Below, piece by piece: positions 1 to 42,566 of a stretch of 42,566 nt of DNA. Every line of letters starts with the position of its first letter. Position 1 is the first letter of the stretch. Made by a program: the position numbers and the translations under genes. Source of the stretch: a virus; the IMG/VR virus record IMGVR_UViG_3300009146_000006, positions 1 through 42,566 of that record; one strand, 5' to 3'. The notes under the pieces were generated by a model. It was given only the letters and a program-made list of their open reading frames with translations. It ran no database searches and was not told the origin of the DNA.

Positions 1-123
1 ACGAAGGGGTCACCCACATCGATTCCGATGGTCTCGTCACTCTGGAAGGCAAGCCGCTGCTGGAGTCGCAGACCGCTGACATTGTGCACCTCGGTGACCT
101 CGAACACCTGGAGCGGGTGCTGA
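1..123. repeat. Terminal direct repeat, left copy (contig circularises)
   Basis: Bases 1-123 are identical to 42444-42566. The repeat lies inside a coding gene, and the frame runs through the join without a break. The simplest reading is an assembly overlap from a circular or circularly permuted molecule, not a biological terminus. The odd length of 123 fits a k-mer overlap, which is inference. Confidence 0.9.
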
Positions 124-3100
124 CCCGGCACTCTTCCAAGCTCGAAGGCACCCGGCATCTGGCCGGCGGGGCGATGGATCGGTTCAAGGACTTCTCCGAC
201 GACGTCACCGCCATCTGGAAGGTTGGGGTGCTGTTGCGTGGCGGCTGGACCGTGCGCGCACTGTCCGATGAGGTCGGTCGTGCCGCTGCCTACTTCGGGG
301 TTGTCGACACTGCGTTCTACGGGATGCGGGGAACCTTCAACGCCGGCCGGAACCTGATCGGTCGGGGTAGGGCCGGGATCACCGCCGCGCGTGCCCGTGA
401 CCCCGCTGAAGAGACCGCGATGCTGGAGGCCATCGGCAAACCCACCGTGCGCGGCAGCCAGGCGTTGATCAAGAACGTCACGATGGCCAAGGGCGGTGAA
501 ACTATTGAGATCGGGAAGCAACGTCTTCGAGGAGAGCGGAAGAGGTACAACAGCCTGGAAGAGGCGTATGTCAATGGGGAGCTGCTGTCCGAGCACTACA
601 TCGAGGCGTTGCGCGGACTCGCCGATGCGGGCACGTTGAAGACAGCCGAACGGGACATGCTCAATGCGTTCGACAGCGGGCAGATCTCCCAGTCCAAGTT
701 CCAGAACGAGCTGTTCGACCATGTGTTGGGGAAGTTCGAGGCCAATCACTACGTCGACGGAGCGTGGCAGGGCAGGGTCATCAATGACGCGTTGACTCAC
801 GGGAAGGTCGAAGTGAGTCCGTTCACCGGTGACATCGGTCGTGCCGCCAAGAGGACCAATGAGGCGCTTCTCGACGAGAGGATCATCACTCGCCGACCCG
901 ACGGCAACTTCGACCCCGATGATGTGTACGACTTCATCGCCACCAACCGAGACAAGCTGACCTGGCGCGGATCCCGCATGACCGCCGAGGTCGACAAGTC
1001 CGGCGGGCTGCGGCTGATCGTGCACGCACCGAAGAGTGCGGCAGCAGTCCGAAAGAGCACGAAGGTTCGCCACGCCATGTTCCGCGACTTCGCCAAGGGC
1101 AAGCGCTCGCAGGCGTCCGAAGGGTACAGGGTGCCTAGCAGTTTCGGCGGCGAAGACTACGACGTGAAGGCGGTACTGGAAGACGAGCTTGTCGGAAAGA
1201 ACGCCTCCACCGATGGGTACGGTGGCGGGGGCATGGCGAACATGATCACCGGTGCCCAGAACACGGCCGTCGGGCGGATCACCGCCAACCCGTCGTACTC
1301 CGATGTCCGTCATACCGACGATCCGGTGGCGTTCAAGATCGGGTGGGAACGCGCCACCAATCACCAGCTTGCCAGTGACAGTGTCGCCCGGCGGATCCTC
1401 AACAACGAGACCGACGACGAGATCGTCGATTTCCTCGAATCGAAGGCCGCCCGTTCTGTGCGCCGTGACCTGCCCCATCTCGCGCAGAACCCCAAGGCAT
1501 GGGTGAGCGGTGTCCGGTTCATGGTCGACCAGCATGTTCCCGACGTGTCGTGGGTCGATGGCAACGGCATCGAACGGCACCTGCGGGAGGAGGTGCTCAA
1601 CCAGCGCGCGAAGGTCGAAGATTACATGGAGGCCGTCAAGCAGACCGGTGAGGAGATCCCGCCGGTACATGGCGAGGCGGTCGACCATGCGCTGGGGAAG
1701 GGTTCGGTGTGGAAGAAGGCGCACAACGGCGTCAACGCGGTGATGCGGGTGCTGTCCACCATGCCTAGTGATACCGCGTCCCGGTTCCCGTTCCTCGACC
1801 GTTCCTACAAGGAACACGTGAACATGCTGGTCCGTAACGCCGAGGATCTCGGGGAGCGGGTATCTACTGCGGAGCTGGAACGGCTGCAGGGGTTGGCGCG
1901 GGAGAACGCTCTCAAGGACGTGAAGACGTGGTTGTACAACACCGAGTCGGTGTCGGTGCTCGCGAGCAAGCTGCGGTACTTCACCGCGTTCACCGGCGCC
2001 ACCCAGGACGCCCTGTCTGCGTGGACGCGGATGACGATTCGTGACCCGTCGACCGCGGTCGTGCTCGCGAAGATCTGGGAGGCGCCGGACAAGGCCGGTT
2101 TGATCGTCGATCAGGACGGGCACCAGCTGCGGATTATCGACGGCAAAGAGGCGTGGTACCAGCCGCAGATCGACAAGGACGGGAAGCTGATCCCGGCCGA
2201 TCCGAACACTCCCAACATAGGCAAGGCTCGAAGCATCATCTTGCCGATCCCCGGTTGGGCCACCAAGAAGTTGTATGGGATCGATGTGGCGCCGGTCCCC
2301 ACCATCCCGAAGGGGTCTGTCAACACCATCCTCAACATCAACCCCGGTGCGCATCCGTTGGTTGCGGTGGCGACGAACGAGTTCCTCAAACGGAACCCGG
2401 CGGTCATCATGGATGATGACAAGTTGGCCAAGTGGGCCGTGGAGCAGGTGCTGCCGTTCGGGGTGGCGGCGAAGTCCATGGAGCAGGTCATGCCATCCAC
2501 CGCGAAGGCGGTGTTGGATGTGTGGCGCGGTGAGGAGTCGGAACGGTTCAACTCCCGCATGGTGGGGATCTGGACGACGATGATGACCGACTGGGAGGCG
2601 GGCGGTCGCCAAGGTACCCGCCCCTCGCTGGACGATGCGAAGGAACGGGCCGGGAAAATCGGGGCACTGCGCTTGTTCGGTGCCACGATGCTGCCGATCA
2701 ATCCGCAGTGGAAGTCCCCGTACCAGCCGTACATCGACAAGTACCACCTGATGAAGCAGAAGAGCCCGATGACCGCAGACATGGATTTCTACGACGAGGT
2801 TGGTGAAGAGTTCTTCTGGCTGACCAATCACGTCACCAAGGCCATGGGCGGGCTACCCGTCAGCGCGAAGGGCTTCAACTTCTTTGAAGACCATAAGGAT
2901 CTGATGGCCAAGCACCCGGATCTGATGGGTCTGATCATGGGCAACGAGGGTGCGGGCGAGTTCAACAAGAGTGTCTACGAGGCGCAGAAGCTGATGAGTC
3001 TGATCCCCGGTGGGGAGAAGATGCGGCGGCCGATGAACACCGAAGAGATCCAGGCCGACGTCGAGCAGCGGCTGGGGTGGATCAAGTACACGAAGTTCAT

Positions 3101-3533
3101 GGACGCAATACAGGCGGATTTGATCGAGCGTGGGTTGAAGACGGTCAACGATGAGGGCGCCGAAGACTTGAGCGAGGCAAAGCAGGCGTTCATGACGCAG
3201 AACAGTAAGGACAACCCGGCGTGGGGTGAGGATTTCTACACGGTCAACCCGAAGGCCATGGAACGTCGCATCGAGGGCATGGTCGAGATCGCGAAGGATG
3301 AGCGGCTGCGTAGCCGCCGGGACATCCAAGGACTGACCAGCTACTTGCTGCTGCGGGAGCAGGTCCGGGATGAGCTTGCCGAGCGGATCTCCATGGGTGG
3401 GGCGAAGACTTTGGGTGCGGAGGACAATGCTGATCTGGCTTCTGAATGGCACGCAGCGGTGATGGACCTGGTCGACAAGAACCCGCCGTTCGGGAACTTG
3501 TACAACCGTTGGCTGGAACACGACAAGCTGTGA
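1..3533 (+). CDS. Very large virion protein, C-terminal part (continues from 40862)
   Basis: This is the 3' portion (residues 529-1704) of a 1704-residue protein whose start lies at 40862; the codon for residue 528 spans the contig join. It is mostly helical and charged, with no signal peptide and no clear enzymatic motif. Around 1740-2060 there is a stretch rich in aromatic and hydrophobic residues (a FPFLDRSY-type segment, then YNTESVSVLASKLRYF), a pattern seen in large ejection or internal virion proteins. It is followed at once by further virion genes and lies downstream of the portal. Size, position and the lack of a tape measure suggest an internal or ejection protein delivered with the DNA. 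That role is inference; coding status is certain. Confidence 0.85.
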   Translation, partial: EGVTHIDSDGLVTLEGKPLLESQTADIVHLGDLEHLERVLTRHSSKLEGTRHLAGGAMDRFKDFSDDVTAIWKVGVLLRGGWTVRALSDEVGRAAAYFGVVDTAFYGMRGTFNAGRNLIGRGRAGITAARARDPAEETAMLEAIGKPTVRGSQALIKNVTMAKGGETIEIGKQRLRGERKRYNSLEEAYVNGELLSEHYIEALRGLADAGTLKTAERDMLNAFDSGQISQSKFQNELFDHVLGKFEANHYVDGAWQGRVINDALTHGKVEVSPFTGDIGRAAKRTNEALLDERIITRRPDGNFDPDDVYDFIATNRDKLTWRGSRMTAEVDKSGGLRLIVHAPKSAAAVRKSTKVRHAMFRDFAKGKRSQASEGYRVPSSFGGEDYDVKAVLEDELVGKNASTDGYGGGGMANMITGAQNTAVGRITANPSYSDVRHTDDPVAFKIGWERATNHQLASDSVARRILNNETDDEIVDFLESKAARSVRRDLPHLAQNPKAWVSGVRFMVDQHVPDVSWVDGNGIERHLREEVLNQRAKVEDYMEAVKQTGEEIPPVHGEAVDHALGKGSVWKKAHNGVNAVMRVLSTMPSDTASRFPFLDRSYKEHVNMLVRNAEDLGERVSTAELERLQGLARENALKDVKTWLYNTESVSVLASKLRYFTAFTGATQDALSAWTRMTIRDPSTAVVLAKIWEAPDKAGLIVDQDGHQLRIIDGKEAWYQPQIDKDGKLIPADPNTPNIGKARSIILPIPGWATKKLYGIDVAPVPTIPKGSVNTILNINPGAHPLVAVATNEFLKRNPAVIMDDDKLAKWAVEQVLPFGVAAKSMEQVMPSTAKAVLDVWRGEESERFNSRMVGIWTTMMTDWEAGGRQGTRPSLDDAKERAGKIGALRLFGATMLPINPQWKSPYQPYIDKYHLMKQKSPMTADMDFYDEVGEEFFWLTNHVTKAMGGLPVSAKGFNFFEDHKDLMAKHPDLMGLIMGNEGAGEFNKSVYEAQKLMSLIPGGEKMRRPMNTEEIQADVEQRLGWIKYTKFMDAIQADLIERGLKTVNDEGAEDLSEAKQAFMTQNSKDNPAWGEDFYTVNPKAMERRIEGMVEIAKDERLRSRRDIQGLTSYLLLREQVRDELAERISMGGAKTLGAEDNADLASEWHAAVMDLVDKNPPFGNLYNRWLEHDKL

Positions 3534-3546
3534 GGGAGGGCTGAAC

Positions 3547-5019
3547 ATGCCTGCCAAGGTCCGTAAGGTCAAGGGTGTCCCGCTCTCCGACAAGGAGTAT
3601 CACGAGTATCGGAGGCTGAGTCACTACGATCGCAAGAAGGCGGAGTCGTACCTGGCCAGCCGGGATCGGGAGGTGCGGCGAGAGGAACTCAGCACGCAGA
3701 ACGTTGCGCTTCGCAAGCAGGCAGCGAAGCCGGAGGAACCTCGTAACCGTAAGGTCGGCGATGTTGCGCTGACCGAGAAGCAGTACCGGGATTATCAGAA
3801 GGTACAGCGAGAGGATCCAGGTAAGGCTCAGGCTCTTCTTGCTTTGTACGAGAAGCCTGGTCAGAACGTCGCCCGCAAGAGCGGGCGGTACCTGACCAAA
3901 GACGAGATGAACAACTACGAGTATCTCGTCGGCAAGGGGATGAGGTACCTTGCCGAACAGGCTTACGGTAAGAAGCCGCGGGAGACGGCCGAGCAGGCCA
4001 CGGTACGTACTTCCGAAAATGCGGCGACCCGAGAGGCGGAGCGCGCCAAGCGAGAGTCCAGGGCACGCTTGGCTCAGCAACCGGTGCCGGGTTCCGCCGC
4101 AGCCGCCGAGCAGACGGTGTTCCGGCAGCAGGATGCACGAGCGAAGGCCAACACCGCACCTTCACAGCGGGATACCTACAAGCGTTCGGCGACTACCCAG
4201 TTTTTGGATGCCAACGGCATGCCGATGGTCTCCAAGCAGCAGCCGCAAGTACCGGTCAAGGCGTATGGGTTCGACGTGCCCAAGGGTGCGCTTGTGTGGT
4301 TGGGAACAGCCGGTGGAGTTGTGGCACCGAGTCGGGGGCATATGAACGACCCGGATGCGCCGGGTGGTCGTAACGCTCCTCGTGAGACTGATCTTGTCCG
4401 ATCGATGGATGATCTCTACGGAGAGATCGACAATCCAACGATATGGACAAAGGCCAAGATCATGAAGTTCCAGGCCGACCAGGGTTTGACGGTGACCGGA
4501 GTAGTGGGTACCGCTACTCGTCAGAGATGGGAGGCCGTCCTTACTTTTGCGGCTCGTAAGTACGCGGCAGGACAGAAGGTGTCGCCCTATGCGATGACGG
4601 ATTACCGGGCCGACGCTGACGCACCGGACGGAAAAGGTCGCGGCGGTGGGGCAGCTGCCCCAGGTGAGGCCGGTGGTGGACCGAGGACACGAACCGAGAC
4701 CAGGCTCACCAACCGCAGCACGGCGAAGGCGCTGCTCAACGCTACGTTTCGAGCGAAGCTCGGTCGGGCGGTCACCGAAGAGGAAGTCAATTCCTTCGTG
4801 GCTGCCTTGAACTCCAGCGAGAAGAAGGCCCCGGTCACAGAAGTTGGAGAGACCAACGAGGCCGGTTCGCTCGTCACGGGAACCACCAGCGGTGGTGTCA
4901 ACCCGGAGCAGTTCGCCGAAGACTGGGCGATGTCCAACAAGGGCGGTGAGGCTAACGCCCGCATGGTCGGTGTCGATTACATGGACGCCGCCCTCAAGGC
5001 GATCGGGGCGCCGGTCTGA
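3547..5019 (+). CDS. Virion-associated protein with peptidoglycan-binding-like segment, 490 aa
   Basis: The ATG follows GGGAGG by a short spacer, and the stop overlaps the next start (TGATG). The N-terminal third is highly charged and carries three imperfect repeats of an LxxKxYxxYxxL type (around residues 12-35, 75-100, 118-140). The middle is low-complexity and rich in Ala, Gln and Arg. Residues about 300-335 resemble a small peptidoglycan-binding fold (KFQADQGLTVTG then a WE pair). A C-terminal segment with ALLNATFRAKLGRAVTEEEV looks like the short helical repeat found in many actinophage structural proteins. Its place between the giant virion protein and two wall-cutting proteins suggests a part of the entry machinery. 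The exact function is unknown. Confidence 0.75.
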   Translation: MPAKVRKVKGVPLSDKEYHEYRRLSHYDRKKAESYLASRDREVRREELSTQNVALRKQAAKPEEPRNRKVGDVALTEKQYRDYQKVQREDPGKAQALLALYEKPGQNVARKSGRYLTKDEMNNYEYLVGKGMRYLAEQAYGKKPRETAEQATVRTSENAATREAERAKRESRARLAQQPVPGSAAAAEQTVFRQQDARAKANTAPSQRDTYKRSATTQFLDANGMPMVSKQQPQVPVKAYGFDVPKGALVWLGTAGGVVAPSRGHMNDPDAPGGRNAPRETDLVRSMDDLYGEIDNPTIWTKAKIMKFQADQGLTVTGVVGTATRQRWEAVLTFAARKYAAGQKVSPYAMTDYRADADAPDGKGRGGGAAAPGEAGGGPRTRTETRLTNRSTAKALLNATFRAKLGRAVTEEEVNSFVAALNSSEKKAPVTEVGETNEAGSLVTGTTSGGVNPEQFAEDWAMSNKGGEANARMVGVDYMDAALKAIGAPV

Positions 5020-6302
5020 TGGCATCCCCGGCCGAGATCGTAGAGATGGCGAAGAGGTATCTCGGTGTCCCCTATGTTTTCGGCGGTACCAACCCCAAGA
5101 AGGGGCTCGACTGTTCCGGTCTCGTGCAGCTCGTCTACAAGAACCTTGGCATCAAACTTCCCCGTCTGGTACGGCACCAACGACTTCAGGGTCGGGCGGT
5201 GAGCAGCGTCAACACTGCCCAGCCAGGGGACCTGTTGGTGTTCAACGGCTATCAGCACATCGGGATCTATCTCGGTGGCGGCATGATGCTGCACGCCCCA
5301 CAGCCCGGCGAGAAGGTGAAGATCGGGAAGGTCTATGCGAAACCTACTTCGATCCGTCGCATCATCGGCGACGGCGGGAATGGTGCGGGGAAAGACTTGT
5401 CCGGGGCGGCTCTTGGTGGAACCGGCCAGGCGAAGTCGGTCGACATGGCCACCCTGGCTTCCCGGTACGGCTACTCCATGGCCTTCTTCAAGAGTGACAA
5501 GTCCCTGTGGGCGCTGATCAACAAGGCTGTCAAGGATCAACTGACGCCGGACGAGTTCGCCGCCCAGTTGAAGAACACTGCTTGGTATAGATCGCACAGT
5601 GCATCCGACCGGGAGTGGCGCACGCTGGAACGTGTCGATCCAGCCTCTGCTCGGGCGAAGATGCACGCGACCAAGGTGCAGCTCATCCAGCTCGGTCAGC
5701 GCCAAGGCATCCATGTCGACCCGAAGCGTCTTGCCGATATGGCGTGGCGTGTCAATGCCTACGGATGGGACGAGGCGCAGGTTTCCGCGGCGATGGCCGC
5801 CGAGATGCGCTACGACCCCAAGAAGACCAATGCCTACTACGGCGAGATGGCGACCAACAAGGCCAACATCGTCAAGCAGGCCGAATCCTACGGGGTGCAG
5901 CTGTCCGAGCAGACGATCTTCAACTTGTTGAAGCAGACGGTCAACAAGCAGGTCACCGAAGGGTCCGTCACCGAGTACATCAAGAAGCAGGCGAAGGTCA
6001 AGTACAAGTCCATTGCCGATGACATCGACCGGGGTATGACGGTCGCGGACTACGCTTCTCCCTACATCGAGGCTCAGGCTCGACTGTTGGAGCTGAACCC
6101 GGCGGATGTGCATCTCATGGATTCCCACATCCAACGAGCCTTGCAGTTCCAAGATCCGAAGACCGGCAAAGCAGTTCCCGAGACCTTGTTCGACTTCGAG
6201 ACCCGCATCAAGAGCGACGGTCGGTGGATGAAGACCCGCAACGGTCGAGACACCATGATGGATGGCGCTCGTCAGGTGCTCGCCGATTGGGGTCTCGGAT
6301 AG
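5019..6302 (+). CDS. Virion protein with NlpC/P60 peptidase head and shared helical body
   Basis: 427 residues. Residues 1 to about 118 form an NlpC/P60 cysteine peptidase domain. The nucleophile is C32 in LDCSGL, the general base is H80 in QHIGIYLGGG and the third polar residue is H92 in MLHAP. Such domains cut stem peptides of peptidoglycan. Residues about 143-427 are a helical body closely similar to the body of the next gene; both share VDPKRLADMAWRVNAY and end in LADWGL. The gene starts inside the preceding stop (TGATG) and lies in the head/virion cluster, far from the lysis cassette. It is therefore probably a virion enzyme used at infection and not the endolysin, which is inference. 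Confidence 0.88.
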   Translation: MASPAEIVEMAKRYLGVPYVFGGTNPKKGLDCSGLVQLVYKNLGIKLPRLVRHQRLQGRAVSSVNTAQPGDLLVFNGYQHIGIYLGGGMMLHAPQPGEKVKIGKVYAKPTSIRRIIGDGGNGAGKDLSGAALGGTGQAKSVDMATLASRYGYSMAFFKSDKSLWALINKAVKDQLTPDEFAAQLKNTAWYRSHSASDREWRTLERVDPASARAKMHATKVQLIQLGQRQGIHVDPKRLADMAWRVNAYGWDEAQVSAAMAAEMRYDPKKTNAYYGEMATNKANIVKQAESYGVQLSEQTIFNLLKQTVNKQVTEGSVTEYIKKQAKVKYKSIADDIDRGMTVADYASPYIEAQARLLELNPADVHLMDSHIQRALQFQDPKTGKAVPETLFDFETRIKSDGRWMKTRNGRDTMMDGARQVLADWGLG

Positions 6303-6319
6303 GAAGGTGAGGTGAACCA

Positions 6320-7612
6320 GTGCCGCAGAACGTGTCTATCGACGACGTCTTGAAGTCAGTTGGGTTTTCCGGTAGTGGGCTCCAGACCGCCAAGGCGGTC
6401 ATCCTCGCCGAGTCCGGCGGTAATGTCCGGTCCTACAACGGCAAAGGAAAAGACCGTTCTTACGGTTTGTTTCAAGTCAACATGTATGGGTCCATGGGGC
6501 CAGATCGCATGGCCAAGTACGGGCTCAAGTCCTATGACGACTTGTACGACCCGTACATCAACGCCAAGGTTGCCTTCGATCTGTCCAACGGTGGCCGTAA
6601 CTGGAAGCCATGGACCACCTACGTCGGCGGTAAGTACAAGGCGTACCTGGGTCGCAACTACGACATCAGTACCGCCGGCGGGGCGAGTACCGCGACCGGA
6701 GGTGCACCGGCGGTAGGCTCCGCAGGGACGACTCTTCCCGCGGAGAAGAAGCTTGATACCGCGACGTTGGCGTCCAAGTATGGCTACAGCATGGCCTTTT
6801 TCAAGAGTGACAAGGCATTGTGGGCACTGATTCAGGAGTCGACGCGGGAGCAGTACACTCCGGACGAGTTCGGTGCCCGCTTGCGGAACACCAAATGGTT
6901 CAAGACCCACAGCGAGTCTGTGCGCAAGTGGTACGTTCTCGAACGCGCGGATGCGGCTACCGCCCAGGCAAGACTGCACCAGACCAAGGTTCGGTTGATC
7001 CAACTCGGGCAACGCCAAGGTATCAATGTCGACCCGAAGAGGTTGGCGGACATGGCGTGGAGGGTGAACGCCTATGAATGGGACGATTCCCAGGTGGCCA
7101 CTGCCATGGCTGCGGAGATGAAGTTCGATCCGAAGGTCGCCGACTACTACGGGGGCCTGGCCGAGAAGCGGGGCGAGATCAAGGAACAGGCAGCTGCTTA
7201 CGGGATCGCTGTCACCGACGAGACGGTGTTCAACCTGTCCAAGCAGCTGGTCGGTGAGACGACCACGCCGGAGGCGGTGACCGAGTACATCAAGAAGGTT
7301 GCGAAGACTAAGTATCAGGGTCTGGCTGATGACATCGACAAGGGCATGACCGTCGCCGACTACGCCGAACCCTACGTCGAGACTCAGGCCAGGTTGTTGG
7401 AGCTGAACCCTGCCGACGTCCAGCTCAACGACCCGGCTATCCAGCGGGCCTTGTCCTTCCGAGACCCCAAGACCGGAGTCATCGCGCCGATGTCGATGAC
7501 CGACCACGAGACGGCGATCAAGAAAGATCCTCGTTGGATGAAGACGAAGAACGCCAGAGATGAGATGCTCAACGGTAGCCGCCAGATCCTTGCGGATTGG
7601 GGTCTGCAATGA
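6320..7612 (+). CDS. Virion protein with lysozyme-like/transglycosylase head and shared helical body
   Basis: 430 residues, GTG start at 6320 after AGGTGAGG. Residues 1 to about 112 have the lysozyme-like pattern: catalytic E31 in LAESGG, then SYGLFQVN and an aromatic-rich C-terminal helix (GRNWKPWTTY). This fold cuts the glycan strands of peptidoglycan. After a Thr/Ala/Gly-rich linker, residues about 146-430 repeat the helical body of the upstream NlpC/P60 protein. The two genes are thus a tandem duplication with exchanged catalytic heads. A particle carrying both could cut sugar and peptide bonds of the wall during DNA entry. Activity and virion location are inferred from the family and gene position. 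Confidence 0.87.
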   Translation: MPQNVSIDDVLKSVGFSGSGLQTAKAVILAESGGNVRSYNGKGKDRSYGLFQVNMYGSMGPDRMAKYGLKSYDDLYDPYINAKVAFDLSNGGRNWKPWTTYVGGKYKAYLGRNYDISTAGGASTATGGAPAVGSAGTTLPAEKKLDTATLASKYGYSMAFFKSDKALWALIQESTREQYTPDEFGARLRNTKWFKTHSESVRKWYVLERADAATAQARLHQTKVRLIQLGQRQGINVDPKRLADMAWRVNAYEWDDSQVATAMAAEMKFDPKVADYYGGLAEKRGEIKEQAAAYGIAVTDETVFNLSKQLVGETTTPEAVTEYIKKVAKTKYQGLADDIDKGMTVADYAEPYVETQARLLELNPADVQLNDPAIQRALSFRDPKTGVIAPMSMTDHETAIKKDPRWMKTKNARDEMLNGSRQILADWGLQ

Positions 7613-8460
7613 CACAGCCAACCAGTGCGGGCGGAATCCCGCTCGACTCGCAGGACGCCTTCTCGTTTGTCGTGAACGAGATGCTCAAGCCCTTCGGGCT
7701 GGAGGCGTTGGCTCCGGTTCTCAAGGGCTTCATCGTCCAGGGTTACACCGGAGACAACCTCACCTACATGCTGCAAGACACCCCGGAGTACAAGAGGCGG
7801 TTCTCCGGCAACGAGGCCCGAGGCAAAGCGGGGCTACCGGTGCTGGCACCGGCGGAGTACCTGGCTACCGAACGGTCCTACCGGCAGATCATGGAGTCCG
7901 CTGGTCTGCCGCTGGGGTTCTACGACTCCCCCGACGATTTCTCCAGCTGGATCGGTAACGACGTCGCCCCACAAGAGGTGAAGACGCGGGTCGACCTGGC
8001 GGTGGATGCGAAGAACCGCATGGATGACGGCTACAAGACCGCGATGAAGGACTTCTACGGTATCGGCGATGGCGAGCTGGAGGCGTACTTCCTTGATCAG
8101 AAGCGCGCCGAGCCGCTGCTGCAGAAGCAAGCGAAGGCGCTCAAGATCGGGCAGGCGGCGGAACGAAACGCGCTCAAGCTCGACCGCGCGGAGGCGGAAC
8201 GGTTGACGGCGTCGACACAGGCCGAGAACGCCGACCTATTGGTGGGCCAGGCGGCATACAATTGGCAGACTGGGCAGAACTTGAAGGATGTCTATGGGGT
8301 GGACTACACGAAGGAGGACGCTGTGAACGAGGCGTTCTTCGGCACGGCATCATCGCGGCGGAAGCGGCAGCAGCTCGCCGAGATGGAGAAGGCGACGTTC
8401 TCCGCTGGGGGCGGCGCCGGTAAGGGCGCCCTGGAATCGACTTCTCCTGGGGCGTACTGA
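7609..8460 (+). CDS. Virion structural protein, 283 aa, probable distant relative of the two preceding bodies
   Basis: The ATG at 7609 overlaps the upstream stop (ATGA); an in-frame ATG-less extension upstream is unlikely. The N-terminal half carries a TxxNLxYMLQDTPEYKRRF motif followed by GLPVLAPAEYLA and GFYDSPDDF, a pattern that recurs in virion proteins of actinobacterial phages. It resembles the start of the helical bodies encoded just upstream (compare TPDEFGARLRNTKWFKTH). The C-terminal half is a long Ala/Glu/Arg-rich helix. It has no enzymatic head. It is probably a third component of the same virion complex; the molecular role is unknown. Confidence 0.75.
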   Translation: MTQPTSAGGIPLDSQDAFSFVVNEMLKPFGLEALAPVLKGFIVQGYTGDNLTYMLQDTPEYKRRFSGNEARGKAGLPVLAPAEYLATERSYRQIMESAGLPLGFYDSPDDFSSWIGNDVAPQEVKTRVDLAVDAKNRMDDGYKTAMKDFYGIGDGELEAYFLDQKRAEPLLQKQAKALKIGQAAERNALKLDRAEAERLTASTQAENADLLVGQAAYNWQTGQNLKDVYGVDYTKEDAVNEAFFGTASSRRKRQQLAEMEKATFSAGGGAGKGALESTSPGAY

Positions 8461-8636
8461 CATGATGCCGCGCGACCGAGAGGCGGTCACCGGGGTTCGA
8501 GTCCTCGGCGCGCACTCCTCACCTGGACCGACCGGCCCCAGGGAGCGTATCGAGTCCGGTAGCAGAAGCCGGTGTCCGTTTTCCCCGGACGGTGCACCGC
8601 GGTCTGTGGCATCCGTGATGGCAAGGGAGGCGCCAC
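8461..8636 (+). ncRNA. Intergenic structured segment with a T-arm-like hairpin
   Basis: A 176-base gap in an otherwise packed late operon. CGGGG-TTCGAGT-CCTCG at 8491-8507 has the sequence and geometry of a tRNA T-arm. GACCG/CGGTC (8474-8478, 8484-8488) forms a second hairpin, and GCGCG/CGCGC (8470-8474, 8509-8513) can close both (the shared G8474 can pair in only one stem). No proper anticodon loop, D-arm or CCA end is seen, so it is not a normal tRNA gene. A further hairpin GTCCG-TTTTCCC-CGGAC lies at 8574-8590. It could be a tRNA-like RNA, an RNA processing site or an old attachment site. No convincing gene is present. Confidence 0.35.
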
Positions 8637-9176
8637 GTGAGTGGCAATCAGTGGTCCGACGATGACGACACCGACGAAGACGGCTACACCGAGGATTCAT
8701 CGGGTATCGCGCAGCTGCGTAAGCAGTACAAGGCGATGATGAAAGAGAAACGGGAACAGGAAGCGGAGCTTGCCAGGCTACGGAACCAGTCCCGGACGAC
8801 CTCGGTCACCGAGATCTTGCAGTCCCACGACGTGAACTCGAAGGTAGCGGCGAAGGTGGCGAAGCTCATTCCCTCCGACGTCGACGCTACCGACGAGGCT
8901 GTCACGAAATGGCTGGAAGAGTACGGAGACGTCTTCAACGTCAAGGGCACCACCGGTGAAGGTGGGTCCGCTCCGGAGGAGAAGCGGCCGGATACCGTGT
9001 ACTCCGAGGATGACGTCGCCGCGCACACCAAGGTCGCATCGGCTTCTCACGGTGCACGAGTCGACGACACAAAGGTTCAGGCCCTGTTGGGTCAGGTCCA
9101 GTCGGCGAAAACGCGTGAGGAGTTCGATGCATTGATGGCGCAGCACGGCGTGGGTTCGAACATGGGCGGCGGCTGA
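8637..9176 (+). CDS. Probable capsid scaffolding protein
   Basis: 179 residues, GTG start at 8637 behind GGGAGG. The N terminus is very acidic (SDDDDTDEDG), followed by a charged coiled-coil-like helix (residues about 25-60), a Thr/Val-rich segment and a Gly-rich end. Small, acidic, helical and placed directly before the major capsid gene is the usual signature of a scaffolding protein, which guides shell assembly and then leaves or is degraded. The assignment rests on composition and position, not on a recognised domain. Confidence 0.65.
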   Translation: MSGNQWSDDDDTDEDGYTEDSSGIAQLRKQYKAMMKEKREQEAELARLRNQSRTTSVTEILQSHDVNSKVAAKVAKLIPSDVDATDEAVTKWLEEYGDVFNVKGTTGEGGSAPEEKRPDTVYSEDDVAAHTKVASASHGARVDDTKVQALLGQVQSAKTREEFDALMAQHGVGSNMGGG

Positions 9177-9213
9177 TAACCGTGACAACGCCTGATAGAA
9201 AGGTAACGGCGAA

Positions 9214-10164
9214 ATGCCGGACCAGTATACGGATGCTGGCGGTGGTTCGAGCCTTGGAGTAAATCTCGTACAAGCCGCCTACGATAGATATCTAGAATTT
9301 AATCTGCGTGCACAACCGCTTTACAGGCATTTGGCTGACAAGCGGCCCGTGCAGCAGGCAATGCCCGGCAGCTCCGTGGTCTTCAATATTTACCAAGATC
9401 TTCCGAAGGCCACGACTCCACTGACGGAAATCGTCGATCCTGATGCTATTGCAGTTCCGTCTACGCAGACCGTATCGGTGACTCTCACCGAATACGGCGA
9501 GGCGCAGATCAAGACCAGGAGACTGCAGCTGTTCTCACTGTCCGATGTGGACCCTGCCATCGCGAACATCGTCGCGTTCAACCTTTCTGATTCTCTTGAC
9601 GAGGTTGTTCGTGAGGTTCTGCGGCAGGGCACGAACGTCGTTCGTGAGGCCGGCGGTGTGATGACGTTCAACACCGGTGGACCGGTGAACGTCACCGGTA
9701 CGGACACGTTCAAGAGCCGTGACGGAAGAGCGACGGTTGCGAAGCTGCGCGGCAACAAGGCTGTACCGAGAACCGGGAACCTATACGCCGCGTTCATTCA
9801 CCCGGATGTGGCGTACGATTTGCGTTCCGAAACCGGTGCGGCGGCGTGGCGTGATCCGCACGTAAATTCGGCTCCCGGTAACATTTGGGACGCGACAATC
9901 GGCACCTACGAGGGTGCTATTTACACCGAGACACCGCGGTCCTATTACGCGGGTGATGGTGCGACTAGCGCCCGTGTGCACCGCACGATCTTCTGTGGGC
10001 AGCAGGCGCTCGCAGAAGCGGTGTCCGAAGAGCCGCACGTTATCATCGGGCCTATCACCGACCGTCTGAATCGGTTCAGGCCCATTGGTTGGTATGGCGT
10101 TCTAGGATGGGCTCGCTTCCGCGAGGCATCGCTGTACCGAGTTGAGACATCTTCGTCGCTGTAA
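9214..10164 (+). CDS. Major capsid protein, N4-gp56-like family
   Basis: 316 residues, ATG at 9214 behind AGAAAGG. The layout fits N4-gp56-type capsid proteins: an N-terminal arm, a segment with pressure for extended structure (TPLTEIVDPD), then VSVTLTEYGEAQIKTRRL, an amphipathic helix (LSDSLDEVVREVLRQGTN) and a late FIHPDVAYDLR segment. It forms the icosahedral shell. The first 230 bases are visibly less GC-rich than the neighbouring genes (many AT-ending codons such as AAT, ATT, TTT, GAT), then the usual codon style returns. A strong hairpin follows the gene at 10175-10221. The family call is from recalled sequence pattern. Confidence 0.8.
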   Translation: MPDQYTDAGGGSSLGVNLVQAAYDRYLEFNLRAQPLYRHLADKRPVQQAMPGSSVVFNIYQDLPKATTPLTEIVDPDAIAVPSTQTVSVTLTEYGEAQIKTRRLQLFSLSDVDPAIANIVAFNLSDSLDEVVREVLRQGTNVVREAGGVMTFNTGGPVNVTGTDTFKSRDGRATVAKLRGNKAVPRTGNLYAAFIHPDVAYDLRSETGAAAWRDPHVNSAPGNIWDATIGTYEGAIYTETPRSYYAGDGATSARVHRTIFCGQQALAEAVSEEPHVIIGPITDRLNRFRPIGWYGVLGWARFREASLYRVETSSSL

Positions 10165-10174
10165 CCCCTATAGC

Positions 10175-10231
10175 GCCGTGGAGGGGGACGTATCCCCACC
10201 CTCCTGCCCCCCCTCCACGGCCTCTTGTGTT
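10175..10231 (+). terminator. Hairpin terminator after the capsid gene
   Basis: GCCGTGGAGGGGG at 10175-10187 pairs perfectly with CCCCCTCCACGGC at 10209-10221, a 13-bp GC-rich stem, followed by CTCTTGTGTT. The T tract is weak, so termination may be partial. It would leave the capsid and scaffold mRNA more abundant than the downstream connector and tail mRNA. Confidence 0.65.
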
Positions 10232-10246
10232 CCGAGGTGAAGGCCG

Positions 10247-10498
10247 GTGCCTACGTTCACACCACCGACGGTGTCGGAGACCCCAGCGGGGGGTGGGAAG
10301 TTGTTCGAGCGGTACCGGCTCGACAAAGGGATCTCGGTGCTGATCGAAAACGGTGTGGTGCGCCTGGCCAGGTATCCGTCGCAGGACGAGATCGTTGCCT
10401 GTGACGGATACTACCTGGGTGGGTACGTACACACGATCACCGATGAGGAAGCCGACGTTCTGCGAGCTGCTGGGTTGGGTGAGTACATCACCCCCTGA
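10247..10498 (+). CDS. Small protein of unknown function, 83 aa, between capsid and connector genes
   Basis: GTG start at 10247 preceded by GAGGTGAAGG. The protein opens with a Pro/Thr-rich tail, then a compact region with alternating hydrophobic residues (GISVLIENGVVRLARY) and a YYLGGYVHTITDEEADVLRAAG ending that looks like a small beta fold closed by a helix. It is the first gene after the capsid terminator. Proteins of this size here are often decoration or head-completion factors, but nothing in the sequence proves it. Confidence 0.7.
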   Translation: MPTFTPPTVSETPAGGGKLFERYRLDKGISVLIENGVVRLARYPSQDEIVACDGYYLGGYVHTITDEEADVLRAAGLGEYITP

Positions 10499-10511
10499 AA
10501 GGGGGCCAGTC

Positions 10512-10772
10512 ATGTGCACGAGTTCATGTCCCTCACAGGATCATGAGTCGTGGGGCGACTGCGTCAAGGCGAAGAACTTGAAGGTTGCGTACTGCCAGTC
10601 CTCATCGGGCCGGGATTACACCCGGCAGAAGACGTGGGACCGGGAGCTGGATGGTTACGCGACGGCGCGTCGTGAAGGGATGCAGCCACGCGGAACGAAA
10701 CGCTGGCACACCGATGAGGCGAAGCGGATCAGTGACAACAACGGGTCCGCATTCAACGCCGGGGCGGCGTGA
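10512..10772 (+). CDS. Cysteine-containing small protein, 86 aa, common near actinophage head genes
   Basis: ATG at 10512 behind AAAGGGGG. It begins MCTSSCPSQDHESWGDC and continues with NLKVAYCQS and a Trp/Glu/Lys-rich helix. The four cysteines and one histidine in the first 35 residues suggest metal binding. I recognise this as a small family found between capsid and connector genes of many actinobacterial phages, with no known function. The stop overlaps the next ATG (TGATG). Confidence 0.75.
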   Translation: MCTSSCPSQDHESWGDCVKAKNLKVAYCQSSSGRDYTRQKTWDRELDGYATARREGMQPRGTKRWHTDEAKRISDNNGSAFNAGAA

Positions 10773-11026
10773 TGGCCCACAACGTTCGCACTCTGACGTA
10801 CCACCTGAACCGAGTCGCCGGCTTGTTGGCGAACGACGTGCCCCAGGCCGGTGACGCGCGTGCCGCCAACGTCTACGCCGGCACCACAGGTCTGGAGGTT
10901 GTCGGTGCTCTCAACGTCAAGGCGGGTATCACCGACACCCGCAAGTACCTCGAGCTTGCCGGGGTCCTGAACCAGCTGGCGGGTACCACGGACCTCGGGG
11001 TCGATGAGGCGGCGAGCTATCTGTGA
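10772..11026 (+). CDS. Small hypothetical protein, 84 aa
   Basis: The ATG at 10772 shares a base with the upstream stop; a GTG three bases earlier is an alternative. The protein is Ala/Leu/Gly-rich with a repeated VYAGTTGLEVVGALNVKAG type pattern and no charged clusters. It is translationally coupled to both neighbours (GTGA overlap at 11023) and so belongs to the head-tail connector cluster. No function can be assigned. Confidence 0.7.
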   Translation: MAHNVRTLTYHLNRVAGLLANDVPQAGDARAANVYAGTTGLEVVGALNVKAGITDTRKYLELAGVLNQLAGTTDLGVDEAASYL

Positions 11027-11895
11027 TCTTCGATGAGATGAAAGACGAGGTGTATCAGAACCTGCTGGGGTTCACGCGGGCGCAGGAGCAGGTCACTCAC
11101 CTGACCGCCCCGATCACCGAGGCGGACCTGGTGGTTCCGATCGCTGATGCGGGCCAGGTGAACCGTGGTGTCATCGAGATCGACGACGAACTGATCTATG
11201 TGGATCGCAAGGACACCACGTCGAGTTCCGCCACGGTCCCCCCGTACGGTCGCGGTTACCTCGGTACCACGGCGTCCACACATGACGCTGGTGCGCGGGT
11301 GATCAACAACCCGCGTACTCCCAGGGACACCATCGGGAAGTCCCTCAACCAGACGATCCGGTCGGTGTTCCCGGATCTGTACGCGGTGAAGACCACCGAG
11401 TTCCCCTACGTGGCAGCGCGTCTGCACTACGAGCTGCCACGGGATGCGAACCAGCTTCTGACGGTGGAGTGGCAGCCCTCCGGTCCGTCGCTGGTGTGGA
11501 TGCCGATCAGGTTCTGGCGGTCGTCGGTGACCGCGCAGGTTGTGGACGTGGAGGTGGGGGACGCGATCGAACCCGGCCGCCCGGTGCGGCTCACCTACGG
11601 CGCGAGACCCATCGAGCTTGATGACTTCTCGGTGGAGTTCTGCGACACCGGTCTGGATGACAACGCTCGTGACGTCATCGTGTACGGGGCCTGTTCGCGG
11701 ATCGTCGGCTACCAGGAAGCGGCGCGTCTGCAGTCCGAAGCCATCGAGTCTCAAACCCAGGCGCAGCTCATTCCCCCCGGAGCGACGCTCAACGCCGGTA
11801 AGTACTTCCTGCAGTTGCACAAGCAACGACTGGCCGAGGAGCAGCACCGGCTGCAGACCCGGCATCCCGTGGTTCTGCACAACACCCGCTTCTAG
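11023..11895 (+). CDS. Probable head-tail connector/adaptor protein, 290 aa
   Basis: GTG start overlapping the previous stop (GTGA). The protein opens with an amphipathic helix (DEMKDEVYQNLLGF), then beta-rich segments with the phrase VNRGVIEIDDELIYVDR and YGRGYLGTTASTHDAG, the latter typical of phage proteins that describe a flat attachment surface. It ends in a long helix with many Gln and Glu residues. Position after the capsid and before the fibre and nozzle candidates matches adaptor or tail tubular protein A of short-tailed phages. The assignment is from size, order and fold impression only. Confidence 0.6.
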   Translation: MIFDEMKDEVYQNLLGFTRAQEQVTHLTAPITEADLVVPIADAGQVNRGVIEIDDELIYVDRKDTTSSSATVPPYGRGYLGTTASTHDAGARVINNPRTPRDTIGKSLNQTIRSVFPDLYAVKTTEFPYVAARLHYELPRDANQLLTVEWQPSGPSLVWMPIRFWRSSVTAQVVDVEVGDAIEPGRPVRLTYGARPIELDDFSVEFCDTGLDDNARDVIVYGACSRIVGYQEAARLQSEAIESQTQAQLIPPGATLNAGKYFLQLHKQRLAEEQHRLQTRHPVVLHNTRF

Positions 11896-11907
11896 AGGGA
11901 GACCGCT

Positions 11908-13332
11908 GTGGCGAGGCAATTTTCCAACACCGCCGTCGAGACGGTCCTTGCCGCGTCGGCGACCGCAGCGGCCACCTCCATCAGCGTGTCGTCGGCCAGT
12001 GGATTCCCGATCGGGTTTCCGTACCGGCTCACCCTGGACTATGAACAGACCGGGTCGGAGATCGTGGAGGTCACCGCCGCATCTGGCACCACGTTGACGG
12101 TGCTGCGTGGGGTGGACGGTACGTCGCCGCAGTCGCATGCGGTGGGAGCGCCGGTGGCGCACACCGCAACAGCGCAAGATTTCCGTGACTCCCAGGACCA
12201 CATCGGTGCTTCGGCTGGGGTGCACGGTCTGACCGGCGGAGTGGCGGTAGTGGGTACCACGGCCACGCAGACGTTGACGAACAAGACGATTGATGGATCA
12301 TCGAACACGATCAGCAATGTCAATGCCGGGTCGGTGACGGGGAACTTCAAGTCGATCACCACGGTCGCAGCGAACGCTGCGTCGATCGCATTGACCATCA
12401 AGGGTTTCACGGGACAGACCGCTGATCTGTCGCGGTGGCTTGATGCTGCTGGAGCGACGAAGGGTGCGGTCGACAAGGACGGGAAGGCATCGTTCGCGTC
12501 CCTGTCTACAACGGATGGTGGGATCGCCACCGCTGCCTCCGCCGGGTCGGTGTTCGTCGGGAAGAGTCTCGATCTGACAGCAGCAACAACGACGTCGACA
12601 CCGTTGAAGATCAAGTCTGTAGCGGCGGCGACCGCGGATGTGGTGCAAGCGCTCAACAGTGCCGCCGCGGTGGTCTTCAAGATCACCCCTGCTGGCGATG
12701 TCACCGCGGCCGGGGATGTCACCGTGGGCAGCAACCTGAGCGTTGCCGACACGTCGAACCTGACGCAGGCGGTGGTGACGCAGAAGGCGTCTCCGGTCGA
12801 TCCGGTGCTGCGACTCAAGGCTCAGAGCGCAGTGGCGAACACCAGGCCGTTCTTGCAGATCACCAACCATCTCGGTGCGGATCTGGCGAAGGTCGACGAG
12901 CTGGGGTTCTGGGTCGGACCGGGCGATGCGACGTCGCTGGAGAAGACGCTCAACATCCCGCACAACGCGTCGGTGTTTACCAAGGTTGCCTACGTGGTCG
13001 GCGACGCTAAGTTCGACGTCCACGACCGGCAGATCGCCGCCACACCGACTCGCATCAACATCCTCGTGGCCGGGTACTACCTCGTCATCCACCAAGCCAT
13101 GTTCGATGATAGAACCACCGGTTCGAGGGCATCGGCCGTACGGCTCAACGCCGACACGTTCCCACTTGAAGTACGTATGAACGCCGTTGCCGCCGGTCAC
13201 ATCACCACACCCGGATCCAGTCGCATCTGCAAGCTCGCTGTGAACGACTTCCTCGAGCATTACGTGTACCAGAACTCTTTGGTCACTCTGTCTACCACCG
13301 TGTACATGCAGGTTGCATGGCTGGGGTCGTAA
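11908..13332 (+). CDS. Tail fibre or minor tail protein with C1q-like end
   Basis: 474 residues, GTG start at 11908 behind GAGGGAGA. The N terminus (residues 1-80) is beta-rich with a YEQTGSEIVEVTAASGTTLTVLRG type attachment domain. Then comes HIGASAGVHGLTGG and a QTLTNKTIDGSSNTISNV segment that is widespread in tail fibres. The shaft is Ala/Thr/Val-rich. The last 130 residues (FDVHDRQIAATPTRINI, AGYYLVIHQAMF, and a final VYMQVAWLGS strand) resemble the C1q/TNF-like heads that bind host surfaces. It is probably a receptor-binding or shaft component; the host ligand is unknown. Confidence 0.75.
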   Translation: MARQFSNTAVETVLAASATAAATSISVSSASGFPIGFPYRLTLDYEQTGSEIVEVTAASGTTLTVLRGVDGTSPQSHAVGAPVAHTATAQDFRDSQDHIGASAGVHGLTGGVAVVGTTATQTLTNKTIDGSSNTISNVNAGSVTGNFKSITTVAANAASIALTIKGFTGQTADLSRWLDAAGATKGAVDKDGKASFASLSTTDGGIATAASAGSVFVGKSLDLTAATTTSTPLKIKSVAAATADVVQALNSAAAVVFKITPAGDVTAAGDVTVGSNLSVADTSNLTQAVVTQKASPVDPVLRLKAQSAVANTRPFLQITNHLGADLAKVDELGFWVGPGDATSLEKTLNIPHNASVFTKVAYVVGDAKFDVHDRQIAATPTRINILVAGYYLVIHQAMFDDRTTGSRASAVRLNADTFPLEVRMNAVAAGHITTPGSSRICKLAVNDFLEHYVYQNSLVTLSTTVYMQVAWLGS

Positions 13333-13335
13333 CCC

Positions 13336-15258
13336 ATGACGATCAAGATCCCGACGACGCTACCGGCGAGCTTGTGCCTGCCGGCGTCATCAGCGACGTC
13401 GTTCACGAAGACCGATGTGGACTTCGACTACGCCGTCGCTGGCATGGGCTGGTTGTCAGCGGCGAACCCAGATCGGTTGGTGCGCCGGCAGACGGCGCCG
13501 TTCCGGAAGCAGCAGCTGGATGTGGCTGGGCAGGCCGGAGAGCAGAGTTTGGAGAACTGGTGGTACCGCTCACAGTTCACCTTCCATGGCGGTGCTGGTC
13601 AGGTGTACAACGACCCGAACACCCGCAACCCACAGGGTGCGTCGGAGACGGTGGAAACCCGTTACTTCAAGTCCTGCGGTCTAGATGTGTGGACACCGGG
13701 AACAGTGACGCTGTTGCCGGCGATGACACAGGTTGTCACCGCTCCGGTTGTCGCCGTGTTGGGATATACGACCCCGACGGGGAAGAACATGGTGATGACG
13801 GTAACGACTACCGGCGTCGTACAACGTTCTCCCGACGGGGCGTTCTCGGGCACCACACCGGCCCCCGCAGCGGAAGCGATCCTTGATGCGTGCACCGACG
13901 GTGCGAGTGTGTGGGTGGCCACGTCGGTAGGGATTTACAAAGGCACCCTGCCGGATGGCAGTGGCACGGTGACGTGGGCTTTGCAGTGGAACACCGGCAA
14001 TACGCGGGTGAAGGTCGGCTGGGTCAAACAGCGCCTTATCGCCTGTATCGGGTCAGTAGTGCATGAACTGATCGGGACCGGGCCGGCGTTGCCGGCGTCT
14101 CCGGTATACACGCATCCGGTGGTGACATGGACATGGTCATCGATCACCGAAGGTGGCCGTGCCATTTACATCGCCGGGTACTCGGGTGGCAGGTCGGGCA
14201 TCTTCAAGTTCGTCCCGCAGGACTCGAACGGAAACCTGCCGGAGCTGTCCACTGGTATCACCGCCGCGGATCTCCCCGAGGGCGAGAACTGCCACGCCAT
14301 CTACGGCTACCTGGGGAACTACCTCGGGATCGGTACATCCCGCGGGGTACGAGTAGGGGTGACCGACGAAGGCGGGGACATCACCTACGGGCCTATCATC
14401 TTGGAAACCGTCCAGCCGGTGCGGTGCTTCGCCGCTCGGGACCGCTTCCTCTACTTTGGCTTGACCGCCGGCGTGGACAACAAGTCGGGTCTGGGACGGC
14501 TAGATCTGGGATACGCGATCGACGGACTGAGGTTCGCGTACGCGTGGGACGTGTTCCATGCCGCATCGACGTCGGCGGTGACCGGTTGCGCATTGGTGGG
14601 TAACACCAACAACGTGGCCTTCGGCACCAGCAGTGAGGGCTACTTCCTGCACGATGGGTCGGGCACGAAGATGTCCGCCGGGTATCTGGTCACCAGCCGT
14701 ATCCGGTTCTCGACGTTGGAACCGAAATTGTTCAAGCTGTTGCGTGTCCGGGGTCCGGTGTTGGCCGGCAGCCTGGGGGTTTCGGTGATGGGCGCGAGTG
14801 GGGTCGAGTCCCCGCTGATCACCCTCCCAGCTGGGGTGATGCCGTCCAACGACCTGGACATCAAGAACCCTGCTGGCCCCCAGGAGTTCCTGTCGATCCG
14901 GTTCGGGTTCACCCGCTCGACCACGAACCTGACGTTGGGTGCGGAGATCTCTTCCTACCAGCTGAAGGCTCTACCTGGTACGACCCGAACACGGATCATC
15001 CAACTGCCGGTGCTGTGTTTCGACCTGGAAGAGGATTCGAACGGGCAGCGGTGGGGCGGTGAGGGTACGGCGATCCTGCGGCTACAGGAGATCGAAGCGG
15101 TGGAAGCCCGCGGGGACACCGTCCTGTGGCAAGATTTCTCCAACAGCATCGGAACGTTGGTGACGATCGAGCAACTCGATTTCATTCAGTCCGCTCCACC
15201 GGACAACGCGCACGGCTGGGGTGGGTACCTCACCATCACCTTGAGGACTGTGACGTGA
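13336..15258 (+). CDS. Large tail protein, probable nozzle/tubular protein B type, 640 aa
   Basis: The start lies four bases after the previous stop. The protein is beta-rich throughout, with repeated blade-like units such as DGASVWVATSVGIYKG, RLIACIGSVVHELIG, RAIYIAGYSGGRSGIFKF and RFLYFGLTAG. These units read like a beta-propeller or similar barrel, as in nozzle proteins of T7-like tails. The C-terminal part (residues about 480-640) has further paired strands. Together with the adaptor at 11023 it would form the short tail tube. The fold was judged by eye, so the role is inference. Confidence 0.6.
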   Translation: MTIKIPTTLPASLCLPASSATSFTKTDVDFDYAVAGMGWLSAANPDRLVRRQTAPFRKQQLDVAGQAGEQSLENWWYRSQFTFHGGAGQVYNDPNTRNPQGASETVETRYFKSCGLDVWTPGTVTLLPAMTQVVTAPVVAVLGYTTPTGKNMVMTVTTTGVVQRSPDGAFSGTTPAPAAEAILDACTDGASVWVATSVGIYKGTLPDGSGTVTWALQWNTGNTRVKVGWVKQRLIACIGSVVHELIGTGPALPASPVYTHPVVTWTWSSITEGGRAIYIAGYSGGRSGIFKFVPQDSNGNLPELSTGITAADLPEGENCHAIYGYLGNYLGIGTSRGVRVGVTDEGGDITYGPIILETVQPVRCFAARDRFLYFGLTAGVDNKSGLGRLDLGYAIDGLRFAYAWDVFHAASTSAVTGCALVGNTNNVAFGTSSEGYFLHDGSGTKMSAGYLVTSRIRFSTLEPKLFKLLRVRGPVLAGSLGVSVMGASGVESPLITLPAGVMPSNDLDIKNPAGPQEFLSIRFGFTRSTTNLTLGAEISSYQLKALPGTTRTRIIQLPVLCFDLEEDSNGQRWGGEGTAILRLQEIEAVEARGDTVLWQDFSNSIGTLVTIEQLDFIQSAPPDNAHGWGGYLTITLRTVT

Positions 15259-15614
15259 GCGCCAAGACCGCCGGTCGGTATGACATCCAGATGCGTACGA
15301 ACGAAACGTTTTCGATGCAGCTCGTATACAAGGACCGCAACAAGCTGCCCATCGACATCACTGGGTACACCGCACACATGCAGGTGCGGAACAAGCCTGG
15401 TGGGAACGTGCTGATCTTGGATTCGAACAACGTCGGGAACTCGATCACCGTCGACGGCCCGAACGGTGTGGTGAATGTGGAGTTCGGGGTGGACAACATG
15501 CTGGGTGTGACTGCGCAGAAGGGTGCCTACGACTTGGCGTTGATCGACCCAGCGGACAAGCCGGCGGTGGTAGTCGAAGGAACTGTGGCGATCATCAAGG
15601 GGGTGACACGGTGA
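15255..15614 (+). CDS. Small beta-rich tail protein, BppU-N-like, 119 aa
   Basis: GTG start overlapping the upstream stop (GTGA) and itself ending in a GTGA overlap with the fibre gene. The sequence [21 protein letters not shown], then [19 protein letters not shown] and [13 protein letters not shown] matches the general look of N-terminal baseplate/fibre-holder domains (BppU-type Ig fold). Those domains dock fibres to the tail. Its coupling to the collagen-like fibre fits a fibre-anchoring role, which is inference. Confidence 0.65.
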
Positions 15615-16783
15615 CCACTCCCCCGAATCAGGTTGTACTGAACCCGCAGGACACCATTGTCGTGGAGGTCACGACCGCCGGGCCGACGGGTGCGGATGGT
15701 ATTGCCGGTCCGACGGGACCACAGGGAATAGACGGGCCTCCCGGACCGGTCGGGCCTACCGGCTTGCTGGGACCCCAGGGAGATATCGGGCCGCAAGGAT
15801 ATGACGGGGCGCAAGGCCCGCAAGGCGATGTGGGTTTGACGGGCGATGTGGGTCCGACCGGTCCGCCCGGTGCGACTGGTGACACTGGCCCTGCCGGTCC
15901 GAAAGGTGATACCGGGTCGCAAGGTGCACAAGGGGACATCGGGCCGCTTGGCCCGGTAGGTCCAATAGGACCGCAGGGTCCCGCGGGTGGGCCGCAGGGA
16001 CCACCTGGTCCGCAAGGCGACCCCGGTCCGACCGGTGCCCAGGGACCCCAAGGGACTCAAGGGATCAAGGGTGACACCGGTACCCAAGGACCCAAGGGCG
16101 ACAAAGGCGATCAGGGAAACCCAGGTACGCAAGGCATCCAAGGTGTCAAGGGCGATACCGGGTCGCAGGGTCCACAAGGGATCCAGGGAAACACCGGACC
16201 GCAGGGTGATCAGGGAATCCCAGGTGCTTCTGGTGGAACTGTCGGTCCGGCCGGCGGTTCGCCTTACACCGTTGTTGCCGCGCAGGCTAATCTTCCAGCC
16301 GCTGCCAGCAATGAGGGCAAAGCGTATTACGTCCAGGCTACGAAAACCGCGTGGGTCTCGGATGCTACGGCATGGCGTCTGACCTATGGCGACACGCTCA
16401 ATCGTGACATTTCGTCGCTGTTGGATTCCGGATGGAAACTCGGCACGACTGCCGGATACTTTCGGATGCGTCGCCTGGACAACGTCGTCTATCTGTACGG
16501 GCGTCTACAACGATTGACTGTTGCTGTCACCGGCGGCCAACCGTTGTTTACTCCCCCAACTGGCTTCTTACCGATGGCAGGGTACGTTCCGTTCGGTCCG
16601 GCGTTGTGGCATACGCCGAACCAGATCGGTATGGTCGCGAACTTCTTCGGCGGCACCCGGATCGATGCGTACTTCTACCCAACCACGCAGAACTTTGCCG
16701 TCAATGACTATGTCAGTTTCAGCGCACAATGGACTACCGACCAGTCTTGGCCTACGACCCTTCCTGGTGTTCCCTTCCCGTGA
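15611..16783 (+). CDS. Collagen-like tail fibre/receptor-binding protein
   Basis: 390 residues. After a short N-terminal anchor (residues 1-23, [19 protein letters not shown]) there is a collagen-like stretch of Gly-X-Y triplets to about residue 215, rich in GPQG, GDTG and GPTG units with one short interruption. It would form a trimeric triple-helical shaft. Residues about 216-390 form a globular beta-rich head ([17 protein letters not shown], a glycine-rich tip, and a DYVSFSAQW strand), probably the receptor-binding tip. The head-coding DNA is less GC-rich than the shaft. The repeats make this gene prone to length change by recombination. Confidence 0.88.
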
Positions 16784-16799
16784 TCGTTTGGAGACGATG

Positions 16800-17183
16800 A
16801 TGACCACTCTCACCGAACCACCAGCCTGGCCGTTGCCACAAGGTCACTACTTCGGTCCCGCTGCGACCGAGGAGGCGAACGCGGCGTGTCACTCGGGGAA
16901 GAAGGAGTGGCTGCACAACATCAAGCTCAAGCTGTGGCAGCAGCACTTCCGTGAGGTGTGGGACCGGAAGTTGGAAACAACCGGCGAGTTCGATGCGGAC
17001 ACCCAAGACGCGGTGGAACACGTGCAGGAGGCGGCGGGATGGGAGCCGTCGGGAAGGTTGGACGAGAACACGTGGAAGGTGGTGTGGACGATGGCCCCGC
17101 CGGAGGAGAGGCCAGCAGCGAAGCATGCGAAGAGGAAATCCACCACTCGTTCGGCGTTCAAGAGATCGATGAATGAGCCGTGA
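16800..17183 (+). CDS. Peptidoglycan-binding-domain protein, 127 aa, ahead of the endolysin
   Basis: Two in-frame ATGs (16797, 16800) follow GGAG; the second has the better spacing and was chosen. Residues about 45-100 form a peptidoglycan-binding type 1 domain: a Trp/Gln-rich helix (LKLWQQHFREVWDRKL), GEFDADTQDAVEHVQ, then GRLDENTWKVVW. The C-terminal 25 residues are basic. It is coupled to the endolysin gene and is probably a lysis accessory or wall-targeting factor. No catalytic residues are seen. Confidence 0.75.
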   Translation: MTTLTEPPAWPLPQGHYFGPAATEEANAACHSGKKEWLHNIKLKLWQQHFREVWDRKLETTGEFDADTQDAVEHVQEAAGWEPSGRLDENTWKVVWTMAPPEERPAAKHAKRKSTTRSAFKRSMNEP

Positions 17184-17950
17184 TGGTTGCCTTCAAGCTC
17201 GCCAAGCCGGTCCAGAACACTCAGGACCAGTTCAAGAAGTACTTCCCGAAGGCTCCCTTCCTAGGGACCATCGGCGATGCCCGACACCTCAAGGGCAGCG
17301 GTGATCATACGCCCTGGGCTAGCGACAGGATCGGGGGAAAGTCGCATCAGAAGGGGACCGTCTACGCGGCCGACCTGGGGAACGGTCCGGGATTCAGCAC
17401 GAAACAGTTTCAGACTTGGTTGTTGACACAACTGAAAGCCGGGAAGTACCCGGAAGTGAAGTACATGATCTCGAACTACCAGCTGAACGATCGCCGGTAC
17501 GGCTGGAAGAACCAAAGGGGTTCGGACGGTCCGGGACATGTGCACCTCAGCTTCATGCCCGGACATGAGAACACGACGTCGACGATCTTGCAGGACTACC
17601 ACAACTATCTGACGAAACCGAAGCCGGTACAGAAGGTGGCGCCGAAGGCACCGACAGTCTCGCCGGTACCGATCAAGGCGTTGACGAAGAACGGCGGCAA
17701 GGTGATCGGACAGAAGGTGCCGAACGCACGGGTGGTGCCGGCGAACGCCGCGCCGGTGCTGTCGTTGGGCGCGAAGGACGACCAGCTGGGTGGCTGGGTG
17801 ACGTACGCGGAGAACAAGCTGGGCGTCCCCGTAAACGGATATTACGGCCCAGAGATGACCAAAGCGGTCAAAGACCTACAGAAGCGTCGTGGTCTACCCA
17901 CCACGGGGCGTATCGACGCCACCACCTGGCGGAGTCTCGGCCACAAGTGA
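17183..17950 (+). CDS. Endolysin, M15-like peptidase with C-terminal peptidoglycan-binding domain
   Basis: 255 residues. The ATG at 17183 shares a base with the preceding stop; a GTG at 17180 is the alternative. The N-terminal domain has a zinc-peptidase pattern: H42 in GSGDHTPW, D64 in YAADLGNG and the histidines of PGHVHLSF near residue 120. This matches peptidases of the LD/DD-carboxypeptidase (M15) type used as actinophage endolysins. A Pro/Lys/Val-rich linker (about residues 150-190) leads to a peptidoglycan-binding fold with GVPVNGYYGPEMTKAVKDLQ and GRIDATTWRSLG. It lacks a signal peptide, so release should need the holin that follows. Confidence 0.82.
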   Translation: MVAFKLAKPVQNTQDQFKKYFPKAPFLGTIGDARHLKGSGDHTPWASDRIGGKSHQKGTVYAADLGNGPGFSTKQFQTWLLTQLKAGKYPEVKYMISNYQLNDRRYGWKNQRGSDGPGHVHLSFMPGHENTTSTILQDYHNYLTKPKPVQKVAPKAPTVSPVPIKALTKNGGKVIGQKVPNARVVPANAAPVLSLGAKDDQLGGWVTYAENKLGVPVNGYYGPEMTKAVKDLQKRRGLPTTGRIDATTWRSLGHK

Positions 17951-17962
17951 GGAGTACTCGTC

Positions 17963-18181
17963 ATGTTGACATCGGCGTTCTGGAGGCCGACGCTACGATA
18001 CGCGATCTTGACGTTTGTGCAGGTCATGGTCACTGTGCTGATCGCTGCCGCGGTGGATTTGTTCGACAAGAACTGGATCTTCGCGTTGGTGCTGGCGTGC
18101 GTGGCAGCGGTGAGCGCCATCGTGGCGTGCATCGTTTGTTTTCTGTTACGCCTTGACGAACCGCCGGGTCGCGTACCATAG
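17963..18181 (+). CDS. Holin, two membrane segments, 72 aa
   Basis: ATG at 17963 behind GAGGAG. Two hydrophobic segments (residues about 13-33, LRYAILTFVQVMVTVLIAAA, and about 39-62, IFALVLACVAAVSAIVACIV) are separated by a short DLFDKNW turn. The C-terminal tail is short and polar. Size, topology and position directly after the endolysin identify it as a holin that opens the inner membrane at lysis. A strong terminator follows. Confidence 0.8.
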   Translation: MLTSAFWRPTLRYAILTFVQVMVTVLIAAAVDLFDKNWIFALVLACVAAVSAIVACIVCFLLRLDEPPGRVP

Positions 18182-18246
18182 GTGCTACCCACCGGGTGGA
18201 CCTCTCTCACCCAGCCGGTCGGGAACGTGAGTATCTCTCTCCGGAT

Positions 18247-18287
18247 GAAGCCCCCTGGTTCCGCACCTCCAGGGGGCTTCTTCTTGT
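18247..18287 (+). terminator. Rho-independent terminator after the lysis genes
   Basis: GAAGCCCCCTGG at 18247-18258 pairs perfectly with CCAGGGGGCTTC at 18269-18280, and TTCTTGT follows. It has a 12-bp stem with a T-rich tail and lies 65 bases after the holin stop. Confidence 0.88.
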
Positions 18288-18461
18288 CCACGTCGCGTTC
18301 CGGACGGATCGGACCCTTGCCCTCGAACCAGGACAAGTGATAGACCCTACAACGAGGGCGCAGGGGGGTAGCCGTGGTTCATGATCCACATCCACCTCGG
18401 GTCCTGACCTACGTTGTACAACTTCCCCGCCTGTACGACCCGGGTGTCGTACACCTGAGCG

Positions 18462-18491
18462 TTGAAACTTGCCTAGGTGTGAGTAGCCTGG
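18462..18491 (+). promoter_or_regulatory. Candidate promoter of the replication operon
   Basis: A TTGAAA -35-like box at 18462-18467 and TAGCCT at 18484-18489 are 16 bases apart. The -10 is followed by GG. TAGCCTGG also occurs at 26530 and TATCCTGG at 24983, each upstream of a rightward operon. GGTGTG at 18476-18481, between the boxes, recurs at the other two sites. Confidence 0.5.
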
Positions 18492-18635
18492 ATCGATAGC
18501 CGATCCCCTACGTGTTGTGTGCCGTGGACGACCCGCTGGTCGCCCTCGTCTTGTGTCGGTCCCCCGTCGTGGCAGCCCCGAGGGGACATGTACGCCTACC
18601 AGCCTGCGGTGCCGTGCACCCTTTGGAGGCTTGAC

Positions 18636-18884
18636 ATGGCCTGTGACACCTACTCGTTCAAGTACTTCGGCGTCGTGGAAGTGATCTTCGAGGAAGGGGC
18701 GCCGGCCTACATCCGGCAGCCGTACACCTCCCGTGCAACGGACCTCGTCCGTGCTCTGAACTGGATCGGTGTGCGCTATCCCGGGTTCGGATCCTCACCT
18801 CGACAGGTCCGCGGCGCCACCATGTGGACGCTGTACCTGGATGCGTTCACCCAATCCGCCGGCAAGGTCCGAGTGAGGGTCTGA
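18636..18884 (+). CDS. Hypothetical protein, 82 aa, first gene of the replication operon
   Basis: The ATG at 18636 lies behind TTTGGAGG; in-frame starts upstream have no such site. The sequence ACDTYSFKYFGVVEVIFEEG, a YTSRATDLVRALNWIGVRYPG helix and a C-terminal strand suggest a small alpha/beta fold. Nothing known was recognised. It precedes the nuclease gene by one base and is probably co-transcribed from the promoter at 18462. Confidence 0.7.
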   Translation: MACDTYSFKYFGVVEVIFEEGAPAYIRQPYTSRATDLVRALNWIGVRYPGFGSSPRQVRGATMWTLYLDAFTQSAGKVRVRV

Positions 18885-18885
18885 C

Positions 18886-19710
18886 GTGACCATCCTTGCC
18901 GATCTACCTGTTCACGTCTCCTACTCCAGCTACTCCCAGTTTCTCCAATGTGGATGGAAGTACTACCTGGAACGAACGCTGAAACTCCCGACGGTGCCGG
19001 CGTGGTGGAACATCGGCGGTCATGCCGTACACGCCGCCACCGAGGTCTACGACCACGGGTCGAAGGCCACCGCAGACGACCTGTTCGCGGTGGGCTTCGA
19101 GGAGGAGTACGACAAGGTCCGGAACGTTTCCGATGTTCCGGAGGAAGAGTGGCTGGCTGGAGGCCGGGTCAGCACCAAGTACCCGAACAAGCAGGACAAG
19201 CAGTGGTGGCTGGAGCAGGGGCCGGTCATGGTGCAGGCGTGGATCGACTGGCGGGCTCGCTCTGGGTGGCAGTTGTGGGAAGCATGCTCCGGGCAGCTAG
19301 CGATCGAGATGGCGATGAACATCGATCTCGGCGGGTTGCCGGTGAAGATGTACGTCGACCGAGTGATGATCACCCCGGACGGACAGCTGGTTGTGGTCGA
19401 CATCAAGACCGGGGTGTTCGAACCGGAAAGTGATCTACAGCTGGGGTTCTATGCGTGCGGGTTGGAACGAGTGTTCGGGATGCGCCCCCAGTTGGGTGGC
19501 TACTGGATGGCCCGGAAGGGCGACATCGGCCAGGTACACAACCTGGACCATCTCACCCCGGAGCTGCTCGGTACCTGGGTATCGACCTGGGATCGGGCAC
19601 GTAAGGCCGGGATCTTCATGCCCCACCCGACGCGGTTGTGTCGGGCGTGTGGGGTTCGCGAATACTGCGCCGCAGTGGGCGGCGCGAAATCAGGGAGTGT
19701 GGACGTATGA
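18886..19710 (+). CDS. Cas4/RecB-like PD-(D/E)XK exonuclease with Fe-S-type cysteines
   Basis: 274 residues, GTG start at 18886. It opens with SYSSYSQFLQCGWKYYLER, the RecB-type helix with the first cysteine C22. The active site reads GGHAVHAATE (His), VDRVMITPDG (Asp) and VVDIKTG (the D-x-K pair). The end carries CRACGVREYC, giving three more cysteines. One early plus three late cysteines is the Cas4/AddB iron-sulfur layout. Such nucleases resect DNA ends and work in recombination-linked replication. The next gene starts inside its stop codon (ATGA). There is no CRISPR array in the window, so an adaptation role is unlikely. Confidence 0.85.
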   Translation: MTILADLPVHVSYSSYSQFLQCGWKYYLERTLKLPTVPAWWNIGGHAVHAATEVYDHGSKATADDLFAVGFEEEYDKVRNVSDVPEEEWLAGGRVSTKYPNKQDKQWWLEQGPVMVQAWIDWRARSGWQLWEACSGQLAIEMAMNIDLGGLPVKMYVDRVMITPDGQLVVVDIKTGVFEPESDLQLGFYACGLERVFGMRPQLGGYWMARKGDIGQVHNLDHLTPELLGTWVSTWDRARKAGIFMPHPTRLCRACGVREYCAAVGGAKSGSVDV

Positions 19711-20087
19711 GCGACGACGGCTGGTTGTTCCAGGTTTCCCCGAAGCTGGATGACGGCACGCTGATCAATGTGCGTGGCCGATCCACCAACGAGTTCTACG
19801 AGAACCTGGAGTGGGTGAAGGAACATTCGCCGGTGATGATGGCGGCGCTGCGGGCGGTGCGTGAGGCGTGCACGGAACACAAGGCTGCGGTCATTCCGTT
19901 GGAGAAGGCGCAGGAGACGGTGCAGGCCGTGATGCCTGCCACGGTGGTGGACGACGACCGGTACACGTGTGTGCACGGTAAGCGGGTCTTGCGTACCAAC
20001 AAGCCGGGTGAGAGCAAGTGGACTGCGTACTTCTGTCCGTCCCCGAAGGGCACTCCTGATCAGTGCAAGACGATCTTCGTCAACTGA
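19707..20087 (+). CDS. Zinc-ribbon protein paired with the nuclease, 126 aa
   Basis: The start overlaps the nuclease stop (ATGA). The N-terminal part (DDGWLFQVSPKLDDGTLINV, then NEFYENLEWVKEHSP) is a small alpha/beta unit. The end has YTCVHGKRVLR followed by YFCPSPKGTPDQCK, which supplies a Cys-x-His and two further cysteines for a zinc ribbon. I recognise the pair (Cas4-like nuclease plus this protein) as a common neighbourhood in actinophages. It may bind single-stranded DNA or the nuclease; this is inference. Confidence 0.7.
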   Translation: MSDDGWLFQVSPKLDDGTLINVRGRSTNEFYENLEWVKEHSPVMMAALRAVREACTEHKAAVIPLEKAQETVQAVMPATVVDDDRYTCVHGKRVLRTNKPGESKWTAYFCPSPKGTPDQCKTIFVN

Positions 20088-20299
20088 TGTGTCCTCATCC
20101 CCGCCTACCTCCCGAAGCTCACAGGTACATCAAGCGTGGCCACCAGGTCATGCACATGAGCCTTGAGGACTTGGCGAAGATGTTCGAGATCTCACGTACC
20201 AGGGCACATCAGATCGTTGCTGATGTGGAACGAACCAAGATCGACGGTAAATGGATGCTACGTAAGAGAAGAGAGATCGATGAGATCGACGGTCAATGA
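20087..20299 (+). CDS. Small HTH protein, 70 aa
   Basis: The ATG shares a base with the preceding stop (TGATG). MSLEDLAKMFEISRTRAHQI at residues about 24-44 is a sigma-70-region-4-like helix-turn-helix, followed by a basic tail with KRRE. It probably binds DNA or RNA polymerase and may regulate the replication operon or late genes. It overlaps the next gene by 20 bases. Confidence 0.7.
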   Translation: MCPHPRLPPEAHRYIKRGHQVMHMSLEDLAKMFEISRTRAHQIVADVERTKIDGKWMLRKRREIDEIDGQ

Positions 20300-20657
20300 A
20301 CGGATAAATGCTCTGGTGCGTGGTCGTGACTACCTCCAGGCGCATGACTGGATACGTGAGAACTACATGGCACGGACTCCAGATGGTGTCGCGGATCCTA
20401 ACCGGTGCTGCGTGCTCGGCGCGTTGGCCGTCGCCAACGGCTGCTACGACAATCGTTACCCCGGGTGGGTGGTGGAGAACGACTTACTTATCGAAGTCAT
20501 CGCCGAGCTGCAACGGGATCTACCACCGCAGTACGACTGCATCACGATGTTGAACGACTCTGCTGGTACCAAAGACGAGGTGCTTGCACAGGTCAACCAA
20601 ACGATCGGGCGGTTGTGCACTGAAGCTGCGCTCGCCGAACCCCTCGGCGTGGCGTGA
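20280..20657 (+). CDS. DUF6197-like hypothetical protein, 125 aa
   Basis: The ATG at 20280 lies behind GAGAGATCG inside the end of the HTH gene. Its N-terminal helix (RDYLQAHDWIRENY), the CCVLGALAVANG core and the ending TMLNDSAGTKDEVLAQVNQTI match the general pattern of a small actinobacterial family that I recall as DUF6197. Function is unknown. The longer in-frame extension upstream would overlap the HTH gene much further and lacks a ribosome site. Confidence 0.65.
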   Translation: MRSTVNERINALVRGRDYLQAHDWIRENYMARTPDGVADPNRCCVLGALAVANGCYDNRYPGWVVENDLLIEVIAELQRDLPPQYDCITMLNDSAGTKDEVLAQVNQTIGRLCTEAALAEPLGVA

Positions 20658-21490
20658 TGGCTCATACACTATCGCGTTCGTTGCACAGACGCACGGACGA
20701 CACGGGCGCTCCGCTGCCGTGTGTCTTCCCTTCATTGGAAGCGGCCGGGATCCGGTTCAGACGCGGGCAAGTAGCCATGATCGCTGGTGTGCCCGGATCG
20801 GGCAAGACCATGCTGGCGTTGGGGTACACGATCCGGGCGAAGGTCCCTTCGTTGTACGTGTCGGCGGACTCGGATGAGTGGACGCAGTTGGTCCGTACCG
20901 TAGCGTCCATCTCTGGGTCCACAGTGGACAAGGTAGATGAGGTGTTCCGGGGTGGTGCCGGAGAGCTGTTCCTCCCCGACCTGGATGAGGCGAAACACAT
21001 CTGGTTCACCTTCGACCCCAGCCCGACCCTGGAAGACATCCACCTGGACATCGAGGCGTTCACCGAGATGTGGGGACAGCCGCCGGCGCTGTTGATCATC
21101 GACACACTGATGAACATCGAGGTCGACGGTGATGGGGTGGAGCTGACGGGGATGCGGCAGATCGTTCGCGCCATGCACCACTTTGCCCGTCACTACGGAT
21201 GTGCCGTGTGGTTGCTGCATCACTGCTCCGAGGCATCCGAGTGGGGTTCAGGGGACCGCTGTCCGCCACGGGCAGCCATCCAGGGCAAGGTGTCCCAGCT
21301 TCCGGAAATCATCCTCACCATCGCGCAGGACTCGACGAAGCGGCACCTGATGATGTGTGCGGTGAAGAACCGTAACGGTCCAGCCTGGCCCCGCGGTGAT
21401 CACCCGGTGTCGCTGTACGTGCGGCCCGAGCGGATGGGTCTGTACGAAGACTGCATGTCGTGGACAGCAGCCGGTGAGTGTTCGTCGTGA
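20657..21490 (+). CDS. RecA/DnaB-fold ATPase (RepA-like helicase or recombinase)
   Basis: 277 residues, ATG at 20657 sharing a base with the upstream stop. Walker A is GVPGSGKT with K50, and Walker B is LLIIDTL near residue 155. Around them the order SLYVSADSD, TVASISGSTVD and CAVWLLHHCSE matches the compact RepA/DnaB/RadA ATPase fold. It lacks the DnaB N-terminal domain. It probably drives DNA unwinding or strand exchange at the phage origin together with the primase genes downstream. No replicative polymerase is encoded nearby. Confidence 0.82.
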   Translation: MAHTLSRSLHRRTDDTGAPLPCVFPSLEAAGIRFRRGQVAMIAGVPGSGKTMLALGYTIRAKVPSLYVSADSDEWTQLVRTVASISGSTVDKVDEVFRGGAGELFLPDLDEAKHIWFTFDPSPTLEDIHLDIEAFTEMWGQPPALLIIDTLMNIEVDGDGVELTGMRQIVRAMHHFARHYGCAVWLLHHCSEASEWGSGDRCPPRAAIQGKVSQLPEIILTIAQDSTKRHLMMCAVKNRNGPAWPRGDHPVSLYVRPERMGLYEDCMSWTAAGECSS

Positions 21491-21864
21491 CGAACTACTA
21501 CCGCCAAGGGGACGGGTTCGAGAAGCGGGTCTTGGCGGACCTGCGGATACAGGACTACCTGGCGTGGCAATCGCGGGGAAGCAAGTCTCCGGTGGACATC
21601 ATCGCCCTGAGATCCGGGCAGGTGCTGCTGGTGCAAGTCAAGGGTGGGTTGGCCCAGATCGGTCATGACGGTTGGAACGACCTGTATGACCTGGCGCAGC
21701 GAGTAGCTGGCGTGCCCATCCTCGCGCAGCGCAGTGGTCGCAAGATCCGTTACCGGCAGTTGACCGGGCTGCATCTGCCGCGGTCACGCTACTGGCCCTC
21801 TGTGAGCTGGCCGTGTCTTCTGTCGAGAGGTGAGCCAGATGGATCCGATCGTGTCAGTACTTGA
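21487..21864 (+). CDS. Holliday-junction-resolvase-like PD-(D/E)XK nuclease, 125 aa
   Basis: GTG start overlapping the ATPase stop (GTGA). The pattern GDGFEKRVLADLR (Glu), then SRGSKSPVDIIALR (Asp) and LLVQVKGG (the Q-x-K pair) is that of archaeal-type Hjc resolvases and related small nucleases. Such enzymes cut branched DNA during replication and packaging. The gene overlaps the following one by 26 bases, so the C-terminal residues are only loosely constrained. Confidence 0.78.
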   Translation: MTNYYRQGDGFEKRVLADLRIQDYLAWQSRGSKSPVDIIALRSGQVLLVQVKGGLAQIGHDGWNDLYDLAQRVAGVPILAQRSGRKIRYRQLTGLHLPRSRYWPSVSWPCLLSRGEPDGSDRVST

Positions 21865-22207
21865 ATCCCACGGTGCCACGGTGCCGATCGGGTACGGCTG
21901 GAGGAAGATGCGCTGCCCGTATCACGACGACCGGCATCCGTCCGCGTCGGTGAACATCGACTATGGACGGTTCGTATGTTTCGTCTGCGATCTCAACCAG
22001 GACGCGATGGGTTTGCTGATGGAACGAGAGGGGGTGAGGTATGGGGAGGCCAAACGACGAGTCGACGAGATCGTTGAACGCGGCGGTGGTCCGATACGAG
22101 GCAGCACTACCGCTGGTCTCCTCCTATTTGGACAGTCGCGGGATCAGTGTCGCCGTCGCCAGAGAGTTCCGGCTTGGCGGCGTGTCGGAGCCCGCACCTG
22201 GGCATGA
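21839..22207 (+). CDS. Primase zinc-finger protein (DnaG CHC2-like), 122 aa
   Basis: The ATG at 21839 was chosen; a GTG at 21830 is possible. The domain has C26, H29, C47 and C50 in MRCPYHDDRHPSAS and FVCFVCD, the zinc site by which DnaG-type primases read template DNA. The helix LLMEREGVRYGEAKRRVDEI closes it. After about residue 85 the sequence (GSTTAGLLLFGQSRDQ onward) is low in conservation-like features and overlaps the TOPRIM gene by 167 bases. The natural partner domain is thus encoded in the other frame. Confidence 0.78.
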   Translation: MDPIVSVLESHGATVPIGYGWRKMRCPYHDDRHPSASVNIDYGRFVCFVCDLNQDAMGLLMEREGVRYGEAKRRVDEIVERGGGPIRGSTTAGLLLFGQSRDQCRRRQRVPAWRRVGARTWA

Positions 22208-22688
22208 AGCCGGCAAGGGCAGGCTGTCCATCCCCTACCTGACTCCTGCAGGACCGGTCGCGGTGAAGTTCCGCTGCATCGCTGACCACCGCTGTGCCGA
22301 GTTGGGTCACGGCAAGTACACGGCGCCGCGGGGGCAGCAGGTGAAGCTGTACAACGTTGCAGCGTTCACCGCTGACCTGGACCGCGACTACATCGGCATC
22401 GCCGAAGGTGAGCTAGATGCCTTGGTGCTGACGTGGTACTGCCGCATCCCGGCGGTGGGTGTACCGGGGGCGAGCAACTGGCAAGGGAACCCGCACTGGC
22501 CACGGCTGTTCTCCGGCTTCTCTCGGGTGCTGGTGTTCCGGGATCCGGACACTGCCGGCGGTGAGCTGGCGGCCCGGATCTGTGACTCCCTGCCGCAGGC
22601 AACAGTGATCGAACTCCCAGCGGATGTGAACGACACCCTGCTCGACAAGGGGCCGGAGTTCATCCAGTGCATGGCTGGTGTGACATGA
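22041..22688 (+). CDS. Primase TOPRIM-domain protein, 215 aa
   Basis: ATG at 22041 behind GGGGGTGAGGT. The first 20 residues are read from DNA that also encodes the zinc-finger protein. From residue about 18 (RYEAALPLVSSYLDSRGIS) it follows the DnaG layout: LSIPYLTPAGPVAVKFRC, then the TOPRIM glutamate in IGIAEGELDALVL and the D-x-D of VLVFRDPDTAG. Together with the upstream zinc finger it makes a complete small primase on two polypeptides, or one if a +1 frameshift joins them. It synthesises primers for lagging-strand replication. Confidence 0.8.
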   Translation: MGRPNDESTRSLNAAVVRYEAALPLVSSYLDSRGISVAVAREFRLGGVSEPAPGHEAGKGRLSIPYLTPAGPVAVKFRCIADHRCAELGHGKYTAPRGQQVKLYNVAAFTADLDRDYIGIAEGELDALVLTWYCRIPAVGVPGASNWQGNPHWPRLFSGFSRVLVFRDPDTAGGELAARICDSLPQATVIELPADVNDTLLDKGPEFIQCMAGVT

Positions 22689-22706
22689 CGAGGAAGGGAA
22701 CCGGTG

Positions 22707-22991
22707 ATGGATCCGTGGGCGTGGCTCAACCCGTTCGACCTGCAGTACGACTCGGTGAAAGTGAGCTGGCCGGTGGGCAGCTTCGGAGACATCGACGTTC
22801 TCGCGAAGCTGTCGCTGATCGATGACCTGATCGAGGTCGATGACCTGCTAGGCGCCCGGCAGCACATACATGCGTTGGCGAAGGTGCTGTTGGCGACAAG
22901 GGTTCTCGACCCTGACGAGCTTGACGACATGGTGTTGGCGCACGGCGCCAACCAGATCATCCGTGACTTCCGGAGGGCAACAGAACTATGA
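22707..22991 (+). CDS. Hypothetical protein, 94 aa
   Basis: ATG at 22707 (or GTG at 22704) behind AGGAAGGG. It opens with MDPWAWLNPFDLQYDSV, then an acidic Leu-rich helix (LAKLSLIDDLIEVDDLLGAR) and a second helix. No family was recognised. The ATGA overlap with the next gene keeps it in the replication operon. Confidence 0.65.
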   Translation: MDPWAWLNPFDLQYDSVKVSWPVGSFGDIDVLAKLSLIDDLIEVDDLLGARQHIHALAKVLLATRVLDPDELDDMVLAHGANQIIRDFRRATEL

Positions 22992-23329
22992 CAACCATCG
23001 AGGACCCAGTACACCCAGCAGCCGGCGTGGACCTGGAGCACTTCGAACGCGCCGCACAGAAGGTGTGCGAGGCAGGGTTCGAGGCACTGGTCCGCTACCA
23101 CCACCGTCACGGGCCGGGGATGGTGGCACACGCACCGGGCGGTGCGATGGCGGGGGTAGCGGTGCGTCTGCACGACCAGGTCGTACTGCTAGCCAACGTG
23201 CTGTACCGCGGTCCGACCACTGACGGGTTCGATCGGCAGGTGTCGGATCATCTCTTCGAGATCGTTCTGCTCGCGACGATCGGGCAGCTGGTGGCGCAAG
23301 GTGAGTGGCCTGGGACGGCGCAGGAATGA
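22988..23329 (+). CDS. Hypothetical protein, 113 aa
   Basis: ATGA overlaps join it to both neighbours. A helix with HFERAAQKVCEAGFEALV precedes a His-rich stretch (YHHRHGPGMVAHAPGGAM), then two hydrophobic helices. The clustered histidines could bind metal, but no known motif is present. Unknown role in the replication operon. Confidence 0.65.
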   Translation: MTTIEDPVHPAAGVDLEHFERAAQKVCEAGFEALVRYHHRHGPGMVAHAPGGAMAGVAVRLHDQVVLLANVLYRGPTTDGFDRQVSDHLFEIVLLATIGQLVAQGEWPGTAQE

Positions 23330-23565
23330 GTGTCGACCAGAGCAACATCCGCACCCTGGCGGAGCAGCTTCGCGGCACCAAGATCGGTGACACGGTGGAT
23401 GTGATGCTGCTGTGGACGGCAGCGGACCTACTCGACACCGCCATCCACGACCTGGATGCGTGTCACGGCATCCTGTTCGCGATCCGTGATGCTGTCGACT
23501 CCCTCTACGTCGACGTCTTGAACACCGAGCTACCGCCTGCGAACGGGAAGGAGCCCACCCCGTGA
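23326..23565 (+). CDS. Hypothetical protein, 79 aa
   Basis: ATGA overlap with the upstream gene and GTGA with the downstream one. It has two amphipathic helices (NIRTLAEQLRGTKIGDTVDV and LLWTAADLLDTAIHDLDACH) and a Pro-rich tail. No family was recognised. Confidence 0.65.
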   Translation: MSVDQSNIRTLAEQLRGTKIGDTVDVMLLWTAADLLDTAIHDLDACHGILFAIRDAVDSLYVDVLNTELPPANGKEPTP

Positions 23566-23864
23566 CGTTCGTCGATCCACCCGAAGAGCCCACTGCTCGG
23601 CCGCCGGAGACGGTGGAGCAGTGGAAGAACATCGCGTTCGGGTACTGGGAACGGATTGCTGATCTGGAGAACGCCATCGGGGCCTATCAAGATCGGGTCA
23701 CCGAACTGAAGGATGACATCGCCGAGCTGCTCCATGCTTTGGATCGGTACTCGACGATCGACACCTTCAACATGACGCTGGGTGAGGTGAAGGAAGAGCT
23801 GCGGCGACGTGCGAAAGCAGAGACGACGCAGGACATCGACGACGGGCTGGACGACGAGCCGTGA
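23562..23864 (+). CDS. Coiled-coil hypothetical protein, 100 aa
   Basis: GTG start in a GTGA overlap. After a Pro/Glu-rich head, residues about 18-90 form a long charged coiled coil (WERIADLENAIGAYQDRV and ELKDDIAELLHALDRY) with an acidic tail DIDDGLDDEP. It is probably a small oligomeric adaptor. Function unknown. Confidence 0.65.
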   Translation: MTFVDPPEEPTARPPETVEQWKNIAFGYWERIADLENAIGAYQDRVTELKDDIAELLHALDRYSTIDTFNMTLGEVKEELRRRAKAETTQDIDDGLDDEP

Positions 23865-24265
23865 CCGTTCGCCGCTACCGGCCGACTATCGTTGTCAACC
23901 TGCTGGACGGCAAGGCCACCCTGTCGGGATTGTTTGCCGATGGCTCACTACCGGCACTACATCACATGCAGGTCGATCCCGGTTCTGTGACACCTATACG
24001 CACCGGTCTGGGAATGAAGGTGCCGCCCGGATGGACAGGGCTGGTGATGCCCGAGACTCGCCTGGCGGTAGATCACATGGTCACGATGATCAACGCACCG
24101 GAGATCGTCGACAGTACTCACTGGGGTGAGATCGTGGTGCGGCTGACCAACCATGGGCGGCGCCCGTTCGGGGTATGGCCGGGTCTGACGGTGGCACGAT
24201 TCATCGTGGTGCCGGAAGCCGAACCGCTATATGAACTGTATGGCGCCGAGAAGGAACCATCGTAG
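23861..24265 (+). CDS. dUTPase/dCTP-deaminase-fold protein, 134 aa
   Basis: GTG start in a GTGA overlap. The core follows the trimeric dUTPase pattern: PIRTGLGMKVPPGWTGLVMP (motif 1 region), NAPEIVDSTHWGEIVVRLTN (motif 3 with the key Asp) and FGVWPGLTVARFIVV (motif 4). The usual serine-rich motif 2 is altered to PETRLAVDH, and the C-terminal glycine-rich motif 5 is absent. It may hydrolyse dUTP, keeping uracil out of phage DNA, or it may have become a regulatory relative. The last gene of the operon; a bidirectional terminator follows. Confidence 0.72.
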   Translation: MTVRRYRPTIVVNLLDGKATLSGLFADGSLPALHHMQVDPGSVTPIRTGLGMKVPPGWTGLVMPETRLAVDHMVTMINAPEIVDSTHWGEIVVRLTNHGRRPFGVWPGLTVARFIVVPEAEPLYELYGAEKEPS

Positions 24266-24282
24266 TTCGCGTCAAGGTGTGC

Positions 24283-24314
24283 AAGCCGCAGAGGGATTCA
24301 TCCCGCTGCGGCTT
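24283..24314. terminator. Bidirectional terminator between convergent genes
   Basis: AAGCCGCAG at 24283-24291 pairs perfectly with CTGCGGCTT at 24306-24314, with an inner GGG/CCC pair. It lies between the dUTPase stop (24265) and the leftward gene. The leftward stop codon (24298-24300) lies inside the hairpin loop. Confidence 0.75.
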
Positions 24315-24777
24315 TCACATGTTCTGGGGATGCTTCGGGTTGGAGCACCGCCCCTGGTGTCACCCGGATGAGGCTGTCACCGTCGCTGGGTTCGCGAGCG
24401 ACGAAGTGGAATCCCATCTCGGTGTTGGGTTCGTAGATGATGACCAGACCGACGTCGAGAAGCCGGCGCTCCCAGCTTGCTATCTTCGCCAACTGTTTCT
24501 CACTGAGGGCTTCGCCTTGGTTACGCCGGGACCGTAGCCGCAGCATCTGCGCGATGCTGTCGTTCTTGTGTGGCTTCTCGGTCTTCCAAGGAAGTTCTTG
24601 GTGGTGCCGAAGCGAGCGGCGGGTCTTCCCGAGACGCGCCTTGGCCTGGTCGATGGACGACCTGCTGGCCAGGAAGCCGGTGAGCGCGAGGTTGGCTTCG
24701 ATGATCTCCTCGTGGCTCATACGAGCGTCGAACCACTTGATCAACTGCTTGTCAGCGGCGAGCTTCCGCACCGACAT
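24298..24777 (-). CDS. HTH DNA-binding protein, candidate lysogeny repressor, 159 aa
   Basis: Leftward gene with an ATG at 24777 behind GGAAGGA; a longer in-frame extension has no such site. Residues about 19-48 (ARMSHEEIIEANLALTGF, then SRSSIDQAKARLG) look like a helix-turn-helix. The middle is basic, and the end has IIYEPNTEMGFHFVARE, a pattern I recall from a family of small DNA-binding proteins in actinobacteria and their phages. It is the only leftward gene in its neighbourhood and it diverges from the integrase across a palindrome-rich region. That is the expected place for an immunity repressor. The role is inference; it could also be another regulator. Confidence 0.68.
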   Translation of the reverse strand: MSVRKLAADKQLIKWFDARMSHEEIIEANLALTGFLASRSSIDQAKARLGKTRRSLRHHQELPWKTEKPHKNDSIAQMLRLRSRRNQGEALSEKQLAKIASWERRLLDVGLVIIYEPNTEMGFHFVAREPSDGDSLIRVTPGAVLQPEASPEHVKAAAG

Positions 24778-25027
24778 GGCTGTGGTCCTTCCACTTCGTT
24801 CGAGTCGTGTCACCTACCACCCGGACAGTACAACACACACAGGTGTGCGTCCTGGCAACCGTCCAACGAACCCCGTGCTACGCTCTGCTGGCGAGGGGGT
24901 AAAAGGCCAGGTCAGACCGTGGGTAGGAGTGCTGGGGCACTAGTGCCCGTGGTCTGACGTTGTACTTCCTCGTTTCAGCCCCTATCCTGGGGTTGTACTA
25001 CACAGGTGCAACGGGAGAAGGAGACCC
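24778..25027. promoter_or_regulatory. Divergent switch region between candidate repressor and integrase
   Basis: The 250-base region holds the palindrome CACAC-AG-GTGTG at 24836-24847 and the direct repeat ACACAGGTG at 24837-24845 and 25000-25008. A large inverted repeat (GTCAGACC at 24911-24918, GGTCTGAC at 24951-24958) encloses the perfect 14-bp palindrome GGGCACTAGTGCCC at 24935-24948. GTTGTAC occurs at 24959 and 24992 and, inverted, at 24828. These are candidate operators; the nested repeat could also be an attachment or recombination site. No tRNA-like core is visible here. Confidence 0.6.
24960..24990 (+). promoter_or_regulatory. Candidate integrase-operon promoter
   Basis: TTGTAC at 24960-24965 and TATCCT at 24983-24988 are 17 bases apart, with GG after the -10 as in the two related promoters at 18484 and 26530. 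The -35 overlaps a GTTGTAC copy, so an operator there would block RNA polymerase. Confidence 0.6.
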
Positions 25028-26224
25028 ATGGCGGACGAGAGATCGTCACTGAGAGTGGTTGCCGAGGCATACTTCGAGACCCTCGGGCAAGACCTCAAGA
25101 AGAGCACGATACGGGGCCACGAAACAACTTTGTACGCGCTGCGCGCTGAGGTGGGTGATGACATCCAACCCCGCAACATCACGGTGCGTCACATCGATGC
25201 GGTGTCGCTGACGTTGAAGAAGACCAACGGCAAGAGGGCCATGAACAACCACCAGTCCCGGCTGGTCCAGTTCTTCACCTGGTGCCAGGACCGGCGCATC
25301 GTGCCGCTGTCGCACAACCCGATGAAGGGCCGTAAGGCACGCAAGTTCATGGATCCGGAACGTTTCATGCTGCAGGTGGCTGAGTTCCCGGCGCTGCTGC
25401 GTGCCGCGCCGACACCTCGGGACCGTGGGGTGATCGCGACCGGGCTGTTGCTGCTGCTGCGAGCGTCGGAGATCCGCACCTTGCGGATCAAAGACCTGGA
25501 CCTGATCAACGGCACCATGAATGTGAAGGTGTGGAAGACGAACAAACGATCCCGGATGTCGATCCCGGTCGAACTCGACAGGGAGCTACGTCGTTGGTTG
25601 ACGCAGTACACACAACAGATCGACGGGCCGCTCAAGCCAACGTACTACCTGTTTCCGGGACGCAAGATGGTGCCGCTGCCCAGCGCTCGTGGTGCCAACG
25701 GTCAGTTCGTGAAGGGGTATGACATGGAAGAGGTGTTGGCTCCGTCGAAGCCGATCGGTGTGATGGAGGACTGTGTGAAACCCGCGTTGAAAGCGTTGGG
25801 GTATGAGATCAACGAGCGGCGGCCATGGGATGAGCAGAAGCGGCTGCGGGAGTTGGCGAAGCAGCGGCGTGCGGCCGGTCAGGACGTGACGAAGCGTGGT
25901 CCGAAGCCGAGACTTCGTGATGTTGATGACGAGGACGAGGAAGAGAGCGGTAACCGGAAAGGTATTCACGTGTTGCGCAGGTCCGGTGCACGGGCAATGT
26001 TCGACGCACTTCGTGCGGAGGGACACGACGGTGCGCTGCAGCGGGTACGCGAGATGCTTCACCACTCGTCGGTGAAGATGACCGAGCTGTATTTGGGTGT
26101 GTCGTTGGAGCAGGAGCTGCTCGATCAGGTGATCCGCGGTAAGCGCATGTTCCCGCAGATCGAACTCGATGACACGGGTACCACCGAGAACGTCGACGGT
26201 GTGGTCGCGTTGAGGAGAGCCTGA
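25028..26224 (+). CDS. int: Tyrosine recombinase/integrase, 398 aa
   Basis: ATG at 25028 behind AAGGAGA. The N-terminal half is a SAM-like core-binding domain (residues about 8-100). The catalytic domain carries R145 in LLRASEIRTLRI, H314 and R317 in IHVLRRSGAR, H346 in LHHSSVK and the nucleophile Y355 in TELYLG. All expected residues are present, so the enzyme is probably active. Residues about 265-312 form a charged insertion before the HxxR box. It would integrate and excise the phage genome in the host chromosome. No attP could be shown. It could instead resolve dimers, but the divergent repressor-like gene favours integration. Confidence 0.88.
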   Translation: MADERSSLRVVAEAYFETLGQDLKKSTIRGHETTLYALRAEVGDDIQPRNITVRHIDAVSLTLKKTNGKRAMNNHQSRLVQFFTWCQDRRIVPLSHNPMKGRKARKFMDPERFMLQVAEFPALLRAAPTPRDRGVIATGLLLLLRASEIRTLRIKDLDLINGTMNVKVWKTNKRSRMSIPVELDRELRRWLTQYTQQIDGPLKPTYYLFPGRKMVPLPSARGANGQFVKGYDMEEVLAPSKPIGVMEDCVKPALKALGYEINERRPWDEQKRLRELAKQRRAAGQDVTKRGPKPRLRDVDDEDEEESGNRKGIHVLRRSGARAMFDALRAEGHDGALQRVREMLHHSSVKMTELYLGVSLEQELLDQVIRGKRMFPQIELDDTGTTENVDGVVALRRA

Positions 26225-26225
26225 C

Positions 26226-26453
26226 ATGGCCGTCAAGCAGGTACTGGAATGTGATGCGTGTAGGAAGTCCGAACCAGAGGTGAAGAAGGTCGAGTCGTAT
26301 CAGATCGTGTATCCGGACAACGCGAAGGTAGTGATCGACCTGTGCACCACGGATGCGGCGCGGTTGGTGGAGCTGCGGAAGCTGCGTCCTCCGGTGGTGA
26401 AGCCGCCGCGTAAGACGCATCGGCCGATGCGGAAGGTCACCAAGTCGGCTTGA
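26226..26453 (+). CDS. Small zinc-ribbon-like protein, 75 aa
   Basis: ATG at 26226 behind GAGGAG, one base after the integrase stop. It has CDACRKSEPEVKKVESYQIV and, later, VVIDLCTTDAARLVELRKL, giving three cysteines in a ribbon-like setting, and a very basic tail. It is coupled to the integrase and could be a recombination directionality factor or a DNA-binding partner, but no family was identified. A terminator follows. Confidence 0.65.
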   Translation: MAVKQVLECDACRKSEPEVKKVESYQIVYPDNAKVVIDLCTTDAARLVELRKLRPPVVKPPRKTHRPMRKVTKSA

Positions 26454-26470
26454 TGTAAGGGGTTCGCCGG

Positions 26471-26513
26471 AGGGCGGGTCGGGTGGATGTTCACCTGGCC
26501 CGTCCTTCTGTAT
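26471..26513 (+). terminator. Terminator after the integrase pair
   Basis: A 15-bp stem, with three G-T pairs, forms between 26471-26485 and 26492-26506 around a 6-base loop. TCTGTAT follows. It separates the integrase unit from the accessory genes. Confidence 0.75.
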
Positions 26514-26537
26514 GTACTCCTCGGGTGTGTAGCCTGG
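26506..26537 (+). promoter_or_regulatory. Candidate accessory-region promoter (shared -10)
   Basis: TAGCCTGG at 26530-26537 matches the -10 region of the promoter at 18484. GGTGTG at 26524-26529 directly precedes it. The -35 (TTCTGT at 26506-26511, 18-base spacer) is poor, so activation by a factor may be needed. Confidence 0.4.
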
Positions 26538-26567
26538 GCGGACATACCGGACGGAGATGTATCACAC

Positions 26568-26768
26568 ATGTGCAGATGTTCGACGAGGTGGGAGCTGGGT
26601 GAGTCGCACTGTCCTGCGTGTTGCTCGACGTTCGCGTCGGTAGCCGCGTTCGACGAGCACCGTACGGGTGGTGCACGGAGCCGGCGGTGTCTGGAGCCAC
26701 GTGAGGCGGGGCTGGTGGCCGAGGTGCGAGACCACGCGGTGGTGTGGACGTACCTGTCGTCGAGGTGA
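26568..26768 (+). CDS. Phage FDxHR-type zinc-binding protein, 66 aa
   Basis: ATG at 26568 with GGAG about 11 bases upstream; the longer frame begins inside the upstream terminator. The pattern CRCSTRW, HCPACCSTFASVAAFDEHRTG and RRCLEPREAG is the FDxHR zinc-finger family that is widespread in actinophages. Cysteines and the H of FDEHR are the likely zinc ligands. Function is unknown; it may bind nucleic acid. Confidence 0.8.
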   Translation: MCRCSTRWELGESHCPACCSTFASVAAFDEHRTGGARSRRCLEPREAGLVAEVRDHAVVWTYLSSR

Positions 26769-26778
26769 GGAGTGAAAC

Positions 26779-27048
26779 GTGAAGGCCGCGAAGAGGAACA
26801 GTCTGCCGAAGGGCGAGTTCGTGTACCCGGCGACGAAGTCATACCCCATAGACACCGTGGCGAGAGCACGGAACGCGTTGGCTCGGGCTGCGCAGTCGCA
26901 GACGAAGGGCGACTACGCGACGGTGGCACGGAAGGTGAAGGCGAAGTACGGGGACCAGATCGAGATCGGTGGGCAGTCGAAGACACCCACCAAGACAGCG
27001 AAGGCGGCGGGGAAGCCTGCGAAGAAGACGACGACGTCGAAGAAGTGA
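26779..27048 (+). CDS. DUF6582-like small basic protein, 89 aa
   Basis: GTG start at 26779 behind GAGGAG. It has PKGEFVYPATKSYPIDTVAR and ARNALARAAQSQTKG followed by a helical YATVARKVKAKYGDQIE, a pattern I recall as the DUF6582 helix-rich motif. The tail is Lys/Thr/Ala-rich (TKTAKAAGKPAKKTTTSKK), which suggests nucleic-acid binding. It is co-directional with the zinc protein upstream. Confidence 0.7.
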   Translation: MKAAKRNSLPKGEFVYPATKSYPIDTVARARNALARAAQSQTKGDYATVARKVKAKYGDQIEIGGQSKTPTKTAKAAGKPAKKTTTSKK

Positions 27049-27054
27049 GCCAGG

Positions 27055-27198
27055 TTGCGAGACCGACAGATCTTGGATGGCTTGTACGACCCGCAGCTCG
27101 ATCGACGGCTGCGGTGGATCGCTTACACGTACCCGTTCACACCGCGAGCCATGGCCCGGCGGGTCGGGGCAACGCTGCGGTGGTGGTTTCGCTGCTGA
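27055..27198 (+). CDS. Possible small basic protein, 47 aa (TTG start)
   Basis: An open frame from TTG at 27055 to TGA at 27196-27198 reads MRDRQILDGLYDPQLDRRL and then RWIAYTYPFTPRAMARRV. The composition is protein-like, and it follows the previous stop by only six bases. The ribosome site is weak (CAGG). It may be a real tiny gene. No family was recognised. Confidence 0.4.
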   Translation: MRDRQILDGLYDPQLDRRLRWIAYTYPFTPRAMARRVGATLRWWFRC

Positions 27199-27255
27199 GT
27201 ACTTGTACCCAATTCGCTGGTCGTGATCTTGCGGGTTGATGATCCGTCTGCCACG

Positions 27256-27282
27256 GTGGGCAACTCACCTAAATGGGGTGAG
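27256..27282 (+). promoter_or_regulatory. Leader hairpin before the secreted-protein gene
   Basis: CTCACC and GGTGAG close a 7-base loop (about 27266-27284), extended by GGGC/GCCC. It lies just ahead of the AGGAGG ribosome site of the gene at 27306 and could modulate translation. No clear promoter was found in the 107 bases before this gene. Confidence 0.4.
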
Positions 27283-27305
27283 GCCCATCATGTCAGGAGG
27301 AATCT

Positions 27306-27842
27306 GTGCGGATCCGCTCAATCACCACCGCCGCAGTGTTGTCTCTCGCCCTGCTCGGTGGCTTCGCCGCCCCGGTAGCAGCAGCCCCGGCCACCAAGCC
27401 TGCGGCACAGTCCGTTGTAGACGTCGACGGTCTGAAGACGTTGCTGGCCACGACACCAGACGGCGGTGCCCTCTACGCCGACGGCATCGTTCCCGACAGC
27501 CCGGTCGCCAAGACGAAGGCCCGAGGTGGTGACTGCGGCTGGGTGACCTGCAGCTACTACTTCACCCGCAGCCAGACCAGGAAGGCGAACACCAACATCA
27601 ACCTTGTGGGTGGAGGCATCAACGGTCTGGCCGCATCGTGTGCGTTCATCGCCGCGATGGGTGGCCCGGCCGCACCCATCGTCGCCGCAGCCTGCGGCGT
27701 GTCGATCGTGGCCTACGGGTCGTTCCTACTGGACGCTATCCAACGGGCCGCAGCCAGCAACAAGTGTTTGCGGGTGCGGTGGCTTGTCGTCGGTGGCGGG
27801 TACTCCTTCTACGCTGACGGCAGCAAGTACTGCAAGAACTAG
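27306..27842 (+). CDS. Secreted six-cysteine protein, 178 aa
   Basis: GTG start at 27306 with an excellent AGGAGG site. Residues 1-27 form a Sec signal peptide (basic RIRS, a hydrophobic core LSLALLGGFA, cleavage likely after VAAA). The mature part has cysteines at 77, 82, 112, 130, 154 and 176, an even number that would suit three disulfides outside the cell. Residues about 98-145 are strongly hydrophobic (NLVGGGINGLAASCAFIAAM, then IVAAACGVSIVAYGSFLL), like a membrane-inserting hairpin. I know similar proteins in actinobacterial genomes but no function. It may be a lysogenic-conversion or bacteriocin-like product. The next gene encodes a small membrane protein, a possible partner. Confidence 0.8.
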   Translation: MRIRSITTAAVLSLALLGGFAAPVAAAPATKPAAQSVVDVDGLKTLLATTPDGGALYADGIVPDSPVAKTKARGGDCGWVTCSYYFTRSQTRKANTNINLVGGGINGLAASCAFIAAMGGPAAPIVAAACGVSIVAYGSFLLDAIQRAAASNKCLRVRWLVVGGGYSFYADGSKYCKN

Positions 27843-27857
27843 GGAGAGGATAGGCGC

Positions 27858-28043
27858 ATGTATCGAGTACCCGTCATCGCCGGGTGCGTCCTGATGGGAA
27901 GCCTGCCCCTGTTCTACGTCCGCTCGTCTTGGCATGAACACGGATGGGGCATGGCGACACTGCTCGCCAGCATCGTGGCGACGGGCGCTGTTGCCGCGGG
28001 AGCGTCACTGATCCTGTGGCGCAAGCAGCAGCACAACAGCTGA
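27858..28043 (+). CDS. Small membrane protein, 61 aa, next to the secreted protein
   Basis: ATG at 27858 behind GGGAGAGGA, 15 bases after the secreted-protein stop. Two hydrophobic segments (residues about 4-22 and 31-53) are separated by a polar SSWHEHGWG loop. The C-terminal tail is basic (RKQQHNS). It ends just before a terminator, so it forms a two-gene unit with the secreted protein. An immunity or anchoring role for its neighbour is a plausible guess only. Confidence 0.72.
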   Translation: MYRVPVIAGCVLMGSLPLFYVRSSWHEHGWGMATLLASIVATGAVAAGASLILWRKQQHNS

Positions 28044-28063
28044 TCTTGTAGCGTCCGCAAGGG

Positions 28064-28118
28064 GGGATGGGCGGGTGGCCGTGCTAGCGGCGTGGACCAC
28101 TCGTCCATCCCTTCCTTG
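28064..28118 (+). terminator. Long-stem terminator closing the secreted/membrane gene pair
   Basis: A 15-bp stem with two G-T pairs forms between 28064-28078 and 28097-28111; TTCCTTG follows. A new promoter with a consensus TTGACA -35 begins right inside the tail. Confidence 0.75.
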
Positions 28119-28145
28119 ACACCGTTTCGGCGGGGTGGCTACCGT
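28116..28145 (+). promoter_or_regulatory. Candidate promoter with consensus -35
   Basis: TTGACA at 28116-28121 and TACCGT at 28140-28145 have an 18-base spacer. The site lies directly downstream of the terminator and upstream of the genes from 28230 to 31883, which would form one operon. Confidence 0.55.
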
Positions 28146-28229
28146 CCGAAGCGCTCTCCTCACAGGGCGGGGTGGCGGGTCACCTCGCCGAGATGGTCTG
28201 TCCACAACAGAGCGGACGGTGACCTGCAG

Positions 28230-28520
28230 GTGTATGCCGGTGCGTTCGATCCTGATCGTCATCTTCCTGGGTTCAAGCGGCACCGCCAGGCGTTGGACCG
28301 TGCTCTTGACGTCGTGACCGACGAGAATGTCGTCCCGATCCTGAAAGAGATCGACAAGACCTTCCGCTACTTGGAAAACAACCACGTGAAGGTCGTCGAG
28401 CCGGCTGTGGCCAAGCTGAGGAAGCTCTACGTCGACCTGGAGGAAGCGAACATCGAGGCGTTCGGTCCGGAGCCGAGCCGGTGGCAGCGCTTCGCCAGGA
28501 CAATGGGTTGGCGGGTATGA
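28230..28520 (+). CDS. Helical hypothetical protein, about 96 aa (start uncertain)
   Basis: The convincing coding part reads MYAGAFDPDRHLPGFKRHRQ and then a long charged helix (ENVVPILKEIDKTFRYLENN, KVVEPAVAKLRKLYVDLEEA). The frame is open from 28092, but that start lies inside the terminator stem, upstream of the promoter. GTG at 28230 was chosen although its ribosome site is weak. It is coupled (ATGA) to the next gene. Function unknown. Confidence 0.55.
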   Translation: MYAGAFDPDRHLPGFKRHRQALDRALDVVTDENVVPILKEIDKTFRYLENNHVKVVEPAVAKLRKLYVDLEEANIEAFGPEPSRWQRFARTMGWRV

Positions 28521-28900
28521 CACGAGCGTGGCACTGGCTGACCGTGCGGGGCATGCGGCTGCCGACAGTGGCCGCATGCACGGTGATGCTCGGTGCACTC
28601 ATCAGCACCGTGGCTACCGGGTTCGACATCTGGAAGATCAACACCTGTGTCATGACCATGGCGTACTGGGCGGCTAGCTACTTGCGAGCCGAGACAGCCA
28701 AGAGTTTTTACTATCTGGCTGTGGCCGACACCTTGGCAGCTGTTGCTGACAGCCTCCATCGTGGCCAGGCGATCGACCTACGTTGGGTCAGTCGTCGACG
28801 GGTGATGCATCTGAGCCGGGACATGGATTCCGACTGGTACCCACCCATGGACTCCGCTGCTCTGGACCGGCACCTCAACACGCCAGCGGAGTACCGATGA
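28517..28900 (+). CDS. Membrane hypothetical protein, 127 aa
   Basis: ATGA overlap with the upstream gene. Two hydrophobic segments (LPTVAACTVMLGALISTVAT and TCVMTMAYWAASYL) lie at residues about 15-35 and 43-57; the rest is cytoplasmic-like with an Arg-rich VSRRRVMHLSRD. It could anchor the helical upstream protein at the membrane. No family was recognised. Confidence 0.65.
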   Translation: MTRAWHWLTVRGMRLPTVAACTVMLGALISTVATGFDIWKINTCVMTMAYWAASYLRAETAKSFYYLAVADTLAAVADSLHRGQAIDLRWVSRRRVMHLSRDMDSDWYPPMDSAALDRHLNTPAEYR

Positions 28901-29157
28901 AACTCATCGTGGCCACGTATCGGTCCGCCGGAACACCCGAGCTGGTGGAGGCGGTGGCCCCGGACGGTACCTACGCGGCACTGATCGACCGCGACCCCAC
29001 CTTGGACTCTCACATGCGCGCCGCCGAAGCGCTGATGTTGAAGATGGGTTACCTCCGGCGGGACTACTCCCTCTTGGACGGCACCGCCAGCACCGATCGG
29101 CACTGGACGTTCACCCTGGTGGTACGCGATGACTTCACCGAACCCCGGACGAGATGA
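28897..29157 (+). CDS. Hypothetical protein, 86 aa
   Basis: ATGA overlap. A small alpha/beta protein (KLIVATYRSAGTPELVEAV, MRAAEALMLKMGYLRRDY, HWTFTLVVRDDF). No family was recognised. It precedes the first copy of the duplicated two-gene module. Confidence 0.6.
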   Translation: MKLIVATYRSAGTPELVEAVAPDGTYAALIDRDPTLDSHMRAAEALMLKMGYLRRDYSLLDGTASTDRHWTFTLVVRDDFTEPRTR

Positions 29158-29163
29158 GAGATC

Positions 29164-29787
29164 ATGCCGATGTCCGAAGGCAGGATCTTCGAGCTGTGCG
29201 AGATGGCCTGCCAGCGCTGGCTGAAAGATTTCAGCGCAGAGGGTCTTCCCGTGTTGTTCGAAGTGTTCCTCGACTCTGACGGGAAGGGGTGTTGGATCGA
29301 TCCGATGATCCCTCAGCACATATGGCGGCGCTGCCTGGTGGAAGGGAACTACGAACCGCACCAGGTGCTGTTGGAGTGGGCCGGGATCGTGTCGAAGAGC
29401 CCACGCATCCAGCTGATGATCTCCACCACCCTGCCCAGCGGCTGGTTGTTCGTCGCCGGTGGTCGTCGTATCGAAGGCAAAGCCGATAACCCGACTGCGC
29501 AGATTGCCGAGCAGGATCAGATCTTGGCGGCAAAGCGAGACGGCCGGCTAGAGGAGCTTCCCGGGCAGGACATCGTCGCGGCCACCTGGTACGAGTACCG
29601 CGGTCCGTCGTCGGCTGCCTACACGACGGATACCAACGGCACGATGCTGGAGCAATGGATGGACCCTCGGGGTCGGATCATCGCCGGTCTTGCCATGTTG
29701 GACCAGGCATACCAGACGTCTCAAGACTATGTGGCGAGCTTGAATCCGAAGGAGCTGTCCACGTTGCGGAAGCAGGCGGACCGTTGA
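29164..29787 (+). CDS. Module protein A, copy 1, 207 aa
   Basis: ATG at 29164 behind GAGATGAGAG. It opens with IFELCEMACQRWLKDFSAEG and GCWIDPMIPQHIW, then SGWLFVAGGRRIEGK, EQDQILAAKRDGRLEELPG, TWYEYRGPSSAAY and a C-terminal LAMLDQAYQTSQDY helix. The protein at 30453 follows the same order of motifs end to end, so the two are paralogues. The Cys and Trp positions are conserved between them. The stop TGA overlaps a TTG start of module protein B. No domain family was recognised. Copy 1 and copy 2 are separated by a helical 77-residue protein. Confidence 0.72.
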   Translation: MPMSEGRIFELCEMACQRWLKDFSAEGLPVLFEVFLDSDGKGCWIDPMIPQHIWRRCLVEGNYEPHQVLLEWAGIVSKSPRIQLMISTTLPSGWLFVAGGRRIEGKADNPTAQIAEQDQILAAKRDGRLEELPGQDIVAATWYEYRGPSSAAYTTDTNGTMLEQWMDPRGRIIAGLAMLDQAYQTSQDYVASLNPKELSTLRKQADR

Positions 29788-30179
29788 ACCAGGACGACAT
29801 TTGGACGGCGGATCGGTTTCGCGATCCGAACGGAAGACCCATCTACTACACCCGTGCTGGCACACCCATCGACAACGGCGCTGACGTGGAGGCAATGCTC
29901 GCTGACCGTGCAGGTCGTCGAGTAGCCGAAGATCGACTCGTCGGTCCCGACGGGGTGTGGTGCAAGGTCAGCACCGTGTTCCTTGTCCTCGATCACAGTT
30001 TCAGCTGGGACCCTGATGCACCGCCGTTGCTGTTCGAGACAATGATCTTCCTCGACCGGGACGCCCCCGGTGTCGAGGACCAGGCACAGTGGCGGTACCC
30101 CACCGAAGCTGAGGCTGTCGCCGGCCACCAGAAAGTGGTCGACGACGTGGTTGCAGCAGGGTTTAGTAGATCCAGCTAA
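29784..30179 (+). CDS. Module protein B, copy 1, 131 aa (TTG start)
   Basis: TTG at 29784 in a TTGA overlap with protein A. The N-terminal part (IWTADRFRDPNGRPIYYTRA) is an extra domain. The rest, VSTVFLVLDHSFSW, LLFETMIFLDRD and AVAGHQKVVDDVVAAGF, is shared with the shorter copy at 31076. The LDHSF plus FETM pattern is frequent in unannotated bacterial and phage proteins. It may be a small alpha/beta regulator or an effector; no function is known. Confidence 0.68.
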   Translation: MNQDDIWTADRFRDPNGRPIYYTRAGTPIDNGADVEAMLADRAGRRVAEDRLVGPDGVWCKVSTVFLVLDHSFSWDPDAPPLLFETMIFLDRDAPGVEDQAQWRYPTEAEAVAGHQKVVDDVVAAGFSRSS

Positions 30180-30211
30180 ACCCAGCTAAAGAAAACAACG
30201 TTGGAGACACA

Positions 30212-30445
30212 GTGGACTCGGACAGCGTCAACAAGGACATCATCATGCACGGCTTGCTTGGTTACGTGCAGCTCGAGACCCGAAGGATCCGAGCCGAGAT
30301 CGACAACACCGAAGCAGCTCTGGCTGGGCTGCAGCACATCGACCGGGTCGTTGCCACCGTCATCGAGATGATCTGTACACCGCCCGATCAGATCGACAAG
30401 TTCTTCAGTGTCCTCGACAACGCCAAACGAGACCGTCAGGAGTAA
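30212..30445 (+). CDS. Helical hypothetical protein between the module copies, 77 aa
   Basis: GTG start at 30212 behind TTGGAG. It is almost entirely helical (GYVQLETRRIRAEIDNTEAA, IDRVVATVIEMI). It separates the two A/B modules. Just upstream (about 30171-30190) CCAGCTAAA occurs twice. Function unknown. Confidence 0.62.
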   Translation: MDSDSVNKDIIMHGLLGYVQLETRRIRAEIDNTEAALAGLQHIDRVVATVIEMICTPPDQIDKFFSVLDNAKRDRQE

Positions 30446-30452
30446 GCCAAAG

Positions 30453-31079
30453 ATGCCTCTCTCCGAGACCACTGTCTTCGATCTGTGTGTGACCGCCTGC
30501 CATGAGTGGCTCGACGACTACGGCAAAGACGGCTTGCCCTCGCTGTACGAGGTGTTCATGGACGGCACACAGGGATGCTGGGTGTCTTCGGTGATCCCCG
30601 AAGCGGTGTGGCAGCTGGCCTTCGCAGCCGGCGGCAGCCCGCAGACGGTGCTGTCGGGATGGATCAAGACCGTGTGCACCACCCCGAAGATCCAGCTGTC
30701 GATCTACGACAACCCACCGAGTGGGTTCTTGCTGGTCGCTGCTGCCTGGCATGCCAGCTCCGAAGGCAACGACCCCGCGGCACTAGCCCGACAGGATCAG
30801 ATCATCGCGGCGGTACGGGAGGGCAAGGTGGAAGAACAGCCGGGCAGTCGGGAAGTTGTCACTGCCACCTGGTATGAGCGGGGTGGGAAGTCGTCGGCGG
30901 CATCCATCTTGGACGTCGAAGACAAGCAGACTCTGGTGCAGTGGAAGAGTCCCAAGGGTGGGATCGTGCACAGTCTCGCCTTGCTGGACAAGGCGTACGA
31001 TTCGTGCTGCAAGGTGTACGACACCTACAGTGCGGACAAGTTGGCTCAGATGCGGAAACAACAGAAGGAGCGAACGTGA
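30453..31079 (+). CDS. Module protein A, copy 2, 208 aa
   Basis: ATG at 30453 behind CAGGAG. Paralogue of the protein at 29164: VFDLCVTACHEWLDDYGKDG, GCWVSSVIPEAVW, SGFLLVAAAWHAS, RQDQIIAAVREGKVEEQPG, TWYERGGKSSAAS and LALLDKAYDSCCKVYD match in order. The pairwise divergence is substantial, so the duplication is old or was acquired separately. Coupled by GTGA to protein B copy 2. Confidence 0.72.
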   Translation: MPLSETTVFDLCVTACHEWLDDYGKDGLPSLYEVFMDGTQGCWVSSVIPEAVWQLAFAAGGSPQTVLSGWIKTVCTTPKIQLSIYDNPPSGFLLVAAAWHASSEGNDPAALARQDQIIAAVREGKVEEQPGSREVVTATWYERGGKSSAASILDVEDKQTLVQWKSPKGGIVHSLALLDKAYDSCCKVYDTYSADKLAQMRKQQKERT

Positions 31080-31375
31080 GTAGCCCTCTCACCACACTGC
31101 CGACCGACGAGAAGCTGCAGATCGGTCGGGACGTCCTGTCCAGGGACGACACGCTGTGCTTGGTCAGCACCGTGTCCTACCTCATCGATCACGGCCCGTT
31201 CTGCCAGACCTCGTACCAGACAAAGATCTTCTACGACCCGGCCGATTCGGTTCTGGTTCTGGACGATCTCGCTACCGAATGGTTCAACCCTTCCAAGGAA
31301 GCCGCCCTCGCCACACACCGCACCCGTGTGGAGAGTCTGGTCGACGCCGGCTACGTGCCCAACTGCGCACGCTAG
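31076..31375 (+). CDS. Module protein B, copy 2, 99 aa
   Basis: GTG in a GTGA overlap. It shares VSTVSYLIDH, TKIFYDP and ATHRTRVESLVDAGYVP with the C-terminal part of the protein at 29784 but lacks the first 45 residues of that copy. It could be a shortened paralogue. Unknown function. Confidence 0.68.
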   Translation: MSSPLTTLPTDEKLQIGRDVLSRDDTLCLVSTVSYLIDHGPFCQTSYQTKIFYDPADSVLVLDDLATEWFNPSKEAALATHRTRVESLVDAGYVPNCAR

Positions 31376-31384
31376 GTTCGGCGG

Positions 31385-31705
31385 ATGACTTCCACGATCG
31401 ACCATCCTGACGCGCACCGACTCCACGCTATCGCTGTCGAGCGGACGCAAGGACCAAGCAACCTGTTCGACATGATGAGCGGATGGATTGATCTAGACAC
31501 GTTGCAAGCTGTTGCCATCTTGCAGTTCAGATGGTTGAAGAAGCAGCTAGGCGGAGATGAGATCATCCGTGTACTTCTCGCAGACCCAGACAAGGCAGAC
31601 CAGGCGGTGGAGGAGATCTTCGGGTTCGTCTACGCGGATGCGTTCCTGATGGGGGCACAGTTCCAGGCTGCTGGCGGGCACCAGGAGGTACCAGATGGAT
31701 CCTAG
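31385..31705 (+). CDS. Hypothetical protein, 106 aa
   Basis: ATG at 31385; the ribosome site is weak. It contains FDMMSGWIDLDTLQAVAILQ and FRWLKKQLGGDEIIRVLLAD helices and an AVEEIFGFVYADAFLMGAQF segment. It overlaps the next gene by 11 bases. No family was recognised. Confidence 0.6.
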   Translation: MTSTIDHPDAHRLHAIAVERTQGPSNLFDMMSGWIDLDTLQAVAILQFRWLKKQLGGDEIIRVLLADPDKADQAVEEIFGFVYADAFLMGAQFQAAGGHQEVPDGS

Positions 31706-31883
31706 GGAAGCCGACCGTAGAGGACCCGATGGTGCTCGTGGACCAGACGGTGCACGAGGTCCGGATGGCGTACAAGTGTTGTCTGAGGCCGAGTACAAGC
31801 TGTTCGTGGAGCAGACCATCAAGCAGCTCCAACGGAAGAGGGGCCACCCGAAGGTGGCCCCTCTTTCAGATGACGAGAACTAG
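31695..31883 (+). CDS. Small protein with collagen-like triplets, 62 aa, at the convergent end
   Basis: ATG at 31695 behind CAGGAGGT. The N-terminal part contains three near-identical RGPDGA/RGPDGV units, then a helix (EYKLFVEQTIKQLQRKRG). The 3' end of the gene contains the terminator stem at 31836-31865. The stop TAG overlaps the stop TAG of the leftward gene in the shared palindrome CTAG (31880-31883). Confidence 0.6.
   Translation: MDPREADRRGPDGARGPDGARGPDGVQVLSEAEYKLFVEQTIKQLQRKRGHPKVAPLSDDEN
31836..31866. terminator. Bidirectional terminator inside the last rightward gene
   Basis: AAGAGGGGCCACC (31836-31848) pairs perfectly with GGTGGCCCCTCTT (31853-31865) around a CGAA tetraloop, followed by TTC. 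It is AT-flanked on both strands and lies at the junction of converging operons, so it may stop both. Confidence 0.8.
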
Positions 31884-32053
31884 CTGGTCTCTTCTTCCGC
31901 GTTCGCAATCGCGATCGTTGCCGGATCGTGCGGCAGTCCAAGATCCTTCTCCAGCTTGAGCACCAGCCGGGCAGCAGCAACCTCGTACGGCTGAACGTAG
32001 ATCACGTTCTGCTGTCCGTCCGGAGCGACAGGTGTCTGCTGAGGTGCGCTCAC
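31880..32053 (-). CDS. Small leftward protein, 57 aa, last gene of the leftward operon
   Basis: GTG at 32053 in a GTGA overlap with the preceding gene. It reads MSAPQQTPVAPDGQQNVIYV and continues with EVAAARLVLKLEKDLGLP to an acidic end. The coupling and protein-like composition support it. The stop lies within the shared CTAG. No family was recognised. Confidence 0.7.
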   Translation of the reverse strand: MSAPQQTPVAPDGQQNVIYVQPYEVAAARLVLKLEKDLGLPHDPATIAIANAEEETS

Positions 32054-32394
32054 TTGTCTGAGTCCTTCCGTAGCCTGACGATCTTCGCGTCGGGACGCGC
32101 CTGGTACTGGGCTTGCGGCTCGGCATACAGGTGCGTCAGCATACCCAGCGCGTACGTCTTGTCATCAGACTTGAGTACACCAGAGTCCAACAAGTGGTTC
32201 AGCGACGCAAGACCAGCTTGAATCTTGACCGGTTCGCCCGTCAACACGAGGTTGACAGACCATGTGATCAGTTCGAGGTTCTTGCCCCGGTTCGTCGTCT
32301 CCTGTGTCAGACGGGCCACGTACACCCCGCTGAACATGCCCAGGATCGGACCTACCATGGCAACGGTAGATGCCACCACCAACGTTGTATCCAT
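32050..32394 (-). CDS. Small membrane-anchored protein, 114 aa
   Basis: The ATG at 32394 shares a base with the upstream stop. A single N-terminal membrane segment (residues about 5-27, LVVASTVAMVGPILGMFSGV) is followed by a soluble helical domain with LASLNHLLDSGVLKSDD and a basic end. It is probably attached to the inner membrane. Membrane-bound small phage proteins are often superinfection-exclusion factors, but this is only a possibility. Confidence 0.68.
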   Translation of the reverse strand: MDTTLVVASTVAMVGPILGMFSGVYVARLTQETTNRGKNLELITWSVNLVLTGEPVKIQAGLASLNHLLDSGVLKSDDKTYALGMLTHLYAEPQAQYQARPDAKIVRLRKDSDK

Positions 32395-32615
32395 CAGCAG
32401 GCAGTCCTCCACTCCACGTCATCCAAGATCTTGCACACCCGCGGGTGTGACACGGCCATCTGTCTGGCAGCCTCCCGTCGGGACATCCCAAGATCATGCA
32501 CCAGGTAGCGGGCTACCTCCCGTAGCGACCGTGCCAGACGGGCATCGGCGTCGGCCTTCGCCGCCCGAGCCGCCGACAGCTCGATGATCATGTTCCTAGC
32601 AGCGTCCGAGTCCAT
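32394..32615 (-). CDS. Small HTH protein, 73 aa, of the leftward operon
   Basis: ATG at 32615 behind AAAGGAGAGAGAG. A helical N-terminal part (DADARLARSLREVARYLVHD) leads to a helix-turn-helix (MSRREAARQMAVSHPRVCKI) at residues about 44-63. It could bind the CTAGTTGC motifs in its own and neighbouring leaders; this is inference. Confidence 0.72.
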   Translation of the reverse strand: MDSDAARNMIIELSAARAAKADADARLARSLREVARYLVHDLGMSRREAARQMAVSHPRVCKILDDVEWRTAC

Positions 32616-32653
32616 CTCTCTCTCCTTTCACGCTGGGCTGTGCAACTAGCGTT
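32616..32653 (-). promoter_or_regulatory. Conserved leader block (AACGCTAGTTGCA core) before the HTH gene
   Basis: On the minus strand AACGCTAGTTGCA (32641-32653) is followed by YAGYCCAGC and the GGAGAGAGAG ribosome site. The same block precedes the gene at 33345. Two near-identical leaders in one operon suggest a regulator-bound or structure-controlled element. Confidence 0.55.
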
Positions 32654-32849
32654 ACGGCCGGTCCGTGTTCCGATCGGTCCTTGCGGCTAGCTCTTCCAAT
32701 TCGGCATTCAGCCGTCTGATCTTGGCCAACAGCTTTTCCAGCTTCACCGCATAGCGGTCGGCCGCTTTTGCGTATTCCTGCTTGAGTTCGTTACGCTCGT
32801 ACACCAACCGATTGAGTTCTGCTTGTATGCGTTCCTTTTCGCGAGACAT
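32652..32849 (-). CDS. Coiled-coil protein, 65 aa
   Basis: ATG at 32849 behind GGAGAGAGAGGAAGGG; the in-frame extension upstream has no ribosome site. Almost the whole protein (EKERIQAELNRLVYERNELK, YAVKLEKLLAKIRRLNAELE) is a charged coiled coil. It probably forms a dimer. Function unknown. Confidence 0.68.
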   Translation of the reverse strand: MSREKERIQAELNRLVYERNELKQEYAKAADRYAVKLEKLLAKIRRLNAELEELAARTDRNTDRP

Positions 32850-32928
32850 ATGCCCTTCCTCTCTCTCCTGTCCGGTCCGGACACAGCGGTAGTGCGCCCG
32901 TAGGCGCACCGCCACCGAATCGGACCGG

Positions 32929-33345
32929 TCAGTCTTCGTCCGAGTCTTCGTCCTGATCTTCGATCAGAGCATCGATCAGGACGCGAGCGAGCCGCTCGGC
33001 AATGATGTACAAGCACACGCCGGCCGCCTGATCCATATCCTTGATACCGTCGCCCAACAGCTCGGATGGGTCCTCGAGATAGGCCGACAGGTCCAGAAAC
33101 TGGGTCCACATCTCGTATGTGTAGACAGCTGGTGCCCCATCGGCGATCTCGTGCACGACGTCGTATGGGTCACCGTCCGTGAGTAGCCCGTTCTCTACCG
33201 CCTCCACCACGTTGTCACGTACGCGGGTCAGGAACCCTGCCCCGGGGCTGTCCAACTCGTCCGGTGTTCCGCAGCCAGCCAGATCCTGTCCGGACAGCTG
33301 GTAAGCGCTGTAGGTCTTGATAGCGTCAAGCGTGGTGTTCGTCAT
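32929..33345 (-). CDS. Acidic protein, 138 aa, leftward operon
   Basis: ATG at 33345 behind AGGAGAGAGAG. A helical, negatively charged protein (LAGCGTPDELDSPGAGFLT, YEMWTQFLDLSAYLEDPSEL) ending EDQDEDSDED. A strongly acidic small protein in an early-type phage operon could be a DNA mimic or anti-restriction protein. I see no recognisable ArdA or Ocr motif, so this is a hypothesis. Confidence 0.7.
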   Translation of the reverse strand: MTNTTLDAIKTYSAYQLSGQDLAGCGTPDELDSPGAGFLTRVRDNVVEAVENGLLTDGDPYDVVHEIADGAPAVYTYEMWTQFLDLSAYLEDPSELLGDGIKDMDQAAGVCLYIIAERLARVLIDALIEDQDEDSDED

Positions 33346-33390
33346 GATGATTCTCTCTCTCCTGTTTGGCTGGACTATGCAACTAGCGTT
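33346..33390 (-). promoter_or_regulatory. Conserved leader block, second copy
   Basis: Minus-strand AACGCTAGTTGCA (33378-33390), then TAGTCCAGC and AGGAGAGAGAG before the ATG at 33345. It matches the block at 32616-32653. A hairpin TATCGGCA-ctgaa-TGCCGATA lies upstream of it at about 33407-33427. Confidence 0.55.
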
Positions 33391-33441
33391 TGTGTTCCGC
33401 GCACCCTATCGGCACTGAATGCCGATATCTGAGATGATCTT

Positions 33442-33864
33442 TCAGGAATTGCTTTCGTCTGTACTAGATGTGATCAGGTCGGCACAGTATTGCTCGGCTG
33501 CATCCATCGCTGCCCCGTTGAATGCGTCGCACCATGCATCAGCTAGGTCGGTCTGAACTTCGCTCGGGAGGGTTTCCCATTCTGGCCAGTCAACCCCGCT
33601 AGCGTCACCGTAGACAGACTCTGCCGTGTCTCCGTCGGCCCATTCTCCGGACAGATCCGCACTAGGCAGCGTGTCCAACACCATAGGGTCACAGTCATGC
33701 AAGCCAGCGAGGATTATGCGAGCGCGCTCGCGAGTGTCTCCACTAGCACGTCCGCCGAGAGTCTCCTGATACCACCATGCCGCCGCGTTGGTACCTGTCC
33801 ATCGACCGTTGGCCGTCATCGCCTCCACCATGGTCGCGTACATCCCATCCGTAATCTGGATCAT
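33442..33864 (-). CDS. Acidic protein, 140 aa, leftward operon
   Basis: ATG at 33864 behind GGAGAGAGACGATC; a longer in-frame extension into the preceding intergenic palindrome is rejected. It starts with MIQITDGMYATMVEAMTANG and AAWWYQETLGG, and continues with many Asp and Glu (LSGEWADGDTAESVYGDASG). The strong negative charge resembles that of its neighbours. Function unknown; DNA mimicry is possible. Confidence 0.68.
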   Translation of the reverse strand: MIQITDGMYATMVEAMTANGRWTGTNAAAWWYQETLGGRASGDTRERARIILAGLHDCDPMVLDTLPSADLSGEWADGDTAESVYGDASGVDWPEWETLPSEVQTDLADAWCDAFNGAAMDAAEQYCADLITSSTDESNS

Positions 33865-33890
33865 GATCGTCTCTCTCCTGTCTCTCTCGC

Positions 33891-33904
33891 TGCCCGATCG
33901 GGCA
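33891..33904. repeat. Perfect palindrome TGCCCGATCGGGCA
   Basis: A 14-bp palindrome upstream of the gene at 33864. Its core CCCGATCGGG also occurs at 34987-34996. It may be an operator or a leader hairpin. Confidence 0.6.
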
Positions 33905-33944
33905 CGGCACACGCTCCGGTGAAGCGTGGCCGAACCGGATCGGA

Positions 33945-34592
33945 TCAGTTGCTGACCGTACGGTCTTGCAGCCGAGCCATGATGGCCGCTACTAGTTGTG
34001 GCTCGGGCCAGTGAACGTCAAGACCGTCGTGCTCGGGCTGCAGATCTTCGTTTAGGACGGTATTCCACAACAGCTCAAGCCGTTCCTGAATCTCGAGGGT
34101 GTCCCACAACTCCTGCTCCGGACCGTCTGGCAGTGTGAGGTCCCACCGAACCAGAGTCTCGGCTGACTCTTCGATTCCCTCTTGCTCTAGCTCGGAGTGG
34201 TCGTTTTCGTCCAACAGCGGGTAGTCGGTGGAAAGATCACACAAGAGGTCCACCATATCGTCCGAAAGATCTTCGACGAAGATGCCCAGTGAATTGACGT
34301 TGACGTAGGATACGTCAACCCACGGGGTGTCATCATGCTCGGCGTGCAGCACGCGGTAGTTGCTACGGAGCACCGTCGAAGTCTGATCATATGAGTCGTC
34401 ACCACGGGCAACTCTGCCTAGGTCAACGTGAGGGATAGCGTCGCCATGCGCCAACGTCGCATGTGTTTCGATATCGCGCGGCAGCAGATAGCCGAACAGC
34501 TCGGCATCGGCTCGGGTTGCGTATCCGATAGTGAAGCCTGCTCGGGTCAGGCGGTCGGTCTTTTCAGCAACGGTCAGCGTGGTGTCGATCAT
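33945..34592 (-). CDS. Large acidic protein, 215 aa, leftward operon
   Basis: ATG at 34592 behind AGGAAAAGATC. It opens with a basic AEKTDRLTRAGFTIGYATRA segment, and the rest is very acidic (DENDHSELEQEGIEESAE). It has alternating beta-like stretches (PWVDVSYVNVNSLGIFVEDL) and a helical end with HWPEPQLVAAIMARLQ. The pattern is neither a clear ArdA nor a known nuclease. It is the largest gene of the operon, and its charge suggests it acts by mimicking nucleic acid. Confidence 0.7.
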   Translation of the reverse strand: MIDTTLTVAEKTDRLTRAGFTIGYATRADAELFGYLLPRDIETHATLAHGDAIPHVDLGRVARGDDSYDQTSTVLRSNYRVLHAEHDDTPWVDVSYVNVNSLGIFVEDLSDDMVDLLCDLSTDYPLLDENDHSELEQEGIEESAETLVRWDLTLPDGPEQELWDTLEIQERLELLWNTVLNEDLQPEHDGLDVHWPEPQLVAAIMARLQDRTVSN

Positions 34593-34680
34593 GATCTTTT
34601 CCTATCTCTCTCTCGGATCGGACTAAGTTGTCCGGAGCAACCGGCAGACCAGACTTCGGCCTGCCGATCACTCCGATCAC

Positions 34681-34875
34681 TTAGGCAGTGTGAACCGGCT
34701 CGCTCCAGCGCGGAACCGAAGGCCAGATCAGTACGTCATCGTCGCCCGGCTCTGCCATGGCGCACGCGAAGTCCACCGCCGCTTTCGGCTCCCGGAAGCT
34801 GACGATGACTCCAGTGTCAGCCGTGCCGATGCTGTAGTCGTCCGATCCGAACGCTTGGTATACGTAATAGGTCAT
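34681..34875 (-). CDS. Small protein, 64 aa, first gene of the leftward operon
   Basis: ATG at 34875 with GGGTGCGAGAG upstream; it reads TYYVYQAFGSDDYSIGTADT and GVIVSFREPKAAVDFACAM. A compact alpha/beta protein, mildly acidic. It is the promoter-proximal gene of the leftward operon. No family was recognised. Confidence 0.65.
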   Translation of the reverse strand: MTYYVYQAFGSDDYSIGTADTGVIVSFREPKAAVDFACAMAEPGDDDVLIWPSVPRWSEPVHTA

Positions 34876-35136
34876 CTCTCGCACCCTTTCTCTCTGACAT
34901 CGGAGGCTCTCACCTCTCCGATGTCTGCGGTAACCCTCGTTACCGCTCCCTTACTGTAACGGCTCCCTACCGGCTCGGGTCGATAGCCCGATCGGGTGAT
35001 CCGTGCCGTCCGACCGGTCCAACACTGTGCTAGTCGGCACGGTGCCGTCACCGGTCGGTAGGCAGCCGTCAGCGCTCCGCACGGCAACCCCTCTACCTCC
35101 GGGAGCTCCACCCCCATGGTGGAGTCGCCTACAGAG

Positions 35137-35161
35137 AACTAGTTGTATAACGCAACTAGTT
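35137..35161. promoter_or_regulatory. Inverted repeat AACTAGTTG-tataacg-CAACTAGTT
   Basis: Perfect 9-bp arms around TATAACG. The arm contains CTAGTTG, the core of the two leader blocks in the leftward operon. It looks like an operator over a TATAAC -10-like element. Confidence 0.55.
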
Positions 35162-35329
35162 TGCTACTTCGTTAGCACTGCTCGGCATGCGACGGCATGA
35201 CGTCGCATAGGGCCGTATCAAGCCGCCATGCGGTACAGCATGGCGGCCTCAGAGCCTCTACCGCTGCCAGTGTTAGCCCCACACTTCGCGCAACGGTGTT
35301 GCCCCTTGTGTGGTGGTATGGGAATGGAG

Positions 35330-35386
35330 AGATGTGGATCTTACATCGATGTATGTCGAGCCTAGATGTGGATCTTCCATCGTTGT
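35330..35386. repeat. Two 23-bp direct repeats, AGATGTGGATCTTnCATCGnTGT
   Basis: 35330-35352 and 35364-35386 differ at two positions and start 34 bases apart, about three helical turns. Each contains a GATG...CATC inverted motif. This is the form of a tandem regulator-binding site. Confidence 0.65.
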
Positions 35387-35628
35387 GTTTCCGCAGGTCA
35401 GCGCCTTGGGTGTATTTGTGTTGTATCCGGACATGTCGGGTAGGGTATGGAGATCATGATCCCCTTTGTCCTGATCAACATCCGGTATGCCCCCACCCCT
35501 TTGAGCGTAGGTGGGGGGTATGCCCGGTTGTTGGATGATCTTCATGAGCGTTCGACCCCGGGATGCTTGCGGCGTGTTGATCATCTATCTATGTCTCCCC
35601 TCACCGGTTTTCGTTGAAGGGAGCCGCT

Positions 35629-35835
35629 ATGGCCTCTGGGGAGGTTGCTGCTGCGTTGAGGTGGGCAGTTGATGTCCTTGCCTGGGCTGAGGGTTGTTGT
35701 GGCTCCTGCGTTGCTCTGAGGTGGGTTTCTGGCTGGTTGTGCTTGCGGGCTGGAATTGGTTTGTGCGGTGTGGTGGCGGTTGCGTGGTGTGGTGCGGTGT
35801 GGGTAGGCTGCGACACGCCGAACGGGAGGGGGTAA
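35629..35835 (+). CDS. Doubtful small hydrophobic protein, 68 aa
   Basis: ATG at 35629 behind AAGGGAG, reading MASGEVAAALRWAVDVLAWA and then a Cys/Trp/Gly-rich hydrophobic stretch. The DNA here is unusually G/T-rich on the top strand, and codon use differs from real neighbours. It may be an accident of base composition. Confidence 0.25.
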   Translation: MASGEVAAALRWAVDVLAWAEGCCGSCVALRWVSGWLCLRAGIGLCGVVAVAWCGAVWVGCDTPNGRG

Positions 35836-35884
35836 GGGGGTGGGTCTCTTCGCGCCGACCACCCTTGGTAAGGCGCAACTACGT

Positions 35885-36016
35885 GAGCCACTTCGTGGCT
35901 CGTTGCGGGTTTCGGTCTGAACGACGGCGACGGCTTCTTCAAGGAGCCGTCGTTACTGATGTTTTCTTCTTTTTCTGTCTGAGTAGTTTCAGCACGCGCG
36001 TACAAGCGCGCGCGTG
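35885..36016 (+). promoter_or_regulatory. Structured leader of the terminase gene
   Basis: Three hairpins in a row: GAGCCAC-TTC-GTGGCTC (35885-35901), AACGACGGC with GCCGTCGTT (35920-35928, 35946-35954) followed by a T-rich stretch (35961-35977), and CACGCGCG with CGCGCGTG (35993-36000, 36009-36016). The second resembles a weak terminator or attenuator ahead of the late genes. Confidence 0.5.
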
Positions 36017-36084
36017 ATGTGTTTGGGTGTGGGTGTTCAGGCGGTTGGCCCTTGTGGTGGGCCGTGGTGGTTTCAGGGTGGTTC

Positions 36085-37947
36085 GTGGCTGAGGTGGTCG
36101 GGTTGGCGAAGGTGTATCGGGTGGTGGGTGACCGGGACCCGAAGGTGGGGATCCGGGAGGCGAAGAAGATTGTGCTGCGGGAGTTGTTGGACTTCCGGAC
36201 GGTGCGAGAGGCAACCGCGGCAGCGGGCCGGTTGCCGCAGACCTACGAAGACTGGATGCGTAAGGATCCGGAGTTCCATGCTGCCGTGTCGCAGTTACGC
36301 GCGGTGCAGCGCAGAGGTGCGAAGGCACGCCAGGATCCCGGTACGTTCGAACACTTCCGGCTGCGCTATCTGAACTCTCGGACTTTCACTCATCAGCTGC
36401 AGTGGATCGACCTCCTCGAAGGTCGAGACCCGCGCGATCTCCATCCCTCCGTGCTGTTCGAGAAGGGAACTCCGAACAGGTTGCTGGTGTGTACGCCGCC
36501 TAACCACGCCAAGAGCACCACCATCACCATGGATTACGTGACCTACCGCATCTGTCAGAATCCTGCGGTGCAGGTCATCTTGGTGTCGAAGACGTCGATG
36601 CAGGCGAAGAAGTTCTTGTACGGGATCAAGCAGCGACTGACCTCGCCGAGGTATACGAACCTGCAGCTGGCGTTCGCTCCGGCCGAGGGGTACCGGTCCT
36701 CGGCCGATACCTGGACCACGGACAAGATCTATCTGGAGCGGGATTCAGATCAGAAGGATCCGACCGTGGAGGCCATCGGTCTGGGTGGACAGATCTATGG
36801 TGCCCGCGCCGATCTGATCATCTGCGACGACGTGGTGACGTTGTCGAATGCGCATGAGTACGAGAAGCAGATGAGCTGGATTCGTCAGGAGGTGGCGTCC
36901 CGACTGGGTCCGGCCGGCCGCCTGCTGGTGGTGGGCACCAGGGTGGCGCCCACCGACCTGTACTCGGAGCTGCGCAACCCGGAGCACTACACGACCGGGG
37001 TCTCTCCGTATACGCGCTTGGCGCAGCCGGCCGTGCTGGAGATGTCGGAACGTAAAGAGGACTGGATGCCGTTGTGGCCGCGGTCGGATGTGCCGTTCGG
37101 CGATGAGGGCGACAACGAGCGGCCCGACTCCGAGGGCTTGTTCTCGCGGTGGACACCGGCCCGGCTGTATGAGGTCCGTAACGAGATGGGGCCGAAGCGG
37201 TGGTCTTTGGTCTACATGCAGCAGGAGGTCTCCGAAGAGTCGGTGTTCGACCAGGAGAAGGTGCGTGGTGCGCGGAACAAGGACCGCCGGCCGGGACCGA
37301 TGGTCGAAAAGCGGCGCGGTCACCGCGCCGAGGGCATGACGGGGCTGTACGTGGTGGCCGGGTTGGACCCGGCGATGGTGGGTGACTCGGCGATCGTGGT
37401 CCTCGGTGTGGACCGCCTGACCCGCATGCGGTACGTGCTGGACGTGCGGGTGAAGACCTCGGCGGGTGCTCGCTGGATCCGGGAGCAGATCCGGGAGGTC
37501 ACCGATCTGTACAACGTCAACGAGTGGCGGGTGGAACGCAACGCGTTCCAGGGCTTCTTGACCCAGGACCCGGAGATCAATGAATGGCTTGCCTCCCAAG
37601 GGGTTGTGCTGCAGGAGCATCACACCGGGAAGAACAAATGGGACATTGATTTTGGTGTCGCGAGTATGTCGTTGTTGTTCGAACAGAACCTGATCGAGCT
37701 GCCGACGACGGTACAGGCGGTGGGGATCCAGACGTTGGTGGAGCAGTTGGTGACATGGGCGCCGGAGACCCGCAACAAGGCCGACACCGTGATGGCTCTG
37801 TGGTTCGCCGAGATCAGGGCGCGAGAGGTGATCCGCACCCAGATCAACCGGTCGTCCTCCTACCAGCGGAACCCGTTCTTGTCGAAGTCACGGAAATCGG
37901 AGCAGACTGTCGTCAACCTGCAAGAATGGGCGCGGGTCGCCGGGTGA
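36085..37947 (+). CDS. terL: Terminase large subunit with N-terminal helical/HTH-like extension
   Basis: 620 residues with a GTG start at 36085. The frame stays open to a GTG at 36019, but that stretch is low-complexity and Trp/Gly-rich. Residues about 22-75 form a helical region (TVREATAAAGRLPQTYEDWM) like a small-terminase DNA-binding domain. ATPase: degenerate Walker A CTPPNHAKSTT with K143, Walker B ADLIICDDV with D248 and D249. Nuclease: D428 in AGLDPAMVGDS, E484 in VERNAFQG, D567 in NKADTVMALW. It pumps DNA into the prohead and cuts it. No separate small subunit gene is seen. The portal follows within 13 bases. Confidence 0.9.
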   Translation: MAEVVGLAKVYRVVGDRDPKVGIREAKKIVLRELLDFRTVREATAAAGRLPQTYEDWMRKDPEFHAAVSQLRAVQRRGAKARQDPGTFEHFRLRYLNSRTFTHQLQWIDLLEGRDPRDLHPSVLFEKGTPNRLLVCTPPNHAKSTTITMDYVTYRICQNPAVQVILVSKTSMQAKKFLYGIKQRLTSPRYTNLQLAFAPAEGYRSSADTWTTDKIYLERDSDQKDPTVEAIGLGGQIYGARADLIICDDVVTLSNAHEYEKQMSWIRQEVASRLGPAGRLLVVGTRVAPTDLYSELRNPEHYTTGVSPYTRLAQPAVLEMSERKEDWMPLWPRSDVPFGDEGDNERPDSEGLFSRWTPARLYEVRNEMGPKRWSLVYMQQEVSEESVFDQEKVRGARNKDRRPGPMVEKRRGHRAEGMTGLYVVAGLDPAMVGDSAIVVLGVDRLTRMRYVLDVRVKTSAGARWIREQIREVTDLYNVNEWRVERNAFQGFLTQDPEINEWLASQGVVLQEHHTGKNKWDIDFGVASMSLLFEQNLIELPTTVQAVGIQTLVEQLVTWAPETRNKADTVMALWFAEIRAREVIRTQINRSSSYQRNPFLSKSRKSEQTVVNLQEWARVAG

Positions 37948-37959
37948 GGAGACGCTGCT

Positions 37960-39828
37960 GTGTTGTCACCAACGGACATCCAGCACAAGTACGAGTTGCT
38001 GCGTAGGCGCTACCGCGAGCGGGACCAACGGTGGCTCGATGTGCGAGCGGTTCGCAAAGGGCACCTGGAGCAGGTCTCGGAGACCGTGTCCTCGGAGATG
38101 TTCCCGAAACCGATCATCGCCAACTTCATCAACCAGGCCGCCAGAGATTTGACCGAAGTCGTCGCGCCGTTACCGAGCTTCAACTGCTCTTCTTCCACGA
38201 TGACATCGGACCGGGCGCGGGCGTTCGCCGACAAGCGCACCAAGATCGTCGCTCACTACATGGAGCACTCCGCGGTCGACGTGCAGATGTACACCAGCGT
38301 GGACCAGTACTTCACCTACGGGATGAAGGTGGCGCTGATCGAACCCGACTTCGACGCGAAGATGCCCCGCATCCTGTTCGAGGACCCGTCCAGCGGGTAC
38401 CCGGAGTGGGACCGCTGGGGCCGCTTGGTCAGCTACACGAAGAGGTTCTTGAAGCCGGGGTGGTTGTTGGCGGATGAGTTCCCCGAGTACGCGGCGAAGT
38501 TCACCCGTGACCCCGCTGGTCGTGACATCGGCGACCAGGACGTGGAGCTGATCCGGTTCATCGACGCCGACCAGTCGATGCTGTTCCTTCCCGGCTCCTC
38601 GCAGCCCGGATTCGCGACCCGACGAGCGCCTACGGTGCTGGTGACGGCGTCGAACCTGCTCGACCACATTCCCGTCGTGGTGTCACGCAAGCCCAACCTG
38701 GATTTCGAGTCCCAGTTCGGGCAGTTCGACGAGGTCATTTGGATTCAAATCGCCAGAGATGTGATGGCTAAATTGAATATTGAGGCGGTTTTCAAGAGTG
38801 TGCAAGCGCCGTTGGCGGTGCCTCCGGATCTGCAGGACTTCCCCATCGGTGGGGATGCGATCATCCGCACCAACACCCCGGAACGGATCCGGCGGGTGGG
38901 CGTGGAGTTGCCGCAGGGCGCGATGGCAGAAGCGCAGTTGCTGAACGCCGACATGCACGAAGGTGCGAGGTACCCGCAGGGCCGGGCCGGTAACACGGAG
39001 GCCAGTGTGATCACCGGCCGCGGTATCCAGGCGTTGATGGGCGGCTTCGACACCCAAGTGAAGGCGACGCAGACGGTCGATGCGCGCATGTACAAGGAGA
39101 TCGTCGAACGCTGCTTCGAGATGGACGAGACCCTGTGGCCCAACGTGGACAAGGAGATCAGGGGCCAGGTCAACGGGGCGCCGTTCAAACTGTCCTACCG
39201 GCCGGTGCGGGACATCGATGGTGACCACACTTGTGATGTGAGCTATGGATTCATGGCCGGTCTGGATCCGAACCGGGCGTTGGTGATGGCGCTGCAGCTC
39301 CGCGGCGACAAGGAGATTTCCAGGGACACGGTGCAGAGGTCCCTACCGTTCGGGATCGATGTCACCGAGGAGCAGCGGAAGATCGACATCGAGGAGCTGA
39401 GGGACGCGATCAAGCAAGGTGTGTATCAGTTCGCGACCACGATCCCGCAGATGGCGCAGATGGGCCAAGACCCCGGCGAGCAGCTGGGGAAGTTGGCGCA
39501 GATGATCGCCGCGTTCGACAAGGGTGCGCCGCTGGAGAAAGCGGTGCTCAAACTGTTCCCGCCCCCGGAGCCGCAACCCGACCAGCAAGCTCCGGGTGAG
39601 CCCACCGCCGCGCCTCCTAACCCGCTCGAGGCGCTGTTGGGCGGTGGCGGAGGCGGCCCACCCCAGCTCGAAGCCGGAGGTGGGGGTGGGCCGTTCTCCG
39701 AGGTGGCACCAGGTCAGGCGCAGATGGGTCCCGGCGGTAGGCCGGATCTGCAGCAGATGCTCGCTGGGTTGTCCGCGAGCGGGAAACCGCAACTGTCCGC
39801 GTCGGTCATGCGGCGCATGCCCGCCTGA
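37960..39828 (+). CDS. Portal protein, 622 aa
   Basis: GTG start at 37960 behind GAGGAG. The N-terminal part (LLRRRYRERDQRWLDVRAVR, then FPKPIIANFINQAARDLTEV), the long central alpha/beta region and the helical stem (ARYPQGRAGNTEASVITGRG) fit a portal of short-tailed or related phages. The C-terminal tail is Pro/Gly-rich with GGGGGPPQLE repeats. Twelve copies would form the ring where the terminase docks. The position directly after the terminase supports it. A short stretch around 38745-38795 is AT-richer than the rest. Confidence 0.82.
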   Translation: MLSPTDIQHKYELLRRRYRERDQRWLDVRAVRKGHLEQVSETVSSEMFPKPIIANFINQAARDLTEVVAPLPSFNCSSSTMTSDRARAFADKRTKIVAHYMEHSAVDVQMYTSVDQYFTYGMKVALIEPDFDAKMPRILFEDPSSGYPEWDRWGRLVSYTKRFLKPGWLLADEFPEYAAKFTRDPAGRDIGDQDVELIRFIDADQSMLFLPGSSQPGFATRRAPTVLVTASNLLDHIPVVVSRKPNLDFESQFGQFDEVIWIQIARDVMAKLNIEAVFKSVQAPLAVPPDLQDFPIGGDAIIRTNTPERIRRVGVELPQGAMAEAQLLNADMHEGARYPQGRAGNTEASVITGRGIQALMGGFDTQVKATQTVDARMYKEIVERCFEMDETLWPNVDKEIRGQVNGAPFKLSYRPVRDIDGDHTCDVSYGFMAGLDPNRALVMALQLRGDKEISRDTVQRSLPFGIDVTEEQRKIDIEELRDAIKQGVYQFATTIPQMAQMGQDPGEQLGKLAQMIAAFDKGAPLEKAVLKLFPPPEPQPDQQAPGEPTAAPPNPLEALLGGGGGGPPQLEAGGGGGPFSEVAPGQAQMGPGGRPDLQQMLAGLSASGKPQLSASVMRRMPA

Positions 39829-39853
39829 TTCCAACGAATGAAAGGGAAAGCTC

Positions 39854-40021
39854 ATGGCGCGAAACGTCCCGATCGGTACGAAGGGCGGAGGGATGGCGAA
39901 GGCTCCCACCCAGCAGCCGTCGGTGCAGCGTGAGAACAAGGCTGACAAGGGGAACAAGGGCGACGTCCGGTTCGGCGTCGCACCCAGTGGTGTTCGGGGA
40001 ACCCAGAAGGGTTGCTGCTGA
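39854..40021 (+). CDS. Small basic protein, 55 aa
   Basis: ATG at 39854 behind AAGGGAAAG. A low-complexity Lys/Gly/Gln-rich peptide (NVPIGTKGGGMAKAPTQQPS) ending GTQKGCC. TGATG overlap with the next gene. Probably a minor head protein; no family was recognised. Confidence 0.65.
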   Translation: MARNVPIGTKGGGMAKAPTQQPSVQRENKADKGNKGDVRFGVAPSGVRGTQKGCC

Positions 40022-40371
40022 TGTCTCAGCGAAAGACACCTGGTCAGACACCGACGATCCCTGGCCGTACGCCGAAGCGACCCGCACCGACCGACAGCGG
40101 GCCGATCATCGGCAAGAGAATGCCCGACAAGCGGACTCCGATTCCGACACCGAAACGGCCCGCCCCGAAGGGTGGTCCGGTGGTCAACAAGACACCGGAC
40201 AAGCGGGTTCCGCCGCAGTCGAAGACGACGGGTAACGCGTTGAAGAGCGCCGCGCTGGAGCGGGCCGTCTCCAAGGTGAAAGCCAAGGCTGCGTCCAATC
40301 GGAACGCGGGGGTGTCGAAGCAGGCGACCGTGCTGGCGGCGCGGCGCCGCGCGAAGCGAGGAGGCGAGTAG
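40021..40371 (+). CDS. Proline/lysine-rich protein, 116 aa
   Basis: TGATG start at 40021. The first half contains repeated PTPKRPAP, TPDKRTP and GKRMPDKRTP units, the second half is a basic Ala-rich helix. Strong positive charge suggests DNA contact in the capsid. It is a natural candidate for an internal DNA-binding or packaging protein. Inference only. Confidence 0.68.
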   Translation: MSQRKTPGQTPTIPGRTPKRPAPTDSGPIIGKRMPDKRTPIPTPKRPAPKGGPVVNKTPDKRVPPQSKTTGNALKSAALERAVSKVKAKAASNRNAGVSKQATVLAARRRAKRGGE

Positions 40372-40374
40372 GCC

Positions 40375-40842
40375 ATGACCACGCCGGGCCGGGGCGGCTA
40401 TCAGCCGCCCCGTCAACCCGCTCCCGCGTCAGGTCCGGGGGCGTTGGCGAAGCGCACCGACGGTGGCCCCGGGGGTAAGCAGCCGGTGCGGGAGCTACCG
40501 AACGCGGAGTACGGGGAAGCGGCGGAATACCGCTCCGCACAGCAGGGGGCGCCGATGGCCGCTTCCGGTGGGGGTGGCGAGGCGGCGGGGCCGCCGCCGA
40601 ATCCCGGTGCGGATGTGGTGCCGTTCGGTGCGCCCAGCCAGTTCCCGGACCAGCCGGTGACCGCGGGTGCGGATGCGGGGGCAGGTCCCGGTTCGGAGGC
40701 GTTGGGGTTGCAGGATCCCTCGACTGCGGATTTGAAGAACTTGGCGCGGGTGTTGCCGTCGCTGGAGCTGATCGCGTCCTCACCGTTCTCCTCTCAGACC
40801 ACCCGTAACACGGTGCGCCGTCTCCGTTCCCTTCTGGACTGA
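40375..40842 (+). CDS. Low-complexity Gly/Pro-rich protein, 155 aa
   Basis: ATG at 40375 behind GAGGAGGCGAG. The N-terminal two thirds are Gly/Pro/Ala-rich and probably disordered; the last 45 residues form a helix (STADLKNLARVLPSLELIAS, NTVRRLRSLLD). It may connect the portal with the giant virion protein that follows. No family was recognised. Confidence 0.65.
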   Translation: MTTPGRGGYQPPRQPAPASGPGALAKRTDGGPGGKQPVRELPNAEYGEAAEYRSAQQGAPMAASGGGGEAAGPPPNPGADVVPFGAPSQFPDQPVTAGADAGAGPGSEALGLQDPSTADLKNLARVLPSLELIASSPFSSQTTRNTVRRLRSLLD

Positions 40843-40861
40843 CTACAAAGGACGGTGCTGG

Positions 40862-42566
40862 GTGTCGTTCTGGGACAAGGTCAAGGGGTTCGGCAAGGAC
40901 ATCGGTCGTGCCTGGACGGATTGGTACGACGAGTCCGCGAAACCGAACCTCGGCTTGGCCTACGACATGGCGGTGGCGGCCACGTCTGGTGACACGAAAG
41001 AGATGAAGAAGACCGCCGACGATTGGGCGAAGGTCAACGAGGAACGCGGTCTGGTGCGCTCAGCGCTTGGTCCGCTGGATCCGTTGGCGCAGAACGTTGC
41101 CACGACGGTGGGTGCTGGTGCCGAGTTCAGTCTCAAGGCCATGGATGTGCCGCGGGAGTGGACTAGCCGTGCCATCGCTACCACTGGGTTGGTGATGGGT
41201 CCCGGCGGTGTCATGAACGTGGGTATCACATCGGATCAGTGGTTCGATGCCAACACGTGGCGCCGTGCGTGGAACGCCTCCCACACCATCTCTCCTGGCC
41301 AAGTGATGGTGGCGTCGATCGGTGCCGCCAGCCGGGACAACGACGGCAAGCTCACCATGCAGGAAGTTCTCGACTACGACGAGAAGGTGCAGGGCAACTC
41401 GGGACAGTCAGGCCGCCAGGACGACTGGTACAAGTGGACGACCGGCGCTTTGGACTTCGGGTTCAACTTCCTCGACCCATCCATCGGGTTGGGGAAGGTC
41501 GCGAAGGTAGGGAAGCTCAAGTACATCGACGAGATGCTGACTACCAAGAAGGCGCAGGATCGGTACCTGGACTCCAACCGGATGGAGAAGTTTCTCGACA
41601 GTGTCGAGGATGCCGACAGCGCCACCCAGGTGTTTCAGACGTCGTTGTCGAAGTCGGTCCGCGGCGCGCAGCAGGCTCACGTGTTGTACTCGCTGCGCAA
41701 TGACCGGGATGCGATGCGGCTGGCGATGCGCGGGTTCCTCGATGACGCGGATGCGATGGAGGAACTCATCCAGCGCTACCCGGCAGCCGGCGAGAAGATC
41801 ACGTCGGCGAAGACCGCAGAGACGTTCGACAGCCTCAAGTCCCGCGCCGATCTTGCGCCGGAGCATCCGGGCGCGCTGTCGATGGCGGAGCGGGAGACGT
41901 TGGGGGCGATCGAAACCTCCCGGGTCGACATGTCCTTGAAGGCTTATCTCGAACCGGATGTGTTGCGGGATCTGAAGACCACCTTGGTCGGGCAGGCCGC
42001 GCCGAAGACGGGCCGGGTCGCAGAGGCGAAGGCGCGCATGGTGCAGGACAACGTGTACAACCGACCCATCGCCGTGCGGGTCATGAAGGCCCTGAACGGA
42101 GACTCGCGGATCATCCAGCGCATCAACGTCAACGACAACTTCGGTGGGGCCACCGACCTGCGTCGCTATTTGGAACGGTCCCGTCTGGACGGTGGCCTGA
42201 TGACCGGGTTCTTGGACCGGTACATGGCGGCGCCGTCGGCGGCGACGCGGGCCATCGTCGTCAACGAAGCCGAGAATGCTGCGATCAAGGCCACCGCTGC
42301 GCATCATGGTCTTCCTGACCATGACATCCAGCAGATCATGAACGTGGCCGGCCGTGGGCGCGCAGCGGCCCGCTGGGAGGCGCAGCAGAAGACGAAGAAG
42401 TTCGGATCCGAGGAGACGGTGCGTGGCGTCGAGGACATCCACAACGAAGGGGTCACCCACATCGATTCCGATGGTCTCGTCACTCTGGAAGGCAAGCCGC
42501 TGCTGGAGTCGCAGACCGCTGACATTGTGCACCTCGGTGACCTCGAACACCTGGAGCGGGTGCTGA
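40862..42566 (+). CDS. Very large virion protein, N-terminal part (continues at position 1)
   Basis: GTG start at 40862 after AAGGACGGTGCTGG. It reads SFWDKVKGFGKDIGRAWTDW and continues through the right end into 1-3533 to give 1704 residues. The N-terminal 60 residues are amphipathic; residues about 95-125 are glycine-rich and moderately hydrophobic (TTGLVMGPGGVMNVG); the rest is helical. Long internal virion or ejection proteins of podovirus-like phages look like this, but no catalytic domain is visible. The call depends on size and gene order. Confidence 0.85.
   Translation, partial: MSFWDKVKGFGKDIGRAWTDWYDESAKPNLGLAYDMAVAATSGDTKEMKKTADDWAKVNEERGLVRSALGPLDPLAQNVATTVGAGAEFSLKAMDVPREWTSRAIATTGLVMGPGGVMNVGITSDQWFDANTWRRAWNASHTISPGQVMVASIGAASRDNDGKLTMQEVLDYDEKVQGNSGQSGRQDDWYKWTTGALDFGFNFLDPSIGLGKVAKVGKLKYIDEMLTTKKAQDRYLDSNRMEKFLDSVEDADSATQVFQTSLSKSVRGAQQAHVLYSLRNDRDAMRLAMRGFLDDADAMEELIQRYPAAGEKITSAKTAETFDSLKSRADLAPEHPGALSMAERETLGAIETSRVDMSLKAYLEPDVLRDLKTTLVGQAAPKTGRVAEAKARMVQDNVYNRPIAVRVMKALNGDSRIIQRINVNDNFGGATDLRRYLERSRLDGGLMTGFLDRYMAAPSAATRAIVVNEAENAAIKATAAHHGLPDHDIQQIMNVAGRGRAAARWEAQQKTKKFGSEETVRGVEDIHNEGVTHIDSDGLVTLEGKPLLESQTADIVHLGDLEHLERVL
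42444..42566. repeat. Terminal direct repeat, right copy
   Basis: Identical to 1-123. See the left copy. Confidence 0.9.

Follow-up and report, generated by a model that had tools for sequence, protein, structure and literature searches.

The window (the whole stretch of DNA analysed, 42,566 bases, which is virus record IMGVR_UViG_3300009146_000006) carries two adjacent genes, A and B, on the plus strand, at the same positions at which an earlier note on this DNA had placed them. Gene A (27306–27842; recognised as an open reading frame and by its homologues) encodes 178 amino acids from a GTG start, with a Shine-Dalgarno sequence, AGGAGG, at 27295–27300. The product is predicted to be exported by the Sec pathway and contains six cysteines, at residues 77, 82, 112, 130, 154 and 176. 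Its signal peptide (residues about 1–27; 27306–27386), assigned from sequence and hydropathy with a predicted cleavage site, includes a hydrophobic segment at residues 9–27 that ends in AxA-type cleavage motifs; there is no lipobox cysteine at its end, the first cysteine being residue 77. A leader segment of 48 amino acids follows (residues 28–75; 27387–27530), which is conserved in the phage versions of the protein with the motif KTLLAxTPxGGALYAD and is a possible propeptide. The six-cysteine core (residues 76–178; 27531–27842), defined by AlphaFold and a two-sequence alignment, contains two further hydrophobic segments, residues 100–118 and 124–142, in a region that hydropathy and the structure models assign to a hydrophobic helical hairpin (27597–27755) including Cys112 and Cys130.

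Gene B (27858–28043; open reading frame, hydropathy and homologue) begins 15 nt past the stop codon of A and encodes a small membrane protein of 61 amino acids, with predicted transmembrane segments at residues 3–21 and 35–53. The outside loop features the motif SWxExxWG, conserved between the two versions of the protein, and the conservation of the loop and of the transmembrane segments is ordinary. These predicted properties agree with the earlier description of A as a Sec-exported, six-cysteine protein with a hydrophobic hairpin and of B as a two-segment membrane protein. The third-position GC excess typical of the genes of this phage is present in both genes and, taken with a second contig that has both and with the dN/dS of A (see below), marks A and B as real genes.

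The 3′ end of the unit is probably formed by a strong hairpin at 28058–28118. An 86-nt segment containing it has a folding energy of -48.5 kcal/mol, compared with a mean of -32.9 kcal/mol for shuffled sequences (z -4.6), and the stem is nearly unbroken. The claim that the pair is closed by its own terminator is thus upheld as far as a very stable hairpin is concerned; since the hairpin lacks a T-run (it is also unlisted by the consensus terminator scanner), it is graded here as a probable terminator. Directly behind it, at 28116–28145, a promoter-like sequence for the downstream genes, TTGAC-N19-TACCGT, is the single match to the pattern TTGAC-N17..19-TANNNT across both strands of the window (0.6 expected per strand), and fits a new transcription unit starting there. 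Upstream of A, neither the consensus scan nor the same pattern search reveals a promoter. Another stable hairpin lies just 5′ of the ribosome-binding site of A, at 27253–27290, with no space for a promoter between the two; from its predicted folding, it may be an upstream terminator or a leader structure involved in regulation. Own Shine-Dalgarno sites and the closing hairpin support the treatment of A–B as a unit.

The AlphaFold model of the core of A, based on a two-sequence alignment, has a pLDDT of 72.7 and a pTM of 0.67; its elements are, in order, a strand, a helix, the helical hairpin, a long helix and a final β hairpin. The full-length protein, with only two sequences in the alignment, is modelled poorly (pLDDT 43). 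Foldseek comparison of the model with the PDB and with viral models returns nothing below E 0.4. The earlier note gave no known family function for the pair, and searches agree: A and B have no significant profile match in Pfam, NCBIfam or PHROGs, including the bacteriocin and toxin families, no PDB sequence matches, the PADLOC profiles of anti-phage defence give nothing below E 0.01, and A resembles no toxin or bacteriocin in these collections by either sequence or fold. Rfam yields chance matches only.

The window virus is, as judged from its gene content, a temperate actinophage. A tyrosine integrase, identified by profile searches at 25028–26224 (+), indicates the temperate lifestyle. The terminase large subunit (36019–37947, +; profile and sequence searches), which forms the other border of the variable region, is 44–47% identical to those of Streptomyces phages such as Immanuel3 and FlowerPower, and 72–78% identical to those of several metagenomic virus contigs. 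An endolysin-type gene (17180–17950) is adjoined by an r1t-type holin gene at 17963–18181 (+), which matches the Pfam family with 32.0 bits against a cut-off of 26.9. There are no tRNA genes in the window.

Both genes are found again in a divergent phage contig of 8,780 bases, L006 (IMGVR_UViG_3300037071_006046). The L006 version of A is 60% identical across its length and keeps all six cysteines, while that of B is 41% identical; the gene order is unchanged, and 23 nt separate the two genes. Judged by the substitution rates between the two versions (dN 0.29, dS 2.1; dN/dS about 0.14), A is under purifying selection. The gene at 28783–29157 (+), recognised by comparison of the loci as a landmark whose homologues flank the cassettes in relatives, allows the arrangements to be compared. 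A, B and the 28783 gene follow one another in this order in the window, all on the strand of the terminase gene; L006 has the 28783 homologue ahead of A–B, which are on the opposite strand there, with the direction of the terminase unchanged. The pair has been inverted and relocated and is nevertheless adjacent and in the same order, which indicates that the genes moved together and that, on this comparison, A–B travels as one cassette. This joint movement, seen in one further contig, is the strongest argument for regarding A–B as one functional unit, as the earlier note had proposed. The window and L006 are the only two A–B loci found: searches of viral contigs with A, B and plasmid-homologue queries (see below) return the L006 sister as sole contig or nothing, none of 50,697 phage genomes gives a tblastn match to A, to its L006 sister or to two of the plasmid homologues, and B has one weak match in phages (E 0.06). 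Candidates raised by searches of genome contigs were not confirmed.

Comparison with relatives also confirms that the pair is accessory. G004, a relative of 42.2 kb that has an integrase, contains neither A nor B and has a different secreted and anchored pair in the same region. On the minus strand there, a gene for a Sec-exported protein of 172 amino acids (L039:4406-3888) is followed immediately past its stop by a lipoprotein gene with an LAGC lipobox (L039:3887-3471), and an additional lipoprotein paralogue stands alone at L039:5205-5621 (-). In a second related phage contig, L042, the same pair of secreted protein and lipoprotein is encoded at L042:3974-4923 (+), adjoining the 28783 homologue. 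Relatives of the exported protein, with a partner gene downstream, also occur on the three Streptomyces plasmids examined. On one (L043:2129-3410) the gene that follows the secreted homologue encodes a lipoprotein; on the other two (L044:2111-3368 and L045:2132-3328) its place is taken by a short partner ORF with a related domain, which as annotated has no lipoprotein start. The proteins of these operons belong to no Pfam or NCBIfam family. The operons resemble A–B in encoding an exported protein and then an envelope-anchored partner, and those of the related phages are located, like A–B, in the variable region close to the homologue of the 28783 gene. They differ from A–B in that the sequences are unrelated, with no similarity seen between the two kinds of pair, and in that the partner is a lipoprotein rather than a two-transmembrane protein.

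Remote homologues of A are encoded on plasmids of Rhodococcus qingshengii, R. fascians, R. sp. WAY2 and Corynebacterium faecale (L021, L024, L030 and L034), where they are annotated as hypothetical or are unannotated; the Rhodococcus proteins are WP_125053460.1, WP_027494160.1 and WP_159930009.1. With tblastn, A gave weak matches to Rhodococcus plasmids (39% over 83 residues, E 0.6). Direct comparison gives E 1e-10 and profile–profile comparison a probability of 94%. When the four plasmid proteins are combined into a profile, A scores 19.1 bits with it, and 2,000 shuffles with the cysteines fixed reach 8.8 bits at most. By these sequence measures the relationship is real. Like A, the plasmid proteins have a signal peptide, and the motif CGxxxC[TS]xY[FY], a C-[LV] and a final YC are found at matching places. 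They have four or six cysteines: Cys112 and Cys130 are missing as a pair in the R. fascians and WAY2 proteins, where the other four are kept, which suggests that these two residues bond with each other in A. Unlike A, the plasmid proteins have no leader of the phage type, and none of the four loci examined has a B-like gene directly downstream; B itself has no match in the plasmid collection. Upstream of every plasmid homologue lies a divergent gene (L021:952-2637, L030:942-2633, L034:6804-7628 and L024:1624-2697). Two of these have TetR-like N-termini (weak matches below threshold), the Corynebacterium gene has a LysR-type substrate domain, and the R. qingshengii gene has no recognised domain. 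Separate distribution of the genes, which the earlier note counted against its proposal, is seen in part: the remote homologues of A on the plasmids lack a B-like neighbour, whereas A and B are together in both of the two phages. In the literature found, no paper names the plasmid homologues or describes a family to which A belongs.

As discussed above, A–B is an accessory unit of a temperate phage, with its own closing hairpin, and is absent from G004; these are the features of a moron or lysogenic-conversion gene, and we consider it very probable that the pair is such a cassette, in the general sense of cargo directed at the envelope. The presence of A homologues on mobile actinobacterial plasmids was counted in favour of this reading. 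The earlier note offered a toxin/immunity pair or a lysogenic-conversion gene; it is the second type that is supported, while the first keeps the rank of a candidate. The layout itself, a small, predicted exported protein encoded next to a membrane partner, is that of bacteriocin and immunity genes. Among the specific functions considered, an exported protein of bacteriocin type whose membrane partner confers immunity ranks first; we find this reading possible, although we would stop short of calling it probable. Prophage genes whose products act at the envelope are already known as a kind; A, B and their layout appear not to have been described in the sources searched.

In such a mechanism, A would be exported by the Sec pathway and fold outside the cell, presumably with three disulfides, namely the Cys112–Cys130 pair of the hairpin and two among Cys77, Cys82, Cys154 and Cys176. 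It could then target neighbouring bacteria at their envelope, the likeliest route being insertion of the hydrophobic helical hairpin of A, while B, in the membrane of the lysogen, would protect the producer by binding either A or the target of A. Bacteriocin immunity proteins usually take one of two forms, lipoproteins and small membrane proteins. Points in favour of the toxin/immunity reading are the paired mobility, the purifying selection on A, the hydrophobic hairpin clamped by cysteines, the membrane partner, the comparable pairs that relatives carry in this region, and the precedent of sublancin and SunI; the SPbeta prophage encodes both a secreted antimicrobial with disulfides, sublancin 168, and its immunity protein (PMC6391423). 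Sublancin differs in that the peptide is glycosylated and has its own genes for export and modification, and in that sunI is transcribed separately; none of these genes is present here. The main evidence against a toxin/immunity pair is the set of plasmid homologues that lack B, two of which also lack the cysteine pair of the hairpin; the lack of any toxin or bacteriocin match, the finding of only two A–B loci and the ordinary conservation of B count against it as well.

The main rival explanation is superinfection exclusion, in which A and B, or B alone, at the envelope of the lysogen would prevent other phages from adsorbing or their DNA from entering. Envelope proteins with this function are common in temperate phages, the relative G004 carries lipoproteins in the same region, and several other small membrane proteins are encoded within the variable region. 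There are precedents in the Ltp lipoproteins of S. thermophilus phages, which act in superinfection exclusion (PMC3952083), and in gp30/gp31 of Butters, a two-gene prophage defence system (PMC7542560). Like A, the Ltp lipoproteins are exported proteins from the lysogeny region of a temperate phage, but A has no lipobox and has a membrane partner. Butters is an actinophage, and its system, like A–B, is a variable-region unit of two genes, one of which encodes a membrane protein; by description, rather than by sequence comparison, it is set apart by a gp30 that is not exported and a gp31 with four transmembrane segments. A is predicted to be soluble and exported, with neither lipobox nor anchor except the hairpin; a secreted protein with disulfides is not something that exclusion systems usually require, and homologues of A are present on plasmids, far from phages. 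We regard this explanation as rather unlikely; if correct, it would be an unusual kind of exclusion, using a secreted protein.

Alternatively, A could serve the lysogen at its surface or in secreted form without any antibacterial role, for example as an adhesin-like, matrix or anti-predator protein, and B could help to export or anchor it. The leader segment and stable cysteine core of A are compatible with this, and the plasmid homologues, alone beside divergent TetR-like or LysR-like genes, are placed as expected of regulated secreted factors. It leaves unexplained both why B was kept with A through the inversion and why a second secreted and anchored pair is found at the same region, and is improbable. 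A chance association of two unrelated neighbours, to which the plasmid homologues without B might point, is already disfavoured by the same order and similar spacing in two phages despite inversion and relocation, and is very improbable. Least probable of all is a role in lysis, with B as a second holin or antiholin and A as an exported helper: B has the size and two-transmembrane shape of a class II holin, and its homologue has holin matches below threshold (E 0.02 and 0.065), but B itself has none and is not beside the endolysin, the pair is distant from the lysis genes, absent from the 42-kb relative and closed by its own hairpin, and B as the lysis holin was rejected in view of the separate r1t holin, which leaves B free for another role.

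Prophage-encoded bacteriocins are known from Bacillus (sublancin), but such cargo has received little attention in actinophages. A wider reading of the lysogenic-conversion cassette, which we hold to be on the doubtful side, is that temperate actinophages of this group have a site at which two-gene secreted and anchored cassettes are swapped, that the pool of these cassettes is common to the phages and actinobacterial plasmids, and that A–B is the first of a new class of Sec-exported disulfide bacteriocins with a tiny two-transmembrane immunity protein. Should A–B prove to be bacteriocin cargo, A would represent a new family of exported disulfide proteins common to actinophages and plasmids, the pair would be an easily tested toxin/immunity candidate, and the locus would be a variable phage site from which such cassettes can be collected.

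Some other features of the window were observed. The gene at 15611–16783 encodes a collagen-like (Gly-x-y) tail fibre. The neighbouring structural genes at 5019–6302 and 6320–7612 encode products that are 62% identical in their C-terminal part and differ in their N-terminal domains, which by eye are NlpC/P60-like and lysozyme-like. Within the variable region, the genes at 29164–29787 and 30408–31079 are a paralogous pair (42% identical). The genes at 32050–32412 (-) in the window, L006:2018-2446 (-) and L039:6248-6610 (-) encode small proteins that have a single membrane segment at the N-terminus and share a conserved tail, and proteins of this type are kept across several relatives within the variable region.
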